DNA of 64,000 bases, taken from NCBI RefSeq assembly GCF_004212635.1, contig NZ_PSRT01000010.1, positions 1 to 64,000 on the forward strand, in the 5' to 3' direction. Every line of letters begins with the position of its first letter. Position 1 is the first letter of the stretch. Position numbers and translations under genes: made by a program. The DNA comes from Bradyrhizobium genosp. SA-3. GTDB taxonomy: Bacteria > Pseudomonadota > Alphaproteobacteria > Rhizobiales > Xanthobacteraceae. The notes below the pieces were generated by a model, which searched no databases, had not been told where the DNA came from, and worked only from the letters and a program-made list of their open reading frames with translations. Positions 1 through 64,000 of this stretch are shown in pieces.

Positions 1-48
1 AGTACACCGCGGCGTTTCGATCGATCACAGCCGCCTCTGGAATACTGG

Positions 49-89
49 ATCGCCCGCTTCAGCGCGCAATTGCGCACAAGGCGGGCGAT
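49..89. terminator. GC-rich hairpin downstream of the DUF815 gene
   Basis: ATCGCCCGC (49-57) and GCGGGCGAT (81-89) are perfect inverted arms around a second palindrome, GCGCAATTGCGC (64-75). It lies just beyond the stop of the minus-strand DUF815 gene. No U-tract follows on the minus strand, so it could be a processing or Rho-linked structure instead of an intrinsic terminator. The first 114 bases show no gene I can identify. Confidence 0.35.
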
Positions 90-114
90 GACAGTTGAGA
101 ACGTGGCGACGTCC

Positions 115-1097
115 TCAGTTCATCGTCAGCTTCACACCCAGCCGTCCCGCCAGCTCCTGCACGAACTGCCAGGCGACGCGGCCTGAGCGGGAGCCGCGCG
201 TGGTCGACCATTCCAGCGCCTCGCGCTCCAGCGCCTCGTCGTCAATCTTGATGCCGAAATGGCTGCAATAGCCGCGCACCATAGCGAGATACTCGTCCTG
301 GCTGCAGCGGTGGAAGCCGAGCCAGAGGCCGAAGCGATCCGACAGTGAGACCTTCTCCTCGACCGCTTCGCCGGGATTGATCGCAGTCGAGCGCTCGTTC
401 TCGATCATCTCGCGCGCGAGCAGATGGCGGCGGTTGGAGGTGGCGTAGAGGATGACGTTCTCGGGCCGGCCTTCGATGCCGCCTTCGAGCACGGCCTTGA
501 GCGACTTGTAGGACGCATCATTGCCGTCGAAGGAGAGGTCGTCGCAGAACACGATGAAGCGGAAGGCGGAGGCGCGCAAGCACTCCATCAGCGCGGGCAG
601 GCTTTCGATGTCCTCGCGATGGATCTCGATCAGCTTCAGCTTGTCGGTCGGTTTGCGCTCCGCGTTGAGGCTGGCATGCGCCGCCTTCACCAGCGATGAC
701 TTGCCCATGCCGCGCGCGCCCCAGAGCAGGGCGTTGTTGGCGGGCAGGCCATTGGCGAAGCGCTCGGTGTTCTCCATCAGGATGTCGCGCATCCGATCGA
801 CGCCCTTCAGCAGGAACAACTCGACGCGGCTGACCCGCGGCACTGCCGCAAGGCGGCCGTCCGGGTGCCAGACGAACGCGTCCGCCCGTTCGAACGACTC
901 GGGTTCGAGGGTCGGGTTGCCCTGGGCCGAGAGCTGCGCCGCAATGGTCTCCAGCGCGCGGACGATGCGCTCCTGGGAGGAATCGACCGCGGATGCCTTA
1001 GCGGCGCCCTTGGGACGTTTTGCCGCGACGCGGGCGGGCTTCTTGGCAGGGGTACGGGGGCCTTTGCCGGCCGGGCTTTTGCTGGTTTTTTGGGCAT
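115..1097 (-). CDS. DUF815-family AAA ATPase, probable N-terminal frameshift
   Basis: P-loop ATPase of the DUF815 family, cellular role unknown. The Walker A motif GARGMGKSS, a Walker B-like stretch (FRFIVFCDDLSF) and sensor region YATSNRR are clear, and the C-terminal part is a helical AAA lid. The first start codon in the core frame is GTG at 843, but the same frame stays open upstream to about 1122 with sensible family-like sequence (ERADAFVWHPDGRL) and no ATG, GTG or TTG. An ATG with AGGA upstream sits at 1097 in the neighbouring frame. Adding one base to the T6 run at 1086-1091 (A6 on the coding strand) joins them, giving about 327 residues beginning MPKKTSKSPAGKG with a Lys/Pro-rich tail. 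This is either a sequencing error, a true one-base deletion or slippage. If the frame is really broken, only the 843 product would be made. Confidence 0.75.
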
Positions 1098-1279
1098 GTC
1101 CGAAGTTCCTGAGAACGCAGCCTTATCGGGCCCGAGGACGCGCCGCAAGGTGGGCCAAAAGGGCGGTCTGGCAGCGTTGCAATTGGGGCAATGGCCGCTA
1201 TAGTCCGCGCGAATTTGACCGAACCGGTCGCCTTTGAGGGCCTGACCGGCTTTCCCCCGTTGTCACGAGGATCGTCCGA

Positions 1280-1636
1280 ATGCTGATTACCCCTGCGTAT
1301 GCCCAGGCTGCGGGCGCCGGCGACACCAACAGCATGTTGATGTCGCTGCTGCCGTTCGCCCTGATCTTCGTGATCATGTACTTCCTGATTCTGCGTCCGC
1401 AGCAGAAGAAGGTCCGCGACCACGCCGACCTCGTGAAGAACATCCGCCGCGGCGACACTGTGGTGACCTCGGGCGGCCTCGTCGGCAAGGTCACCAAGGT
1501 CGTCGACGACGACCAGATCGAGTTCGAGATCTCCGACGGCGTGCGCGTGCGGCAGATGCGCCAGATGATCTCAGGCGTGCGCGCCAAGGGCGAGCCGACC
1601 AAGGAAAGCGCCAAGGACGACACCGCGGCGAAGTGA
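1280..1636 (+). CDS. yajC: Preprotein translocase subunit YajC
   Basis: Small inner-membrane partner of SecDF that supports Sec-dependent export. The 118-residue product has one N-terminal membrane segment (about residues 21-38, LLPFALIFVIMYFLIL) followed by the family signature RPQQKK and a short soluble domain with GDTVVTSGGLVGKV. Length and architecture are normal for YajC. It is 49 bases upstream of secD on the same strand, the usual yajC-secD-secF order, so co-transcription is likely. Confidence 0.97.
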   Translation: MLITPAYAQAAGAGDTNSMLMSLLPFALIFVIMYFLILRPQQKKVRDHADLVKNIRRGDTVVTSGGLVGKVTKVVDDDQIEFEISDGVRVRQMRQMISGVRAKGEPTKESAKDDTAAK

Positions 1637-1685
1637 GTGCTTCCCCGCGGGTCACTTAAATCTCCTGATCTGACAGGTCTAGTCG

Positions 1686-3290
1686 ATGTTGTATTTCACG
1701 CGGTGGAGGGCGCTCGGGATTATCCTGACGGCGCTGATCGTGTGCCTCTGCGCGGTCCCCAACTTCTTCCCCGAGGCGCAGGTCAAGACCTGGCCCGCCT
1801 GGGCGCAGCGGCGGCTCGTGCTCGGCCTTGACCTGCAGGGCGGCTCCTATCTGCTGCTCGAGGTCGACTCCGCCTATGTGAGGAAGGAGAGGCTCGACCA
1901 GATCCGCGACGACGTTCGCCGGACGCTGCGCGATGCCAAGATCGGTTTCACCGGTGGCGTTACCGTACGCAACGACGCGGTCGAGGTTCGCATCACCAAG
2001 GAATCCGACGCGCAGGCCGCACTCGCCAAGCTGCGCGAGCTGTCGCAGCCGCTGGGCGGCCTCATGGGATCCGGCGGACAGCGAGATCTTGAGGTCACCG
2101 ATGCCGGTGGCGGTGTGATCCGCCTGAGCATCCCGCAGGCCGCGATGCTCGACCGCATGCGCAAGACCATCGAGCAGTCGATCCAGATCGTCGAACGCCG
2201 CGTCAACGAGCTCGGCACCGTTGAGCCCGTGATCCAGCGCCAGGGCAACGACCGCATCCTGGTGCAGGTCCCCGGCCTCCAGGACCCGACGCGCCTGAAG
2301 GAACTCCTAGGCAAGACCGCGAAGATGGAATTCCGCATGGTCGACACCTCCGTGCCGCCGGACCAGGCGCAGCAGGGCAGGTTGCCGCCGGAATCCGAAC
2401 TCTTGATGAGCGCCTCGCCGCCGCCGACACCTTACGTGGTCAAGAAGCAGGTGCTGGTCGCCGGCGGCGATCTGACCGACGCCCAGGCGAGCTTCGACCA
2501 GCGCACGGGTGAGCCGGTCGTCAGCTTCAAGTTCAATACGTCGGGCGCGCGCAAATTCTCGCAGGCGACGCAAGAGAATGTTGGACTGCCGTTCGCGATC
2601 GTGCTCGACAACAAGGTGATCTCGGCGCCCGTCATCCGCGAGCCGATCACCGGCGGCCAGGGTCAGATCTCCGGGAATTTCACCGTGCAATCGGCCAATG
2701 ATCTCGCGATCCTCCTGCGCGCCGGCGCGCTGCCGGCGCCGCTCACGGTGGTCGAGGAGCGGACCGTCGGTCCGGGTCTCGGCCAGGACTCGATCGAGAA
2801 GGGCGAGCTTGCGGCCTATGTCGGCTCGATCCTCGTCATCGTGTTCATGCTAGCGACCTACCGGCTGTTCGGCGTGTTCGCGAACGTCGCGGTGGCGATC
2901 AACGTCGCGATGATCTTCGGCCTGTTGTCGCTGCTCAACGCCACGCTGACGCTGCCCGGCATCGCCGGCATCGTGCTCACCGTCGGCATCGCGGTCGATT
3001 CCAACGTGCTGATCTACGAGCGCATCCGCGAGGAGCTGCGCGGCGGCCGCAACGCGATCTCGGCGATCGACGCCGGCTTCAAGCGGGCGCTGGCGACCAT
3101 CCTCGATTCCAACATCACCACCTTCATTGCTGCCGCCGTGCTGTTCTACATCGGCACCGGCCCGGTGCGCGGCTTTGCCGTGACGCTCGGCATCGGCATC
3201 ATCACCACGGTGTTCACCGCCTTCACCCTGACGCGGCTGATCGTCGCCGGGTGGGTGCGGTGGAAGCGGCCGCAGAGCGTGCCGATCTAG
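1686..3290 (+). CDS. secD: Protein translocase subunit SecD
   Basis: Inner-membrane RND-type component that with SecF uses the proton-motive force to complete protein export through SecYEG. At 534 residues it has one N-terminal membrane helix, the periplasmic P1 region beginning with the signature GLDLQGGSYLLLEVD, and five C-terminal membrane segments. The motif VGIAVDSNVLIYERIREE is the conserved SecD/RND signature. It starts at ATG 1686 and ends 10 bases before secF. Separate SecD and SecF polypeptides, not a fusion, are present here. Confidence 0.98.
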   Translation: MLYFTRWRALGIILTALIVCLCAVPNFFPEAQVKTWPAWAQRRLVLGLDLQGGSYLLLEVDSAYVRKERLDQIRDDVRRTLRDAKIGFTGGVTVRNDAVEVRITKESDAQAALAKLRELSQPLGGLMGSGGQRDLEVTDAGGGVIRLSIPQAAMLDRMRKTIEQSIQIVERRVNELGTVEPVIQRQGNDRILVQVPGLQDPTRLKELLGKTAKMEFRMVDTSVPPDQAQQGRLPPESELLMSASPPPTPYVVKKQVLVAGGDLTDAQASFDQRTGEPVVSFKFNTSGARKFSQATQENVGLPFAIVLDNKVISAPVIREPITGGQGQISGNFTVQSANDLAILLRAGALPAPLTVVEERTVGPGLGQDSIEKGELAAYVGSILVIVFMLATYRLFGVFANVAVAINVAMIFGLLSLLNATLTLPGIAGIVLTVGIAVDSNVLIYERIREELRGGRNAISAIDAGFKRALATILDSNITTFIAAAVLFYIGTGPVRGFAVTLGIGIITTVFTAFTLTRLIVAGWVRWKRPQSVPI

Positions 3291-3300
3291 GAGCCTGATC

Positions 3301-4320
3301 GTGACTCACACCGTTCTCATCGGGCTCGGCGTCCTCATCGCCATTCTCACCGTGGCCGCGGCCCTCGGCCTCTTGCCGTCGCTGCGTATCGTCCCGGACA
3401 ATACGCATTTCGACTTCACGCGCTTTCGCCGCATCAGCTTCCCGATCTCGGCGGCGCTGTCGATCGTCGCGATCACGCTTTTCTTCACCCACGGGCTGAA
3501 TTTCGGCATCGACTTCCGCGGCGGCACGCTGCTGGAGGTGCAGGCCAAGTCCGGCACCGCCGACATCGCGGCGATGCGCACGACGCTGGATTCCTTGCGT
3601 CTCGGCGAAGTCCAGCTGCAGCAGTTCGGCGGCCCCGCGGACGTCCTGATCCGCGTCGCGGAGCAGCCCGGCGGCGACGCCGCCCAGCAGGAGGCCGTGC
3701 AGAAGGTCCGCGCAGCGCTCGGCGATTCCGTCGAATATCGCCGCGTCGAGGTGGTCGGACCGCGCGTCTCCGGTGAGCTCTTGGCCTACGGCATGCTCGG
3801 CCTGATGCTCGCGATCGTCGCGATCCTGATCTATCTCTGGTTCCGCTTCGAATGGCAGTTTGCGCTAGGGGCCATGATCGCCAACGTGCACGACATCGTG
3901 CTCACGATCGGCTTCATGTCGATCAGCCAGGTCGATTTCGACCTCACCAGCATCGCCGCGCTGCTGACCATTCTCGGCTATTCGCTCAACGACACCGTCG
4001 TCATCTACGACCGTATCCGCGAAATGCTGCGGCGCTACAAGAAGATGCCGATGCCGCAGCTGCTCAACGAGTCCATCAACTCGACGCTGTCGCGCTCCAT
4101 CATCACCCACGTCACGGTGACGCTGGCACTGCTCGCGCTGCTCTTGTTCGGCGGACACGCCATCCACAGCTTCACCGCGGTGATGATGTTCGGCGTGGTG
4201 CTGGTCGGCACCTACACCTCGATCTTCATCGCGGCGCCGATCCTGATCTATCTCGGCGTCGGCGAGCATCGCGAAGATGCGCCGGATACGGCTACGCCGG
4301 CGAAGAAAAACAAGGCATGA
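3301..4320 (+). CDS. secF: Protein translocase subunit SecF
   Basis: Partner of SecD in the export complex. The 339-residue product starts at GTG 3301, has an N-terminal membrane helix, the family motif FGIDFRGGTLLEV, and five C-terminal membrane segments with ILGYSLNDTVVIYDRIRE. The C-terminus is Lys-rich (TPAKKNKA), as is common in SecF. An extra N-terminal hydrophobic helix (about residues 1-20) precedes the part that aligns with shorter SecF proteins, so a later start near residue 25-30 cannot be excluded. Confidence 0.97.
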   Translation: MTHTVLIGLGVLIAILTVAAALGLLPSLRIVPDNTHFDFTRFRRISFPISAALSIVAITLFFTHGLNFGIDFRGGTLLEVQAKSGTADIAAMRTTLDSLRLGEVQLQQFGGPADVLIRVAEQPGGDAAQQEAVQKVRAALGDSVEYRRVEVVGPRVSGELLAYGMLGLMLAIVAILIYLWFRFEWQFALGAMIANVHDIVLTIGFMSISQVDFDLTSIAALLTILGYSLNDTVVIYDRIREMLRRYKKMPMPQLLNESINSTLSRSIITHVTVTLALLALLLFGGHAIHSFTAVMMFGVVLVGTYTSIFIAAPILIYLGVGEHREDAPDTATPAKKNKA

Positions 4321-4380
4321 TCCGAACCGCATACCCTCGCGCGCGTTTGCGGGGATAGTAAGCTCATTCGGACCTGGCTC

Positions 4381-4764
4381 ATGGCTGGCGACCCCAACGC
4401 ACCCCATTTCCCGCGCTCGGCGCCGATCGAAGCCTATGGCAAGGGCGGCTTCGCCTTCGCTGGCATGTCGCATCGAGGATCGTTGCTGTGCCTGCCCGAC
4501 GCGATCTGGGCCTGGGATGTGACGGACCCCACCAAGATCGACCGCTACTCGCTCGATCGCGTGTTCACGGCCGCCAACAGCATCGACACGCTCCTGGTCG
4601 GCACTGGAACCGGGGTTTGGCTTCCGCCGCCGGAACTGCGCCAGGCCCTGAAGGCGGTAAGGGTGGTGCTGGACACGATGCAGACTGGCCCCGCCGTGCG
4701 CACCTACAACATCATGATCGGCGAGCGGCGCCGCGTCGCGGCCGCGCTGATCGCGGTGCCATGA
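4381..4764 (+). CDS. Mth938-domain protein, NDUFAF3-like complex I assembly factor homologue
   Basis: 127-residue protein with the Mth938/DUF498 fold signature: the strand PIEAYGKGGFAFAG, the loop LLVGTGTG and the segment TGPAVRTYNIMIGERRRVAAALIAV. The human homologue NDUFAF3 is a mitochondrial complex I assembly factor, and bacterial members are often encoded next to secDF. It follows secF by 60 bases and its stop overlaps the start of the next gene (ATGA), implying translational coupling. The assembly role here is an inference from homology and context. No catalytic residues are recognised. Confidence 0.88.
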   Translation: MAGDPNAPHFPRSAPIEAYGKGGFAFAGMSHRGSLLCLPDAIWAWDVTDPTKIDRYSLDRVFTAANSIDTLLVGTGTGVWLPPPELRQALKAVRVVLDTMQTGPAVRTYNIMIGERRRVAAALIAVP

Positions 4765-5624
4765 GCAGCACCGCGCCGCCACCCGACTCGGTTGCCTTCT
4801 GCGCCGATCTCGTGCGCAGCCACGACTTTCCGCGTTACGTTGCGACGCTGTTCGTACCCGCCGCAGAGCGCCGCGCGCTGCTGGCGCTTTATGCCTTCAA
4901 TGCCGAGATCGTGCGCGTTCGCGACCAGGTGAGCCAGCCCTTGCCCGGCGAGATTCGCCTGCAATGGTGGACCGACATGCTGTCAGGCCATGTCCATGGC
5001 AGCGCCGAGGGCAATCCGGTGGCGGCGGAGCTGCTCCGCGCGATCCGCGATTACGACCTGCCGGTCGAGCCGCTGTCGCTGCTCGCCGACGAGCACCAGT
5101 TCGATCTCTACAACGATCCGATGCCGACCATGGCGGCACTGGAGGGCTATCTGGCGGCAACCTCATCGGCGCTGTTTGCCCTTGCAGCCCGGATCATGGC
5201 GCCGTCGTCGGAGGCGGCCGAGCATCTCGCCCGTCATGCCGGGCTGGCCCAGGGTATCGTCCAGGTCATTGCCAACCTGCCGCGTGATGCGGCGCACCGG
5301 CAATTGTTCCTGCCACAGCAGGTGCTGGCGAGCCACAACTGCAATATGGAAGATGTGTTCGCCGGCAAGGAGACGCCGAGCTTGCGTGCGGTGCTGGACC
5401 AGCTCGCGGGCGAGGCGCGCCAGCATCTGACCACGGCCTCTTCGCTGCTGCCGCAGGTGCCGCCATCCGTCCGGCCTGCGTTTCTGCCGCTGAGCCAGGT
5501 CCGGGTCGACCTCAAGCGCCTGTCCCTACCTGGGCGCAATCCGTTCGCGCCGCAGCCGGCCTCGCGGCTGCGTACGCTGTGGACGCTGTGGCGGGCTTCA
5601 CGCTCCAGGGAATTTACCAAATAG
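4761..5624 (+). CDS. Squalene/phytoene synthase-family protein, NDUFAF6-like
   Basis: 287-residue all-helical protein of the squalene/phytoene synthase superfamily. The start is ATG 4761, overlapping the previous stop by the ATGA arrangement. The family core is visible (PAAERRALLALYAFNAEI, LQWWTDML, LPRDAAHRQLFLP), but the two Asp-rich motifs that bind Mg-diphosphate in true synthases are not intact: the first reads EIVRVRD and the second LPRDAAH. This pattern fits the NDUFAF6 (C8orf38) branch, which in mitochondria is a complex I assembly factor and not a prenyl synthase. Coupling to the NDUFAF3-like gene supports a shared role, which remains an inference. Confidence 0.87.
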   Translation: MSSTAPPPDSVAFCADLVRSHDFPRYVATLFVPAAERRALLALYAFNAEIVRVRDQVSQPLPGEIRLQWWTDMLSGHVHGSAEGNPVAAELLRAIRDYDLPVEPLSLLADEHQFDLYNDPMPTMAALEGYLAATSSALFALAARIMAPSSEAAEHLARHAGLAQGIVQVIANLPRDAAHRQLFLPQQVLASHNCNMEDVFAGKETPSLRAVLDQLAGEARQHLTTASSLLPQVPPSVRPAFLPLSQVRVDLKRLSLPGRNPFAPQPASRLRTLWTLWRASRSREFTK

Positions 5625-5669
5625 GGGTCGGCTTATCGCCTGAGGCGGCCAAATGCTCTATGCTGGCCT

Positions 5670-6914
5670 ATGGCTGACTTGTCCCAAAGCGCGCCCTCCG
5701 ATCTCGGCGACTTCCCGGTCGCACCAAGCGACATCCATGCGGCCGCCGAGACCATCCGGGGTGCCGTCGTCGAAACGCCCTGTAGCTACAGCCGGACGCT
5801 GAGCAAGATCTGCGACTGCGACATCTGGCTCAAATTCGAGAACCTCCAATTCACCTCCTCGTTCAAGGAGCGCGGCGCCCTCAACAGGCTCACCGCGCTG
5901 ACGCCGGAGGAGCGCGCGCGCGGCGTCATCGCGATGTCGGCGGGTAACCACGCACAGGGCGTCGCCTATCACGCGAGAAGGCTCAACATTCCCGCCACCA
6001 TCGTCATGCCGGTCGGCACGCCCATGGTGAAGATCGAGAACACCAGGCATCACGGCGCGGAGGTGGTGGTCACGGGCGCGACGCTGGAGGAGGCGGCCGC
6101 GTTCGCGCGGAGCCACGGTGAGGCTCGCGGCATGATCTTCGTCCATCCCTATGACGATCCGCTTGTCATCGCCGGGCAGGGCACCGTCGGGCTGGAGATG
6201 CTGAAGGCGGTGCCGGAGCTCGATACGCTGGTCGTCCCGATCGGCGGCGGCGGGCTGATCAGCGGCATCGCCATTGCCGCGAAGTCGATCAAACCGTCGC
6301 TACGGATCCTGGGCGTCGAGGCCTGGCTCTATCCATCGATGTACAATGCCATCCATGACGGGAATCTGCCGGCGCGGGGCGACACGCTTGCTGAAGGCAT
6401 CGCGGTCAAATCGCCCGGCAAGATCACCACCGAAATCGTCCGCCGCCTCGTCGACGACATCGCTCTCGTCAACGAAGCCGAGCTCGAGCGCGCGGTTGCG
6501 ACCCTGATCTCGATCGAGAAGACGGTGGTCGAGGGTGCGGGCGCAGCCGGCCTTGCCGCGCTGATGTCCGATCCGTCCCGCTTCGCGGGCCAGAAAGTCG
6601 GCCTGGTGCTGAGCGGCGGCAACATCGATACGAGACTGATCGCCTCCGTCCTGACCCGCGAGCTGGCGCGCGAGGGGCGACTGACCCAGCTTTCGCTCGA
6701 TATTCCCGACAGACCCGGGCAATTGGCCGCAGTCGCCGCGCTGCTCGCCGAAGCCGGTGCCAACATCATCGAGGTCTCGCACCAGCGGACCTTCTCCGAC
6801 CTGCCGGCCAAGGCGACGCTGCTGCAACTGGTCATCGAGACCCGCGACAGCGCCCATCTCGACGAGGTGATGGCAAGGCTCAGTGCATCCGGACTGAGTG
6901 CGCGTTGCACTTGA
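5670..6914 (+). CDS. Threonine ammonia-lyase with C-terminal ACT domain
   Basis: PLP enzyme converting L-threonine to 2-oxobutanoate and ammonia, the entry to isoleucine synthesis or a catabolic route. The 414-residue product has the PLP lysine in SSFKERGALN (Lys66), the phosphate-binding loop GGGGLISG, and a single C-terminal ACT-like domain from about residue 330 (SLDIPDRPGQLAAVAALLAEAGANI), suggesting allosteric control. Length fits the short one-ACT type, not the roughly 500-residue E. coli IlvA. A related serine/threonine dehydratase function is possible. It starts 45 bases after the NDUFAF6-like gene; no regulatory leader was seen. Confidence 0.93.
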   Translation: MADLSQSAPSDLGDFPVAPSDIHAAAETIRGAVVETPCSYSRTLSKICDCDIWLKFENLQFTSSFKERGALNRLTALTPEERARGVIAMSAGNHAQGVAYHARRLNIPATIVMPVGTPMVKIENTRHHGAEVVVTGATLEEAAAFARSHGEARGMIFVHPYDDPLVIAGQGTVGLEMLKAVPELDTLVVPIGGGGLISGIAIAAKSIKPSLRILGVEAWLYPSMYNAIHDGNLPARGDTLAEGIAVKSPGKITTEIVRRLVDDIALVNEAELERAVATLISIEKTVVEGAGAAGLAALMSDPSRFAGQKVGLVLSGGNIDTRLIASVLTRELAREGRLTQLSLDIPDRPGQLAAVAALLAEAGANIIEVSHQRTFSDLPAKATLLQLVIETRDSAHLDEVMARLSASGLSARCT

Positions 6915-6928
6915 GCAGAGCGTGTCAC

Positions 6929-8107
6929 TTATCGCGGCGTCAAACTCCCGAGGTGCCCGATCAGCCGATCGATCTCGGCTTCTGTGTTGTAATAGTGCGG
7001 CGAGGCGCGCACGACCGGCGGCAGCGCGCGGACTTCTGCATCGATGCGGGTGCTCGACGGATCTGAAGCGCCGATCGTGATGCCCGCCGCAGCGGCACTG
7101 CTGACAATGGCGTCCGCGTCATATCCCTCCACCGTGAAGCTGACGATGGCGCTCGGCGCGCGGCCGAGGTCGCGTATTTGGATGCCGCGAATGGAGGCGA
7201 GGCCGCTGCGAAGACGGTCTGCAAGCAGGCGGCAGCGCTGTTCGATAGGACCAAGGCCGATCGCGAGGGCATAATCGACGGCAGCTCCCAGGCCGAGGCG
7301 GGCCGCGTAATTGTTTTCCCAGGTTTCGAAACGGCGCGCATCGTCGCGGAGCCGATACTCATCGCGCGCGATCCAGGGCGCGGCGAAGTGGTCGATCATC
7401 GGCGGCTCGAGCTGCCGCAGCAGCGCCCGGCGGACGTAGAGAAAGCCGGTGCCGCGCGGGCCGCGCAGGAATTTGCGCCCCGTGGCCGACAGCATGTCAC
7501 AGCCGATGGCTTCGACATCAACCACCATCTGGCCGACCGCCTGGCAGGCGTCGAGCAGATAGGGAATGCCGCGCGCTCGCGCGATCCTGCCGATCGCTGC
7601 CGCGGGATTGACCAGCCCGCCATTGGTCGGAACCCAGGTGATGGCGATCAGCTTCACGCGCTCATCGATCATGCCTTCGAGCGCGTGGACGTCGAGTTCG
7701 CCCGTCGAATCGCTTGGCACCACATCGATAATCGCGCCTGTACGCTTGGCCACCTGAAGAAACGCGACATAGTTGGCGGCGTACTCTGCCTCGGCGGTCA
7801 GAATGCGATCGCCCTGGGCAAACGGAAGCGAATAAAACGCCATCTGCCAGGCAACTGTCGCGTTCTCCATGAGGGCGATCTCGTCGGGCGCGGCATTCAG
7901 CAGCCGCGCGACCGAGCCGTAGACCGCGTCGAGCCGGGCGGACTCGCGATCAGCGGCGGCATAACCTCCGATCTCGCTTTCGAGGTCGATGTGCCGCTTC
8001 ATCGCTGTGGCAACGGGCGTTGGCATGAGAGCAGCACCCGCATTGTGGAGATACGCAAGCCGGGAGGCGGCTGGTGTGTCGGTGCGTATCTGGTCGATGT
8101 CGATCAA
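6929..8107 (-). CDS. Class V PLP aminotransferase, cysteine-desulfurase-like
   Basis: 392-residue fold-type I PLP enzyme. The cofactor-binding Asp is in YLLDACQAVGQ (Asp186) and the Schiff-base Lys in SATGRKFLRGPRG (Lys212). The N-terminus AYLHNAGAALMP resembles the cysteine desulfurase/selenocysteine lyase group, but no active-site Cys loop is obvious near the C-terminus, so the substrate is unknown. It is convergent with the threonine ammonia-lyase gene, with only 14 bases between stops. It may belong to the isopenicillin-N-epimerase-like subgroup. Confidence 0.88.
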   Translation of the reverse strand: MIDIDQIRTDTPAASRLAYLHNAGAALMPTPVATAMKRHIDLESEIGGYAAADRESARLDAVYGSVARLLNAAPDEIALMENATVAWQMAFYSLPFAQGDRILTAEAEYAANYVAFLQVAKRTGAIIDVVPSDSTGELDVHALEGMIDERVKLIAITWVPTNGGLVNPAAAIGRIARARGIPYLLDACQAVGQMVVDVEAIGCDMLSATGRKFLRGPRGTGFLYVRRALLRQLEPPMIDHFAAPWIARDEYRLRDDARRFETWENNYAARLGLGAAVDYALAIGLGPIEQRCRLLADRLRSGLASIRGIQIRDLGRAPSAIVSFTVEGYDADAIVSSAAAAGITIGASDPSSTRIDAEVRALPPVVRASPHYYNTEAEIDRLIGHLGSLTPR

Positions 8108-8256
8108 GTAAGAGCCTCTGCGTTAGGGTTCCCTGAGTTTGACACAATGACGCACGCGAGCAAGATCGGACAATGGAAGCCGCGGCTGGAGCATGCTGAT
8201 CCGGATGTTATGATAAAATGGAGGCGTGATTTGGTGGTGATTTGAAAGGACCCGCG

Positions 8257-8730
8257 ATGGCGAAGAACACGATTTGCCTCTGGTATGACAGGGACGCGGA
8301 AGCGGCGGCCCGCTTCTATGCCAAGACCTTTCCAGATAGCGCCGTGAGTGCCGTTCACCGCGCGCCCAGCGATTACCCGTCCGGCAAGGCCGGCGATGTG
8401 CTCACGGTCGAATTCACGGTGGCTGGCGTTGCTTGTCTCGGACTCAACGGCGGGCCCATGTTCAAACACAGCGAGGCCTTCTCGTTCCAGATCGCCACCG
8501 ACGATCAGGAGGAGACAGACCGTTATTGGAGCGCCATCGTCGGCAATGGCGGGCAGGAAAGCGCCTGCGGCTGGTGCAAAGACAGATGGGGCGTCTCCTG
8601 GCAGATCACGCCGCGCGTATTGATCGAGGCGCTGGCGGCCGGCGGCCCTGAAGCCAAGCACGCCTTTGATGCGATGATGGGGATGACGAAGATCGACGTG
8701 GCCGCAATCGAGGCGGCGCGGCAGGGCTGA
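8257..8730 (+). CDS. VOC-superfamily protein, PhnB/3-demethylubiquinone methyltransferase-like domain
   Basis: 157-residue vicinal-oxygen-chelate-fold protein. The N-terminus TICLWYDRDAEAAARFYAKTF and the later FKHSEAFSFQIATDDQEETDRYW and DRWGVSWQITP are typical of the PhnB-like family often annotated as 3-demethylubiquinone-9 3-methyltransferase. Members are generally of unknown function. ATG 8257 is preferred because AAAGGA lies 7 bases upstream; an in-frame TTG at 8242 is weaker. Confidence 0.88.
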   Translation: MAKNTICLWYDRDAEAAARFYAKTFPDSAVSAVHRAPSDYPSGKAGDVLTVEFTVAGVACLGLNGGPMFKHSEAFSFQIATDDQEETDRYWSAIVGNGGQESACGWCKDRWGVSWQITPRVLIEALAAGGPEAKHAFDAMMGMTKIDVAAIEAARQG

Positions 8731-8852
8731 TCGTCGGGGCTGCGGGCGCGGCGATACAGCTCGGTTACCGGCGTTCGATCCCCTTTGCTTCGAACCGCGG
8801 CAAGTTGTTTGCTGGAATACAGGCGCACCGATGTGCGTCAGCGTTTGGCGCG

Positions 8853-9242
8853 TTATGCGGCGTGATCAAGCCTCAGGTCGATCTCCTGGCGCAGTGCCGC
8901 GAAGTCGATCGGTTTTGTCAACAGATCAGTTGCGCCGTTGTCCAGCGCTTTGCGCTTGGTCTCGGCGTCACCGTAAGCCGTGATCATGATAACCGGAACA
9001 TCGGGCCGGGCCGCACGTACTATGGGCAGCATCTCGAGGCCGCTCATGCCGGGCATGTTGATATCTGAAAGGATTAAAATGAGAGACGCGTCCCGGATCT
9101 CCGTAGCGCGTTGCAGCGCCAAGGGCGCCGACGGTGCAAATTCCATAAGAAAACGACCGTCGCGCAGATCGCGTCGGAATTGCTGGCGAAACAGCACTTC
9201 GACGTCCGGTTCGTCATCAACGACCAAGATATACACGCTCAA
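8853..9242 (-). CDS. Single-domain response regulator
   Basis: 129-residue CheY-like receiver with no output domain. The acidic pocket Asp10/Asp11 (VVDDEPD), phospho-acceptor Asp60 (LSDINMPG), Thr88 (MITAYGD) and Lys110-Pro111 (LTKPID) are all present. It begins 14 bases downstream of the multi-GAF histidine kinase stop and is almost certainly co-transcribed as its partner. With no DNA-binding domain it may act as a phosphorelay intermediate or through protein contacts. Confidence 0.95.
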   Translation of the reverse strand: MSVYILVVDDEPDVEVLFRQQFRRDLRDGRFLMEFAPSAPLALQRATEIRDASLILILSDINMPGMSGLEMLPIVRAARPDVPVIMITAYGDAETKRKALDNGATDLLTKPIDFAALRQEIDLRLDHAA

Positions 9243-9256
9243 CTCATCTCTCCAGC

Positions 9257-12200
9257 CTATTTTGTCGCGGCCGCAGTGCGTGGCAGCCTGATAATGAACT
9301 CAGTAAAGGCATCTGGCTCGGTATCCAAATCGATGCTGCCGCCATGCTGTTTCACGATAATATCGTGACATATCGACAGGCCAAGCCCGGTCCCTTCGCC
9401 AGCCGGCTTAGTCGTGAAGAACGGATTGAATATCTTCTCCTTCACCTCGGCTGGAATACCTGTACCATTGTCGCGAATGCGGATTTCCACGGCTGGACCG
9501 AGACTTCTTGTTGTCGCGCTGAGGGCGGGCTCGAATCCATCTCCGGCGGCTTCCTTACGCTTCATGGCGGCATAGAATCCGTTTGAGATCAAATTGAGAA
9601 GGACCCGTGTGATTTCCTGCGGGTACAGGTCGATAATCCCGGCAGAAGGATCGAGCCTTCGCTCCAGCGTGATGTGAAAGCCCGGCTTTTCCGCGCGCGC
9701 GCCGTGATAGGCGAGATTGAGGCTTTCCTCGACGATCCCATTGATTTCGGCAGCTCGACGCTCGCCAGATCCCTGTCGCGAATGCAGCAGCATATTTTTC
9801 ACAATGGAATCGGCGCGCGCGCCGTGCTGCACAATCCTTATCAGGTTAGCCTGGAGCGTCTGGGTGACTTCGTCGATATCCTGTTTGACCCTCTCGTCCA
9901 ACTGAGTCGCGCGCAGCTTTTCGTTCAGCTCGTTGATGAGTTCCGACGAGAGCGATGAGAAATTATTGATGAAATTGAGCGGATTCTTGATCTCATGGGC
10001 GATGCCTGCAGTTAGCTGGCCCAGGGAGGCAAGCTTTTCAGTCTGGATCAATCGATCCTGTGCCGCGCGTAGTTCTTCAAGCGACTGCGAAAGCTCCTTC
10101 GTGCGCTTGCGCAATTCATTCAAGAGACGGGCGTTTTCGATAGCGATGACGGCCTGACTCGCAAAATTGGAAACCAGCTCGATCTGCTTGGCAGTGAACA
10201 ATTTGACTTCCTGGCGGAAGATCGTGATCGTCCCTATTAGCTCGTCTTCCCTAAGCATGGGAACGATGACGAGAGTTCTTGCTCCCGCAAGGTTCGCGAG
10301 CGCGCGGACGTTAGGGTTGCCTTCGATGTAAGGCGGCTGGCTCCGGATGTCTTCGATGTGGACGGTTTGATGCGTCTTCTCGACAGTGCCGAGACCGCTA
10401 GCGGGGTGCGGACGAATGCTCTGGTAAAGTCGGGCTTCAACATAGGCCTGCGGCGCGTTGTATAGGGCGACGGTGCGGAAGCCGCCTTCCTCATAGAGAT
10501 TCATGGTACCGAACCGAGCCCCGCAGATGCGAGTCGCATTCTCCAGCATCTTGTTGAAGACCGGCTCTAATTCGCCGGCGGATGCGCTGATCGTCGCCAA
10601 GACTTCAGCAGTCGCGGTCTGCTGCTCGAGTGACTCCGTAAGCTCGCGCGTGCGCTCCTGTACCTGTTCGAACAGCCTAACATTGCCAATCGCAATCACC
10701 GCCTGATCAGCGAAGGTTTGAAGCAGAGCAATCTGCTTGGCGTTGAACGGACTGATTTCGGTGCGCCGAAGCGCTATGGCCCCGATGCTGTCGCCCTCGC
10801 GTAACAGCGGCACGCTGAGTACCGTGCGAACGTTCGAGCGCCGTGCGAATTCCCTTGCAACGGGAAACTCGTCGCCCCCTGGTCCGAGGAGATCGCTTAT
10901 GTGAACAGGTACGCGGTCGATAATCGCTCGACCGGAAGGCGTTTGGCGGTTGATCTTTTGTCGTTGCCAAACCGCCGGGATGGAACCGTGGTGCGCCGAG
11001 GATACAAGTTCATCGGCAACTTTCAGGATAGCTAGCGCATCATCCCCTTCACAAAGCTCGCACGCGCATTCAACAATAGCCTTAAGGACCGGGCCGACGT
11101 CGGTCGGCGAGGAGGCGATCACTCTTAAGATATTGGCACTGCCGGTCTGGTGAGTGAGCGCTTCCTGCAGGTCGCGGCTCTTGGCCTGGACCTCCTCGAA
11201 CAGTCGAACGTTTCCAATCGCGATGACTGCCTGGTCGGCGAATGTCTGCAGGAGGCGGATCTGTTTATCGTTGAAGGGATTCACTTCGGTGCGCCGGAGA
11301 GTAATGACGCCAATAGCTTCGCCCTCGCGCAGAAGCGGTACACTGAGGATGGTCCGCACGCCGTCGTCGCGTCTGAGTTCTCGTCCATCAGGAAATGCAT
11401 CGCCCTCGGGCGAGGTGATGTCGGAGACCTGGACCGGACTCCGATCGAGAACCGAGCGGCCGGCGGTCCATTTGCGATTGATGGGCCACGTTGCGTGGGA
11501 AGGCTGGATCGGACCGTGATGTGCAACGAGTTGGAGATGGTCGTTCCTTCTCAGGCGAAGCACCGCATCGGAGCTTTCGCAGAGCTCACAGGCACTTTCG
11601 ACAACCGCCTTTAATATCGGATCGATCTCGGTCGGGGAGGACGCGATGACCTTCAAAATGTTGGCGCTGCCGGTTTGGTGCGTCAGGGCCTCCTGCAGAT
11701 CACGGCTCGTGGCTTGCACTTCCTCGAAAAGACGCACGTTCTCGATGGCTATGACCGCCTGATCGGCAAACGTCGAAACCAGCTCGACCTGTTTCTCAGA
11801 AAACGATTGAACCGTCGTTCGGCCCAGGAACAGAACTCCGATCGGCTCCTCTTCGCGCATCATCGGCACACCGAGTAACGTGCGATAGCCAGCGGCCTTC
11901 TGCATGTCATGGTATGCGTATTCGGGATCGGCCAGTACGTCCAGGATCTGAACGGACCTGTGTTCGAGGAGGACCCGGCCGATCAAACTGCCTCTGCCGG
12001 GCTGAAGCCGATGAACGTCGGCGACCTTGACCCAATCCACGCGAAAATTGTAGCCGGTGGCATGATAGAATCCGCGCTCGTCCTTGCGCGCAATGGCCGC
12101 CATGTCCGCATTGCATAGACGCGCTGCCGATTCCGTCAGCGTATCAAGCACCTTGTGAAGGTCGAAGGCCGAACGGCTGATGACCTTTAACACGTCTGCA

Positions 12201-13381
12201 GTCGCTGTCTGCTGCTGCAATGACTCGGTAAGATCATTGGTCCGACGCTGAAGTTGATCGAACAGACGAACGTTTTCGATCGCGATCACTGCTTGGTCGG
12301 CGAAGGTAGTGACGAGCTCGATCTGCTTGTCGGTGAAGGGCTCGGTGCGTTGACGCGCGAGCACAATTGTCCCGATCGGTTCGTTCTGGCGCAACAGCGG
12401 TACACAAACGGCCGTATGCTGCCCAGCGAGGTTCGTCGATTCCTGCAGCGTATATTCGGGGTCCGAGGCGACATCGAGGATTTGAACCGGACGCTTTTCG
12501 ATCACCGCCCGTCCGGTAATCGTGCCGCGACCCGGAGCGATCGGGTGATTCCTGAGAAAGTCGACATACTCTGCGGTGTAACCGACGGCTGCTCCGGCGC
12601 GGTAGAGATTGCCCTCGCGCCGCATGATGAAGGCCATTTCAGCGTTGCATAAACGCGCCGCGGTCTGGACGAGTGTATCGAGCACGGGCTGCAAATCAAA
12701 GGTCGAGCGGCTGATCGTTTTTAGGACGTCTCCGACCGCGGTCTGCTGCTGAAGCGATTCAGTTAAGTCGTCTGTGCGCTGCTGCACTTCGCTGAATAAC
12801 CGCGCGTTTTCGATTGCGATCACCGCCTGGTCTGCAAAGGTCCGCAGCAGTTGCTTGTCCTGCTCGGCAAAGTTGCCTGGTTGGGCGCGCGTGACGCTGA
12901 TCATGCCGATTGAAGTGCCGTCCTTCATGATCGGTGCGAAGAGCATCGCGCGGAAACCACGCAACCGGGCGACGTCTCGGATCTGCAGCTCGGAGATGGC
13001 CTCGGTGTCGGGGATAGGGACAATCTTTCCCGATGAGGCGAGTTGGAAGCTTGGAAAGTCTGCAATCGGCCGCGGGAACATATGGGTCAGATGTTCATCG
13101 GCTACAGCATTCGTCCGGGTGAATGCCGCAAGCTGCGCGATTCCGTCGATGAAGCGGAACACCGTGGTGGAAAAGCCTCCAATTAGCCGGTTGGCGCTGG
13201 TGGCGATTGCGTTGAAGACCGGCTGCACGTCGGGGGGCGAAGTTGCGATCACCCTTAAGATATCGGCAGTCGCGCTCTCGCGATCAAGCGCGGCGCGCAG
13301 CTCGGCCAATAGCCGGGCGTTTTCCTGCTTCAAATCCGCCACCACGTCTTGTGAGAGCGCGGGCATCGGATAGCAATCCAT
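9257..13381 (-). CDS. Six-GAF soluble hybrid-free sensor histidine kinase
   Basis: Very large (about 1374 residues) cytoplasmic histidine kinase. Six GAF domains are arranged head to tail with a period of about 177 residues; each ends in a near-identical module ([16 protein letters not shown]) followed by a short coiled-coil linker and the next domain's VLKVIASSP-like start. The HisKA-type phospho-acceptor is His about 1129 in [13 protein letters not shown], and the ATPase domain has [19 protein letters not shown] and GEGTGLGLS. No membrane helix, PAS or receiver was found. ATG 13381 is chosen, though TTG 13411 and a further ATG near 13366 are open. Ligands are unknown; GAFs could bind cyclic nucleotides, haem or bilins, but no chromophore Cys was identified with confidence. 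Confidence 0.93.
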
Positions 13382-13702
13382 ATCGCCGAATGCATCGCGG
13401 CATCCGGCCAAAATATGCGGCAGTTTCGACTTGGATTATTTCACTTCGGAGCGCGTTCGGCCAGCCATATCGTAAGTTGATGCGCGCCCAATTACCCGCT
13501 GCCCTGCTGCCAAGGTGCACCTCCGCCGGCGGGTCTGGCGGTGACGAGCGTGCACTCGAAGATGGATGTAAAGCAGATGGAGGCGATCGCCGCGCCGCGG
13601 CTTACGTGCGCCGACGGGCTCTCCAAGTCTCCGTCGCGATTGCCAGAGCAGACGTACTGGAATGCCTACGATCGGGACGGCAAGGCGAGAGCCGATCTCG
13701 CC
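13382..13702. other. Intergenic region upstream of the multi-GAF kinase
   Basis: About 320 bases between the kinase start and the stop of the CAP-domain gene. The reading frames in it show no recognisable protein and no strong promoter, repeat or hairpin stands out. It presumably carries the promoter of the kinase operon. Confidence 0.5.
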
Positions 13703-14251
13703 TCAGATGCAGAGGCTGAGCAGCTTGATGTAGCAGCCGCTGGATTTGGGCGGGCTCGCGGGCGCGGCCTCGCGCTTCACGACAACCAGAGGCTCCTTGT
13801 CCTTCTTTCTCTTGCCCTTCGGCTCGTAGTCGCCGGCGATCACCATCGCCCAATAGATGCGCTTGCCGCTGGCATTCTTGGCGCTCGCGATGCCGACGCG
13901 GGAGGCGTTGTGCAGCAGCAGGTTCTTGCGGTGCCCGGAGGAGTCGATCCACTGCCCCAGGGTCTTCTCGAAATTGTCGTAGCCGTAGGCGATGTTCTCG
14001 GCGGCGCGGCCCGCGCCGGCTGGCGCCACACGGCGGTTGAACGGGCCGAGTGCGTCGTGGCTGAGATCGTCCTTGGCCGCCATCGCGCGGGCCTGGTCCG
14101 TGGCGATGCGGTCAAGGGTTGAATCGCGGACGACGCGGACTTCGCCGTGCTTGAGGCGGAAGCTCGAGATCAGGTCGGCGGGGGACTCGGCCATTGCGGG
14201 TGTGATGGCCAAAAATAAGCCGGCGATCAGGCCGCCAACCACACGATGCAT
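13703..14251 (-). CDS. Secreted CAP-domain (SCP/PR-1-like) protein
   Basis: 182-residue exported protein. A signal peptide (MHRVVGGLIAGLFLAITPAMA) precedes a CAP domain with SLDRIATDQARAMA-like helix (here TLDRIATDQARAMA), the His of LSHDALG, and the signatures AENIAYGYD and WIDSSGHRKNLLLHNASRVG. A Lys-rich linker and a short Cys-containing tail (SGCYIKLLSLCI) follow. Bacterial CAP proteins are of mostly unknown function. ATG 14251 gives the cleanest signal peptide and has GGGGGA upstream; ATG 14272 and TTG 14314 are alternatives. Confidence 0.9.
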   Translation of the reverse strand: MHRVVGGLIAGLFLAITPAMAESPADLISSFRLKHGEVRVVRDSTLDRIATDQARAMAAKDDLSHDALGPFNRRVAPAGAGRAAENIAYGYDNFEKTLGQWIDSSGHRKNLLLHNASRVGIASAKNASGKRIYWAMVIAGDYEPKGKRKKDKEPLVVVKREAAPASPPKSSGCYIKLLSLCI

Positions 14252-14341
14252 CACCGTCCCCCGAATGCCCATAACCCGCCAAGCCCGAATGATCCGACGC
14301 TTCTCTATCGCCAATGTGGACGCTTCAAGGCGCGCCAGGCC

Positions 14342-15436
14342 CTAGCTCGCTGGCAGATCCGCCTCGAAATTGAAGCGGTCGCGCAGGTTCTTGCGCTGCT
14401 CGAGGATGTCTTTGAGGAAGGCGCGGTCCTGATCGTTCTTCATCATCGGCTCGATCAGGTCGAGCTGATTCATGGCGACCAGTTGCAGGATCTCGGTGCG
14501 CGCTTTGCCACTGGTGTCGCGGGGCAGGGCGTGAACAACCTGGATGTGTTCCGGCGGCTTCGGGCCCTTGGCGGCCGCAAGCTCGTTGCGGAGCTCGCCT
14601 TCGAGCGAGGCCTGGTCGGCTTCGACGAAGGCATAGAGCCCGACGCCGGAGCGGCGGTCGGCAAAGGCGACGATGGCGGTGTCGCGCACGGCCGGGTTCT
14701 TGCGGATCAGTTCCGCCAGCACCGGCGCGTCGTTGACGAGCCGGCGGCCACCACCCTCGCGGTCGGTGAAGTTGAACAGGCCGCGGGTGATGGCGCGATA
14801 GACCTTCTTGCCGGTGACAAGCCATAGGCTCGCGGCAAACGATTTTTTCGCGAGGATTTTTCGCTCGCGCGGTGTCAGTGCGTCGGGTGCGTAAGAGCGC
14901 TTATGCTTGAGCAGATGTCGGAGGTCTTCATAGGCAAGGATGCGATAGAGCCGGCCGCGCCGCGCAAAGCAGGCCGCGAGCTGGAAGTCGGTCACATAGG
15001 CGCGGCCGTTGCGACCAACCAGCCAGTTCTGCTCCTTGGCGAGATCGTTGTGGCAGATGCCGGCGCGGCGAAGCCGCCGCAGCGCGGCTTTGGCCGAGCG
15101 GAAATAGGCGAGGTCGCCATGCGGCTTGGCCAGATGCAGCGCGACGCCGTCAACGAAGCCGCGCACCAGCGCGCGGCGTCCGCCCCACAGCAGCTCCGGA
15201 CCGACGTTAAGGCCTTTGGCAAGCTCTAGCGCGCGCTTCTCGCGGGCGAACAGATGGCGTGCCAGCAGGTACGACCACCACGGCACCTCGTCGAGCCGGC
15301 GCAGCACCGCGTCGACCTCGACGTTCTCGCTGCGGAAACGGCCGCGCTCGACGGTCGAGAACACGTCGCGCTTGAGCAGCACGCCCTCGGTCCAGCGCGC
15401 CGAGAGTGCCGCGGCGTCGTCTTGTGGGAGGCTCAT
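14342..15436 (-). CDS. RIO/Kdo-type small kinase fused to AMP-binding-enzyme C-terminal domain
   Basis: 364-residue two-part protein. Residues about 20-215 form an atypical protein/sugar-kinase fold: catalytic loop HNDLAKEQN (His129-Asn137, catalytic Asp131) and metal-binding DFQ (Asp150) replacing DFG. Residues about 235-345 match the small C-terminal domain of acyl-adenylate synthetases, including LPRDTSGKARTEIL with the catalytic-type Lys311. The large adenylate-forming N-terminal domain is absent. ATG 15436 lies 7 bases after the trmFO stop, so the pair is probably one transcript. The substrate of the kinase and the role of the ANL tail are unknown. Confidence 0.85.
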   Translation of the reverse strand: MSLPQDDAAALSARWTEGVLLKRDVFSTVERGRFRSENVEVDAVLRRLDEVPWWSYLLARHLFAREKRALELAKGLNVGPELLWGGRRALVRGFVDGVALHLAKPHGDLAYFRSAKAALRRLRRAGICHNDLAKEQNWLVGRNGRAYVTDFQLAACFARRGRLYRILAYEDLRHLLKHKRSYAPDALTPRERKILAKKSFAASLWLVTGKKVYRAITRGLFNFTDREGGGRRLVNDAPVLAELIRKNPAVRDTAIVAFADRRSGVGLYAFVEADQASLEGELRNELAAAKGPKPPEHIQVVHALPRDTSGKARTEILQLVAMNQLDLIEPMMKNDQDRAFLKDILEQRKNLRDRFNFEADLPAS

Positions 15437-15443
15437 CGAAAAC

Positions 15444-16871
15444 TCACGCTGCGGCGGCAATGCGCAGGTGATCGGCGATCCAGCGATCGAGATCGGCGAG
15501 CGCGCGTGCGCTCATCGCCTGCTTCTTGGCCACCGTCTTCTCGTTGCCGCGCAGCCGCGTGCCGTCGGCCTTCTTGGTCGGCACGATCGCGAGCGGCGGG
15601 AATAGGCCGAAATTGATGTTCATCGGCTGGAACGAGCGCGTGCCGGGCTCGATGGTTTCGATATGGCCGCCGGTGATGTGACCGAGCAGCGATCCCAGCG
15701 CCGTAGTGCCAGGCGGGCTCGCCAGTGTCGCGCCGCGTGCATCTGCTGCCGCATAGAGGCCGGCGATCAGGCCGACGCTGGCGGATTCCACATAGCCCTC
15801 GCAGCCCGTCATCTGACCGGCAAAGCGCAACCGCGGCTGCGCGCGCAGGCGCAACTGGCCATCGAGCAGCTTTGGCGAGTTAAGGAAGGTGTTGCGATGC
15901 AGGCCGCCGAGGCGGGCGAATTCGGCCTTCTCCAATCCCGGAATGGTGCGGAAGATGCGCTGCTGCTCGCCGTATTTCAGCTTCGTCTGGAAGCCGACGA
16001 TGTTGTAGAGCGTGCCGAGCTTGTTGTCCTGGCGCAGCTGCACGATCGCGTAAGGCTTTGTGGTCGGATCGTTCGGATTGGTGAGGCCGACCGGCTTCAT
16101 CGGACCGTGGCGCAACGTCTCGGGGCCGCGTTCCGCCATGACCTCGATCGGCAGGCAGCCGTCGAAATAGGGCGTGTTGGTCTCCCACTCCTTGAACTCG
16201 GTCTTCTCGCCGGCGATCAGTGCCGCGACGAAGCCGTCATACTGCTCCTTGGTCATTGGGCAGTTGATGTAGTCGGCGCCGTTGCCGCCAGGACCGACCT
16301 TGTCGTAGCGCGACTGGAACCAGGCCACCGACATGTCGATGGACTCGCGGTGCACGATCGGCGCGATCGCGTCGAAGAAGGCGAGCGCGTTTTCGTCCGT
16401 CAGCTCGCGGATGGCATCAGCCAGCGGCGCAGAGGTGAGGGGGCCGGTCGCGACGATGACGTTGCTCCAGTCGGCCGGCGGCAGGCCTGCGACCTCGCCG
16501 CGGGCGATCTCGATCAGGGGATGGTCGTTCAGCGCCTTGGTGACGGCCGCGGAGAAGCCCTCGCGGTCGACGGCCAGGGCGCCGCCGGCGGGTACCTGGT
16601 TGGCATCGGCCGCGCGCATGATCAGCGAGTCGAGCTGGCGCATCTCCGCATGCAGCAGGCCGACGGCGTTGTTGGCGGCGTCGTCCGAGCGGAACGAATT
16701 GGAGCAGACGAGTTCGGCGAGCCCGTCGGTGCGGTGCGCCTCGGTCATGCGGGTCGGCCGCATCTCGTGCAACACCACGGCCACGCCGGATTTGGCCACC
16801 TGCCAGGCGGCTTCGGAACCGGCAAGGCCGGCGCCAATCACGTGCACGATGTTGGATTGGGATCCTGTCAT
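15444..16871 (-). CDS. trmFO: Methylenetetrahydrofolate-tRNA uracil-5-methyltransferase TrmFO
   Basis: Folate- and FAD-dependent enzyme that makes ribothymidine at position 54 of the tRNA T-loop. The 475-residue product starts with the FAD Rossmann motif [13 protein letters not shown] and carries the family signatures [58 protein letters not shown] and NINFGLFPP. Length is slightly longer than typical (about 440-470). The fused kinase gene follows directly. Confidence 0.97.
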
Positions 16872-16997
16872 GGGGCGGACAGGTAGCGCTTTTCGGCGCC
16901 CAGTGGAATCGCCGAGATCGAGTTTTCTGCCACCAGATGCGACAACGCCCGCACGAGGCGGGCGCTATCGGTTCGTCCGGTGAAGGGCTGAACGATA

Positions 16998-17150
16998 TCA
17001 GCCCTGATACTGGCCGGCGGCAACGCGCGGGATGTCCGAGCGATCGAGGCCGATATCGGCCAGTTCGCGATCGCTGAGCTGGGACAGCTCGGCAACATTG
17101 CGCTGATAGTCCCGGAAGGCCTGGATCATGCGGATGAGCGAGAGCAGCAT
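16998..17150 (-). CDS. DUF1127 small protein
   Basis: 50-residue Arg-rich helical protein with the DUF1127 signature LSQLSDRELADIGLDRSDIPRVA. ATG 17150 is preceded by AGGAG at a good distance. Members of the family in other alphaproteobacteria act in small-RNA, phosphate or carbon-metabolism regulation, but the role of this copy is unknown. It stands alone, 120 bases upstream of trmFO on the same strand. Confidence 0.85.
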   Translation of the reverse strand: MLLSLIRMIQAFRDYQRNVAELSQLSDRELADIGLDRSDIPRVAAGQYQG

Positions 17151-17501
17151 TAGTAGTCTCCTGTAGTTCGATTCAGCCCTTGCCCGGGCCTCATCGTTGA
17201 AATGAATATAGGTGAGAGTGGTGCAGTGCGAAAGTTCCGATGTTGCGATGCAGCTAGGCGAAGAATGCATAGCTCTGATAACCGATGATTAACCCGAGGG
17301 CAGTCCCGCTCAAGCCGCGGGCGGGACAAGCAGTTTTGTGCCATAAATGTCCGTGAATTCACGGGGTTATTGGGGATCATGCAGTTTAATACATGATGGA
17401 AGTTTCCGCACCCGCAAGGAATTCTTCCAGCGTCTGAACCCAAGTTAGGCATGCGCGAATCGCATGCGCTGAAGGGAGCGTAAAAATGAATATATGTTCA
17501 T
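17151..17501. other. Intergenic region upstream of the DUF1127 gene
   Basis: About 350 bases with AT-richer stretches than the surroundings. It holds the DUF1127 promoter region and a short palindrome GCATGCGCGAATCGCATGC at 17450-17468. No further gene is supported. Confidence 0.45.
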
Positions 17502-17534
17502 CAAAAAGACTGCCGATTCGCTTCGGAAATCGGC
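17502..17534 (-). terminator. Intrinsic terminator of the lytic transglycosylase gene
   Basis: On the minus strand GCCGATT and AATCGGC (17512-17518 and 17528-17534) form a stem around a 9-base loop, followed by AGTCTTTTTGATG. It lies 20 bases beyond the transglycosylase stop. Confidence 0.7.
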
Positions 17535-17553
17535 TGAATGGCAAAACGAGGAT

Positions 17554-18378
17554 TTAAGGCGCGCGGGCGAGCTGGGTGGCGAAATAGGCAACGGTCTTGG
17601 AATAGACCTCGCTCTTGTTCCACTGCTGGAGCACCGCGAAGTTCGGACTGCCCGGCTGCCAATCCTTGCCGCGCTGCCAGCCATAGCCGGCGAGATAATT
17701 GGCGGTGGAGGCGAGCACATCGGGCGCGTTGTGCAGGAGATCGCGCTTGCCGTTGCCGTCGAAATCGACCGCGTACTTCATCCAGGACGACGGCATGAAC
17801 TGGGTCTGGCCGAGCTCGCCGGCCCAGGCGCCCTTCATGTCGGCGGGTGCGAGATCGCCGCGCTGGACGATGCGCAAGGCATCCATCAGCTCGCCGCGAA
17901 ACTGCTCGGCGCGCCGGCAATCATAGGCCAACGTCGCCAGCGAGCGGATGGTGGCGAACTTGCCGGTGTTGACGCCGAAATCGGTCTCGAGCCCCCAGAT
18001 CGCGACCAAGACCTCGCCGGGGACACCGTAGGCCTGCTCGATGCGCGACAGCACCGAGCCGTATTGCTTCATCATGTTGGAGCCGCGCTGCAGGCGCGGC
18101 GGCACCATGCGGCCGGAAAACTCCTCAAAGGTCTGGGTGAAGACCTTCTGCGAACGGTCGCGGTTGAGCACGCTCTGATCGAGCGTCACACCGGCGAGCC
18201 CCGATGCAATGGCCTGTTGCGAGATGCCCTTGGCCGCGGCGTCGGTTTTGAAGTCCGTAAGCCAGGCGTCGAAATTGCCCGAGCCGCAAGCAACGGCGGC
18301 GAGCGCTGGCTGGGTTGACAGGATGGACGCGGAGAGGGCGAAGGCTGCAAGAGCGAGACGAGAAATCGTCGGGGTCAT
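17554..18378 (-). CDS. Lytic murein transglycosylase, MltB family
   Basis: Exported peptidoglycan hydrolase of 274 residues that would cleave between MurNAc and GlcNAc. A signal peptide (RLALAAFALSASILSTQPALA) is followed by the SLT_2/MltB domain: VLNRDRSQKVFTQTFEEF, the catalytic Glu in AIWGLETDFG, and ELGQTQFMPSSWMKYAVDFDG. The C-terminal peptidoglycan-binding domain present in longer MltB homologues is missing. The start at ATG 18378 gives a proper signal peptide; the longer frame upstream lacks one. Confidence 0.93.
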   Translation of the reverse strand: MTPTISRLALAAFALSASILSTQPALAAVACGSGNFDAWLTDFKTDAAAKGISQQAIASGLAGVTLDQSVLNRDRSQKVFTQTFEEFSGRMVPPRLQRGSNMMKQYGSVLSRIEQAYGVPGEVLVAIWGLETDFGVNTGKFATIRSLATLAYDCRRAEQFRGELMDALRIVQRGDLAPADMKGAWAGELGQTQFMPSSWMKYAVDFDGNGKRDLLHNAPDVLASTANYLAGYGWQRGKDWQPGSPNFAVLQQWNKSEVYSKTVAYFATQLARAP

Positions 18379-18504
18379 CAGATGAAATGAATTCCGTGAA
18401 GTGATCTGACCGGCGCGCGCAATCTCGGTTGTAACCGCGGCCAAAGCAAGGCTGTGACAGCGCGACCCTGCCCGAGCCGGGCAGGATCGCACGTCACGAT
18501 ATCG

Positions 18505-19413
18505 TCAGGCGTCCGTGTTGTTCCTCCAGGGGAAGAGGTTGGCGGGGAAGTCGGCGGCCGGCTTGCGCGGACGATGCGGCGGAGGCGGCACTGGACGTGC
18601 GCCTGGATCGGACACGATCACCTTGCGGTAGAGGTGCCAGGTGGCATGGCCAAGCAGGGGGATCACCACGGCGAGGCCGAGGAACGCCGGCATCGTGCCG
18701 AGCGCCAGCAGCACCGCCACGATCAAGCCCCAGGCCGCCATCGGTGCCGGGTTCTTCGCGACGACGCGCAGCGAGGTGACCATCGCCTCGAATGCACCGG
18801 CATGACGGTCCAGCATCAAGGGGAACGACACGGCGCTGATGCAGAGCGCGGCGAGCGCGAACAGGAAGCCGGTGCCGCAGCCGACCACGATCAGCCACCA
18901 GCCCTGCTGCGTCGTCAGCACGCGCGTGATGAAATCCGAGATACCGGTCACGCCCTCATAGCCGAACGCCGCAACATAGATCGCCTGTGCGGTAGCGACC
19001 CAGGTCACGAACAGAGCGAGCAGCAGCGTGCCGAGGCCGAGCATCGCACCGAAGGAGGGCGAGCGGAGCACCTCCATGGCGTCCCAGGCGGTGGCCTCTT
19101 CATGGCGTTCGCGCCGGCTCGAGAGCTCGTAAAGACCGAGCGCGGCGAAGGGCCCGATCAACGCGAAGCCGGCGGCCAGCGGAAACAGCAGCGGCAGCAC
19201 CGAATAGCCCATCACCACGCGGGCGAGCACGAGGCCGAGCACCGGATAGATCACGCAAAGGATGATGGCGTGGCTCGGAACGGCCTTGAAGTCCTCCCAG
19301 CCGCGCTTCAGCGCGTCGTGCAGGTCGGACAGTTGGATGGTTCGGATCACCGGTCCGGCCGCTTCCGCGGTCCGGGCCGTGCTGGGGACATTGCCCTGGT
19401 AGAGTATGGCCAT
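18505..19413 (-). CDS. DUF2189 integral membrane protein
   Basis: 302-residue membrane protein with the DUF2189 signature: a soluble N-terminus (VIRTIQLSDLHDALKRGWEDF), then six probable membrane segments including YPVLGLVLARVVMGYSVLPL and LLALFVTWVATAQAIYVAAF. A Pro-rich basic tail follows. Function is unknown. ATG 19413 has GGGAG upstream. It is divergent from the DUF3597 gene across a 330-base gap. Confidence 0.88.
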   Translation of the reverse strand: MAILYQGNVPSTARTAEAAGPVIRTIQLSDLHDALKRGWEDFKAVPSHAIILCVIYPVLGLVLARVVMGYSVLPLLFPLAAGFALIGPFAALGLYELSSRRERHEEATAWDAMEVLRSPSFGAMLGLGTLLLALFVTWVATAQAIYVAAFGYEGVTGISDFITRVLTTQQGWWLIVVGCGTGFLFALAALCISAVSFPLMLDRHAGAFEAMVTSLRVVAKNPAPMAAWGLIVAVLLALGTMPAFLGLAVVIPLLGHATWHLYRKVIVSDPGARPVPPPPHRPRKPAADFPANLFPWRNNTDA

Positions 19414-19745
19414 GGTCGCTAGCTCCCTTGCCAAGGGCCGATCTTACGCCGGCAACGGTGCAAGCGGCCGCCTTCTTTGAACGATCGCGATTCCGACCAG
19501 ACGCGAATTCCGGATGGCATCGCGAGCTGAACCGCAAGCGTACTCCCAATTCCGAGTCCTGTCCCTCACGCCTGGGTGAATTTCGATGACGCAGTGCAAA
19601 CCTCGCCGATGTCATTCGGTCGTCATTTCGCCGCAGATAAGCTGATGCTGCGTGCTGGTTCGCAGAACTTCGCGGGCGCAACGCACGAACATCGTCTATA
19701 GTGCCACTCAAGGCCCTTCCAACGGATCCTTTTCGGGGAGCAGAC
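19414..19745. other. Divergent intergenic region between DUF2189 and DUF3597 genes
   Basis: 332 bases that must hold both promoters. No clear operator, repeat or small gene was recognised. Confidence 0.4.
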
Positions 19746-20132
19746 ATGAGCATTTTCGGGAAAATCATGAGCGCGATCTTCGGCAGCCATCCGGCTGCTG
19801 TCGCGCCTGGCGGCAGCGCGCCCGCAGGGGCCGCGCCGGGCACATCGGAGCCGGCTGCCGCGCCCATGGCAGCCGTCGACGTCGCCGCGATCGTCGACAA
19901 GGCGGTGGCTGCGCACAAGGGCGAGAAGCTGGAATGGCGCACCTCCATCGTCGATCTCATGAAGGCGCTCGACATCGATTCCAGCCTTGCTGCGCGCAAA
20001 GATCTCGCCAAGGAGTTGGGCTACACCGGCGATATGAACGACTCGGCGAGCATGAACGTCTGGCTGCACAAGCAGGTGATGTCCAAGCTCGCCGCCAATG
20101 GCGGCAAGCTGCCGCCGGAGATCAAGCACTGA
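19746..20132 (+). CDS. DUF3597 protein
   Basis: 128-residue protein: a short hydrophobic N-terminus (MSIFGKIMSAIFG), an Ala/Pro/Gly-rich linker to about residue 45, then the conserved helical DUF3597 domain (LEWRTSIVDLMKALDIDSSL, ARKDLAKELGY, NVWLHKQVMSKLA). LysM-free and without a standard signal peptide. Function is unknown; the domain is thought to be DNA- or wall-associated in some annotations, but nothing here proves that. An intrinsic terminator follows. Confidence 0.87.
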   Translation: MSIFGKIMSAIFGSHPAAVAPGGSAPAGAAPGTSEPAAAPMAAVDVAAIVDKAVAAHKGEKLEWRTSIVDLMKALDIDSSLAARKDLAKELGYTGDMNDSASMNVWLHKQVMSKLAANGGKLPPEIKH

Positions 20133-20153
20133 CCGATCGCTCGGTCGTACCGC

Positions 20154-20182
20154 AAGGGCCCGCGATCTCGCGGGCCCTTTTG
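20154..20182 (+). terminator. Intrinsic terminator after the DUF3597 gene
   Basis: A perfect 12-bp stem, AAGGGCCCGCGA paired with TCGCGGGCCCTT, with a 2-base loop and a following T4 run. It can serve both the plus-strand DUF3597 gene and the convergent acetyltransferase gene. Confidence 0.85.
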
Positions 20183-20185
20183 CGT

Positions 20186-20461
20186 TCAGGCGAGGAGATC
20201 CGCACTTTCCGGATGCCTGTCGAGATAGTCGACGACGAAGCCACAGCCGGCGATCACCTTCTTGCCGTCGCGGCGGATCAAGTCCAGCGCGCCCTTGACC
20301 AGTTCGGACCCGATGCCGCGGCCGCGCAGAGCGCGCGGCGTTTCGGTGTGCGTGATGATCACGGCCGACGGCGTCAGCCGGTAATTGGCGAAGGCGATGT
20401 CGCCGCCGACATCGAGCTCGAAGCGGCTCCTGTCCTTGTTGTCGCGTACCGAAGCCGCCAT
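20186..20461 (-). CDS. GCN5-type N-acetyltransferase, small YjdJ-like
   Basis: 91-residue minimal GNAT domain. The acetyl-CoA loop is ALRGRGIGSELVKGAL, followed by KKVIAGCGFVVDYLDRHPE, the pattern of the small Acetyltransf_CG (YjdJ) group. Substrate unknown. ATG 20461 gives the usual length; the frame is open further upstream without convincing sequence. Confidence 0.88.
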   Translation of the reverse strand: MAASVRDNKDRSRFELDVGGDIAFANYRLTPSAVIITHTETPRALRGRGIGSELVKGALDLIRRDGKKVIAGCGFVVDYLDRHPESADLLA

Positions 20462-20779
20462 GCGGGATCCTTCCGAAGTGCAGATTGCGTCCTGATCTAG
20501 GAGGCTGACCCCGCCCTTGCCAAGGTGAGACCAAGGGAGATTGCCGCAGGGGAGATATCTGCAAACGCGCGTCCTTGCGGCCGCAGTGCAGTATGGAAGT
20601 CTCGCTCTGCGAGCATGATGCAGCGAGTGCAAATAATCCTCGGTATTGCCCTTGCAAGCCCCACGGCGGTTCCCACGTCCTTGAGAGGACATACGCCCGA
20701 ATGCGGCCGGCAGGGTCGCTAGACATTCGGAGTGTCATGATTGCCAGCCGCAGACGTATGCCTCTTGTAGGAGGGTACG
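20462..20779. other. Divergent intergenic region upstream of the SPW-repeat gene
   Basis: 318 bases between the acetyltransferase and SPW genes. GTAGGAGGG just before 20780 is a strong ribosome-binding site. No gene or repeat is supported. Confidence 0.4.
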
Positions 20780-21175
20780 ATGTCGGATTTTGGTTTCTTG
20801 GGTACTCATCGAACATGGGAAGACTGGTGCGGGATGCTGCTCGGCGCGCTGATCGTGGCTTCGCCGTGGTTTCCCATCCAGGATCAGCCGGTCACCGGAC
20901 ACGAAACGATGATCCTGAATGCCGTCGCGGTCGGTCTGGTCGTGTTTGGCATCAGCCAGCTCGAATATGTTGCCTTGCAGCGCTGGCAAGAGGTGACGAC
21001 GATCCTGGTCGGACTTTGGCTCATCGCCTCGCCTTACGTGATCGGCTATTCCGGTGAAGGCTTTCTCCGCATCTACCACACGAGCCTCGGTGCGGTGGTG
21101 GTGCTGCTCGGCATACTGCAGCTGTGGCAGGACTGGGATCTGAATGACCAGGACATGCTCAGGCACGGACAATAG
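20780..21175 (+). CDS. SPW-repeat membrane protein
   Basis: 131-residue membrane protein with four helices and two SPW repeats: WCGMLLGALIVASPWF (about 16-31) and ILVGLWLIASPYVIG (about 75-89). SPW proteins are of unknown function, often next to stress or soil-lifestyle genes. AGGAGGG precedes the ATG and a terminator hairpin follows the stop. Confidence 0.9.
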   Translation: MSDFGFLGTHRTWEDWCGMLLGALIVASPWFPIQDQPVTGHETMILNAVAVGLVVFGISQLEYVALQRWQEVTTILVGLWLIASPYVIGYSGEGFLRIYHTSLGAVVVLLGILQLWQDWDLNDQDMLRHGQ

Positions 21176-21190
21176 GCAGCAGATATCGGC

Positions 21191-21218
21191 AGGCCCGCCG
21201 GCCGCGGGTGGCGGGCCT
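21191..21218 (+). terminator. Hairpin terminator after the SPW gene
   Basis: AGGCCCGCC (21191-21199) pairs with GGCGGGCCT (21210-21218). Only a short GTGTCCTT follows, so the U-tract is weak. Confidence 0.55.
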
Positions 21219-21284
21219 GTGTCCTTAGCTCGTGACGAGATCTGAGTCGTCCGGACGCCGCTCGATCCACGAGGGCAGTTCGGT

Positions 21285-21644
21285 TCAATCGGCTGCTTTA
21301 GCGAGCCTGGAATCTTCGGGCTGCGGCTGCGGGCCGAGGCAACCCTGACAGATGACCAGGGAGCGATTGACCCTGGCGTCCTGCTCGGCGTCGGTGCCGT
21401 CCTGCGCCTGCCACCATTCCTTCGAAGAGGGCTGAAGTCCGCCGTGCGATCGGTCGTGCTCGGATCGGGCTGCGGTGCGCGCAGGTCCGGACGCTGCGTA
21501 CGGCCGGTTGGGATCTTCGCCGGCGCCATCCCAGGCATAGCGCGCGGGCTTGAAGGCGGGATCTGAGGCCAGATGCGCTTGCGGGGCCACGGCACATCCG
21601 GCAAGCGCCAGCGTAAGCAGGAGGACGGCGGGCGCTTTGACCAT
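21285..21644 (-). CDS. Small putative lipoprotein
   Basis: 119-residue protein with a lipoprotein signal (MVKAPAVLLLTLALAGCAVAP; lipobox LALAGC, Cys19). The mature part is hydrophilic with two further Cys (VICQGCLG). No family was recognised. ATG 21644 yields the correct signal sequence. Confidence 0.7.
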   Translation of the reverse strand: MVKAPAVLLLTLALAGCAVAPQAHLASDPAFKPARYAWDGAGEDPNRPYAASGPARTAARSEHDRSHGGLQPSSKEWWQAQDGTDAEQDARVNRSLVICQGCLGPQPQPEDSRLAKAAD

Positions 21645-21897
21645 GATGTGACACTCTGAACGCAAGAACTGAGCGAGGTTGCTCCGATCATGTTTAAAAT
21701 TCCCTGAACTATTGCACCCGCGCCGGCGAGCGTATGCGCCAGCTGATCCTGCTCGCTCTCTTCGCCTCCGCCGCGCGCCGTGCAGCCCTACGGGGAGCCG
21801 TGCATCCGGCGGCCTTGCGAGGGCACTGGCGATGGCGATAAATGGGCTGCAATGAGCGGGCAGCTAACGTGCCGTCCGCCGTCGAAGAGGAAACCCG

Positions 21898-23505
21898 ATG
21901 CAGCCCCTGCGCATGTCCCGCCGCGTCATGAATCTCGCTTACATGCTGACCCAGAATGCGCGGCGGCATGGATCGCGAGCTGGCTTTGTCTGGGGTGACA
22001 AGTCCTGGACCTGGCGCGAGATCGATGCGCAGGTCTCGGCGCTGGCGGCGGCGCTCGCCGCGCGCGGCATTGCGAAGGGCGACCGCATCCTCGTCCATTC
22101 CAAGAATGGCGACGAGATGTTCTTTTCGATGTTCGCCGCGTTCCGGCTCGGCGCGGTCTGGGTCCCCACCAATTTCCGCCTGATGCCGGATGAGGTGAGC
22201 TATCTCGCGCAGGCCTCCGGTGCGAAAGCGTTTCTGTGCCATATCGAGTTTCCCGAGCACGCTGCGGCCGTGAGCGGCGGCGCGCTGGAATTCACTTGGA
22301 GCATCGACGGCAAGGCTTCGTTCGGCGAGCGCTCGGTGGCCGACGCGATCGCCTCGCAAGCCGGCGCTGCCGTGGAGAACGTCGCCGTCGAGCACGACGA
22401 TCCCTGCTGGTTCTTCTTCACCTCCGGCACCACCGGCCGCTCCAAGGCGGCCGTGCTGACCCACGGCCAGATGGGATTCGTCGTCACCAATCATCTCGCC
22501 GATCTGACGCCCGGCACGACGGAGCAGGATGCCTCGCTGGTGGTCGCGCCGCTGTCGCACGGTGCCGGCGTGCATCAGCTGATGCAAACCGCGCGCGGTG
22601 CACGCACCGTGCTGCTGCCGACCGAAAAGTTCGACATCAACGAAGCGTTCCGCCTGATCGAGGCGCATCGCGTCAGCAATCTCTTCACGGTGCCGACCAT
22701 TTTGAAGATGATGGTCGAGCATCCCGCCGCCGACAAATGCGATCATTCCTCGCTGCGCCACGTCATCTATGCCGGCGCGCCGATGTATCGCGAGGACCAG
22801 AAGGCGGCGCTGAAGAAGCTCGGCAAGGTGATCGTGCAGTATTTTGGCCTTGGCGAGGTCACCGGCAACATCACCGTGCTGCCGGCCGCGCTGCACGATC
22901 CCGAGGACGGCCCGCATGCGAGGATCGGCACCTGCGGCTTCGAGCGCACCGGCATGCAGGTCTCGATTCAGGACGACGAAGGCCGCGAGCTTGCGGCCAA
23001 CCAGAGCGGTGAGATCTGCGTGATCGGCCCCGCGGTGTTCGCCGGCTACTACGACAACCCTGAAGCCAATACGAAGGCGTTCCGCAACGGCTGGTTCCGC
23101 ACCGGCGATCTCGGTCACATGGACGAGGAGGGCTTTGTCTACATCACGGGACGGGCCTCCGACATGTACATCTCCGGCGGCTCCAACATCTATCCGCGCG
23201 AGATCGAGGAGAAGATCTTGACGCATCCGGCCGTCGGCGAGGTTGCCGTGCTCGGCGTGCCCGATGCGACCTGGGGTGAGGTCGGCGTTGCCGTCTGCGT
23301 CGCGCGCGAGGGCGCGAAGCCGGTGAGTGAAGCGGAGATGGCGGCGTTCCTCGCGCCGAAGGTGCCGCGCTACAAGATGCCGAAGCGCTTCTTCTTCTGG
23401 GAGGCGCTGCCGAAATCCGGCTACGGCAAGGTGCCGAAGCGCATGGTGCGTGATGAGCTCGAGGCGCGAGGCCTGCTCGATCTCGACAAGACGAAGGCAG
23501 GCTGA
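21898..23505 (+). CDS. Acyl-CoA synthetase (AMP-binding)
   Basis: 535-residue ANL-superfamily enzyme that would activate a carboxylic acid to its CoA thioester through an acyl-adenylate. Motifs in order: FFFTSGTTGRSKAAVLTH (P-loop-like A3), YFGLGEVTGNI (A5), GWFRTGDLGHMDEEGFVYITGR (A7-A8 region) and the C-terminal Lys in LPKSGYGKVPKRMV (A10). Substrate chain length cannot be read from sequence. GAGGAAA precedes ATG 21898. It is followed after 9 bases by the PPC-domain gene, suggesting a joint function. Confidence 0.95.
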   Translation: MQPLRMSRRVMNLAYMLTQNARRHGSRAGFVWGDKSWTWREIDAQVSALAAALAARGIAKGDRILVHSKNGDEMFFSMFAAFRLGAVWVPTNFRLMPDEVSYLAQASGAKAFLCHIEFPEHAAAVSGGALEFTWSIDGKASFGERSVADAIASQAGAAVENVAVEHDDPCWFFFTSGTTGRSKAAVLTHGQMGFVVTNHLADLTPGTTEQDASLVVAPLSHGAGVHQLMQTARGARTVLLPTEKFDINEAFRLIEAHRVSNLFTVPTILKMMVEHPAADKCDHSSLRHVIYAGAPMYREDQKAALKKLGKVIVQYFGLGEVTGNITVLPAALHDPEDGPHARIGTCGFERTGMQVSIQDDEGRELAANQSGEICVIGPAVFAGYYDNPEANTKAFRNGWFRTGDLGHMDEEGFVYITGRASDMYISGGSNIYPREIEEKILTHPAVGEVAVLGVPDATWGEVGVAVCVAREGAKPVSEAEMAAFLAPKVPRYKMPKRFFFWEALPKSGYGKVPKRMVRDELEARGLLDLDKTKAG

Positions 23506-23514
23506 GCGGGCGTC

Positions 23515-24375
23515 ATGCGCAGCATCAAGCAGCCGGGCGCACCTAGCGCAGAACGCATCCAATGGGTGGAGGCGAGGGGACGCGCCTTCGCGTTCACGCT
23601 TGAAGCCGGTCTGCCCTTGCTGGAAGCCGCGCGCCGCGGTTTTGCCGCGGAGGGTTTTGCCGGCGGCGTGCTCAATTTTGGCACCGGCGCGCTTGGGCCG
23701 TTCGCCTACGTGATGCCGGCGCTGTCGAAGACTGGCGAGAACGCTGCGTTCTACAGCGATACGTTCCGGCCCAAGGGCGTGACGCGCACGAAGCTCGGCA
23801 GCATGACGCTGGGCATGCGCGACGGCGCGCCGTTCTTTCATTGCCATGGGCTCTGGACCGAGGCCGATGGCCGCGCCGGCGGCGGCCACATGCTGCCGGA
23901 CGAGACTGTTGTCGCTGAACCGTTCGAGGTGGAAGCCTTCGGTCTCGATGGTGCGATGTTCACGGCCGAGCCTGATCCGGAGACGAATTTCAAGCTGTTC
24001 GGGCCTGTGGCGGCTGCGAGCGCCGGTGCGCAGGCCACGGGCCGCGCGTTTGCGATGCGGTTGCGGCCGAACCAGGACTTTGCGGGTTGCCTCGAAGCAT
24101 TCTGTCGCGCGCACGGCATTGCCAGCGCCAAGATTCATGGCGGCGTCGGCTCGACCATCGGAGCGCGCTTCACCCATGGCGGCGTGACCGAGCCGTTTGC
24201 CACTGAGCTGGCAATAACGTGCGGCGCGATCGAGGCCGGTCCGTCCGGCGCGCTCGAAGCCGCACTCGACGTCGCCCTGATCGACTACACCGGCGGCCTC
24301 GCCGAGGGTCGCCTGATCCGCGGCGACAATCCCGTGCTGATGACCATGGAGTTGGTGCTGGAGCCCATGGGCTAA
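23515..24375 (+). CDS. Tandem PPC (DUF296)-domain protein
   Basis: 286-residue protein apparently built from two PPC/DUF296 domains. The first has FHCHGLWTEADGRAGGGHMLP, close to the family's His-rich metal signature (H..L....G...GGHL); the second half repeats the opening pattern (GRAFAMRLRPNQDFAGCLEAFC) and the glycine turn GGVGSTIGARFTHGG but lacks the full His signature. Single PPC domains occur as plant AT-hook partners and bacterial proteins of unknown function. Placement 9 bases after an acyl-CoA synthetase suggests a role in that pathway. Confidence 0.85.
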   Translation: MRSIKQPGAPSAERIQWVEARGRAFAFTLEAGLPLLEAARRGFAAEGFAGGVLNFGTGALGPFAYVMPALSKTGENAAFYSDTFRPKGVTRTKLGSMTLGMRDGAPFFHCHGLWTEADGRAGGGHMLPDETVVAEPFEVEAFGLDGAMFTAEPDPETNFKLFGPVAAASAGAQATGRAFAMRLRPNQDFAGCLEAFCRAHGIASAKIHGGVGSTIGARFTHGGVTEPFATELAITCGAIEAGPSGALEAALDVALIDYTGGLAEGRLIRGDNPVLMTMELVLEPMG

Positions 24376-24492
24376 TCCTTGGACAAAGGCACGACCGGGG
24401 CTTGCGACCTTCCGCAGATGCCACTTTCATGCAGTTTGTGTTCCTGATATGTTCCTATGAAGATTTCGGCGGGGACGGAGCGGGGCAGGAGC

Positions 24493-25290
24493 ATGAGCCG
24501 GACACGACGGCGACAGACCACACTGCGTGCGCCCTATCTCAGGCGCGTATGGCTCGATCGCTCGCGGGTCGAGGACTGGGAGGCTTATCCGTTCTGCCTT
24601 CCCGTCTTCAGGGATGAGTTCGATCACAGCTTCGAGTCCGCGGTCACGATCATCGTCGGCGAGAACGGAACCGGGAAGTCGACCATCCTCGAAGGCATCG
24701 CGGGAATGGCCGGCTTTGCCAGCACCGGCGGCCGCAAGGGCTTTCAGGAGATCGACGGCGGCGGCATCGAAATCACCGGCGAGGAACTGTCGTCTGCCTT
24801 GCGGGCCGCGTGGGTCCCGAAGGTGACCGACGGCTGGTTCTTCCGGGCGGAGACATTCTTTTCGGTTGCGCGCTATCTCGACCGCTCGGCCGTGAGCGCC
24901 GCGCAAGCCATGGAGGGCGTGTTTGGTGCAAGCGTTCAGGAGGCGCCGGACTATCTCTCCTTTTCCCATGGCGAGGGCTTTCTGGTCTTCTTCGAGGAGC
25001 GCTGCCAGAAGCAGGGCATCTACATCTTCGACGAGCCGGAATCGGCGCTGTCGCCGGCGCGGCAAATGGACTTCCTCAAGCTCCTGCATCGCATGGATCT
25101 CTCCGGCAATTGCCAGGTGATCATGGCAACCCATGCGCCTCTGCTGATGGCCTATCCGAATGCACAACTGCTGCGGCTCGGGAAATATGGACTTGAGCCG
25201 GTGACCGTGGAGCAGACCGATCATTACCGGGTGATGCGTGAATTCTGCGACGACCCGCGCGGGTTCGTGGAGGCGACGCTGGGGGAATAA
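24493..25290 (+). CDS. AAA-family ATP-binding protein
   Basis: 265-residue ABC-like ATPase related to predicted ATPases of the AAA_15/AAA_21 type. Walker A is VGENGTGKSTIL, the signature-like region SFSHGEGF, Walker B IYIFDEPESALSPARQ, and the switch His lies in MATHAPLLM. There is no membrane or nuclease domain. ATG 24493 has AGGAGC upstream; an in-frame ATG at 24457 would add 12 residues. It stands alone, so a link to a defence or transport system is not supported. Confidence 0.88.
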   Translation: MSRTRRRQTTLRAPYLRRVWLDRSRVEDWEAYPFCLPVFRDEFDHSFESAVTIIVGENGTGKSTILEGIAGMAGFASTGGRKGFQEIDGGGIEITGEELSSALRAAWVPKVTDGWFFRAETFFSVARYLDRSAVSAAQAMEGVFGASVQEAPDYLSFSHGEGFLVFFEERCQKQGIYIFDEPESALSPARQMDFLKLLHRMDLSGNCQVIMATHAPLLMAYPNAQLLRLGKYGLEPVTVEQTDHYRVMREFCDDPRGFVEATLGE

Positions 25291-25322
25291 TTGACGGCAA
25301 TCGCCACACTCGCTCTCGCCAT

Positions 25323-25403
25323 CGTCATTGCGAGCGAAGCGAAGGCAATCCAGAGTCTTTCCACGGTGGCAGACTGGATTGCTTCGCGGCGCTCGTAATG
25401 ACG
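25323..25403. repeat. Extragenic palindrome, family A copy 1
   Basis: Outer arms CGTCATTGCGAGCG and CGCTCGTAATGACG, inner arms GGCAATCCAG and CTGGATTGCTT, around CTTTCCACGGTG. A longer copy of the same family is at 56131-56253. Confidence 0.9.
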
Positions 25404-25430
25404 GAGTGGAAGGCAACAGCGCACCTACTC

Positions 25431-25567
25431 TCGTGTCCCGGACAAGCTGCAACGCGTGAGCGTTGCGGCGCAGAGCCGGGACCCCGGAGGCCGCGCGGTG
25501 CGCTGCTGCATGGGCCCCGGCTCTGCAGCGCACGCCGAAGAGGCGCTGCGCTGCGTCCGGGGCACGA
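25431..25567. repeat. Extragenic palindrome, family E
   Basis: Outer arms TCGTGTCCCGGAC (25431-25443) and GTCCGGGGCACGA (25555-25567) differ at one position. Inner arms GCAGAGCCGGG and CCCCGGCTCTGC give a large cruciform-capable structure. No second copy was found in this window. Confidence 0.8.
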
Positions 25568-25579
25568 CAGCGGAATTCA

Positions 25580-26230
25580 TCTGTTCGAATCTAAATCGCA
25601 CACACGGTTTCCCGTTCTCGCGGCACATCTGCCCGAGCTTTGCGCTGGTCGTCGCCCTCGAAGATGCCGAGGGCGCAGGGAAGGCCGGGCGCCGGCTGGC
25701 ACCCGCGGTCCGCTGTGCGCAAATGCGCTGGAAACAAATGCACAGCGGCATACAGGGCAGCCTGGACATCCCGGCCTTCCCTGCGCAGTGGTTTTACGGC
25801 TTATGTCGTGATCTCCCCGGGGAGCGATGCACTATTGCCCCCGTCGCCTTGCGGATGGCTGATGTTGCGCGCCCGGTCGGGCCGCATGCATCACCGCAAC
25901 ACTTGGCGCACAGACCCCGGGCGCCAGGACCACACGATCTTGCCGTACGCAGGCTGCACCCGTCGTGTGCGCGTGGCGTTCGCTCACGGAGTGACCCGCC
26001 CTGCAAACCACCTGCGCGCGGTGCTGCCCGCGTCCACCACATCCCATCCCGCGTTCGTGACGATCGCGATCCGCCCCTCGGCCCGGGTTGGGGTAGGCGA
26101 AACATGCGACAATTCCGAATTCGAGTAAAGCGATCTGGACGCATTGACCCTGGCCTCGTGTGTTTTGCCCGTCGGGCAACGCAAGGGATGGTTTGGATAC
26201 GGGCACCGCCCCTTGCCACAGCCGTGCCAC
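25580..26230. repeat. Probable dispersed non-coding repeat, decayed
   Basis: This 650-base stretch fills the rest of the gap before the SRPBCC gene. Plus-strand frames translate to phrases (PAFPAQWF, GPHDLAVR, VHHIPSRVRDDRDPP) that I recall in many short spurious Bradyrhizobium hypothetical proteins, pointing to a genome-wide dispersed sequence and not a gene. The frames are arginine-rich and lack a credible start or ribosome-binding site. It contains TTTTGCCCGTCGGGCAA near 26162. No transposase or terminal repeats were found. The family assignment rests on memory. Confidence 0.5.
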
Positions 26231-26315
26231 GAACAGGTCTCCCCATGGTCCAAATATGCGCTACGATGACCTCAGCGCGCCTCAAGTCGCGCAGATTGAT
26301 GAATGAGGAAACGGT

Positions 26316-26879
26316 ATGAGGATGACGATGGGAACGGCGATCGCCGGGGTGGCGGCGCTGGCGGTGGTGGGGATGGCTCTGACGGCGGCTTTTGAGCCGG
26401 TCTGGGCCCATGGGCCGACCCGGCAGAAGGTGCGGGAATCGATCGAGATCAGCGCGCCGCCGGCCAAGGTCTGGGCTGCGATCGGCAATTTCCAGGACAT
26501 GAGCTGGCTCCCGCCCGTCACCAAGACCGAGGGCCAGAAGGGCAACGAGATCGGCGCGACGCGGACGCTGACCCTGACGGGCGGACCGACGGTCGAGGAG
26601 GAGCTCTACAAATACGAGCCCGAGATGCAGAGCTATTCGTACCGGATCACCAAGGTCGACGTGAAGGTGCTGCCAGTGACCAATTATTCCTCGACCTTGA
26701 CGGTGTCGCCCGCGCCTGATGGCAACGCGAAGCTGGAATGGGCCGGCGCGTTCTATCGTGGCTATCCCAACAATGATCCGCCGCCGGAGCTGAGCGATGA
26801 GGCCGCGGTGAAGGCGGTGAGCGGGCTATACAAGGCTGGGCTCGAGGCGCTCAAGAAGAAGATCGAGAGCGGTAGCTGA
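26316..26879 (+). CDS. Exported SRPBCC protein, MxaD-like
   Basis: 187-residue periplasmic protein. A signal peptide (AGVAALAVVGMALTAAFEPVWA) is followed by an SRPBCC/START-type domain (VRESIEISAPPAKVWAAIGN, WLPPVTKTEG, GATRTLTLTGG). MxaD, a homologue in methylotrophs, assists methanol dehydrogenase. GAGGAAA precedes ATG 26316. The gene is 2 bases upstream of a beta-propeller gene, a pairing seen with PQQ-dependent dehydrogenases, though no dehydrogenase or cytochrome gene is present here. Confidence 0.85.
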   Translation: MRMTMGTAIAGVAALAVVGMALTAAFEPVWAHGPTRQKVRESIEISAPPAKVWAAIGNFQDMSWLPPVTKTEGQKGNEIGATRTLTLTGGPTVEEELYKYEPEMQSYSYRITKVDVKVLPVTNYSSTLTVSPAPDGNAKLEWAGAFYRGYPNNDPPPELSDEAAVKAVSGLYKAGLEALKKKIESGS

Positions 26880-26881
26880 TC

Positions 26882-27850
26882 GTGCGAGCGCTGGTCCTGG
26901 CGGCCTTGGCCGCCAGCCTTTGCGGTGCAAGTCTCGGTATAGCGGGGCCTGGCAGCGCGTCTGCCGAAGAGGCGTTCGTCACCAACCAGCTCAGTGACGA
27001 TCTGATGGTCGTGGACCTCGCCACTTCGCGCAGCGTTGCGACCATCCCGATCGGCGGCAAGCCGGCGGGCGTCGCCGTCAGCGCGGACGGGCGCTTTGCC
27101 TATGTGACGAGCCCCGATGCGAAGGCAGTGACTGTGGTGGACGCGGCCGCGCGGCAGGTTGCGGGGCGGATCGAGGTCGGCGGCGGGCCGCTCGGCATAG
27201 CCGTGGCGCCCGACGGCCGCACCGTCTATGTCGCGGATTGGTATGCGGCGGCGGTGCGGGTGATCGATACGGCCTCGCGCAGCGTTACGGCCGGCATCGC
27301 CGTCGGCGCCTCGCCATCGGGCCTTGCGGTGACGCCGGACGGCAAACTGCTGCTTTCGGCGGACCGCGACGACGACAGCGTCTCGGTGGTGGACACCGCA
27401 ACGCGCCAGCGCAAGGCAATCGTCAAGGTCGGCACCCGTCCGTTCGGCGTCACCATCGACGCTGACGGCAAGCGCGCCTACACCGCCAATGTCGGCTCCG
27501 ACGATGTCTCCGTGATCGACATCGCCGAAGGCCGCGAGATCGGCCGCGTGCCGGTCGGGATGCGGCCCTACGCGGTAGCGTTGACGCAGGGGCGCGGCTT
27601 CGTCACCGACCAGTATGGCGGCACCGTCAGCGTGTTCGACCTGGCGAGCTTGAGGCCGATCAAGCGCATCAATGTCGGCGATTATCCCGAAGGCATCAAT
27701 GCAACCGCCGACGGCAAGCGCATCATCGTCGCGTGCTGGGAGAGCAATGTGCTCGATATCATCGATGCGGCTGAGCTGAAAGTGATCGGCGAGGTCAAGA
27801 CCGGCGACGGCCCACGGGCGTTCGGGGCGTTCTTGCGGAGGACGGAGTAG
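26882..27850 (+). CDS. Periplasmic YVTN/YncE-type beta-propeller protein
   Basis: 322-residue exported protein made of about seven repeats of roughly 42 residues, each containing a variant of GxxPxGVAVSADGRFAYVT followed by VVDxATR. A signal peptide ending near ASA-EEAF is present. It starts at GTG 26882. YVTN propellers are protein-interaction scaffolds; relatives are linked to PQQ-dependent alcohol catabolism. It is probably co-transcribed with the SRPBCC gene. Confidence 0.88.
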   Translation: MRALVLAALAASLCGASLGIAGPGSASAEEAFVTNQLSDDLMVVDLATSRSVATIPIGGKPAGVAVSADGRFAYVTSPDAKAVTVVDAAARQVAGRIEVGGGPLGIAVAPDGRTVYVADWYAAAVRVIDTASRSVTAGIAVGASPSGLAVTPDGKLLLSADRDDDSVSVVDTATRQRKAIVKVGTRPFGVTIDADGKRAYTANVGSDDVSVIDIAEGREIGRVPVGMRPYAVALTQGRGFVTDQYGGTVSVFDLASLRPIKRINVGDYPEGINATADGKRIIVACWESNVLDIIDAAELKVIGEVKTGDGPRAFGAFLRRTE

Positions 27851-27856
27851 GGATTG

Positions 27857-27991
27857 CGTAGGGTGGGTTAGCCGGACCACGCGCGAGATGTCTCAACGAG
27901 TCGCAGTGGAAGGCGTAACCCACCAAGCCGCGAGCAACGGAGGATCGGAAGACGCACAGCGGTGGGTTACGCTTCGCTAACCCACCCTACG
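27857..27991. repeat. Extragenic palindrome, family B copy 1
   Basis: Perfect 16-bp outer arms CGTAGGGTGGGTTAGC (27857-27872) and GCTAACCCACCCTACG (27976-27991), plus perfect 12-bp inner arms GCGTAACCCACC (27913-27924) and GGTGGGTTACGC (27961-27972). The right end overlaps the last codons of the HAD gene. Confidence 0.9.
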
Positions 27992-28626
27992 ATTCCGCGA
28001 TCTCGGCACAACACATCCGCAATCTCGTCCATCCGTTCGAACGTGCAATCCGGCTTCAGCGCCCGCAGCGCCGCCGGTGCCGCATAGCCCCAGCACACCG
28101 CGCCGCAGGCAATGCCCACGGCGCGCGCCGCCTCGATGTCACGGACCTCATCGCCGATCGCGATGACCTGGCTCGGCTCGACGCCGGCACGCCGGACAAC
28201 CCGGCGGAATTTCGCGGGCTTGCCGAACAGCGAGGCCGCACAGTCGAAATGCGAAAACAGCGCCGCGGCCTCGCCAAGCTTCTCGCGCGCATTGGCTTCG
28301 CTGTCGGACGTGACCAGTGCGAGCTGCACGCCGTTCTCGGCGAGCATCCGCAGCATCGTCTCGACGCCCGCGAACAGCGAAATCTCGCTAGCTGCCTCCG
28401 CCTTCAACCGCCGCGCATGCCGCGCGATCGCCGGCAGTTTCCACAAGGGCACCTCGAGCCGGGAGAGGATCTCGCGGCTCGACGCATGCCGCAGCTCTTC
28501 GATGTCCTCATTCGCGACGCGGCGAAAGCCGAAGCGGTCGGCGACGTCGTTGATAGTGCGTAGGAACCACGGGAAGCTGTCGGCCAGCGTGCCGTCGAGG
28601 TCGAAGATGGCGAGGGAGTAGGGCAT
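27967..28626 (-). CDS. HAD-superfamily hydrolase
   Basis: 219-residue haloacid-dehalogenase-like phosphatase of the phosphoglycolate-phosphatase type. Motif I FDLDGTLADS (nucleophile Asp9), motif II LVTSDSE, Lys in KPAKFRRVV, and motif III IGDEVRDIEAARAVG are intact, with a helical cap at about residues 18-85. The last residues (IVGWVSEA) and the stop codon are encoded by the family B palindrome, so the native C-terminus was probably shorter or different. Substrate unknown. Confidence 0.92.
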   Translation of the reverse strand: MPYSLAIFDLDGTLADSFPWFLRTINDVADRFGFRRVANEDIEELRHASSREILSRLEVPLWKLPAIARHARRLKAEAASEISLFAGVETMLRMLAENGVQLALVTSDSEANAREKLGEAAALFSHFDCAASLFGKPAKFRRVVRRAGVEPSQVIAIGDEVRDIEAARAVGIACGAVCWGYAAPAALRALKPDCTFERMDEIADVLCRDRGIVGWVSEA

Positions 28627-28723
28627 GGAGGTGGAGGCGCCGAGCGGATCGTGCGTCAGGCCCGCGGCGACGCGCTGACAGATATCATTTGAGGTGCTAT
28701 ATTGACGTTCCTAGAGGTGACAG

Positions 28724-28951
28724 ATGTCGGAGCTACTGGCAAGGATTACAGTCGATCCGCAGCGTATGCATGGACGCCCGTGCATTCGCGATCTGCGCAT
28801 CACGGTTGCCGACGTCCTCGGATTGCTCTCCGCCGGGCAGTCGCGCGAGAGCATCCTGGAAGACTATCCTTATCTGGAAGAGGCCGACATTGACGCGGTG
28901 CTCGCTTATGCGGCCCGCCAGGTCGATCACCCCATCATAGCGGCCAAATAG
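28724..28951 (+). CDS. DUF433 antitoxin
   Basis: 75-residue protein with the DUF433 signature (ITVDPQRMHGRPCIRDLRITV, ILEDYPYLEEADIDAVLAYAAR). DUF433 proteins are predicted helix-turn-helix antitoxins normally paired with a DUF5615 PIN-like toxin, and exactly such a gene follows after one base. Autoregulation of the pair is expected but no operator was identified. Confidence 0.92.
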   Translation: MSELLARITVDPQRMHGRPCIRDLRITVADVLGLLSAGQSRESILEDYPYLEEADIDAVLAYAARQVDHPIIAAK

Positions 28952-28952
28952 C

Positions 28953-29288
28953 TTGCTGTACCTGATCGATGCTCAGCTTCCACCTGCACTCGCGGAAGCG
29001 ATGCGTCGGGTCGGACACGATGCGGTTCATGTCGCCGAGCTCGGGATGGCGAACGCAACCGACGGGGTGATCTGGAGCGAAGCCATTTCGCGATCGGCCG
29101 TTCTCGTAACGAAGGACCGCGATTTCTCACTTCTTCGCGTGGCGAAAGGGCAAGGTCCGACCGTGCTGTGGATCCGGGTCGGCAACATCGACAACCGTGC
29201 GCTGGTCCGTCAGTTTCTGGACGCCATGCCGCAAATCGTCGAAGCCGTCGCGCGGGGCGAGTCGGTCATTGAATTCGTCGGTAGTTAG
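28953..29288 (+). CDS. DUF5615 PIN-like toxin
   Basis: 111-residue PIN-like protein paired with the DUF433 gene. Acidic residues typical of the family are present: IDAQLPPALAEAMR (Asp6), VAELGM, and LVTKDRDFSLL. It starts at TTG 28953, one base after the antitoxin stop, implying translational coupling. RNase activity is predicted for the family and is not shown here. Confidence 0.9.
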   Translation: MLYLIDAQLPPALAEAMRRVGHDAVHVAELGMANATDGVIWSEAISRSAVLVTKDRDFSLLRVAKGQGPTVLWIRVGNIDNRALVRQFLDAMPQIVEAVARGESVIEFVGS

Positions 29289-29289
29289 T

Positions 29290-29673
29290 GTGACGAGCGG
29301 ACTCGAACCACCGTTCCTATTTCATTGGAAAGATCTACCGATCAAAGCGGCTGCTCGCGCCAACCTTCCTGCGAATATCTCCGATAGGATGTTGCTTCTC
29401 CGCTTGATTGCGAAACAGCTCAGGTTTCCTGATTACTTCAGTGAAAACTGGGATGCGCTCGAGGAGTGCCTGCGCGATCTATCATGGTTGCCAGCGGGCA
29501 GGATCATTTTAGAGCACGCGGATGTACCGTTGGTGCGCGATGTTGCGAGCGCGAAAGTCTATGTCGCTATACTCGCTGACGCGACCCGCAAGATGACAAA
29601 ATCGGATCATCCGCTCCAAATCATATTTCCAAGTGGTTGTATCGATCAGATAAAGTGGCTCCTTAGACTCTAG
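29290..29673 (+). CDS. Barstar-family protein (orphan)
   Basis: 127-residue protein with the barstar signature FSENWDALEECLRDLSWLP (about residues 48-66), which in barstar forms the helix that plugs the barnase active site. It starts at GTG 29290, two bases after the toxin stop. No barnase-like ribonuclease is encoded nearby, so its target is unknown. The region is visibly AT-richer than its neighbours, hinting at transfer. Confidence 0.85.
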   Translation: MTSGLEPPFLFHWKDLPIKAAARANLPANISDRMLLLRLIAKQLRFPDYFSENWDALEECLRDLSWLPAGRIILEHADVPLVRDVASAKVYVAILADATRKMTKSDHPLQIIFPSGCIDQIKWLLRL

Positions 29674-29689
29674 CAGAGATGAGTTAGCC

Positions 29690-32665
<2,976 letters not shown>

Positions 32666-32763
32666 CCCGGTGGTCCTCGAGGAATCCCAAAGACGCGCGA
32701 TCGCGCCAATGCAAAAGGCGCGCTTCGCCCGGAACCGGGATCGGCGCCGATGGGTATGCCGGC

Positions 32764-32778
32764 GAACGTAGGAAGAAC
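32764..32778 (-). promoter_or_regulatory. LexA (SOS) box upstream of uvrA
   Basis: GAAC-GTAGGAA-GAAC matches the alphaproteobacterial LexA consensus GAACN7GAAC exactly. It is about 100 bases upstream of the uvrA start, the expected place for SOS control. Confidence 0.8.
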
Positions 32779-32888
32779 GGGCGCGGATTTCCAGTGGCCT
32801 TTGCGAATCGTCAACGGATTGTTGGTGCGCTGGCGGCATCTGGCAGCAGAAGGAGCGGGCGGAACTGCGGAAACGGCAGTCAAAACAA

Positions 32889-32920
32889 AAAGGCCGGCGC
32901 GAGGCCGGCCTTTCGTGACG
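32889..32920 (-). terminator. Intrinsic terminator of the first outer-membrane-protein gene
   Basis: AAAGGCCGGC (32889-32898) and GCCGGCCTTT (32904-32913) form a 10-bp stem; on the minus strand a TTTTTGTTTTG tract follows. It lies about 40 bases after the stop at 32955. Confidence 0.85.
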
Positions 32921-32954
32921 ATGTGACGTCGGTCGCGAGGATCAGTACTTCAGA

Positions 32955-33653
32955 TCAGTACTTGGCGACGACCGGGCCGCCGAAGTGATAGTTCACGCCG
33001 ACCTGCACGGTGTGGAAGTCGATCGTGCCGGACGCCAGCGGAGCGCCAAGGTTCGAGAAGTAGTTCTCGCTGCCGAGGCTGCGATAGAGGTACTCGCCCT
33101 TGACCGACCACTGCGGAGCGAAGAACGCTTCGACGCCCGCACCGACGGTCCAGCCGGAGTGCCACTTGCTGTCGGAGACGCTCACGCCGAGCGCGCTGAG
33201 GGTGACCTTGTTGTCGATCCAGGCGTAACCACCGGTGCCGTAGAACAGCACGTTGTTGACAGCCCAGCCGATGCGGCCGCGCACGGTGCCCATGGCGTCG
33301 GTCTTCGAGCTCAGCGTGGTGCTGACAACGCCGAAGCCGGGCACAACGGTCGCACCGGTGATCGAAGCGCTGACATCAGCCCAGGTGCCGTCGGCTTCGA
33401 TACCGAACACGACGTTGCCGGTCTGCCAGTTGTAGCCAGCGGTACCGCCGACGAAGCCGCCCTTCATCTTCGGATCGGTCGAGGAGTTTTCCCAAGCGCC
33501 GCCGCCGACGACACCGAGATAGAAGCCCGTCCAGTTGTAGACGGCAGCCGGAGCGATCGGCGCCTTGGTGTAGGGGCGGGCTGCGAGATCAGCGGCCGAA
33601 GCCGGAGCAGCGAGAGCGAACAAACAGGCCGAAGCCAACAAAACCTTCTTCAT
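32955..33653 (-). CDS. Outer-membrane beta-barrel protein (Omp25/31 type)
   Basis: 232-residue small porin-like barrel. A signal peptide (MKKVLLASACLFALAAPASA) is followed by the conserved start ADLAARPYTKAP, then alternating beta strands such as WTGFYLGVVGGGAW and AGYNWQTGNVVFGIEAD, and the terminal strand VGVNYHFGGPVVAKY, which includes an insertion-signal-like end. Its paralogue lies next upstream with the same N-terminal and C-terminal patterns. Role is structural or permeability-related by homology. Confidence 0.93.
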   Translation of the reverse strand: MKKVLLASACLFALAAPASAADLAARPYTKAPIAPAAVYNWTGFYLGVVGGGAWENSSTDPKMKGGFVGGTAGYNWQTGNVVFGIEADGTWADVSASITGATVVPGFGVVSTTLSSKTDAMGTVRGRIGWAVNNVLFYGTGGYAWIDNKVTLSALGVSVSDSKWHSGWTVGAGVEAFFAPQWSVKGEYLYRSLGSENYFSNLGAPLASGTIDFHTVQVGVNYHFGGPVVAKY

Positions 33654-33763
33654 CTTTAATCTAATCCCAGTCCCAGTTTCTGTTGTTGCCTTCCATGCCG
33701 GAAGGGCAGCGGACTCAACGGCCCAACTAATGCCGTGCTTACACCACTAAAGCCGCAAGTTGT

Positions 33764-33780
33764 GTCTCCGAAAAGCCACA
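33764..33780 (-). promoter_or_regulatory. Conserved upstream element of OMP gene 1
   Basis: GTCTCCGAAAAGCCACA lies 111 bases upstream of the ATG at 33653. A copy with one difference lies 114 bases upstream of the paralogue. On the coding strand it reads TGTGGCTTTTCGGAGAC, so it may include the -35 region or an activator site. Confidence 0.55.
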
Positions 33781-33831
33781 ACAGCGGCAAAACGTAGCAA
33801 GTGCCAACCTATTGTTCCGGTTTAGGACCGC

Positions 33832-33866
33832 AAAAAACAAAAGGGCCGGCACGAGGCCGACCCTTG
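33832..33866 (-). terminator. Intrinsic terminator of the second outer-membrane-protein gene
   Basis: AAGGGCCGG and CCGACCCTT (33841-33865) form a stem with one mismatch; the minus strand continues CCCTTTTGTTTTTTG. It follows the stop at 33892 by about 25 bases. Confidence 0.8.
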
Positions 33867-33891
33867 ATCTCTAAATGATATCAGGCAGATA

Positions 33892-34662
33892 TCAGTACTT
33901 CGCGATGAGCGGACCGCCCCAGCGGTAGTTCACCCGGATCATGCCGATATCGACATCCTGGCTGATGCGCTCGGAGCGAGTGACAACACCGAGCGGCGCA
34001 CCGACGAAATTGCCGGACCCGGTGAAGTTGATCGTGCGGTTGCCGAGGAAGATGTGGTCGTACTCGAAGCCGACCGACCAGTTCGGCGCGAATCCGAACT
34101 CGATGCCCGCGCCCACGGTGCCGCCCCAACGGGTCTCGTTGGCCCGGTCGAACTCGAGGCCTGTCGCCAAATCGAAGGTCCGATAGCGATCACCGACAAC
34201 GGCGCCGCCGCCCTTCACGTAGAGCAGCACGTTGTTCCAGGCGTAGCCGACCTGGCCGGTGATCAAACCGAACGAGTCAATCTTCGAGCGGTTGCGAAGG
34301 GCGAACAGCGCGCTGACATTGTCGCCAGAAAAGTCTGCCCAGTTGCCCTGGCCCTCGAAGCCGAACACCCAATTGGCCGACTGCCAGCGATAGCCAACCT
34401 GGCCACCGACCGTGCCGCCCGTCGCGTTGTGACAGCCTTCTCCGACCAGAGCGCCAGTTCCCGGCGACACGAAGTCCCAGCACTTGTGGCTGGTGCCGCC
34501 GCCGCCGTTGATACCGATGTAGAAGCCGCTCCAGTCGTAGATGGCGGCGACCATCGGCGGCGGAGCTTTGGTGTAGGGGCGCGCAGCGAGATCCGCCGCA
34601 CTTGCAGGAGCCGACAGGCCCAACGCGATTGCACCGATTGCACCAAACAGAATTTTATTCAT
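33892..34662 (-). CDS. Outer-membrane beta-barrel protein, paralogue 2
   Basis: 256-residue paralogue of the neighbouring barrel. The signal peptide (FGAIGAIALGLSAPASA) is followed by ADLAARPYTKAPPP, WSGFYIGINGGGG, GYRWQSANWVFGFEGQG and the last strand VNYRWGGPLIAKY. It carries a pair of Cys in the first extracellular loop (Cys at the KCWDF and EGCHN segments) that the paralogue lacks. ATG 34662 was chosen for the signal peptide. Confidence 0.92.
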   Translation of the reverse strand: MNKILFGAIGAIALGLSAPASAADLAARPYTKAPPPMVAAIYDWSGFYIGINGGGGTSHKCWDFVSPGTGALVGEGCHNATGGTVGGQVGYRWQSANWVFGFEGQGNWADFSGDNVSALFALRNRSKIDSFGLITGQVGYAWNNVLLYVKGGGAVVGDRYRTFDLATGLEFDRANETRWGGTVGAGIEFGFAPNWSVGFEYDHIFLGNRTINFTGSGNFVGAPLGVVTRSERISQDVDIGMIRVNYRWGGPLIAKY

Positions 34663-34775
34663 TGCAGTCTCCCCAGTTTCGTCCGCTTCTTCACGTCCCC
34701 GAAGCGGTTGATCAGGCGCGACGCCCATATGAACTAAGTCCGACTCAACCGTAGCCTAAGGAGTGGGCAAAGTCC

Positions 34776-34792
34776 GTCTCCGAAATGCCACA
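34776..34792 (-). promoter_or_regulatory. Conserved upstream element of OMP gene 2
   Basis: GTCTCCGAAATGCCACA, matching 16 of 17 positions of the element upstream of the other barrel gene and at nearly the same distance from the start codon. Confidence 0.55.
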
Positions 34793-35114
34793 CTCGCAAA
34801 CCGATTGAACCAAGTGCAACTTGATGAATGTTAAGTAGTTTTTACCGTTTCTCGGGAACCCAAAAAGTTCCATCCGGGGGCTGCTTTTTTTTCATCGTCA
34901 TCGTGGCCGGACTGAGCCCAATGGCCGCCCGATCGTCCACAAAGAACAAATCTGGAACGAAACGGATGGCGATGCTATATGTGGGGATAACCCTGGGGGT
35001 GATGGGCTGAGCGGCGTCCGCAAGCGTATAGGGTCGCCTCAACGGAGCGGCGGAGGAACGCGAGGAGCGGACTTTCACCTTTGAAATTCAGTGGCATTGG
35101 AGTGGAGAGCGGCG
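34793..35114. other. Intergenic region upstream of ssb
   Basis: About 320 bases, AT-richer at 34800-34900, with an inverted repeat GGAAC-CCAAAAA-GTTCC near 34855-34871 and a T8 run shortly after, which may terminate plus-strand transcription. It also holds the LexA box. A 60-codon frame starting at 34828 is not convincing as a gene. Confidence 0.45.
34944..34958 (+). promoter_or_regulatory. LexA (SOS) box upstream of ssb
   Basis: GAAC-AAATCTG-GAAC matches GAACN7GAAC exactly, about 155 bases upstream of the ssb start. It fits the well-known SOS or LexA association of ssb near uvrA. Confidence 0.75.
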
Positions 35115-35609
35115 ATGGCGGGAAGCGTCAACAAGGTCATTCTGGTTGGAAATCTCGGCAAGGATCCCGAAATCCGCCGCACCCAGGACGGGCGGCCGAT
35201 CGCGAATTTGAGCGTCGCCACCTCGGAGACATGGCGCGACAAGAATACCGGCGAGCGCAAGGAAAAGACCGAGTGGCATCGCGTCGTGATCTTCAATGAA
35301 GGGCTGTGCAAGGTTGCCGAGCAGTACCTGAAGAAGGGCGCCAAGGTTTACATCGAGGGCGCGCTCCAGACCCGCAAATGGACCGACCAGAGCGGCGTCG
35401 AAAAGTACTCGACCGAGGTCGTGCTCCAGGGCTTCAACTCGACGCTGACAATGCTCGACGGCCGCGGCGGCGGCGGAGGAGGCGGCAGCTTCGGCGATGA
35501 GCCGGGCGGGGATTTCGGCTCCTCCGGTCCCGTCAGCAGCGCGCCGCGTCGCCCTGTTGCCGCCGGCGGTGGTCGCAACAGCGACATGGACGACGATATC
35601 CCGTTCTGA
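35115..35609 (+). CDS. ssb: Single-stranded DNA-binding protein
   Basis: 164-residue SSB that coats single-stranded DNA in replication and repair. The OB fold begins [19 protein letters not shown] and includes [29 protein letters not shown]; a Gly-rich linker leads to the acidic tip DDDIPF that recruits partner proteins. ATG 35115 has GGAG upstream and gives the canonical N-terminus. It is flanked by uvrA on one side and gyrA on the other. Confidence 0.97.
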
Positions 35610-35968
35610 GAACACGGATCGCGCGGCCAAGGCGCATTGCCTGATCGGGCTGCGTTTGGCGTGTCGTGTCAGCAATTTCTACTAATCGGCGGGGCGGGCT
35701 CGGATTTTCCGGGCCCGCTTCATGTTCGACGTGAACTCGGACTGCGCCGTGGCAAACAGTCTGACCGGGCCCGCTCGCGGCGCGGTTTTCCAGGCGTGAG
35801 AGGTCATTTTGGAAGGGCGATTCCGGGCCTCTCGGGAGCAGTGCTCGGAAGGGCTTAAGTTGTTGGAAAAATAGGCGGAAAAATCGCTTGCCCGGACCTT
35901 CGCGAGGGTGGTTATCCGGCCCCCAATGCGCTATATGATTCCCAGATAAAACCTCACCGGATTTCCCC
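35610..35968. other. Intergenic region between ssb and gyrA
   Basis: About 360 bases. GCGGGCTCGG (35694-35703) and CCGGGCCCGC (35709-35718) form a hairpin around ATTTT that may terminate ssb, though the following T run is poor. The remainder must hold the gyrA promoter; no other feature was recognised. Confidence 0.45.
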
Positions 35969-38713
35969 TTGGCTGACGACGACAACAAGCCCGGCGACCA
36001 GCCGGCGCAACCCTCGGACATTCGCCCCGTCTCCATCCTCGACGAGATGAAGAAGTCCTATCTCGATTACGCCATGAGCGTGATCGTGTCGCGTGCGCTG
36101 CCCGATGCGCGCGACGGCCTGAAGCCGGTGCACCGCCGCATCCTGTTCTCGATGAACGAGGAAGGCTATACGCCGGACAAGAAGCACAAGAAGTCGGCCG
36201 GTATCGTCGGCGACGTCATGGGCCAATACCATCCGCATGGCGACCAGGCGATCTACGACGCGCTGGTGCGCATGGCGCAGCCTTTCTCGATGCGCGAACT
36301 GCTGGTGGACGGGCAGGGCAATTTCGGCTCGGTCGACGGCGATCCGCCGGCGGCGATGCGCTACACCGAGTCGCGCCTGACCAAGATCGCGCTGAAGCTG
36401 CTCGACGACATCGACAACGAGACCGTCGACTTCCAGGACAATTACGACGGCTCGACCAAGGAGCCGGTGGTCCTGCCGGCGCGGTTCCCGAACCTGCTGG
36501 TCAACGGCGCCGGCGGCATCGCGGTCGGCATGGCCACCAATATCCCGCCGCACAATCTCGGCGAGGTCATCGATGCCTGCCTGGCGTTGATCGACAATCC
36601 GTCGCTGACCATCGAGGAACTCAACAACATCATCCCGGGCCCGGATTTCCCGACCGGCGGCATCATCCTGGGCCGCCAGGGCATCCGCAGCGCCTACCAT
36701 CTCGGCCGCGGCTCCATCGTGATGCGCGGCAAGGTCACGTTCGAGACGATCCGCAAGGAGCGCGAGGCGATCGTCATCACCGAGATCCCCTATCAGGTGA
36801 ACAAGGCGACGATGGTCGAGCGCATCGCCGAGCTCTACAAGGAAAAGAAGATCGAGGGCATCTCCGATCTGCGCGACGAGTCCGACCGCGAGGGCTACCG
36901 TGTCGTCGTCGAGCTCAAGCGCGATGCCGTGCCCGACGTGGTGCTGAATCAGCTCTACAAGTTCACGCCGCTCCAGACCAGCTTCGGCGTCAACGCCGTC
37001 GCGCTCGATTCCGGCCGTCCGCAGACGATGAACCTGAAGGATATGCTGACGATCTTCGTCGGCTTCCGCGAGCAGGTCGTCACGCGCCGGACCAAGTACA
37101 AGCTGCGCAAGGCGCGCGAGCGCGCGCATGAGCAGGTCGGCCTCGCCATCGCGGTCGCCAACATCGACGAGATTATCAAGGTGATCCGCACCTCGCCGAC
37201 GCCGGCCGCTGCGCGCGACACCCTGATGACGCGCGACTGGCCGGCGCGCGACGTCGAGGACATCATCACGCTGATCGACGATCCGCGCCACCGCATCAAC
37301 GCGGACGGCACCATCCGCCTGTCGCTGGACCAGGCCAAGGCCATCCTGGAACTGCGCCTGGCACGTCTCACTGCGCTCGGCCGCGACGAGATCGGCGACG
37401 AGCTGTCAAAACTCGCCGGCGAGATCGGCGACTATCTCGAGATCCTGCGCTCGCGCGCCCGCATTCTCGAGATCATCAAGACCGAGCTCGCCGAGGTGAA
37501 GGCCGAGTTCGCCACGCCGCGCCGCACCGTGATCATGGAGCAGGAAGGCGAGGTCGAGGACGAGGACCTGATCCAGCGCGAGGACATGGTCGTCACCGTC
37601 TCGCACGCCGGCTACGTCAAGCGCGTGCCGCTGTCGGCCTACCGGGCGCAGCGCCGCGGCGGCAAGGGCCGCGCCGGCATGCAGACCCGTGACGAGGATT
37701 TCGTCAGCCGCCTGTTCGTGGCCTCCACGCACACGCCGGTGCTGTTCTTCTCCTCGCGCGGCCAGGTCTACAAGGAAAAGGTCTGGCGCCTGCCGATGGC
37801 CGCGCCGAACGCGCGCGGCAAGGCGCTGATCAACATTCTGCCGCTGGAGCAGGGCGAGCGCATCACCACCATCATGCCGCTGCCCGAGGATGAATCGACC
37901 TGGGGCAACCTCGACGTGATGTTCGCCACTACAGGCGGCAACGTGCGGCGCAACAAGCTGTCCGACTTCGTCGACGTCCGCCGTTCCGGCATCATCGCGA
38001 TGAAGCTCGACGACAACGAGGCGATCGTCGACGTCCAGATCTGCACCGAGCGCGACGACGTGCTGCTGACCGCCGCCGGCGGCCAGTGCATCCGCTTCCC
38101 TGTCACCGACGTGCGCGTGTTCACCGGGCGTACCTCGATGGGCGTGCGCGGCATCGCGCTTGGCGAGGGCGACAAGGTGATTTCGCTGGCGATCCTGCGC
38201 CATGTCGAGACCACCTCGGACGAGCGCTCGGCCTACCTGAAGATGCGCCGTGCGGTCGCAGGCGAAGCTGCCACTGAGGAGACCGCCGCGGACGGAGAGG
38301 CCGAGGAGGCCTCCGGCAGCTTCCAGCTGGCCCAGGAGCGTTACGCCGAGATGTCTGCGCAGGAGCAGGTCGTGCTCACCGTGTCGGTCAACGGCTACGG
38401 CAAGCGCACCTCGTCCTACGAGTACCGCACCACGGGCCGCGGCGGCAAAGGCATCGTCGCCATGAGCGTCAACAACCGCAACGGCAACCTCGTGGCGTCG
38501 TTCCCGGTGGAAGATGCCGACCAGATCATGCTGGTCACCGACAAGGGCCAGCTGATCCGCTGTCCAGTCGAAGGCATCCGCATCGCCGGCCGCTCGACGC
38601 AGGGCGTGATCGTGTTCGACACGGCCGAGGACGAGCACGTCGTCTCGGTCGAGCACATCACGGAAGAGGCCGAGAGCGGGAATGGAGAGAACGGCAACGG
38701 CGGCGGAGCCTAG
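35969..38713 (+). CDS. gyrA: DNA gyrase subunit A
   Basis: 914-residue breakage-reunion subunit of gyrase, which introduces negative supercoils. The catalytic Tyr lies in [14 protein letters not shown], and the C-terminal half has the DNA-wrapping blades, with the GyrA box QRRGGKG. The quinolone-determining loop reads [10 protein letters not shown], with Gln at the position of E. coli Ser83. The N-terminus [11 protein letters not shown] starts at TTG 35969. The length is near normal, with an acidic Glu/Ala-rich insert at about residues 765-790. Confidence 0.98.
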
Positions 38714-38714
38714 C

Positions 38715-38805
38715 GCATGATCCGGAAAAGCGCGCAGCGGTTTTCCGAAAAGATCATGCTCAAACAATAAGCGCGATGACGATTCATCCTGATCTCATCG
38801 CGCTT
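38715..38805. repeat. Extragenic palindrome, family D, at the gyrA 3' end
   Basis: Two hairpins in series: GCATGATC...GGAAAA pairing with TTTTCC...GATCATGC (38715-38759), and AAGCGCGATGA with TCATCGCGCTT (38769-38805). It begins right after the gyrA stop, may help end transcription, and supplies the final codons of the convergent esterase gene. Confidence 0.85.
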
Positions 38806-39731
38806 TCGGCTGGCCCGGGAGCCGACGAAGCTGTATCGCAACGGTGGTTGGAGATGAATTCTCCGATCTGAGTGATGGCCGCATGGGCTTCCGGCAGCAC
38901 CGGAACGAATAGCTGGAAGACGTGCGGCATGCGCGGCCAGACCTCCAGGCGGCTCCGCGGATTACCTTGTTTCAGCTTGTCGGCCATGCGGACCGCGTCA
39001 TCCCGCAGGATCTCGTCGCTGCCGACATGGATCAGCACCGGCGGAAGGCCGAACGCATCGCCATAGAGCGGCGAGGCATGGGGGTTATACGGGTCGGCGC
39101 CTGCCAGATAGCAACGCACGAATTCCGGAACATCGCGCACGTTCAACATCGGATCTGATGCGGCATTCTCGATCAACGAGGGCGCGGTGAGCGCGAGATC
39201 GGTCCAGGGCGACATGGCAACGGCGGCGGCAGGAAGCGGCTTGCGTTCGTCACGCAGCCTCAGGAGAAGGCACAGGGCCAATCCTCCACCGGCTGAATCA
39301 CCCATCACGAACAATTCGCCTGGATCGCCCGTCTCGCCGGCGAGCCAGAGAAAACCCGCTACGGCGTCGTCCAGTGCGGCCGGAAACGGATGTTCGGGGG
39401 CGAGGCGATATTCAAGGGCCCAGACCGTCGATTTGGTCACATTCGCAATGCGCCAGGTGAAATGCCGGTAGTAGATCGGCGCGCCCGAGACATAGGCGCC
39501 GCCATGAAGATATAGCACGTTGCGTCCCGGCTGCGACGCCGGGGTGGCGATCCGGTGTAGTCTGAGGTGACTGGCCTGCACGACGCTTGTCTTTGTGCTG
39601 CGTGGCGGACGAGGCACCCATCGCTCCATGCGATGCATGTTGGCCCGCCACGTCCCGACATCGAATGGCTGACGGTGCCGTTTCAGGAACATGCGGATAC
39701 CGAGACGCAGCATTTCCGCGCGCAAGCTCAT
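38784..39731 (-). CDS. Alpha/beta hydrolase, hormone-sensitive-lipase (family IV) type
   Basis: 315-residue esterase-like enzyme. The HSL oxyanion motif LYLHGGAYVSG, nucleophile elbow VMGDSAGGGLA, acid VGSDEILRDD and His in RMPHVFQLF are complete. The last residues (AESAMRSG) and stop lie in the family D palindrome. It is the last gene of a minus-strand run: acyltransferase, ABC permease, ABC ATPase, hydrolase, with a 31-base gap from the ATPase. It might cleave or transfer an acyl group from the exported molecule, an inference from context. Confidence 0.92.
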   Translation of the reverse strand: MSLRAEMLRLGIRMFLKRHRQPFDVGTWRANMHRMERWVPRPPRSTKTSVVQASHLRLHRIATPASQPGRNVLYLHGGAYVSGAPIYYRHFTWRIANVTKSTVWALEYRLAPEHPFPAALDDAVAGFLWLAGETGDPGELFVMGDSAGGGLALCLLLRLRDERKPLPAAAVAMSPWTDLALTAPSLIENAASDPMLNVRDVPEFVRCYLAGADPYNPHASPLYGDAFGLPPVLIHVGSDEILRDDAVRMADKLKQGNPRSRLEVWPRMPHVFQLFVPVLPEAHAAITQIGEFISNHRCDTASSAPGPAESAMRSG

Positions 39732-39762
39732 GGTGCGTCCTCTTGCTTCATTCGCTTGGTTC

Positions 39763-40497
39763 TTACGGCCTGAATGCGGCCGCCTTTGGCAGGTGCAGCC
39801 GCTCGGGTTCGCCGGATCCGGTGTCGACCAGCAGGCCATCCTCGATCTCGACGATGCGATCCGCAAAGGGAATGACCCGCGGATCATGCGTCACGACGAG
39901 CACGGCGCGCTCGCGCTGATGGGCTGCATCGGCGAGAATCCGCATGATGCTTCGCCCGTTATTGCCGTCGAGCGCGGCAGTTGGCTCGTCGGCGAGAATG
40001 ACCGAGGGATTGGCGACAAAGGCTCGCGCGATCGCGACCCTCTGCTGCTCACCGCCGCTGAGCTCGCCCGGCAAGGTATCGGCCTTCTGCTCCAGACCGA
40101 CCAGGTTCAGCGCTTCCCGCGCCCGTTTCCCGGCTTTGCGTCCACGCTCATGACGGATGTCAAGGGCGAGTTGCACGTTCTGTGCAGCGGTGAGCGTCGG
40201 AAACAGATGATAGGACTGGAACACAAAGCCGATATGGTCGCGCCTGATTCTGGCCAGTCCCTCCTTGTCGACGCCCGACGTGGGAGTACCGCACACGGTG
40301 AGCGTGCCCGAACTTGGTGCCAGCATGCATCCGAGTACGAGCAGCAGCGTCGTCTTGCCGCTGCCCGACGGTCCCATCAGCAGTGTGAACTCGCCGCGTC
40401 GCAGCGTGAGGTCGATCCCGCGCAGCGCCTTCACCTCGCCAGCGCCACGCCCAAGCGTTTTCTTGATCGCGGTGGCCTCAATGATGATTTCGTTCAT
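39763..40497 (-). CDS. ABC transporter ATP-binding protein, MacB/DevA type
   Basis: 244-residue ATPase partner of the adjacent FtsX-type permease. Walker A is MGPSGSGKTTLLLVLG, signature LSGGEQQRVAIARAF, Walker B VILADEPTAALD, and the switch His in VVTHDPR. ATG 40497 overlaps the permease stop (ATGA), so translation is coupled. The MacB/LolD/DevA group drives efflux or lipoprotein release, here with no membrane-fusion partner encoded alongside. Confidence 0.94.
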   Translation of the reverse strand: MNEIIIEATAIKKTLGRGAGEVKALRGIDLTLRRGEFTLLMGPSGSGKTTLLLVLGCMLAPSSGTLTVCGTPTSGVDKEGLARIRRDHIGFVFQSYHLFPTLTAAQNVQLALDIRHERGRKAGKRAREALNLVGLEQKADTLPGELSGGEQQRVAIARAFVANPSVILADEPTAALDGNNGRSIMRILADAAHQRERAVLVVTHDPRVIPFADRIVEIEDGLLVDTGSGEPERLHLPKAAAFRP

Positions 40498-41627
40498 CGC
40501 ATGAATACCGTTGCTGGATCGATCCGCACCACACGCACGATTGCGCCGATCGCCGACGCTACGCACATCACGACCGTCAGCACGAACAGGGCTGCAATTA
40601 GCCACGGCGTGATGACGATGGGCAACGCGCTCTTGGCAGTCACCTCCACAACGACAGCGCCGATCGCAGTCGCAATGATGAAGCCGATGATCGCGTTGAG
40701 GAGCGCCTGATAGATGATGACCCTGTAGATATATGCATTCGACGAACCCATTGCCCGCAGGGTGGCGAATTCACTGAGGTGATCCTTGGTGCTCGAATAG
40801 AGCGTTTGCGCGACGATGACGGTGCCGACGATCACTCCCAGCAATGCGCCGGCAAACAGCGCAGCGCCGGCGCCTGTCCCGAACAGCCAGAACGAGCGGC
40901 TACGGCTGCGGAATTCATCCGTCGTAAGCACCTCGTGCTCACCAACCTGAGCTCGAACGGCCTTAAGAACTGTGTCGCGATCGGCGTCGGGCTTGAGGCG
41001 AACCAGGAGATCGCTGGCGCGATCGGGAAAGGTTCCGGTGTAGGTGCGAGCGTTTTTCAGGTCGACGAAGACATAGGGCGTCGTGGTGAATGAGCGGATG
41101 CCATCGGTCAAGGCCACGACCTTCACGCGGCGGCCGCGGATCTCGGCCGTTGATCCGATTTTTGAGACGCCGAGGCGATCGTAGTAGGAGCGGTCGACGA
41201 CTACGGCTCCATTTTGCGACAGCGCGCGAACGTCACCCTCGACCACGTTCCATGGCCTCAGGCTTCCATCACGCAAATCGGCGCCGACAACAAAGATGGG
41301 TGTCAACTCGCCGCTCTCGAGGCGCCAGTCCGAGAAGCCGATGACCAGCGGGACCACGGAGGCGACGCCATCGACGGATGCGACCTTGTCGCGCAGCTTC
41401 GCATCCAGCAGCGAAGGATCCTCAAAGCATTTCGCTCCCTTCGGCAGCACCCAGAGATCGGCTGACGCATGGTCGATCATCGTTGTCACCATGCGACCGA
41501 AGCCCAGGAACAGGCCCATCTGGATCATCACCAGGACGACCGAAAATACGATGCCTACGAGTGTCGCGACAAAACGCAGGCGATCGTGGAAGAGATTGCG
41601 GGACGCGAGCGTCGGGACCAGTGACAT
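40494..41627 (-). CDS. ABC transporter permease, FtsX/DevC type
   Basis: 377-residue permease: one N-terminal membrane helix (FVATLVGIVFSVVLVMIQMGLFL), a large periplasmic domain (about residues 45-260) and three C-terminal helices (ALFAGALLGVIVGTVIVAQTL, AIIGFIIATAIGAVVVEV, LFVLTVVMCVASAIGAIV). The start MSLVPTLASRNLFHDRLRF is DevC-like. It begins 10 bases after the acyltransferase stop and overlaps the ATPase start. DevBCA systems normally include an HlyD-like adaptor, missing here. Confidence 0.93.
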   Translation of the reverse strand: MSLVPTLASRNLFHDRLRFVATLVGIVFSVVLVMIQMGLFLGFGRMVTTMIDHASADLWVLPKGAKCFEDPSLLDAKLRDKVASVDGVASVVPLVIGFSDWRLESGELTPIFVVGADLRDGSLRPWNVVEGDVRALSQNGAVVVDRSYYDRLGVSKIGSTAEIRGRRVKVVALTDGIRSFTTTPYVFVDLKNARTYTGTFPDRASDLLVRLKPDADRDTVLKAVRAQVGEHEVLTTDEFRSRSRSFWLFGTGAGAALFAGALLGVIVGTVIVAQTLYSSTKDHLSEFATLRAMGSSNAYIYRVIIYQALLNAIIGFIIATAIGAVVVEVTAKSALPIVITPWLIAALFVLTVVMCVASAIGAIVRVVRIDPATVFMR

Positions 41628-41637
41628 GGACGTTCCG

Positions 41638-42861
41638 TCATCGAGGTTGATCTGAGATAGCGCCCTTGCCCGGGAGTCTGGAATGCCGGTGCACCAGCAG
41701 TCTGACGCCTGCGGCGAGGAATCCGCTCGCGGCCCAGCTCAGAGCCAGTGCCACGATGAGGACGAACGCGGCTTTGGCGACGGCATTCAGTCTCGTGCCG
41801 AGCAGCGCATATTGCAGCCACAGCACGAACGGGTAATGCGTGAGGTAGATGCCGTAGGCATTGGTCGAAAGACTATCGGCGAGCGCCGAGCGGCGACGCA
41901 ACAATGCCAGCGAACTGGCCACGAAAGCGATCACGCCTGTTGCGCATGCAGGCGGAAAGGCGAAAGCCGCGGCGAGACGGTATACGGGCGGGCTGGCATT
42001 CCAATCCGGCATCGTCAGCGAGGTCAGCCCGCCCCATAGTGCAAAGCAGGCACATGCTGCGGCAACCCAGGTGGGCCAGTGGCGCGCGAGTGGGCCGTCG
42101 ATGCGGAAGATACTGCGATCGCAGCCGTAGCCGCCGATGGCGAGTCCCGCAGAGAAATAGAGGAGATAGTGCAGCGGGCGGCTTAGCTGGAAAGACAATG
42201 GGCCGAGAAAGGTCCATTCCCAGGGCGTGAAGATCATTGCGAGGGGGACATAGGCCAGTGCCGACAGACTGGTCAGACCTGCGAAGAGGAGCAGGGGACG
42301 ATCGTCGCACTTGGCGACGATGAGGCTCGCGGCTCGTGGCCACGATGGCACGAGCTCATGCAGCGCTGCAGCCAGTCCGCTGAGCAGCAGAAGCTGCCAC
42401 AAGAACCATTGCGGGCCCGAGGGCCACATCGGCAAAGCGCGCCAATGCTGCCAAAATGCCGCAGGCGACGTGTCGGTCGCGGTCGTCAGATAGGAGGCGT
42501 AGTACGCCACCGGACTAAGGAGGGCGACCGCCAGGACGAAGGGCAATCCAATTCGCCACCAGCGCTCCGCGAGATAGGCGGGGCCACCCTTGCGGATGAG
42601 GCCGTGCGGGGTGAACAGGCCCGCCAAAAGGAACATCAGGGACATCAAGCTGACGTCCTGCCATGCGCAGAACAGGTCCAGCCCGAACCAGCGCTCGCGG
42701 TCGATGATCGGAAACGCGATCCACCGATAGGGCGGCGCGTCGAAGGCGAACGGATGCGGCGGCTGAGAGGCGAGGTAGGGAAGGGCCGAATGGAAGGCGA
42801 CCACGATCAGGATGACGACAGCGCGCAAGTTGCTGAATGTGACGTTGGCGCCAGGGTTCAT
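41638..42861 (-). CDS. Acyltransferase-3 family membrane protein
   Basis: 407-residue integral membrane protein with about ten helices and the Acyltransferase-3 hallmarks: SNLRAVVILIVVAFHSALPYL at the N-terminus (catalytic-type His in FHS) and a C-terminal TNAYGIYLTHYPFVLWLQY. Such enzymes O-acetylate or acylate surface polysaccharides, lipids or small molecules. ATG 42861 is used; the frame is open upstream but without a good ribosome-binding site. It leads the four-gene operon. Confidence 0.88.
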   Translation of the reverse strand: MNPGANVTFSNLRAVVILIVVAFHSALPYLASQPPHPFAFDAPPYRWIAFPIIDRERWFGLDLFCAWQDVSLMSLMFLLAGLFTPHGLIRKGGPAYLAERWWRIGLPFVLAVALLSPVAYYASYLTTATDTSPAAFWQHWRALPMWPSGPQWFLWQLLLLSGLAAALHELVPSWPRAASLIVAKCDDRPLLLFAGLTSLSALAYVPLAMIFTPWEWTFLGPLSFQLSRPLHYLLYFSAGLAIGGYGCDRSIFRIDGPLARHWPTWVAAACACFALWGGLTSLTMPDWNASPPVYRLAAAFAFPPACATGVIAFVASSLALLRRRSALADSLSTNAYGIYLTHYPFVLWLQYALLGTRLNAVAKAAFVLIVALALSWAASGFLAAGVRLLVHRHSRLPGKGAISDQPR

Positions 42862-43073
42862 GGGGAGCACCAGCCCAGGATTGATCTCGCCGGAACCAAC
42901 CGAAGGCGATCCACCTGGTTCCAATTCGCTGGGCAGCGGACGCTGTTTTGCTGAAGCCAACGCCTCCAGCGCCCGGCGCGCCGTCGTGCTCGTCGGCGCG
43001 GGTCTTGTCGCAGCCGGTGTCGGTGGGGCATCGCTGCGCGCATTCTCGCTACGCGGTGCGCGCCACGCGTCGG

Positions 43074-45020
43074 CTAAATCTCGAGCTCCGTGCCGAACTC
43101 CACCACTTGCTTGGTCGGCACGCCGAAGAACGCGGCGGAGCGTTCTGCGTTGCGCTGGAGGAAGGCGAACACGCCTTCGCGCCAGACCCACATGCCCGGA
43201 ATGTCCTCGCTCGGGATGATGGTCTCGCGGCCGACGTAGTAGGTGATGTCGGAGAGGTCGATGCCGGGCAGCTTGCCCTGGCGGCAAGTGAGCTTCAGTC
43301 CCTCATAGATCGTGGGGTTCTGCATGAAGCCATAATGCAGGATCACGCGGGTGATGCCGGGGATGATGTCGATGATCTCGGCGCGTTCGTCGTCGGGAAT
43401 GTGCGGCGATTCCTCGATCAGCACGGTGACCAGCAGCACGCGTTCGTGCAGCACGCGGTTGTGCTTGACGAACTGGGTCAGCGCCAGTGGCACGCCGCGC
43501 GGCGCGGAGGCCAGGAACACGGCGGTCCCGGGCAGCCTGGCGCGGCATTTATTGATGGCGGTCTCGATCAGATCCTCCTCGGGCTGGCGCAGCCGCGCGC
43601 GGGCCGCCTCGACCAGCTTCACGCCGGCGCGCCAAGTCAGCATCAGGAACGCGACGAGGCCGGCGAGCAGCAGCGGAAACCAGCCGCCCTCGAACAATTT
43701 TATCGAATTGGCCGAGAAGAAGATCACGTCGATCACGAAGAAGGCGCCGTTCACGGCAACCACGAGCCAGGGTGAATAGCCCCATTGGATCGCCACCAGG
43801 GCTGCGAGCAGCGTGGTGATCGCCATCAGCAGCGACACCGCGATGCCGTAGGCGCCGGCGAGCGCGTCCGACGTGCCGAAGCTCAGGACCGCTCCCAGCG
43901 TCGCGGCGGCGAGCAGCCAGTTCACCAGCGGCACGTAGATCTGTCCGATCGCAGCGCTCGTAGTGTGACGGATCAGCATGCGCGGCAGGAAGCCGAGCTG
44001 GATCGATTGCTGGGTCAGCGAGAACACGCCGGAGATGATCGCCTGTGAAGCGATCACGGTGGCGACCGCCGAGAATGCGACGAGCGGATAGTGCAGGGCG
44101 TCGGGGCAGAGCTGGAAGAACGGGTTCTCGATCATGGCGGGATCGGTGATCAGGAGCGCGGCCTGGCCGAAATAGTTCAGCACCAGTGCGGGCAAGCAGA
44201 CCGCGAACCAGGCGAGCCGGATCGGGAAGCGGCCGAAATGCCCCATGTCGGCATACATGGCTTCGCCCCCGGTCACGGCGAGGAAGGCGGCGCCGAGAAT
44301 TCCGAAGGAGACATGGAAATCCTGGTGGATCAGGAAGTCGAAAGCATAGAACGGGCTCAGCGCCGCCAGCACCGTCGGCGCCTTGACGATGCCGTGGATG
44401 CCGAGCGCGGCAAGCACGACGAACCAGGTCAGCATCACCGGGCCGAAGATACGGCCGATGAAGCCGGTGCCCTGCTTCTGCATCATGAACAGGCCGATCA
44501 GGATGGCGATGGTCACGGGCACGACGACGGGCGCAAGCGAGGGGGCGTCGACCTTGAGGCCCTCGATGGCGCTGAGCACGGAGATCGCGGGTGTGATCGC
44601 GCCGTCGCCGTAGAGCAGGGCGGCGCCGACGAGGCCGACGACCAGCAGATGCGCCCGCCAGGTGCCGGGCTGGGCGTTGCGGGCATGCAGCAACGCCAGC
44701 AGCGCGACGATGCCGCCTTCGCCGCGATTGTCCGCGCGCAGGATCAGCAGCGCGTATTTCAGCGAGATGATCAGCAGCAGCGCCCAGAGGATCAGCGAGG
44801 CAACCCCCAGGACAGCATCATGACTTAATGTGCCGCCATGGGCAGCCGCCTTGGCGGCTTCCTTCAGGGCATAGAGGGGGCTGGTGCCGATATCGCCATA
44901 GACCACCCCGAGGGCGCCCATGGTCATGGCAAGCGGCAGCGGATCGGGATGGTGGCCGGAAGCGACTGCGGGCGTACTGGACAATGGCGACCCCCGATGG
45001 AAACGCGCCCGGCGGGCCAT
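43074..45020 (-). CDS. kup: Potassium uptake protein Kup
   Basis: 648-residue proton-coupled potassium transporter of the KUP/HAK/KT family. Twelve membrane segments begin with ALGVVYGDIGTSPLYALKE, the family signature, and include GDGAITPAISVLSAIEG and YGIAVSLLMAITTLLA; a cytoplasmic C-terminal domain ends in GVPTKQVVEFGTELEI. ATG 45020 gives usual length, with GTG and TTG starts possible upstream. Kup paralogues are common in Bradyrhizobium. Confidence 0.96.
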   Translation of the reverse strand: MARRARFHRGSPLSSTPAVASGHHPDPLPLAMTMGALGVVYGDIGTSPLYALKEAAKAAAHGGTLSHDAVLGVASLILWALLLIISLKYALLILRADNRGEGGIVALLALLHARNAQPGTWRAHLLVVGLVGAALLYGDGAITPAISVLSAIEGLKVDAPSLAPVVVPVTIAILIGLFMMQKQGTGFIGRIFGPVMLTWFVVLAALGIHGIVKAPTVLAALSPFYAFDFLIHQDFHVSFGILGAAFLAVTGGEAMYADMGHFGRFPIRLAWFAVCLPALVLNYFGQAALLITDPAMIENPFFQLCPDALHYPLVAFSAVATVIASQAIISGVFSLTQQSIQLGFLPRMLIRHTTSAAIGQIYVPLVNWLLAAATLGAVLSFGTSDALAGAYGIAVSLLMAITTLLAALVAIQWGYSPWLVVAVNGAFFVIDVIFFSANSIKLFEGGWFPLLLAGLVAFLMLTWRAGVKLVEAARARLRQPEEDLIETAINKCRARLPGTAVFLASAPRGVPLALTQFVKHNRVLHERVLLVTVLIEESPHIPDDERAEIIDIIPGITRVILHYGFMQNPTIYEGLKLTCRQGKLPGIDLSDITYYVGRETIIPSEDIPGMWVWREGVFAFLQRNAERSAAFFGVPTKQVVEFGTELEI

Positions 45021-45126
45021 TCCGACGGGCGCGAGCGTCACGCAGTCTGCGACGAGACGTCGCAAATATCCACGGGGTTGTGTTGGGTCTGTAGCGGACT
45101 AGCTGACGTGAAACTGACAGATCCGG

Positions 45127-45384
45127 CTACGGGGTCCGATCGGCGGTCACGAGGCGCGCCTCACGGACATTGGCCTTGGTGCCGGCGCGGCGCAGGCACG
45201 AGGCTTCGAAGTTCGGCCAGGCCTGCTGCGAGCAGTCCTTGCCGCTGCTGCGGATGTCGAGCCGGTCGCTCTTGGCCAGCGGCTGCGGCACGCTGGCTTC
45301 GACGGTCGGGGCGAAGCCGGGCAGCAGGGTGAGGGCGGCAGCAACACATGCAGAGATGGCGATCGCCGAAAGAGCCTTGATCAT
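45127..45384 (-). CDS. Small exported protein of unknown function
   Basis: 85-residue protein with a signal peptide (MIKALSAIAISACVAAALTLL) and two mature Cys (KDCSQQAWPNFEASCLRR) that could form a disulfide. The pattern C-x5-WP-x5-C-L is seen in other small rhizobial periplasmic proteins, but no function is known. It is divergent from coaD. Confidence 0.75.
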   Translation of the reverse strand: MIKALSAIAISACVAAALTLLPGFAPTVEASVPQPLAKSDRLDIRSSGKDCSQQAWPNFEASCLRRAGTKANVREARLVTADRTP

Positions 45385-45632
45385 TGACAGTCCCCTGTGA
45401 TGCGGCCGCTGCGCCTTGTGTGCGGCCCGTCATTCGTTGGCTGGATAAGTAACGATGGCCAGTTTCCAGACGTCTTCGCCGGAGCGGGAAATGGTTTCGT
45501 TGCTGCGCCCTTTGTTTCGTGGCCGCCCTCAGGACGAAACAATTCGGGGGGATTCCGACATGGTTTTGCGGAAAAACCGCCAGGGAACCCGCCCGGCTTG
45601 CCGGGCCGGGCCGGGCGCGGTAGGAGGAGACC

Positions 45633-46127
45633 ATGCCGCGCATCGCCTTCTATCCCGGTTCCTTCGACCCCATCACCAACGGCCATCTGGACGTGGTCCG
45701 GCACAGCGTGTCGCTGTGCGACAGGCTGGTGGTCGCGATCGGGGTCCACCCCGGCAAGAAGCCGCTGTTCTCGACCGAGGAGCGGCTGAAGATGCTGCAC
45801 GACGTCTGCGGGCCGGTGGCGGCCCAGGCCGGCTGCGTGTTCGAAGCCGTGACCTTTGACGATCTGTCGGTCACCTCGGCGCGCAAGCACGGCGCGACCA
45901 TCATGATCCGGGGGCTGCGCGACGGCAGCGACCTCGATTACGAGATGCAGCTTGCCGGCATGAACGAGGCCATGGCGCCGGAGGTGCATACGGTCTTCCT
46001 GCCGGCCTCTCCCATGGTTCGCCCGATCACCGCCACTTTGGTGCGCCAGATCGCCGGCATGGGCGGAGACGTCTCGGCCTTCGTCCCGCCGCTGGTTGCG
46101 GCACAGCTCAAGGCAAAATTCGCCTGA
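45633..46127 (+). CDS. coaD: Phosphopantetheine adenylyltransferase
   Basis: 164-residue enzyme adding AMP to 4'-phosphopantetheine in coenzyme A synthesis. The nucleotidyltransferase signature [17 protein letters not shown], the loop [14 protein letters not shown] and the C-terminal [20 protein letters not shown] are intact. GGAGGAG gives a strong ribosome-binding site for ATG 45633. The order coaD, two cyclophilins, queA is conserved among relatives. Confidence 0.98.
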
Positions 46128-46167
46128 TAACGGCGCGCTTCCTCATTTCTTCTGATCCGGAGTTGTC

Positions 46168-46731
46168 ATGATCCGAATTCTCGCAGTTCTTGCCGCGCTT
46201 GTGTTCGCGGTGCCGGCGGTGGCGCAGCAATTGCCGGCGAATCTCGACAAGGCCAACGCCGTCGTCATCGACAGCACCAAGGGCCGCATCGTCATCAAGC
46301 TCAGGACCGACATCGCGCCCCAGCACGCCGAGCGCATCAAGCAGCTTGCGCGTGAGGGCTTCTACAACAACGTGCCGTTTCACCGCGTGATGGACGGCTT
46401 CATGGCGCAGACAGGCGATGGCCAGAACGGCAACGGCACCGGCGGCTCGAAATATCCGAACCTGAAGCAGGAATTCTCCAAGGTGCACTTTGCACGCGGC
46501 ATCGTCGGGATGGCGCGGCGCGGTGACAGCGTCGACAGCGCCAACTCGCAGTTCTTCATCATGTTCGCCGACGGCGGCAGCCTCGATAACCAGTACACGG
46601 TGATCGGCGAGGTCGTGCAGGGCATGGACGTCGTCGACAAGCTGAAGAAGGCACCGCCCGGCTCGGCCGGCGGCACCGTCACTGATCCCGACAAGATGGT
46701 GAAGGTGCAGGTCGCATCCGACATCAAGTAG
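46168..46731 (+). CDS. Periplasmic peptidyl-prolyl isomerase (cyclophilin type)
   Basis: 187-residue cyclophilin with a signal peptide (MIRILAVLAALVFAVPAVAQ). Conserved cyclophilin blocks: NNVPFHRVMDGFMAQTGD, SQFFIMFADGGSLDNQYTVIGEVVQGMDVVDKL. It assists folding of exported proteins. A cytoplasmic homologue lies 415 bases downstream. Confidence 0.96.
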   Translation: MIRILAVLAALVFAVPAVAQQLPANLDKANAVVIDSTKGRIVIKLRTDIAPQHAERIKQLAREGFYNNVPFHRVMDGFMAQTGDGQNGNGTGGSKYPNLKQEFSKVHFARGIVGMARRGDSVDSANSQFFIMFADGGSLDNQYTVIGEVVQGMDVVDKLKKAPPGSAGGTVTDPDKMVKVQVASDIK

Positions 46732-46739
46732 GAGAGGAC

Positions 46740-47150
46740 GTGGCGCGCCGCGGTGGCAAGCTCCTGCTGGTTGCCGCGATGCTGCTGCTCGGCATCTCCA
46801 GTGCGGCCGCCGAAAACGCGCAGGTCAACACCATCCAGGACATTTTCCGGCATCTGCGCACCTGCTGGAAGCCGCCGCCGCCGGCCAAGGCGCGCCCACT
46901 CGACATTACCGTCGTCGTGAGCTTTAACCGGGCCGGAAACATTCTGGGCCATCCGAGGATTACCTATGAATCCGCGGAGGCCTCCGACAATGACCGGCTG
47001 CAATACCGGATCGCGGTGATGGAAACGTTGCAACGCTGCACGCCGGTGCCGTTTACCGATGCAATGGCTGGCGCTGCTGCGGGGCGTCCATTCGCGATCC
47101 AGTTCCGCACCCGGAAGACTTCACCCCCAACGCAAGAGAGACGAGCATGA
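46740..47150 (+). CDS. Exported protein of unknown function, TonB-C-like
   Basis: 136-residue protein starting at GTG 46740 with GGAGAGG just upstream. After a signal peptide (LLLVAAMLLLGISSAAA) come IFRHLRTCWKPPPPAKARPLDITVVVSFNRAGNI-like blocks and YRIAVMETLQRCTPVPF. The plan (two Cys, a Pro-rich turn and an IQFR end) resembles the C-terminal domain of TonB/TolA proteins, but lacks a membrane anchor. It sits between the two cyclophilin genes and its stop overlaps the next start. Confidence 0.8.
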   Translation: MARRGGKLLLVAAMLLLGISSAAAENAQVNTIQDIFRHLRTCWKPPPPAKARPLDITVVVSFNRAGNILGHPRITYESAEASDNDRLQYRIAVMETLQRCTPVPFTDAMAGAAAGRPFAIQFRTRKTSPPTQERRA

Positions 47151-47611
47151 GCGTCACCGAAAACACCCTGATCCTCGAGACCACGCAGGGCCCCGTCACC
47201 ATCGAGATGCGGCCTGATCTGGCGCCCGGCCATGTCGCGCGCATCAAGGAGCTGGTCCGCGAGGGCTTTTACGACGGTATCGTGTTCCATCGCGTGATCG
47301 ACGGCTTCATGGCGCAGACCGGCTGCCCGCAGGGCACCGGCACCGGCGGCTCCGGCAAGAAGCTGAAGGCCGAGTTCAACAAGGAGCCGCATGTGCGCGG
47401 CACCGCCTCGATGGCGCGCGCCGCCAACCCCGACTCCGGCGACAGCCAGTTCTTCATCTGCTTCGACGACGCCCGCTTCCTCGACAACCAGTACACCGTC
47501 TGGGGCAAGGTCACCGAGGGCATGGAGAACGTCGACAAGATCAAGCGCGGCGAGCCGGTGCAGAACCCCGACAAGATCGTCAAGGCGCGGATGGCGGCGG
47601 ACAAGGAATAA
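47147..47611 (+). CDS. Cytoplasmic peptidyl-prolyl isomerase (cyclophilin type)
   Basis: 154-residue cyclophilin with no signal peptide. Catalytic and binding blocks: YDGIVFHRVIDGFMAQTG, SMARAANPDSGDSQFFICF, LDNQYTVWGKVTEGMENVDKIK. ATG 47147 overlaps the upstream stop (ATGA), so the two are translationally coupled. Equivalent to PpiB in other bacteria. Confidence 0.96.
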   Translation: MSVTENTLILETTQGPVTIEMRPDLAPGHVARIKELVREGFYDGIVFHRVIDGFMAQTGCPQGTGTGGSGKKLKAEFNKEPHVRGTASMARAANPDSGDSQFFICFDDARFLDNQYTVWGKVTEGMENVDKIKRGEPVQNPDKIVKARMAADKE

Positions 47612-47618
47612 GCCTTCG

Positions 47619-47730
47619 ACCCTCATCCTGAGGAGCGCGGAACGCGCGTCTCGAAGGATGAAGGCCCCGCTGCTGCAGCTCGGCCTTCATGGTTCGAGAC
47701 GGCGCTAACGCGCCTCCTCACCATGAGGGT
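47619..47730. repeat. Extragenic palindrome, family C, between ppi and queA
   Basis: ACCCTCATCCTGAGGAG (47619-47635) and CTCCTCACCATGAGGGT (47714-47730) are the outer arms, with inner TCTCGAAGGATGAAGGCC and GGCCTTCATGGTTCGAGA. An ATG at 47723 inside it is in frame with queA. Confidence 0.88.
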
Positions 47731-47755
47731 TTGGCTTTGCCGCGCCCGGCCCGAC

Positions 47756-48829
47756 ATGCGCACCGACCTCTTCGATTTCGACCTGCCGCCCGAGCGCATC
47801 GCGTTGCGCCCGGCGAGCCCGCGCGACTCCGCGAAGATGCTGGTCGTAGAGAACGGCGCGTTGCGCGATCAGACCATCTCTGACCTGCCGCAATGGCTGA
47901 AGCCGGGCGACCAGGTCGTCGTCAACGACACCAAGGTGATCGCGGCGCAGCTGAGGGGGCGTCGCATCGGTCGCGAGACCGAGCCGAAGATCGAGGCGAC
48001 GCTGATCAAGCGCCTTGACGGCTCGCGCTGGCAGGCGCTGGTGAAGCCGGCCAAGAAGCTCACAGCCGGCGACCGCATCCGCTTCGGCAATGAAGGCAAG
48101 GTCTGCCTGCTCGGCCATCTCGACGCCGAGGTCGAGGCCAAGGGCAGTGAAGGCGAGGTGACGCTGTCGTTCTCGTTCCACGGTCCCGCGCTCGACCAGG
48201 CCATCACCGATCTCGGCAGCCCGCCGCTGCCGCCCTACATCGCCTCCAAGCGCACGCCTGACGACCAGGATCTCGCCGACTACCAGACCATGTTCGCGGC
48301 GAACGAAGGCGCCGTCGCCGCGCCGACGGCCGGGCTGCATTTCACCCCGGCACTGGAGCAGGCGCTGCGTGACCGCGGCGTCGGCATTAACCGCCTCACG
48401 CTGCATGTCGGGGCAGGGACCTTCCTGCCGGTCAAGGTGGACGATACCGAAGGCCACAAGATGCACCCCGAGTGGGGCACGATCTCGGCTGAGACGGCCG
48501 AGCAGCTCAACGCCGCGCGCAAGAGCGGCGGCCGCATCATCGCCGTCGGCACCACGTCACTCCGGCTGCTGGAAAGCGCCGCCGCGGAGGACGGCAGCAT
48601 CCAGCCGTTCGCCGCCGAGACGTCGATCTTCATCACCCCCGGCTATCGCTTCCGCGCAGTCGACATCCTGCTGACCAATTTCCATTTGCCGAAGTCGACG
48701 CTGTTCATGCTGGTGTCGGCGTTCTCTGGCCTGGAGACGATGAAGCAGGCCTATGCGCACGCCATCGCGGCTGGTTATCGATTTTATTCGTACGGGGATG
48801 CGTGCTTGCTGTTTCGAGCAGGGCCGTAG
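47756..48829 (+). CDS. queA: S-adenosylmethionine:tRNA ribosyltransferase-isomerase
   Basis: 357-residue enzyme making epoxyqueuosine on tRNA by transferring the ribosyl group of SAM. Family blocks: [96 protein letters not shown] 47756 matches the usual N-terminus; ATG 47723 falls in the repeat. The TAG stop (48827-48829) is contributed by the following family B palindrome. Confidence 0.97.
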
Positions 48830-48919
48830 GGTGGGCAAAGCGAAGCGTGCCCACCATCTTTCCTGATTGCGCGAGGGAAGTGGTGGGCACGGCGCTTGCG
48901 CGCCTTTGCCCACCCTACG
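48825..48919. repeat. Extragenic palindrome, family B copy 2
   Basis: Perfect 16-bp arms CGTAGGGTGGGCAAAG (48825-48840) and CTTTGCCCACCCTACG (48904-48919), sharing CGTAGGGTGGG with copy 1 at 27857. It fills the space between the convergent queA and asd genes. Confidence 0.9.
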
Positions 48920-48926
48920 ATACCGG

Positions 48927-49952
48927 TTACGCCATCACCCGCTGCGGCAAGAGTTCGGCGATCTGCACGGCGTTGAGCGCCGCGCCCTTGAGCAGCTGAT
49001 CCGCCGCAACGAACATCGAGATCGAATGCCCTGAGGGATCGCTGAGATCCTTGCGGATGCGGCCGACCAGGACGTCGTCCTGACCCGAGGCGTCGATCGG
49101 CATCGGGAAGTAGTTCTTGGCGCGATCATCGACCACCTTGACGCCGGGCGCCTGCGCCATGATGGCGCGGACCTGGTCCTCGCTGATCGGCTTCTCGCAT
49201 TCGAAGGTGATGGCCTCGCAATGGGCGCGCAGCACCGGCACGCGCACGCAGGTGACGCCGACTGCGATGGTTTCGTCCTCGAAAATCTTGCGGGTCTCCT
49301 TGATGACCTTGGTCTCCTCGTCGTTGTAGCCGGTGTCAGGATCGACCGCCGTGTTGTGGTTGAAGAGGTTGAAGGCGTAGGGGTGCGGCATCACCCTGGG
49401 CGTATAGACCTGCCCGTTGAGATTGGCGCGGGTGGATTCGACGAGCTCCTCCATCGCCGCGGCGCCGGCGCCGGAGGCCGCCTGATAGGTCGAGATGATG
49501 ACGCGCTTGATGCGGTTCTTCTGGTGGATCGGCCACAGCGGCACCAGCGCGGTGATCGCGGCGCAGTTCGGGTTGGCGATGATGCCCTTGTGATCGCGGA
49601 TACGGTTCGCGTTGATCTCGGGGATCACTAGCGGCACGTTCGGGTCCATGCGGAAGGCGGAAGAGTTGTCGACCACGACCGCGCCGGCTTTGACCGCGAT
49701 CGGCGCGAACTTCTTCGAGATGCTGCCGCCGGCGGAGAACAGGGCGATGTCGACGCCCTCGAAGGCTCGCTCGGTCAATTCCTCGATGACGACCTCTTGC
49801 CCGCGGAACGACACCGTCTTGCCGGCCGAGCGGGCGCTCGCCAGCGCCTTGAGCTTACCGGTGCGAAAGCCGCGCTTGTCCATGGTGGCGATGAATTCGG
49901 CGCCCACCGCACCGGTGACGCCGACAATCGCGACGACGGGATCGTTACTCAC
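48927..49952 (-). CDS. asd: Aspartate-semialdehyde dehydrogenase
   Basis: 341-residue NADPH-dependent enzyme reducing aspartyl phosphate to the semialdehyde, the branch point to lysine/diaminopimelate, threonine, methionine and isoleucine. NADP motif VGVTGAVGAEFI, catalytic Cys in ANPNCAAITALVPL, and YQAASGAGAAAMEEL are intact. The start is most likely GTG 49952, because GGAGG lies at the right distance; the upstream ATG 49964 is itself part of that GGAGG context and has no site of its own. A terminator and a threonine-rich leader frame lie just upstream, suggesting attenuation. Confidence 0.96.
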   Translation of the reverse strand: MSNDPVVAIVGVTGAVGAEFIATMDKRGFRTGKLKALASARSAGKTVSFRGQEVVIEELTERAFEGVDIALFSAGGSISKKFAPIAVKAGAVVVDNSSAFRMDPNVPLVIPEINANRIRDHKGIIANPNCAAITALVPLWPIHQKNRIKRVIISTYQAASGAGAAAMEELVESTRANLNGQVYTPRVMPHPYAFNLFNHNTAVDPDTGYNDEETKVIKETRKIFEDETIAVGVTCVRVPVLRAHCEAITFECEKPISEDQVRAIMAQAPGVKVVDDRAKNYFPMPIDASGQDDVLVGRIRKDLSDPSGHSISMFVAADQLLKGAALNAVQIAELLPQRVMA

Positions 49953-49984
49953 TTTGTCCTCCATTACATTGGGAATTAGGCAAC

Positions 49985-50016
49985 AAAAAAGCCCCGGACC
50001 ATCGAGGGCGGGGCTT
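49985..50016 (-). terminator. Intrinsic terminator in the asd leader (candidate attenuator)
   Basis: On the minus strand AAGCCCCG pairs with CGGGGCTT (8 bp) around a 14-base loop, followed directly by TTTTTTGTTG. It ends about 20 bases upstream of asd and is transcribed in the same direction as asd, not as the end of another gene on that strand. The position suits conditional read-through. Confidence 0.8.
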
Positions 50017-50046
50017 CGGTAGAGCTGATGCGTTTAAGTCGACGAC

Positions 50047-50118
50047 CTACGCGCGCACGCCTCCCCGGGCCCCGAAGGCCGTGGTGGTTTTGGTCGTGCG
50101 TTTCGTAGTCGTGAACAT
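50047..50118 (-). CDS. Threonine-rich leader peptide of the asd attenuator (candidate)
   Basis: A 23-codon frame, ATG 50118 to TAG 50047. It begins MFTTTKRTTKTTT, with eight Thr in the first 13 residues (ACG, ACT and ACC codons), then AFGARGGVRA. There is no ribosome-binding site, but the ATG is 8 bases after a -10-like hexamer, so the transcript may start at the AUG, as in the leaderless trpL of rhizobia. The codons for Thr3-5 (50104-50112) can pair over nine base pairs, with one bulge, with 50043-50052, which contains the stop codon. A terminator follows 30 bases later. Predicted role: ribosome stalling at low threonyl-tRNA prevents termination before asd. Confidence 0.7.
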   Translation of the reverse strand: MFTTTKRTTKTTTAFGARGGVRA

Positions 50119-50126
50119 GGGGGCGA

Positions 50127-50155
50127 CTTATGCGGGAGAGTCTTGCAGCCGTCAA
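50127..50155 (-). promoter_or_regulatory. Sigma-70-like promoter of the asd leader
   Basis: TTGACG (50155-50150) and CATAAG (50132-50127) are separated by exactly 17 bases on the minus strand. The predicted start is at or next to the leader ATG (50118). The -10 is imperfect. Confidence 0.55.
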
Positions 50156-50190
50156 TGGCTTTTCGCCCTGGTTGGTGCCGGGGCCTGTCG

Positions 50191-50793
50191 CTATTTGGCC
50201 CGTGCGCCCGGCGGCTCCAGGATGACCTCCTTGAGGTCGTCGCCGCTGATCACGACAATCGCGAAATTGAGCCGGCCGCGTTCGCGCACCAGCCCGCCGC
50301 TGATCGCCTTGCCCGAGGCCGCGCGTTCGGCGACGCGCACGGCATCCGCGAGGCGATGCCTGATCGCACCGAGCGCTGCGAGGTTGCTGCGGTCATCGAG
50401 GTCGAGCTCGGTGAGGGGGAGGGCGGCTTCGCCGCCGACGAGCTCACCGGTCGAAGCATTGATGGTGTGGCGCCAGATCCGGTCGTTGTGCAGGGTCTTC
50501 ACGCGGTAGACCGGCACACCGGAGGCTCCGTCAAAACTCACATCCGCCGTCGTGGCGCCGGCGTGCCGGCCTTCCGCGATTGCCATGGCCTGGCTGATCG
50601 AGATCGACGAGCTGCGAAAGCGCTCGATCTCGCGGCTGACTGCCTGGCGGTCCGCGTCGGCATCACTATCTGTGTCGCTGTGAAGCGCGGTCGGCGTGCC
50701 CGCGGTCACGATCGCCTGTGCCGGTGCGGCGAGGAGCAGCGCGGGCAAGGCGATCGCAAGCAGTTGCGAGGTCCATCGTTTGGCTGTCGTCAT
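50191..50793 (-). CDS. Exported PepSY-domain protein
   Basis: 200-residue periplasmic protein. Signal peptide (LLAIALPALLLAAPAQA), an acidic stretch (SDTDSDADADR), then two PepSY-like repeats: ISISQAMAIAEGRHAGA...VYRVKTL and LADAVRVAERAASGKAISGGLV...NFAIVVISGDDLKEVIL. PepSY domains are thought to inhibit proteases or sense ligands. A TetR-type operator lies 174 bases upstream of its start. Confidence 0.82.
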   Translation of the reverse strand: MTTAKRWTSQLLAIALPALLLAAPAQAIVTAGTPTALHSDTDSDADADRQAVSREIERFRSSSISISQAMAIAEGRHAGATTADVSFDGASGVPVYRVKTLHNDRIWRHTINASTGELVGGEAALPLTELDLDDRSNLAALGAIRHRLADAVRVAERAASGKAISGGLVRERGRLNFAIVVISGDDLKEVILEPPGARAK

Positions 50794-50966
50794 GCTCGAA
50801 ACCCTCGGGCCAGCGAGTGTGCCGGATGATCGTAAAGAATTCGCGGCCGACCTTGGGCATCGGTCGGCCGCGGAACGCCGAACCGGGCTGTACCCGACGC
50901 GACGATCGAAGCGGTACGGACCTCTTTGGGGCTGGTGAATAAAGCGGTCCGTCTCGCCTGGTAACT

Positions 50967-50985
50967 AAACCATACCGTATCGTTT
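50967..50985. promoter_or_regulatory. TetR-type operator, site 1
   Basis: AAACCATACCGTATCGTTT fits the symmetric pattern AAACnATACnGTATnGTTT at every specified position. It lies downstream of the TetR gene and upstream of the PepSY gene. Confidence 0.7.
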
Positions 50986-51046
50986 TGTTTTGGTCAATGG
51001 CAGGGCCGTGCTTCCCTGGGGGATAGATCGCGCGCTCACGGAATTG

Positions 51047-51826
51047 TCAGCGGGACGGGCGCCGCTGCGTGCCCTTTGCGGCGCTCTGGATGCGGTCGGC
51101 AGGTCCCAGCGCGCCGGCCAGGAACAGCTTGATCGCCGCCCGCATCCGCTTTTCCGCGGCCTTCATCTCGAGCGCCGTTCCGAACGTCGCCAGGCGGTGG
51201 GTGTGACCGACGACGACGTCGAGAAACACCTCGGCGGCAATGGTGGTGTCGTCGACATCGAGTGCGCCTTGCGCCACCAGATGGTCGAAGAAGCGCGCCG
51301 TGGTGGCGACGGCCTTGAGCCAACCTTCCTCCTTGCCGAGCTTGGCGACGTCAGGGAAGTTGATGGCCTGTGACGTCATCATGCGGCTGAAGGCGACGGC
51401 GTCGGGACCGCAGGTGAATGTCAACATCTCGCGCCCGATCTCGACCAGACGCTGCTCGACCGAGATGTTCGCGGCGCTGGAGAGCTGCGTCTCTGCCGCT
51501 GCCGACAGCGGCGCAAGCCAGCGCGCGATCTCGCGCCTCAGCACGGCCGCAAACAGGCCGCGCTTGTCGCCGTAGCGTGAATAGACGGTGGGCTTGCTGA
51601 CCCGCGCCGCTTCCGCGACCGCGTCGAGCGAGGTTGCGTCGAAACCGCGATCCAGGAACAGGCGCGTGGCGACCTCGATCAGCCGCTGATCACGCTCGAT
51701 GGCGGCGGTCTTCGTCGGCCGGCCGCCGCGTGATTTCGGGACCTCGCGCCGTGGCGCGGCAGTTCTTGTCTTGGTCGCAGTCAATCCCATGCCCAATGAT
51801 TCCTGCGCGGTCGTGATATCAGTCAT
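51047..51826 (-). CDS. TetR/AcrR-family transcriptional regulator
   Basis: 259-residue repressor-type protein. The helix-turn-helix (LIEVATRLFLDRGFDATSLDAVAEAARVSKPTVYSRYGDKRG, read in blocks) is at about residues 48-90 and is classic TetR. The C-terminal domain is of the AefR/TetR_C type. The N-terminus has a long basic tail (KTRTAAPRREVPKSRGGRPTK). ATG 51826 was chosen; TTG/GTG starts are possible. It is 100 bases downstream of the patatin gene on the same strand, and the two operator copies lie on either side of the pair. Confidence 0.9.
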   Translation of the reverse strand: MTDITTAQESLGMGLTATKTRTAAPRREVPKSRGGRPTKTAAIERDQRLIEVATRLFLDRGFDATSLDAVAEAARVSKPTVYSRYGDKRGLFAAVLRREIARWLAPLSAAAETQLSSAANISVEQRLVEIGREMLTFTCGPDAVAFSRMMTSQAINFPDVAKLGKEEGWLKAVATTARFFDHLVAQGALDVDDTTIAAEVFLDVVVGHTHRLATFGTALEMKAAEKRMRAAIKLFLAGALGPADRIQSAAKGTQRRPSR

Positions 51827-51925
51827 TCGCTCTATATCGCGCAGGAGCGGGGGCGTCATCGCGAATCTGGCCGAATTGGCCGTATCGTCAACGGTTTCCG
51901 TATGGCCTCGTTCCGTCACGAGGGA

Positions 51926-53098
51926 TCACGGAAGCGTCGATGTCCAGGCCTGGCCGGACGCTGCCTTGTCATAGCCGTACTGATACAGTGCCCGCATATA
52001 GGCAGTATCGAACCCTTCCGAGGGCGCCGCCGGATAGTCGCGCGCGATGTAGGAGAGATGGAAGCCCAGGCGGTTGCGTTTGGCGAAATCATAGGTCGAG
52101 AAGATGATCGAGCGCGTCTGCGACTGGGTGATCGACGACAGGCTGCGCGAGGCGACGTCGATGGTGCTGTTGGAGACGAGCTCGAAATTGCGTTCGATCT
52201 TCTTGTTGACGAGAATGTAGATGTCCATCTTCGCGTTGTCCGGCAGGCGGCTGCCCTGGAAGAGCAGGGCTTCCGGCAGCGTCAGCACCGGCGCCGTCAC
52301 GCCGCCATCGACATGCATCTCCTGAAACCTGCGGCCCAGGCCTTCGGCGTCGATCATGATCGGTGGAAACACCAGGGGAATGCTGGCGGAAGCCGCCATC
52401 ACGTCGCGAAATAGTTTTAGCGCCTCGGGCGTTCCGACCGCGGCGATCTTGCCCATGTCCCAGATCGCGGTGCGCTGAGTGTCGAGATCGGTCGTCACCA
52501 CCAACAGCTTCCGGCCCTTGGCATTCTCGCGCGCGACTTGCGCCATGATCTCGGGTCCGACATAGCGGGCGACGAGCTCGCGCAGCCGCGTGTTGCCGAA
52601 CAGGCCGGATCCGAACAGCACGCGCATGATGCTGGGATCGTTCAGCAGGCTCTCGGCGATGCCGCTGGTGTAGACCTCCTTCAACGTGTCGTCATATTGC
52701 GAGCCGAGGAACGCAAACGGCGCGATCAGGCCGCCGGTGCTGACACCCGAGACGACCGAGAAGGTCGGACGGGTTCTGGCCGCGGTCCAGCCGTTCAGCA
52801 CGCCGACGCCATAGGCCCCGTCGGCGCCGCCGCCCGACAGTGCCAGATAGGATTTCGTCGCGGTGCTGTTGTCCTTCTCGAAGCTGAATTTCGTGACGGG
52901 CTCGTCGGCGTAGCGCCGGAGGCCATCGAGATCGAGCACACGCGATGTGCTGGCTTCAGCGGCCGTATAGGGCGTACGGGGCAGGGATGTGCAGGCACCG
53001 AGCGCCAGGCTGCACGTCAGGACCAGGACGGCGCCTATTCGCCTTATCCAGCCATGCGAACGGCCGGACATTTCAGTCGAACTTGAATGGTAAGGCAT
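51926..53098 (-). CDS. Patatin-like phospholipase lipoprotein
   Basis: 390-residue predicted lipoprotein (signal ending LALGACTS, Cys36). The patatin dyad is complete: oxyanion GGGADGAYGVG, nucleophile Ser120 in GVSTGG, and Asp in MHVDGGVTAPV. It would hydrolyse acyl esters of phospholipids at the cell envelope. The start could also be the Met at residue 10. A TetR-type operator lies 75 bases upstream, and the regulator gene follows, suggesting a self-regulated operon. Confidence 0.92.
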   Translation of the reverse strand: MPYHSSSTEMSGRSHGWIRRIGAVLVLTCSLALGACTSLPRTPYTAAEASTSRVLDLDGLRRYADEPVTKFSFEKDNSTATKSYLALSGGGADGAYGVGVLNGWTAARTRPTFSVVSGVSTGGLIAPFAFLGSQYDDTLKEVYTSGIAESLLNDPSIMRVLFGSGLFGNTRLRELVARYVGPEIMAQVARENAKGRKLLVVTTDLDTQRTAIWDMGKIAAVGTPEALKLFRDVMAASASIPLVFPPIMIDAEGLGRRFQEMHVDGGVTAPVLTLPEALLFQGSRLPDNAKMDIYILVNKKIERNFELVSNSTIDVASRSLSSITQSQTRSIIFSTYDFAKRNRLGFHLSYIARDYPAAPSEGFDTAYMRALYQYGYDKAASGQAWTSTLP

Positions 53099-53172
53099 CG
53101 TCGGTGGCTGGCGATCACGCTTGCACCGCCGCCGGCAGATCCGCCGCGGCATCTCGTCCAGCCCCGAGGCTA

Positions 53173-53191
53173 AAACTACACGGTATCGTTT
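53173..53191. promoter_or_regulatory. TetR-type operator, site 2
   Basis: AAACTACACGGTATCGTTT differs from AAACnATACnGTATnGTTT at one position, and the next bases (TGTTT) also match site 1. It is 75 bases upstream of the patatin start and 124 bases upstream of tgt. Confidence 0.7.
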
Positions 53192-53314
53192 TGTTTAACA
53201 AGGGAGACAGGCCCCCATATCCGCACCAATTGTGTCCCAGTCTGAGGCACAAGCCAGCCTCGGCGTGGTTCGCGCGGGTTGATCGGCCTCCTCCGACACG
53301 CAATAAGCACCGCC

Positions 53315-54460
53315 ATGAATCCCGACAATGATCTTCCCAATCACTTTGAATTGCTCGCCACCGATGGCGCCGCGCGCACCGGGCGCCTGACCACGCCGCA
53401 TGGCGTGGTCAGAACGCCGGCCTTCATGCCGGTCGGCACCGCGGGCGCCATGAAGGGCATGCACTGGCGCGAGGTGCGCGACGCTGGCGCCGACATCGTG
53501 CTCGGCAACACCTATCATCTGATGCTGCGCCCCGGCGCCGAGCGGATTGCGGCGCTTGGCGGCTTGCAGACATTCACCGGCTGGAACGGGCCAATGCTGA
53601 CGGATTCCGGCGGCTTCCAGGTGATGTCGCTGGCGGATCTGCGCAAGGTCAGCGAGCACGCCGTCACCTTCCGCTCGCATATCGACGGCGCCAAGGTCGA
53701 GCTGTCGCCGGAGCGCTCGATCGAGGTGCAGCGCTTCCTCGGCTCCGACATCGCCATGCAGATGGACGAATGCGTGCGGCTACCGGCCGAGCGTGACGAC
53801 ATCGAGCGGGCGATGCGCCTGTCGCTGCGCTGGGCCGAGCGCAGCAAGCGGGCCTTCGCGAGCGCGTCCGCCGGTTACATGCTGTTCGGCATCGTGCAGG
53901 GTGGCGACGTGCCGCAGCTTCGCCATGCCAGCGCGCAAGGCCTGGTCGAGATCGGCTTCCACGGCTATGCGATCGGCGGCCTTGCCGTCGGCGAGCCGCA
54001 GGCGGTGATGCTGGCGATGATTGACGAGACCTCACCATTGCTGCCGAGAGAGCGGCCGCGTTACCTCATGGGCGTCGGCACGCCCGACGACATCCTCGAG
54101 GCAGTCAAGCGCGGCGTCGACATGTTCGATTGCGTGATGCCGACGCGCAATGGCCGTCACGGCGTCGCCTTCACGCGCTTCGGCCAGGTCAATTTGCGCA
54201 ACGCGCGCCACGCCAACGATCCGCGTCCGCTCGATGAAGAGAGTTCATGGCCGTCGACGCGCAGCTGCGCGCGCGCCTATCTGCATCATCTCGTCAAGGC
54301 AGGCGAGACGCTGGGGGCGATGCTGCTGTCCGAGATCAATGTCGCTTACTACCAGTCCCTGATGCAGGGCATCAGGGACGCGGTCGCACAGGGAAGGTTC
54401 GAGGAGTTCTATCAGCGTACGCGCGAGGACTGGACGAGGGGCGACATCGCCCCGCGCTAG
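53315..54460 (+). CDS. tgt: Queuine tRNA-ribosyltransferase (zinc ligands absent)
   Basis: 381-residue TIM-barrel enzyme exchanging guanine for preQ1 at the wobble base of GUN tRNAs. Catalytic blocks are intact: [27 protein letters not shown], and the nucleophile Asp in [15 protein letters not shown]. The zinc region aligned with E. coli ECDCYTC reads ESSWPST, and the later His is Ile ([10 protein letters not shown]), so no C-x-C-x2-C-His site remains. ATG 53315 gives normal length. In relatives tgt often follows queA directly; here 4.5 kb intervene. Confidence 0.95.
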
Positions 54461-54461
54461 A

Positions 54462-54680
54462 TTAATTGCAGACGAAGCGCTGCTTGACGGCATGCTTGGT
54501 CACGAAGCCATAGCCGCAATTGTCGCAGGTCCAGAGATAGCTGATCACTTGGTCGGAGACGTAGGCAGATGCTTCGGCGGCGACCATGGAGTCGGCGCAG
54601 ACCGGACAGGTAGGCAACTCGCTGCAACGCGGATAGCGGTTCAGCGCGACGGTCGACAACACTTCAGCAACTGCTGACAT
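54462..54680 (-). CDS. Small zinc-ribbon-like protein
   Basis: 72-residue protein with two Cys pairs, CPVCADS (about residues 25-28) and CDNCGYG (about 52-55), plus a final Cys (FVCN). This is a rubredoxin-like or zinc-ribbon layout. Function is unknown. It is convergent with tgt, with one base between stops. Confidence 0.72.
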   Translation of the reverse strand: MSAVAEVLSTVALNRYPRCSELPTCPVCADSMVAAEASAYVSDQVISYLWTCDNCGYGFVTKHAVKQRFVCN

Positions 54681-54899
54681 CGTGGTGACCTCCCTGCTTT
54701 GAAACCTAAGTCTAACATAAGCAGAATCAGTTGACGAGGTCGCAACACAAATGCGTTGGTTTTCTGATATTTGCAGCTCACGCGATTTTGCGATGCAGCG
54801 TATTTAACATGTGCCGCATTGTCGCTTGCGTGTCGGCGCAAGCTGTCTGTAACTGCGCGAGAGCCGTGAAGCGCAGATTGTTGCCACAGGGAGTTCATC

Positions 54900-55877
<978 letters not shown>

Positions 55878-55880
55878 GAC

Positions 55881-56123
55881 ATGGCGGATCAACCGAGACG
55901 GCCGCGTACGCTGGGCGATGCCAGGACGGAAGCCGAGGCGGCGTTCAAGAAGGTGACGGCCAAGGTCGCCGTGGCGCCGCCCAAGCAAACCGCCGTTCCC
56001 GGCGTCAAGGAACAGGTCACACTGCGGATCGACCAGGACGTGCTGGAGTTCTTCCAGGAGGGCGGGCCGGGCTGGCAGGACCGCATCAACGAGGCGCTGC
56101 GGAAGGCTGCGGGGAAGTCGTAG
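55881..56123 (+). CDS. BrnA-type antitoxin, orphan
   Basis: 80-residue protein whose C-terminal half carries the BrnA signature VTLRIDQDVLEFFQEGGPGWQDRINEALRKAA, a ribbon-helix-helix-like fold (given here in blocks: VTLRIDQDVLEFF, GPGWQDRINEALR). BrnA pairs with BrnT ribonuclease, but no brnT is present upstream. It begins 3 bases after cysK, so it may have been captured as a regulator or be a remnant of a lost module. Confidence 0.82.
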   Translation: MADQPRRPRTLGDARTEAEAAFKKVTAKVAVAPPKQTAVPGVKEQVTLRIDQDVLEFFQEGGPGWQDRINEALRKAAGKS

Positions 56124-56130
56124 CCAACGT

Positions 56131-56253
56131 CGTCATTGCGAGCCAACGGGTCCGCGCGAAGCGCGGCCCGATGACAGGCTCCGCGAAGCAATCCAGAATC
56201 TTTCCACGGTGACAGTCTGGATTGCTTCGTCGCAAGGGCTCCTCGCAATGACG
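56131..56253. repeat. Extragenic palindrome, family A copy 2
   Basis: Outer arms CGTCATTGCGAG and CTCGCAATGACG, inner arms GAAGCAATCCAGA and TCTGGATTGCTTC around CTTTCCACGGTG. Compared with copy 1 it has an extra GC-rich segment (GCGCGAAGCGCGG) between the left arms. Confidence 0.92.
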
Positions 56254-56282
56254 GAGCGTGCTGCGACACCGTCGTACCAAAG

Positions 56283-56313
56283 AAGGAAAAAGCCCGGCGC
56301 GAGCCGGGCTTTT
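56283..56313 (-). terminator. Intrinsic terminator of the caspase-like gene
   Basis: AAAAGCCCGGC (56288-56298) and GCCGGGCTTTT (56303-56313) form an 11-bp stem. The minus strand runs into TTTTTCC after it, and the plus strand into TTTTG, so it may be bidirectional. Confidence 0.85.
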
Positions 56314-56335
56314 GTTTTGAAGCTGGCGTCCTGCC

Positions 56336-57766
56336 TCAGCGGCGGAACATGCCGCCCATCATACCGCCGACGACGCCGCCCACGAAGGCCGCGCCGGCAG
56401 CATCGCCGGGGTTGCTGCGCTGGGGAGCCGGTGCCGGCGCGCTGCTGGGTGCAGGGGCGCTGGCACGCCGAGCCGCTTTCTGGCTGCTATCGCTGGCGGT
56501 CGGCGGTGCGGCCACGATCTCCGAGAGCAGGGCCTTGTGCTGGTGCTTATTGAGGTAGCCGGACGAAGGATAGCCGCGCGCGGCCTGCCAGCGCTTGAGC
56601 ACGGCGCGGGTCTCGTCGCTGAACACGCCGGTCTGCTTGGTGTCGAAGCCGAGGCCGGTGAGGCGACGCTGCACGTCGCGGCGCTGGTTCTTGTCGAGGC
56701 CGATCTGGTCTTCGGTGAGCTGAGTGGCCTCGTCGGTAAAGGTCGCGGGATCGATGCCAGCGTTGAGCGTGCGGGTCGCGGTCGAGGGGCCGCTCTTGAT
56801 CGCCGCGAGGCGTGCCAGCGCCAGCGCCTTGAACTGACCGTTCGGATAGGCGGCGAGATAGGCGTTGAGCTCTTCCGGCTTGTTGGACTCCTTCACCGAG
56901 CGCCAATATTCGAGTTCGACACCGTCCGAGCCGCCGCCGGTTGCCGCCGGCACGGTGCCGGCCGCGGTCGGCGCCGCGTTGGCGACCTGCGTTGCCGGGG
57001 CCTGGTTGAGGTAGACCGAGCCGGTCAGGTTGGTGTGGCCCCAGGGCAGTTGGCCCTTGCGGGTCTCTTCATTGACCTGGGCGCGCACCGACGTCATCGC
57101 CTGCTGAATCTCGACGCCGGGCTTGGTGATGTTGTCGATCAGCGCACGGGTGAACGGGCTGTTGTTGCCCTCCTGGCCGTCGAGCGCGGTCTGGCCAGGG
57201 CCGGTGGCGAACGCGATCAGCGTGCCTTCGCCGGACTTCATCTCGGCGAGACCGCTCTGGACGTTGACGCTGCGCGTCGCCGAGTTCGACTTGATCTTGG
57301 CGGCGAACGGATTGTCGCGGCAGGCATCGAGGAAGACGAGCTTGACCTTGGCATCGCCCATGGTCTGCTCGAGCGTCAGGTCGATGTTAATGGCGGCCCC
57401 CAGCTTGACGTCCATCTCCGACTTGATGTCGGCGTCGACAGGCAGGAGATAGTTGGTGCCGCTGACGGCAATGCCGTGGCCGGCATAATAGAACAGCGCG
57501 ATGTCGGAGCCCTGCGCCTTGCGGCCGAAATCGAGCAGCTTCTCCGTCATCTGGTCGCGGCTGAGATTGGACCCTTCGATCACCTCGAAGCCGACATTGC
57601 GCAGCGTCGCCGCCATCGCCTTGGCGTCGATCGGCGGGTTCGGCAATTGCGCGACGTTCTTGTAGGAGCCGTTGCCGACGACGAAGGCGACGCGGCGGTC
57701 AGCCTTCGCAGCACTGATCGACAGTGCCATGCACATCAGCGAAGCGAGGAGGGTGAGATAGCGCAT
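56336..57766 (-). CDS. Secreted caspase-family (orthocaspase) protease with peptidoglycan-binding-like domain
   Basis: 476-residue exported protein: signal peptide (LTLLASLMCMALSISAAKA), peptidase C14 domain with catalytic His97 (YYAGHGIA) and Cys149 (FLDACRDNPF), a linker rich in Ala/Thr/Pro, a stretch (ELEYWRSVKESNKPEELNAYL) common in such proteins, then a PG_binding_1-like module (RRDVQRRLTGLGFDTKQTG). The C-terminus is Gly/Met-rich (VGGVVGGMMGGMF). Substrate is unknown; orthocaspases usually cut after Arg or Lys. A Crp-like site lies 150 bases upstream. Confidence 0.93.
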   Translation of the reverse strand: MRYLTLLASLMCMALSISAAKADRRVAFVVGNGSYKNVAQLPNPPIDAKAMAATLRNVGFEVIEGSNLSRDQMTEKLLDFGRKAQGSDIALFYYAGHGIAVSGTNYLLPVDADIKSEMDVKLGAAINIDLTLEQTMGDAKVKLVFLDACRDNPFAAKIKSNSATRSVNVQSGLAEMKSGEGTLIAFATGPGQTALDGQEGNNSPFTRALIDNITKPGVEIQQAMTSVRAQVNEETRKGQLPWGHTNLTGSVYLNQAPATQVANAAPTAAGTVPAATGGGSDGVELEYWRSVKESNKPEELNAYLAAYPNGQFKALALARLAAIKSGPSTATRTLNAGIDPATFTDEATQLTEDQIGLDKNQRRDVQRRLTGLGFDTKQTGVFSDETRAVLKRWQAARGYPSSGYLNKHQHKALLSEIVAAPPTASDSSQKAARRASAPAPSSAPAPAPQRSNPGDAAGAAFVGGVVGGMMGGMFRR

Positions 57767-57915
57767 TCTGAAATCCCCCAGAATCGAATTGCAGGCAGCA
57801 ACAAATTGGCAACGAACCTACACGAAGTGCCCGACTTCGCGCCACCAAAACGGCGGTCCGCTGCGTTCAACCCGCTGCTGTGTGGCCGAATGTGCACGAT
57901 GGAATGCTTCCCCAA

Positions 57916-57931
57916 CGTGATCCAAATCACA
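57916..57931. promoter_or_regulatory. Crp/Fnr-family operator-like palindrome
   Basis: CGTGATCCAAATCACA fits TGTGA-N6-TCACA at all but the first base and resembles the FNR/FixK core TTGAT-N4-ATCAA. It lies 150 bases upstream of the caspase-like gene and 38 bases beyond the DMT transporter stop. Confidence 0.45.
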
Positions 57932-57968
57932 CGGCCACTTCGTTTTGTCGCGCGAGGTGGCGCGAGGT

Positions 57969-58844
57969 TCACTGCGCGCGGGCAGGAACCGCTGATGGCG
58001 GCCTTAAATTGAGGAGATTGCCGCACAGGATCAGCGCCGCGCCCAGTACGGTCCAGGTGTCGAGGCGCTCCGAATATAACAGCCAGCCGACGGTTGCCGT
58101 GAGCGGAACCCGCAGGAAGTCCATCGGCACCACGATGGTCGCATCCGCGTACCGGAGCGCACTAGCAAGACAGTAGTGCGAGAATGTGCCGCAGACCCCG
58201 ATGACGAAGAGCCAACCCCACATGGAGGCTGACGGCCATGTCCAGACGTACAGCGTAGGTAGCAGGCCGATGACCATCTGTACGACGATCATCCAGAATA
58301 GGATCGACAATGCGCTTTCGGTCCGGGTCAGCGACTTCGCCAATATCATGGAGGTGCTGAAGCCAATCGCGGCCCCAAGCGCGATCAGCTGGCCCGGATT
58401 GATCTCGCCGGTGGCGGGCCGTACGATCACGACGACGCCGACGATGCCGAGTACGACGGCGGCGATCTTCCAGACGGTCATGCGCTCGGACAGGAAAGTT
58501 GCGGCCAGCAGTGCCGTCCAGATCGGCATGGTGAATTCGATCGCGACGACCTGGCCGATCCCGATCAGCGCCAGCGCGTAGAACCAGCCGAGCTGCGCGA
58601 AATAGTGGACTCCGTTGCGCGCGAGGTGCTGGGGCAGGCGTTTGGTCGCGACCGCCTTGAAGCCGCCGGCGCGGTAGATGATCGGCAGAAGCAGAAACAA
58701 CCCGATCACAGATCGCACTTCCATAATTTCGAAGACGTTGAGCTCGCTCGTGGTCTCGCGGCCGGCAACCGCCATGACCAGCATCAGCGCGAGCCAGCCG
58801 GCCATCCAAAGTGCAGCCATCGATTTGGACGGTGTCGCGGTCAT
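57969..58844 (-). CDS. DMT-family (EamA) transporter
   Basis: 291-residue inner-membrane protein with ten helices in two EamA halves (ALLAATFLSERMTVWKIAAVVLG and LTATVGWLLYSERLDTWTVLGAALI carry the family's E-R/W signature). Such proteins export metabolites or amino acids; the substrate is unknown. It is divergent from the RidA gene. Confidence 0.92.
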   Translation of the reverse strand: MTATPSKSMAALWMAGWLALMLVMAVAGRETTSELNVFEIMEVRSVIGLFLLLPIIYRAGGFKAVATKRLPQHLARNGVHYFAQLGWFYALALIGIGQVVAIEFTMPIWTALLAATFLSERMTVWKIAAVVLGIVGVVVIVRPATGEINPGQLIALGAAIGFSTSMILAKSLTRTESALSILFWMIVVQMVIGLLPTLYVWTWPSASMWGWLFVIGVCGTFSHYCLASALRYADATIVVPMDFLRVPLTATVGWLLYSERLDTWTVLGAALILCGNLLNLRPPSAVPARAQ

Positions 58845-58993
58845 AGGTGTGAGTGCGGGAAATCGTGCCTGAGGGGAAAGCCGGTATCAGCGACATCGCT
58901 GCCGTTTGCAACGGTCAAATCTGCGGATGCAGGGATGCAGCCCGGTGTGCTAAGGCGTCAGCGAACAACGAAAAAATCGGGAGGTCTTCGCTC

Positions 58994-59392
58994 ATGCGCA
59001 TCTTGCAGCCGGCCGAGTGGAAAAAACCGCGCGGCTTTTCCCATGGCGCGGTGGTCGACGGCCCGGGGCGTTGGGTGGTGCTGGCCGGGCAGACCGGCGG
59101 CGGCGAGAGCGGCAACTACGCGCCCGACATGGCGGCGCAAGTTGCGACCGCGCTGCAGCGGATCATCAAGCTCCTGGGCGAAGCCGGCGCGGGCCCCGAG
59201 CACATCGTCCGCCTGACCTGGTACCTGACCAGCCGCAGCGAGTATGAGGCCGCCGGGGCCGGCATTGGCGCGGCCTGGAAGGAAACGCTGGGACGCAATT
59301 TCCCGCCCTCGACGCTGCTCTACATCAGCGGTCTCGTGGACGAGCGGGCCAAGGTCGAGATCGAGGTCACGGCGTTCGTGCCGAATGCATAA
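58994..59392 (+). CDS. RidA-family enamine/imine deaminase
   Basis: 132-residue single-domain RidA/YjgF protein. Family blocks: VVLAGQTGGG, MAAQVATALQRIIKLLGEAGAG, VRLTWYLTSRSEY and RNFPPSTLLYISGLVDERAKVEIEVTA; the Arg of the last block (DERAKVEIE) occupies the usual position near the active site. Substrate specificity is uncertain. A bidirectional terminator follows. Confidence 0.9.
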   Translation: MRILQPAEWKKPRGFSHGAVVDGPGRWVVLAGQTGGGESGNYAPDMAAQVATALQRIIKLLGEAGAGPEHIVRLTWYLTSRSEYEAAGAGIGAAWKETLGRNFPPSTLLYISGLVDERAKVEIEVTAFVPNA

Positions 59393-59418
59393 AAAAGACC
59401 CGGCGAGGTCGCCGGGTC
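59391..59418. terminator. Bidirectional terminator between RidA and convergent gene
   Basis: GACCCGGCGA (59397-59406) and TCGCCGGGTC (59409-59418) form a 10-bp stem with a 2-base loop. The minus strand ends in TTTTTT, directly past the stop of the gene at 59442. Confidence 0.88.
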
Positions 59419-59441
59419 GATGGTCTTGAACGTGATCTGGC

Positions 59442-59987
59442 TCAGCGCGTCATCGAGATGTTGGCGCCGCGGAATTGGCTGTCGGCGCGCAGCGTGACGG
59501 TCTGCTTGTTGCCGCTCGTCCTCAACGCGATATTGGCGTTGAAGCCGGCGGCGGAGGCGACCACCTCGAAATTTCCGCCACCGCCGCGGCCCTGGAGCGA
59601 GCCGCTGATATTGCGGCTGGCCTCGGACCAGTTGCCGGTGATGGCGCTGCCCTCTGCCTTGACGCTGGCCCCGAGGTTGAACTTGTAGGCGTCGCTGGCG
59701 CAGGTCAGCGACATTTCCATGGTCGGACCGATCGGGGCGTATTTGGCCCGGCAGCGGATCCGCTCGGTCGAGCCGTCATCGAGGATGACAGTACCGCCGC
59801 CGCTCCAGCTGCCTGCCATCGGGGCAAACGGGCCGGCCTGGGCTTTGCTTTCAGTGTGGGCGATACCCGCCGCAAACAAAACGGCGGCCGCGATCAGTAG
59901 CCGCCGGCCTCTAGCGCGAGCCTCAGTTGGTTTATTGGCGCGATGCTTCCCACCGCCCGCTGCATGGTATGCCTGCAGATGCTCCAT
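59442..59987 (-). CDS. Exported protein of unknown function
   Basis: 181-residue frame from ATG 59987. The likely signal peptide (LLIAAAVLFAAGIAHTESKAQA) is preceded by a long basic tail (ANKPTEARARGRR), and the start overlaps the upstream gene by 56 bases, so the true start may be later and non-canonical. The mature part (APMAGSWSGGGTVILDDG) suggests a lipocalin-like or small beta-rich fold. No function known. Confidence 0.7.
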   Translation of the reverse strand: MEHLQAYHAAGGGKHRANKPTEARARGRRLLIAAAVLFAAGIAHTESKAQAGPFAPMAGSWSGGGTVILDDGSTERIRCRAKYAPIGPTMEMSLTCASDAYKFNLGASVKAEGSAITGNWSEASRNISGSLQGRGGGGNFEVVASAAGFNANIALRTSGNKQTVTLRADSQFRGANISMTR

Positions 59988-60282
59988 TCCACTTCCCCGA
60001 TCCGGCGTTGCCGTTGAGTTGACCGTTGGCATATGCACCATTGATCGAAACTTTCACAAGTCCCTCACGGCCGATGGTGCCGGAAACGTTAGCGCCGGGT
60101 GCGGTGATCTTGCCGTCGGCAACCGTCAGGATGGAGCTTGCGGTCGGTTCGCAGGAGCCGCTCTTGGTCACGATCGTGACCTGCCAATTGCCGTCATAAG
60201 GGCCCTGGGCGAAGGCGGGAGCGGCGAGGGTGCCGGCGAAAATTGAGGCGGCACAGAACACCGCAATGCGACCAAAACGCAT
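59932..60282 (-). CDS. Exported protein of unknown function, tandem neighbour
   Basis: 116-residue protein with a signal peptide (FCAASIFAGTLAAPAFA) and a mature beta-rich domain (GNWQVTIVTKSGSCEP, GSGKWNGASAGIPCSGRWEASRQ) with two Cys that probably form a disulfide. Its general plan (small exported Gly/Trp-rich) is like the next gene downstream, which may be a distant paralogue. Confidence 0.78.
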   Translation of the reverse strand: MRFGRIAVFCAASIFAGTLAAPAFAQGPYDGNWQVTIVTKSGSCEPTASSILTVADGKITAPGANVSGTIGREGLVKVSINGAYANGQLNGNAGSGKWNGASAGIPCSGRWEASRQ

Positions 60283-60366
60283 GAATTCCGTCCTTGAATT
60301 TGTCTGATATGCTGACGTTTATTCGGGCGAAATGTGACGGAAATTTGTTGCGATGCCAAATCGAAA

Positions 60367-60386
60367 ATTGTTCCTGTGGGAACAAT
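60367..60386. promoter_or_regulatory. Perfect inverted repeat upstream of the exported-protein pair
   Basis: ATTGTTCC-TGTG-GGAACAAT: eight-base arms with a four-base spacer, 85 bases upstream of the start at 60282 and past the formyltransferase stop. Too short for a terminator with no U-tract; an operator is possible. Confidence 0.45.
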
Positions 60387-60454
60387 AGTTTATTTGGGTT
60401 CTTGGCTCCGATTTTCGAAGCAGAATCAACGCGGGTTCACGTTAAGGGTAAACG

Positions 60455-61042
60455 TCAGGAGAGACTCGGCGCCGAGGTCGCGAACTGCTCGTCCTGAACT
60501 TTGGCCGGCAGCGCCTTGTGAACCTTGATGTAGTCGATCACGTCGGCCAGCAGCTTGAGGCCGAGAGGCGCCAGCGCGCGCTCCCAGAGCTCCCGCGCCG
60601 TCTCGCCCTTCTTGACGAAGCACCAGTCCTGGGCGGCGATGGCGCCCGCGTCCATGCGGTCGGCGAGGTGGTAGATCGTGCCGCCGGCAACCGGATCGCC
60701 TTCCTTGATGGTCCATTCCACGGCCGCCTTGCCGCGGTGGCGCGGCAGTAGCGAAGGGTGATAGCCGATCCCGCCATACTCGGCGGCGGCGAGCGCGTCC
60801 TTGCCGATCCGGGCGTGGCTATGCGCCGTGATGATCAGATCCGTATCGGGGCCAATCTCGGAGGCCACCACCAGCTTCGGATTGGCCTGGACCGCCACCT
60901 CGATGCCGGCCGCCCTGGCGGCAGCGGCGAGGCGATCCTCGGCATCGGCCACCACGACCCGCACGATCGAGACACTGTGCTCCCGGAGCATATTCAGGGT
61001 GGTCACGCCGAAATGGCGGGAGCCGACGAGGGTAATGCGCAT
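60455..61042 (-). CDS. Formyltransferase-family protein
   Basis: 195-residue protein with the formyl-transferase fold seen in Fmt and PurN: N-terminal ITLVGSRHFGVTTLN, YHPSLLPRHRG, and MDAGAIAAQDW. His (HPSLLP) and Asp (DAGA) of the triad are present, but the usual Asn of N-x-H is Gly (GYHPS), so activity is uncertain. Not a full-length methionyl-tRNA formyltransferase, as the C-terminal OB domain is missing. Confidence 0.87.
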   Translation of the reverse strand: MRITLVGSRHFGVTTLNMLREHSVSIVRVVVADAEDRLAAAARAAGIEVAVQANPKLVVASEIGPDTDLIITAHSHARIGKDALAAAEYGGIGYHPSLLPRHRGKAAVEWTIKEGDPVAGGTIYHLADRMDAGAIAAQDWCFVKKGETARELWERALAPLGLKLLADVIDYIKVHKALPAKVQDEQFATSAPSLS

Positions 61043-61292
61043 GGGTGTCCGATCTGTCTCGCAACTGCGTCATCCCCCGATAACACGTCCGGACGTCCTG
61101 TCACCACCCACGCTGCGTTTGCGCGGGTTATCAACAATGCACAGCGCATCACGAAATCATCTGATGGTAATACGTTCTCAACCAGCCTGGCGTATCGACG
61201 AATCCGTCGCGGATTTGTATTGCGTACCGCGACCTGAGAATGTCCCGCCGGCGTGGGCGCGCCGCGCGGGCCTTTTGGCCGGGACCGATTTC

Positions 61293-61526
61293 ATGTCCAG
61301 CGCGATTGAGCAGATCGTCGACACCTATGTCCGACTGAAGAACCGGCGTGGCCTCGACGAGCTGATGATGCACCGGCAGCGGCTCGCCGTCGATCTGAAG
61401 AGCAGGTCGGGCTTTGATTTCAGCCTGCCAATCGGCCAGATCGACGAGGAGATCGCAATCATCGAGGCAGGCCTCAGCCGGCTGAAGGCCGAAAGCGCGG
61501 GTCTCGGTCCATCGTCTCCTGTCTGA
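61293..61526 (+). CDS. Small helical protein of unknown function
   Basis: 77-residue protein starting at ATG 61293 (MSSAIEQIVDTYVRLKNRRGL). Two amphipathic helices flank SRSGFDFSLPIGQIDEEI. No family recognised; frame and composition suggest it is real. It ends 6 bases before the convergent coiled-coil gene. Confidence 0.65.
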   Translation: MSSAIEQIVDTYVRLKNRRGLDELMMHRQRLAVDLKSRSGFDFSLPIGQIDEEIAIIEAGLSRLKAESAGLGPSSPV

Positions 61527-61531
61527 AACGT

Positions 61532-61834
61532 TCAGTCGCGGCGGCCACCGTCGATGACCGTGAACAGCGGCCGCGCCGGGGTCGGCTCGACCAGGAGCTC
61601 TTCCACCAGTGCGGTTGCCGCATCGACATATTTGCGCGTCGGCTTGTCGAGCGGACGCTTGGCCTCGTCGTCGAGCGCGACTTTCGCGGCCTCGACCAGC
61701 TTGCGCATGCGCGCCGCGTGATCATCGCCTGCCGTCAGCGTCGCGCGTGCCAGCGAGCGCAGCACGAACAGCTCGCCCTCGAGGCGAAGCAGTCGGTCGT
61801 TGAGCCTGGTAAGGACGGCGTTGAGGTCGGCCAT
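61532..61834 (-). CDS. Short coiled-coil protein of unknown function
   Basis: 100-residue helical protein (ADLNAVLTRLNDRLLRLEGEL heptad-like start) with an Ala/Lys-rich middle and the end PLFTVIDGGRRD. No family recognised. ATG 61834 was chosen over a longer open frame that lacks sensible sequence. Confidence 0.65.
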   Translation of the reverse strand: MADLNAVLTRLNDRLLRLEGELFVLRSLARATLTAGDDHAARMRKLVEAAKVALDDEAKRPLDKPTRKYVDAATALVEELLVEPTPARPLFTVIDGGRRD

Positions 61835-62022
61835 GGCTGATGTGAGGCGCGGAGGATCGCACTGATCTAGCGGCGATCGATGAACGGAGTCCAAACGCCT
61901 TCGGCGCAATTGGGCAGATTTTCCGGCGATCTCGCCGATGTGACCGGTTGTGACGCACAGATGAATGGTGCGAGCAGGTTCTGCTGACCACATGATGGGC
62001 GGGGACGTCTGGAGCCCGTGCG

Positions 62023-62235
62023 ATGCGCTTTGTCCTGGCTTTGCTTGTTCTGATGTCAGCGTGCGCGTTGGCTGCCGCAGCGCCGAGGTATCACGCGCAT
62101 CCGCGGCACCATGTCGTGGTCCGCCCCGACACGCGCGCCGTCGTGCCGCCCGGCTGGTACAGGTTTCCCGGCTATCCGCCGATCCCGCCGTCGGAGAACA
62201 GGAATCTCGATCCCTCCAATTTCGGCGGCGGCTGA
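62023..62235 (+). CDS. Small exported His/Pro-rich protein
   Basis: 70-residue protein with a signal peptide (FVLALLVLMSACALAAAA) and a short mature part rich in His and Pro (RYHAHPRHHVVVRP, PPGWYRFPGYPPIPP). His clusters could bind metal. No family recognised. Confidence 0.65.
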   Translation: MRFVLALLVLMSACALAAAAPRYHAHPRHHVVVRPDTRAVVPPGWYRFPGYPPIPPSENRNLDPSNFGGG

Positions 62236-62319
62236 TCGCGGCTCACCCTGCGGTCGGTGAACGACGGGATTGCCGGCTTTCGCTGGGCAATGATGGCGAG
62301 CGCGACCGATGCCTCGGCC

Positions 62320-62547
62320 CTACCATCCAACGCCCGCCCAGCGCCGTCCGAACACGGGCGGCTTGGTCTTAACCGCTTCCCAGCCGAAAAAGTGATGCTT
62401 ACCGGACCAGCTATGCACCACGCTGCTGCAGATGCTGCACTTGAAGCTGCCGGAATGCGCTTCGGCATGTTCCTCCCTTGTCGCGGTGTAGCTCATGCTG
62501 CAACCCGGGCAGGTGAATTCTTCGATCGTCCAGATGCTGTTGGCCAT
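62320..62547 (-). CDS. Small zinc-ribbon protein
   Basis: 75-residue protein with two Cys pairs, CPGCSMSY and CSICSSVVHSW, fitting a zinc ribbon, and a basic end. Function unknown; the ATG at 62547 is the only reasonable start. Confidence 0.72.
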   Translation of the reverse strand: MANSIWTIEEFTCPGCSMSYTATREEHAEAHSGSFKCSICSSVVHSWSGKHHFFGWEAVKTKPPVFGRRWAGVGW

Positions 62548-62629
62548 TGCACAGAATGCTGTTTGGGGACCTCAACCCACGGTAGCCACGGGCTTTTGCA
62601 GCGGCGTAAACTGGCCCGGAGAAATCCAC

Positions 62630-62863
62630 TTAACGGGCGTTAGCCAAACCAGGCCGCAAGTCCCGGTCAATGCGCATCTGCACGCGCCTGATGGCGAGCA
62701 GCGGGAGCTTGCCTTGCACCCGCCCGGAGCGGACCCTGTCGCCGATCGCATAGGCATAGCGCCAGTAGCCCAGCGCGGCATTCCGCTTCAGCGAATAGTG
62801 GACCCCGCGGTGAATCCCCGCATGCGCATCAGGCTCTCTGGGTCCGGCCGTCATCGTCCTCAA
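62630..62863 (-). CDS. Small basic protein of unknown function
   Basis: 77-residue Arg-rich protein (VHYSLKRNAALGYWRYAYAIGDRV, LLAIRRVQMRIDRDL, quoted in blocks). The composition and WRYAY/RIDRDL pattern look like a conserved small family in rhizobia, but I cannot name it. The first residues are uncertain. Confidence 0.55.
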   Translation of the reverse strand: MRTMTAGPREPDAHAGIHRGVHYSLKRNAALGYWRYAYAIGDRVRSGRVQGKLPLLAIRRVQMRIDRDLRPGLANAR

Positions 62864-63002
62864 ATGCCGATTGGTCCGATGCGTTCCTAGTTAGCGGATA
62901 TGCGGGAACCGGTCGCCTTGACGCCCGGCTTGTTGCTGGCAATAACGGCTAGGCCTCGCAAGCGCCGGAAGTTGCGTTCATGTCGCAGGGAAAGCAGTAG
63001 CC

Positions 63003-64000
63003 GTGAAAAGTCTCCGTCAGCTCCTGACGGGTGAGGATATCATCCAGCTGGTGATCCGGCTCGGCCTGCTCGGCCTGCTGATCATCTGGACCTTCCTGAT
63101 CATCCGCCCGTTCGTGCCGATCCTGGCCTGGAGCGGCGTGCTCGCGGTCGCGTTCTATCCGGCCTTCAGCTGGGTCGCCAAAATCCTCGGCGGCCGGCCG
63201 AAGACAGCGGCAGCGATCCTGACCCTGATCACGCTCGGCATCGTCATCGGCCCTGCGACCTGGCTCGGCCTCAGCGCCGTCGACGGTGTGCGGGAGCTGG
63301 CGCATCAGCTTAGCACCGGCGACCTCGCGCTGCAGTCGGCGCCGGAGCAGCTCAAATCGTGGCCGCTGGTCGGCCCGTGGCTCTATGACCTCTGGGAGCA
63401 GGCCTACAACAACATCCGCGCGGTGTTGCGCGAGGTGGCGCCGTATCTTCAGCCGCTGGCGGGACCGCTGCTGTCGCTCGCGGGCGATGCCGGTCTCGGA
63501 ACGGTCCAGTTCCTGCTGTCGGTGTTCGTCGCCGGTTTCCTGTTTCCGCACGGGCCGCGGCTAGTTGCAGCCGGCCGCAGCTTCCTGTTCCGGATCGTGC
63601 CCGAGCAGAGCGAGCATTTCCTGGAGCTTGCGGGCGCGACCATCCGCGCCGTGGCACAAGGCGTGATCGGCGTCGCGGTGGTGCAGGCGCTGCTCGCCGG
63701 CTTCGGCTTCAAGCTCGCGGCCGTGCCGAGCGCCGGCCTTCTCGCCTTCATCGTGCTGCTGCTCTCGATCGTGCAGATCGGCGCCTTCCTCGTGCTGCTG
63801 CCGGTGATCATCTGGATCTGGACTGCCAAGGACGTGACCACGGCGCTGCTGCTCACCGTGTTTCTCGTCCTGGTCGGCTTCATCGACACCATGCTGAAGC
63901 CGCTCGTGATGGGGCGCGGCCTGACCACGCCGACCATCGTGATCTTCGTCGGCGTGATCGGCGGCACGCTCGCCCATGGCATCGTCGGCCTGTTCATCGG
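63003..64000 (+). CDS. AI-2E-family transporter (partial, cut by window end)
   Basis: The first 332 residues of an AI-2E/PerM-type permease, running off the end of the window. It starts at GTG 63003 with GGAAAG upstream. N-terminal helices (LVIRLGLLGLLIIWTFLIIRP; FVPILAWSGVLAVAFYPAF) and the central/late helices (VTTALLLTVFLVLVGFIDTM; PTIVIFVGVIGGTLAHGIVG) match the family, with the amphipathic region ELAHQLSTGDLAL in between. Substrate is unknown, despite the family name. Confidence 0.9.
   Translation, partial: MKSLRQLLTGEDIIQLVIRLGLLGLLIIWTFLIIRPFVPILAWSGVLAVAFYPAFSWVAKILGGRPKTAAAILTLITLGIVIGPATWLGLSAVDGVRELAHQLSTGDLALQSAPEQLKSWPLVGPWLYDLWEQAYNNIRAVLREVAPYLQPLAGPLLSLAGDAGLGTVQFLLSVFVAGFLFPHGPRLVAAGRSFLFRIVPEQSEHFLELAGATIRAVAQGVIGVAVVQALLAGFGFKLAAVPSAGLLAFIVLLLSIVQIGAFLVLLPVIIWIWTAKDVTTALLLTVFLVLVGFIDTMLKPLVMGRGLTTPTIVIFVGVIGGTLAHGIVGLFI

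Follow-up and report, generated by a model that had tools for sequence, protein, structure and literature searches.

A predicted transcription attenuator with threonine and lysine codons ahead of a second asd gene in Bradyrhizobium

The second copy of asd in Bradyrhizobium genosp. SA-3 is preceded by a conserved element that, judging from its modelled folds and its conservation, is very probably a ribosome-mediated attenuator of asd transcription, and one that probably senses charged tRNA-Thr and tRNA-Lys. In the window, by which we mean the whole stretch of 64,000 nucleotides analysed (NZ_PSRT01000010.1, positions 1 to 64,000), promoter, leader ORF, terminator and asd follow one another on the minus strand between 50155 and 49950 (Table 1). 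The elements, their conservation and the predicted switch were all computed. An initial annotation of this DNA had described a promoter, an ATG, a 23-codon Thr-rich frame, a terminator and a GGAGG ahead of asd, and every one of these is present in the sequence; the attenuator reading that it gave them is supported by computation, namely by folding, controls and conservation. Its claim that the device senses threonine holds in part: the attenuator and the Thr codons are borne out, but the signal is probably not threonine alone, given that Lys AAA codons are conserved and that Lys10 is a predicted stall codon.

Results

Layout of the region upstream of asd

The leader carries 8 Thr within residues 1-13, and 8 Thr and 2 Lys in its 23 codons as a whole. 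Its stop lies 30 nt from the terminator, and the T run lies 33 nt from the asd start, which is probably the GTG at 49952 rather than the in-frame ATG at 49964, because the GGAGGA precedes the GTG. The GGAGGA lies partly within this ATG, and divergent relatives do not conserve the residues ahead of the V encoded by the GTG. The upstream neighbour on the same strand is a 200-aa ORF, with the leader and terminator between it and asd. Terminators between two genes of the same strand are common, and with such an ORF upstream the hairpin might merely end upstream transcription, asd having its own start downstream and the leader ORF being a chance frame; we regard this as highly improbable, as the asd start follows the T run after a gap of just 33 nt and as the promoter spacing, the ORF, its Thr/Lys codons and the antiterminator complementarity are conserved across divergent leaders.

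Table 1. Features of the asd upstream region in the window, and leader-like ORFs elsewhere in the same genome
Feature	Position	Strand	Basis or remark
asd, second copy in the genome	48927..49952	minus	NCBIfam TIGR01296 asd_B, 408.6 bits against a cut-off of 324.2
Promoter TTGACG / 17-nt spacer / CATAAG	50155-50150 / - / 50132-50127	minus	sequence
Promoter, whole element	50127..50155	minus	sequence and conserved distance to ATG
Leader ATG	50118-50116	minus	8 nt beyond the -10 box
Leader ORF MFTTTKRTTKTTTAFGARGGVRA	50047-50118	minus	23 codons and TAG, no Shine-Dalgarno
Region 1, Thr codons 3-5, 5' strand of helix P1	50104..50112	minus	fold of leader
Lys10 AAA - Thr11 ACC, predicted sensing codons	50086..50091	minus	stall scan and conservation
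Antiterminator 5' arm, CGGGGC (50074-50069) and CGGGGAG (50067-50061)	50061..50074	minus	codons 15-20
Antiterminator inner helix, GUGCG (50058-50054) with CGCAU (50032-50028)	50028..50058	minus	RNAalifold consensus
Stop-codon region, 3' partner of P1	50042..50051	minus	fold of leader
Shared strand CTCTACCGAAGCCCCG	50009..50024	minus	pairs with antiterminator arm; alternatively, the terminator 5' arm is made from its 3' part
Intrinsic terminator, 8-bp stem and T6	49985..50016	minus	sequence
Terminator 5' arm AAGCCCCG / 3' arm CGGGGCTT	50016-50009 / 49996-49989	minus	
T6 run of terminator	49990-49985	minus	
GGAGGA ribosome site of asd	49962-49957	minus	ahead of GTG 49952
Leader-like ORF of MIKSVRTVNFMHMTRFGWAVGGVAR type	G000:C85:30930-31065 (L164)	minus	also L336, L337, L338, L340, L342, L343
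Leader-like ORF MITKSCALVSKKGPHPGTSECCAR and terminator	G000:C17:55861-55991 (L163)	minus	before DapA/NanA superfamily gene

From the position of the promoter, transcription would be expected to start at about 50120-50118, on the leader ATG or 1-2 nt ahead of it. Among 130 distinct upstream regions, TTGAC begins exactly 37 nt upstream of the ATG in 116 and a -10-like element lies 14 nt upstream of it in 111. An SD-like 4-mer precedes the leader ATG in 1 of the 130, and asd itself in 153 of 154 loci by a loose test spanning 45 nt around the start. This layout predicts a transcript start 0-2 nt before the AUG; the ribosome would enter without a Shine-Dalgarno sequence. In B. japonicum, 192 transcription start sites have been reported to fall exactly on annotated start codons (PMC4842269); asd is absent from the main text of that study.

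Distribution and conservation

The genome carries another copy of asd (at G000:C170) that is 46% identical to the one in the window. When this ordinary asd was used as a query, 286 of 297 genomes sampled across the order gave a match at E <= 1e-60, and with the window-type asd 10 of the 297, from 2 of 122 genera, gave a match at E <= 1e-95. The asd behind the predicted attenuator is thus the extra copy. Of the 80 named loci with the window-type asd, 79 are titled Bradyrhizobium or Bradyrhizobiaceae and one is labelled Frankia sp. RB7.

A leader ORF (ATG, 21-24 codons) and a terminator are found in all 154 loci that were read with a window-type asd, made up of the 80 named loci, 30 best-scoring others, 40 divergent picks from the genus and 4 from a search of the family. 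Some genomes were reached by two routes, and the set contains 122 distinct leaders. The genus search covered 117 genomes, 70 of which contributed loci outside the 80 named. The comparison of asd upstream regions that had been proposed as a check on the device finds the leader ORF and the terminator both kept in 154/154 loci. These belong to Bradyrhizobium and to one other genus of the family (G189, leader MITTTQRATTKTPFRAEESARV). Each distinct leader has 3-9 Thr and 1-4 Lys, or 6-11 of the two together, and the terminator stem is nearly invariant, with five of its six G-C pairs in 53/53 aligned rows and the sixth as G-C in 52 and G-U in 1. Searched against its own genome, a covariance model of the element returns the leader at E 9e-34, the next match having only E 0.003.

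Five genomes of the genus (G032, G041, G048, G053 and G097, the last only 75% complete) gave no high-scoring window-type asd, and they carry an ordinary asd without a Thr/Lys leader. In a member of another family, G344, the leader MVARHTTKRTVKTTACAGVSTGAWPVAAT precedes a window-type asd that is 62% identical, and its hairpin is without a U run. Both G344 and G189 carry the two types of asd, with a leader before the window type and none before the ordinary type.

In the Bradyrhizobium genome G091 (93% complete), the leader and terminator are kept at G091:C617:4277-4405 (L356) and neither type of asd was matched; this is a relic or an assembly gap.

Weak matches to the covariance model were inspected in 28 cases, a set that leaves out others, among them those in G032 and G053. 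They include the asd leader of G344 and two other leader-like ORFs, and the remainder are, by appearance, ordinary gene-end terminators or chance matches. One leader-like ORF recurs in Bradyrhizobium (e.g. MIKSVRTVNFMHMTRFGWAVGGVAR), where it is followed by a GGCCCCGCC...GACGGGGCC terminator and then by a small ORF whose product we take to be reminiscent of DUF1127 proteins. Another, MITKSCALVSKKGPHPGTSECCAR, stands before a gene of the DapA/NanA superfamily (Table 1), of which the tested stretch scored below all curated cut-offs.

A predicted terminator/antiterminator switch

In the fold of the window leader, Thr codons 3-5 pair with the region around the stop (helix P1), as the initial annotation had suggested. 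It had been less sure of an antiterminator between CGGGGC and GCCCCG; when a ribosome is modelled as stalled at codon 11 and the RNA ends at the terminator 5' arm, CGGGGC (50074-50069) does pair with GCCCCG (50014-50009). In such RNA, before the terminator 3' arm is made, the first 15 released bases take up at least 3 of the 6 GCCCCG bases in 122/122 distinct leaders and at least 4 in 121. The inner helix GUGCG:CGCAU is paired in 96.6% of cells. The two pairings of the shared strand are mutually exclusive. By ensemble folding, the probability of the terminator is 0.9999 in the untranslated window leader and 0.9999 with a ribosome at the stop; with a ribosome stalled at codon 11 it is 0.003 and that of the antiterminator 0.996. 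The full-length RNA of the window leader is thus predicted to switch as an attenuator should, and in this model the stalled ribosome releases an antiterminator that excludes the terminator.

When equilibrium folding is extended to the 122 leaders, 118 favour the terminator if untranslated and all 122 do so with the ribosome at the stop; for a stall at codon 11, 81 favour the antiterminator and 41 keep to the terminator. The stalled switch works in 65/71 leaders of the window's type (those with a GA[RWG]G[GR]V ending) and in 16/51 others, the terminator being preferred despite the stall in 6/71 window-type leaders vs 35/51 of the others, and the equilibrium switch as modelled is therefore weak in the more divergent leaders.

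We scanned the position of the stall along the window leader. Antitermination is confined to stalls at codons 10 and 11, each with an antiterminator probability of at least 0.99, when the ribosome edge is set 14 nt from the A-site codon, although the effective stall positions depend on the assumed edge (codons 11-12 at +11, codons 9-10 at +17). Across the 108 leaders of 23 codons, the mean probability of the terminator is 0.29 for a stall at codon 10 and 0.33 at codon 11, compared with 0.68-0.86 before these codons and 0.99-1.0 after them. In the window the terminator stays favoured for stalls at Thr3-Thr9 and at Thr12-Thr13, and most of the Thr codons are consequently unexplained by the equilibrium model.

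Controls on the fold

Full switching, taken as each state above 0.9, was reached by 0/300 dinucleotide shuffles and by 7/300 synonymous recodings of the window leader. We also recoded codons 15-23 of 27 leaders chosen for diversity. In 18 of them at most 10 of 200 synonymous recodings gave an antiterminator hairpin as stable as the native one (median rank 4); for the pairing probability of the terminator strand the effect was weaker, with 8/27 leaders at rank 10 or better and a median of 19 of 200. In 26 non-redundant leaders the native arms of P1 pair better than arms swapped between leaders (Wilcoxon p = 0.006), and the native antiterminator arms pair no better than swapped ones (p = 0.91). 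Over 53 leaders, 0 antiterminator pairs have a two-sided compensatory change. This is expected if the shared strand cannot vary, but the pairing is then not proved by covariation, and the antiterminator rests on its conserved complementarity, the recoding test and the switch model. The overall fold energy of the leader is unremarkable (z -1.45).

The recoding results bear on whether the conservation reflects, besides or instead of attenuation, a leader peptide or a short terminated leader RNA that acts in trans. The peptide is conserved up to its last residues (GVRA), G091 keeps the leader without any asd match, and both peTrpL and rnTrpL are reported to act in trans in Sinorhizobium (PMC7298713). 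Residues 16-19 nevertheless vary among leaders (GARG, GGSG, GASG, RASG) while the complementarity to the terminator arm stays, and the codons used for them give a stabler hairpin than most synonymous choices; we find a role in trans improbable as the explanation and return to attenuation.

Threonine and lysine codons

The distinct leaders of 23 codons number 108. All of them have AAA as codon 6, and 107 have it as codon 10, the one leader without Lys10 (L118) having Thr there. Thr11 is present in 108, Thr5 and Thr8 in 104, and Thr3, 4, 9, 12 and 13 are less often kept than Thr5 and Thr8. Lys10 and Thr11 are the predicted stall codons, and so the codons singled out by the model are among the most conserved. 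The remaining 14 leaders have other lengths; among these, Thr occupies the position of Lys10 in L113 and L114, and G189 has Gln for Lys6. AAA is a rare codon here: six long window ORFs use it 8 times and AAG 68 times. Codon 13 lies past the predicted stall sites, and of the 14 distinct ORFs that have Lys there 12 use AAG; we treat this as an internal control, and it was also counted against our best explanation.

A second body of evidence on lysine comes from the ordinary asd genes of Rhizobiales. We sampled 89 loci (L199-L288), 30 of them best-scoring and 59 picked for spread, and selected leaders on Thr only (at least 4 Thr in 12 residues of a short ORF), which gave 64. The leader of L208 was dropped, as 33/60 shuffles reached its Thr+Lys score. 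The remaining 63 leaders, e.g. MTKTATTKTTTT or LAKKTTKTTTKTV, represent 17 families. No such leader was found in the 9 Bradyrhizobium loci, in the 4 loci of family f50 or in either other genus of family f1 (L208 being counted as none), so that outside these groups 63/74 loci have one; five further Bradyrhizobium loci of ordinary asd are also without a Thr/Lys leader, which makes 14/14 in all. Lys is present in 63 of the 64 Thr-selected segments, the exception being L208, and makes up 36.5% of their non-Thr residues, compared with 7% in the asd proteins of 30 loci. In control Thr-rich short ORFs, which come mostly from Bradyrhizobium DNA, Lys is found in 55/344 segments and makes up 2.4% of the non-Thr residues. 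The ratio of AAA to AAG is 134:35 in the leaders of ordinary asd, 50:603 in asd genes and 25:40 in the control ORFs. The bias of leaders against asd genes corresponds to an odds ratio of 46, among related sequences for which a p value means little.

The same attenuator could sense threonine only, the Lys codons being incidental or serving to keep the region unstructured. Thr and Ile are the amino acids sensed by the classical thr leader, no residue is more frequent in the leaders here than Thr (up to 9 per leader), and Thr takes position 10 in three of them (L113, L114 and L118). Against this, most Thr codons vary more than Lys codons 6 and 10, which in 23-codon leaders are always the rare AAA when they encode Lys, Lys10 is a predicted stall codon, and the independent asd leaders are enriched in Lys relative to the control ORFs by the percentages above. 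We consider threonine alone unlikely and, given that the element is an attenuator, take the signal to be probably threonine plus lysine.

Leaders of ordinary asd and their output

The leaders of ordinary asd end near their last sensing codon, with the last Thr or Lys at most 5 codons from the stop in 63/63 leaders and at most 1 codon in 48. A terminator was detected in 4/64, and most of 20 that were inspected have no clear T run. The output at ordinary asd is hence probably not intrinsic termination. The leader stop is followed by a C/U-rich stretch that could pair with the asd ribosome site, to which it is complementary; native pairs had no significant advantage over pairs swapped between families (p = 0.20 for the 63 leaders, p = 0.057 for the 17 family means). 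Outside Rhizobiales, 3 of 45 alphaproteobacterial loci (L299, L304, L327) have such a leader. The window leader is like these SEP5-like leaders of Rhizobiales in being a short Thr/Lys-rich ORF directly before asd.

Discussion

From this layout and its predicted folds we infer the start site, the translation of the leader, the sensing of tRNA and the effect on asd as follows. Transcription would begin at or beside the leader AUG, and a ribosome would enter without a Shine-Dalgarno sequence. While threonine and lysine are plentiful, the ribosome would reach the UAG and cover the antiterminator region, GAAGCCCCG would be free to pair with CGGGGCUU, and RNA polymerase would stop before asd. A shortage of one or the other would make the ribosome stall around codons 9-12 (Thr9-Lys10-Thr11-Thr12), breaking the helix between the Thr codons and the stop region and freeing CGGGGC (codons 15-17) to capture GCCCCG; no terminator would then form and asd would be transcribed. 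Termination is predicted for untranslated RNA as well, since helix P1 forms and would keep the antiterminator arm away.

A wider reading, which we hold to be evenly poised between true and false, is that asd in Rhizobiales is governed by a widespread leader sensor for threonine and lysine that uses the rare AAA codon. The sensor would have been kept while two things changed: the gene it serves, which is either ordinary asd or, as in Bradyrhizobium, G189 and G344, the second asd; and its output, a terminator in Bradyrhizobium and probably control of asd translation elsewhere. The leaders are short, and the two types of asd are only about 46% identical.

The thrL leader of E. coli has a Shine-Dalgarno sequence and Thr/Ile codons and precedes thrABC. 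The asd leader shares with it a Thr-rich peptide, the sensing of charged tRNA and transcription termination (both predicted here) and a place in the aspartate-family pathway; unlike thrL it has no SD, carries Thr/Lys codons and precedes asd. No Rfam family, Thr_leader included, matched at the gathering score, either in the window or in any of 20 related loci. In lactic acid bacteria asd is preceded by an RNA element, the asd RNA motif. We know of no Thr/Lys leader ORF in that motif or in the attenuator-like sequence of Streptococcus mutans asd. The latter is known to us as a title cited in PMC2864571, and both are RNA elements before asd, as here, in a different phylum.

The rhizobial trpL (rnTrpL) is described as a leaderless attenuator, from which the trans-acting peTrpL and rnTrpL are reported in Sinorhizobium (PMC7298713). 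In common with the asd leader it has a leaderless ORF and competing terminator and antiterminator (both predicted for asd), a codon run, and a biosynthetic gene downstream; it differs in having Trp codons before trpE(G), whereas the asd leader has Thr and Lys codons before asd. The closest precedent by description is SEP5 of Sinorhizobium (PMC10117765), which contains six Thr codons and three Lys codons and lies in the 5'-UTR of a gene named as 'aspartate dehydrogenase'; our comparison is with that description. SEP5 is translated according to Ribo-seq and Western blots, was called possibly a leader peptide, and was reported as conserved only in Sinorhizobium; in what we saw of that paper a leader role is suggested and no RNA switch proposed. 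Like the asd leader it is an ORF with Thr and Lys codons in a 5'-UTR. The Rhizobiales leaders found here precede the other type of asd, end near the last Thr or Lys codon and are mostly without a detectable terminator.

The initial annotation knew of no such device for asd, and this stands for Bradyrhizobium, where we found no asd attenuator in the literature covered, but has to be qualified by SEP5 (PMC10117765). Besides SEP5, that search, with key surveys outside its scope, found no Thr/Lys attenuator of asd in Rhizobiales, and the main texts of PMC5082802, PMC4842269, PMC1273637, PMC2965389, PMC4117421, PMC4833913 and PMC2864571 contain no such statement. Ribosome-mediated attenuation is in itself a classical mechanism, and trpL shows that rhizobia have leaderless forms of it (PMC7298713). 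New, as far as searched, are the full switch predicted for Bradyrhizobium, its position before a second asd, the evidence for lysine and the distribution across the order.

The product of asd forms the final intermediate shared by the routes to lysine (and to cell-wall diaminopimelate), threonine and methionine. If the proposed mechanism is true, one leader that stalls on threonine or lysine would couple supply to demand at this branch point without a repressor. The same sensor with two outputs and two types of asd would then be a natural experiment in attenuator evolution, and the strong preference for AAA makes testable the idea that leaders pick the codons most sensitive to starvation.
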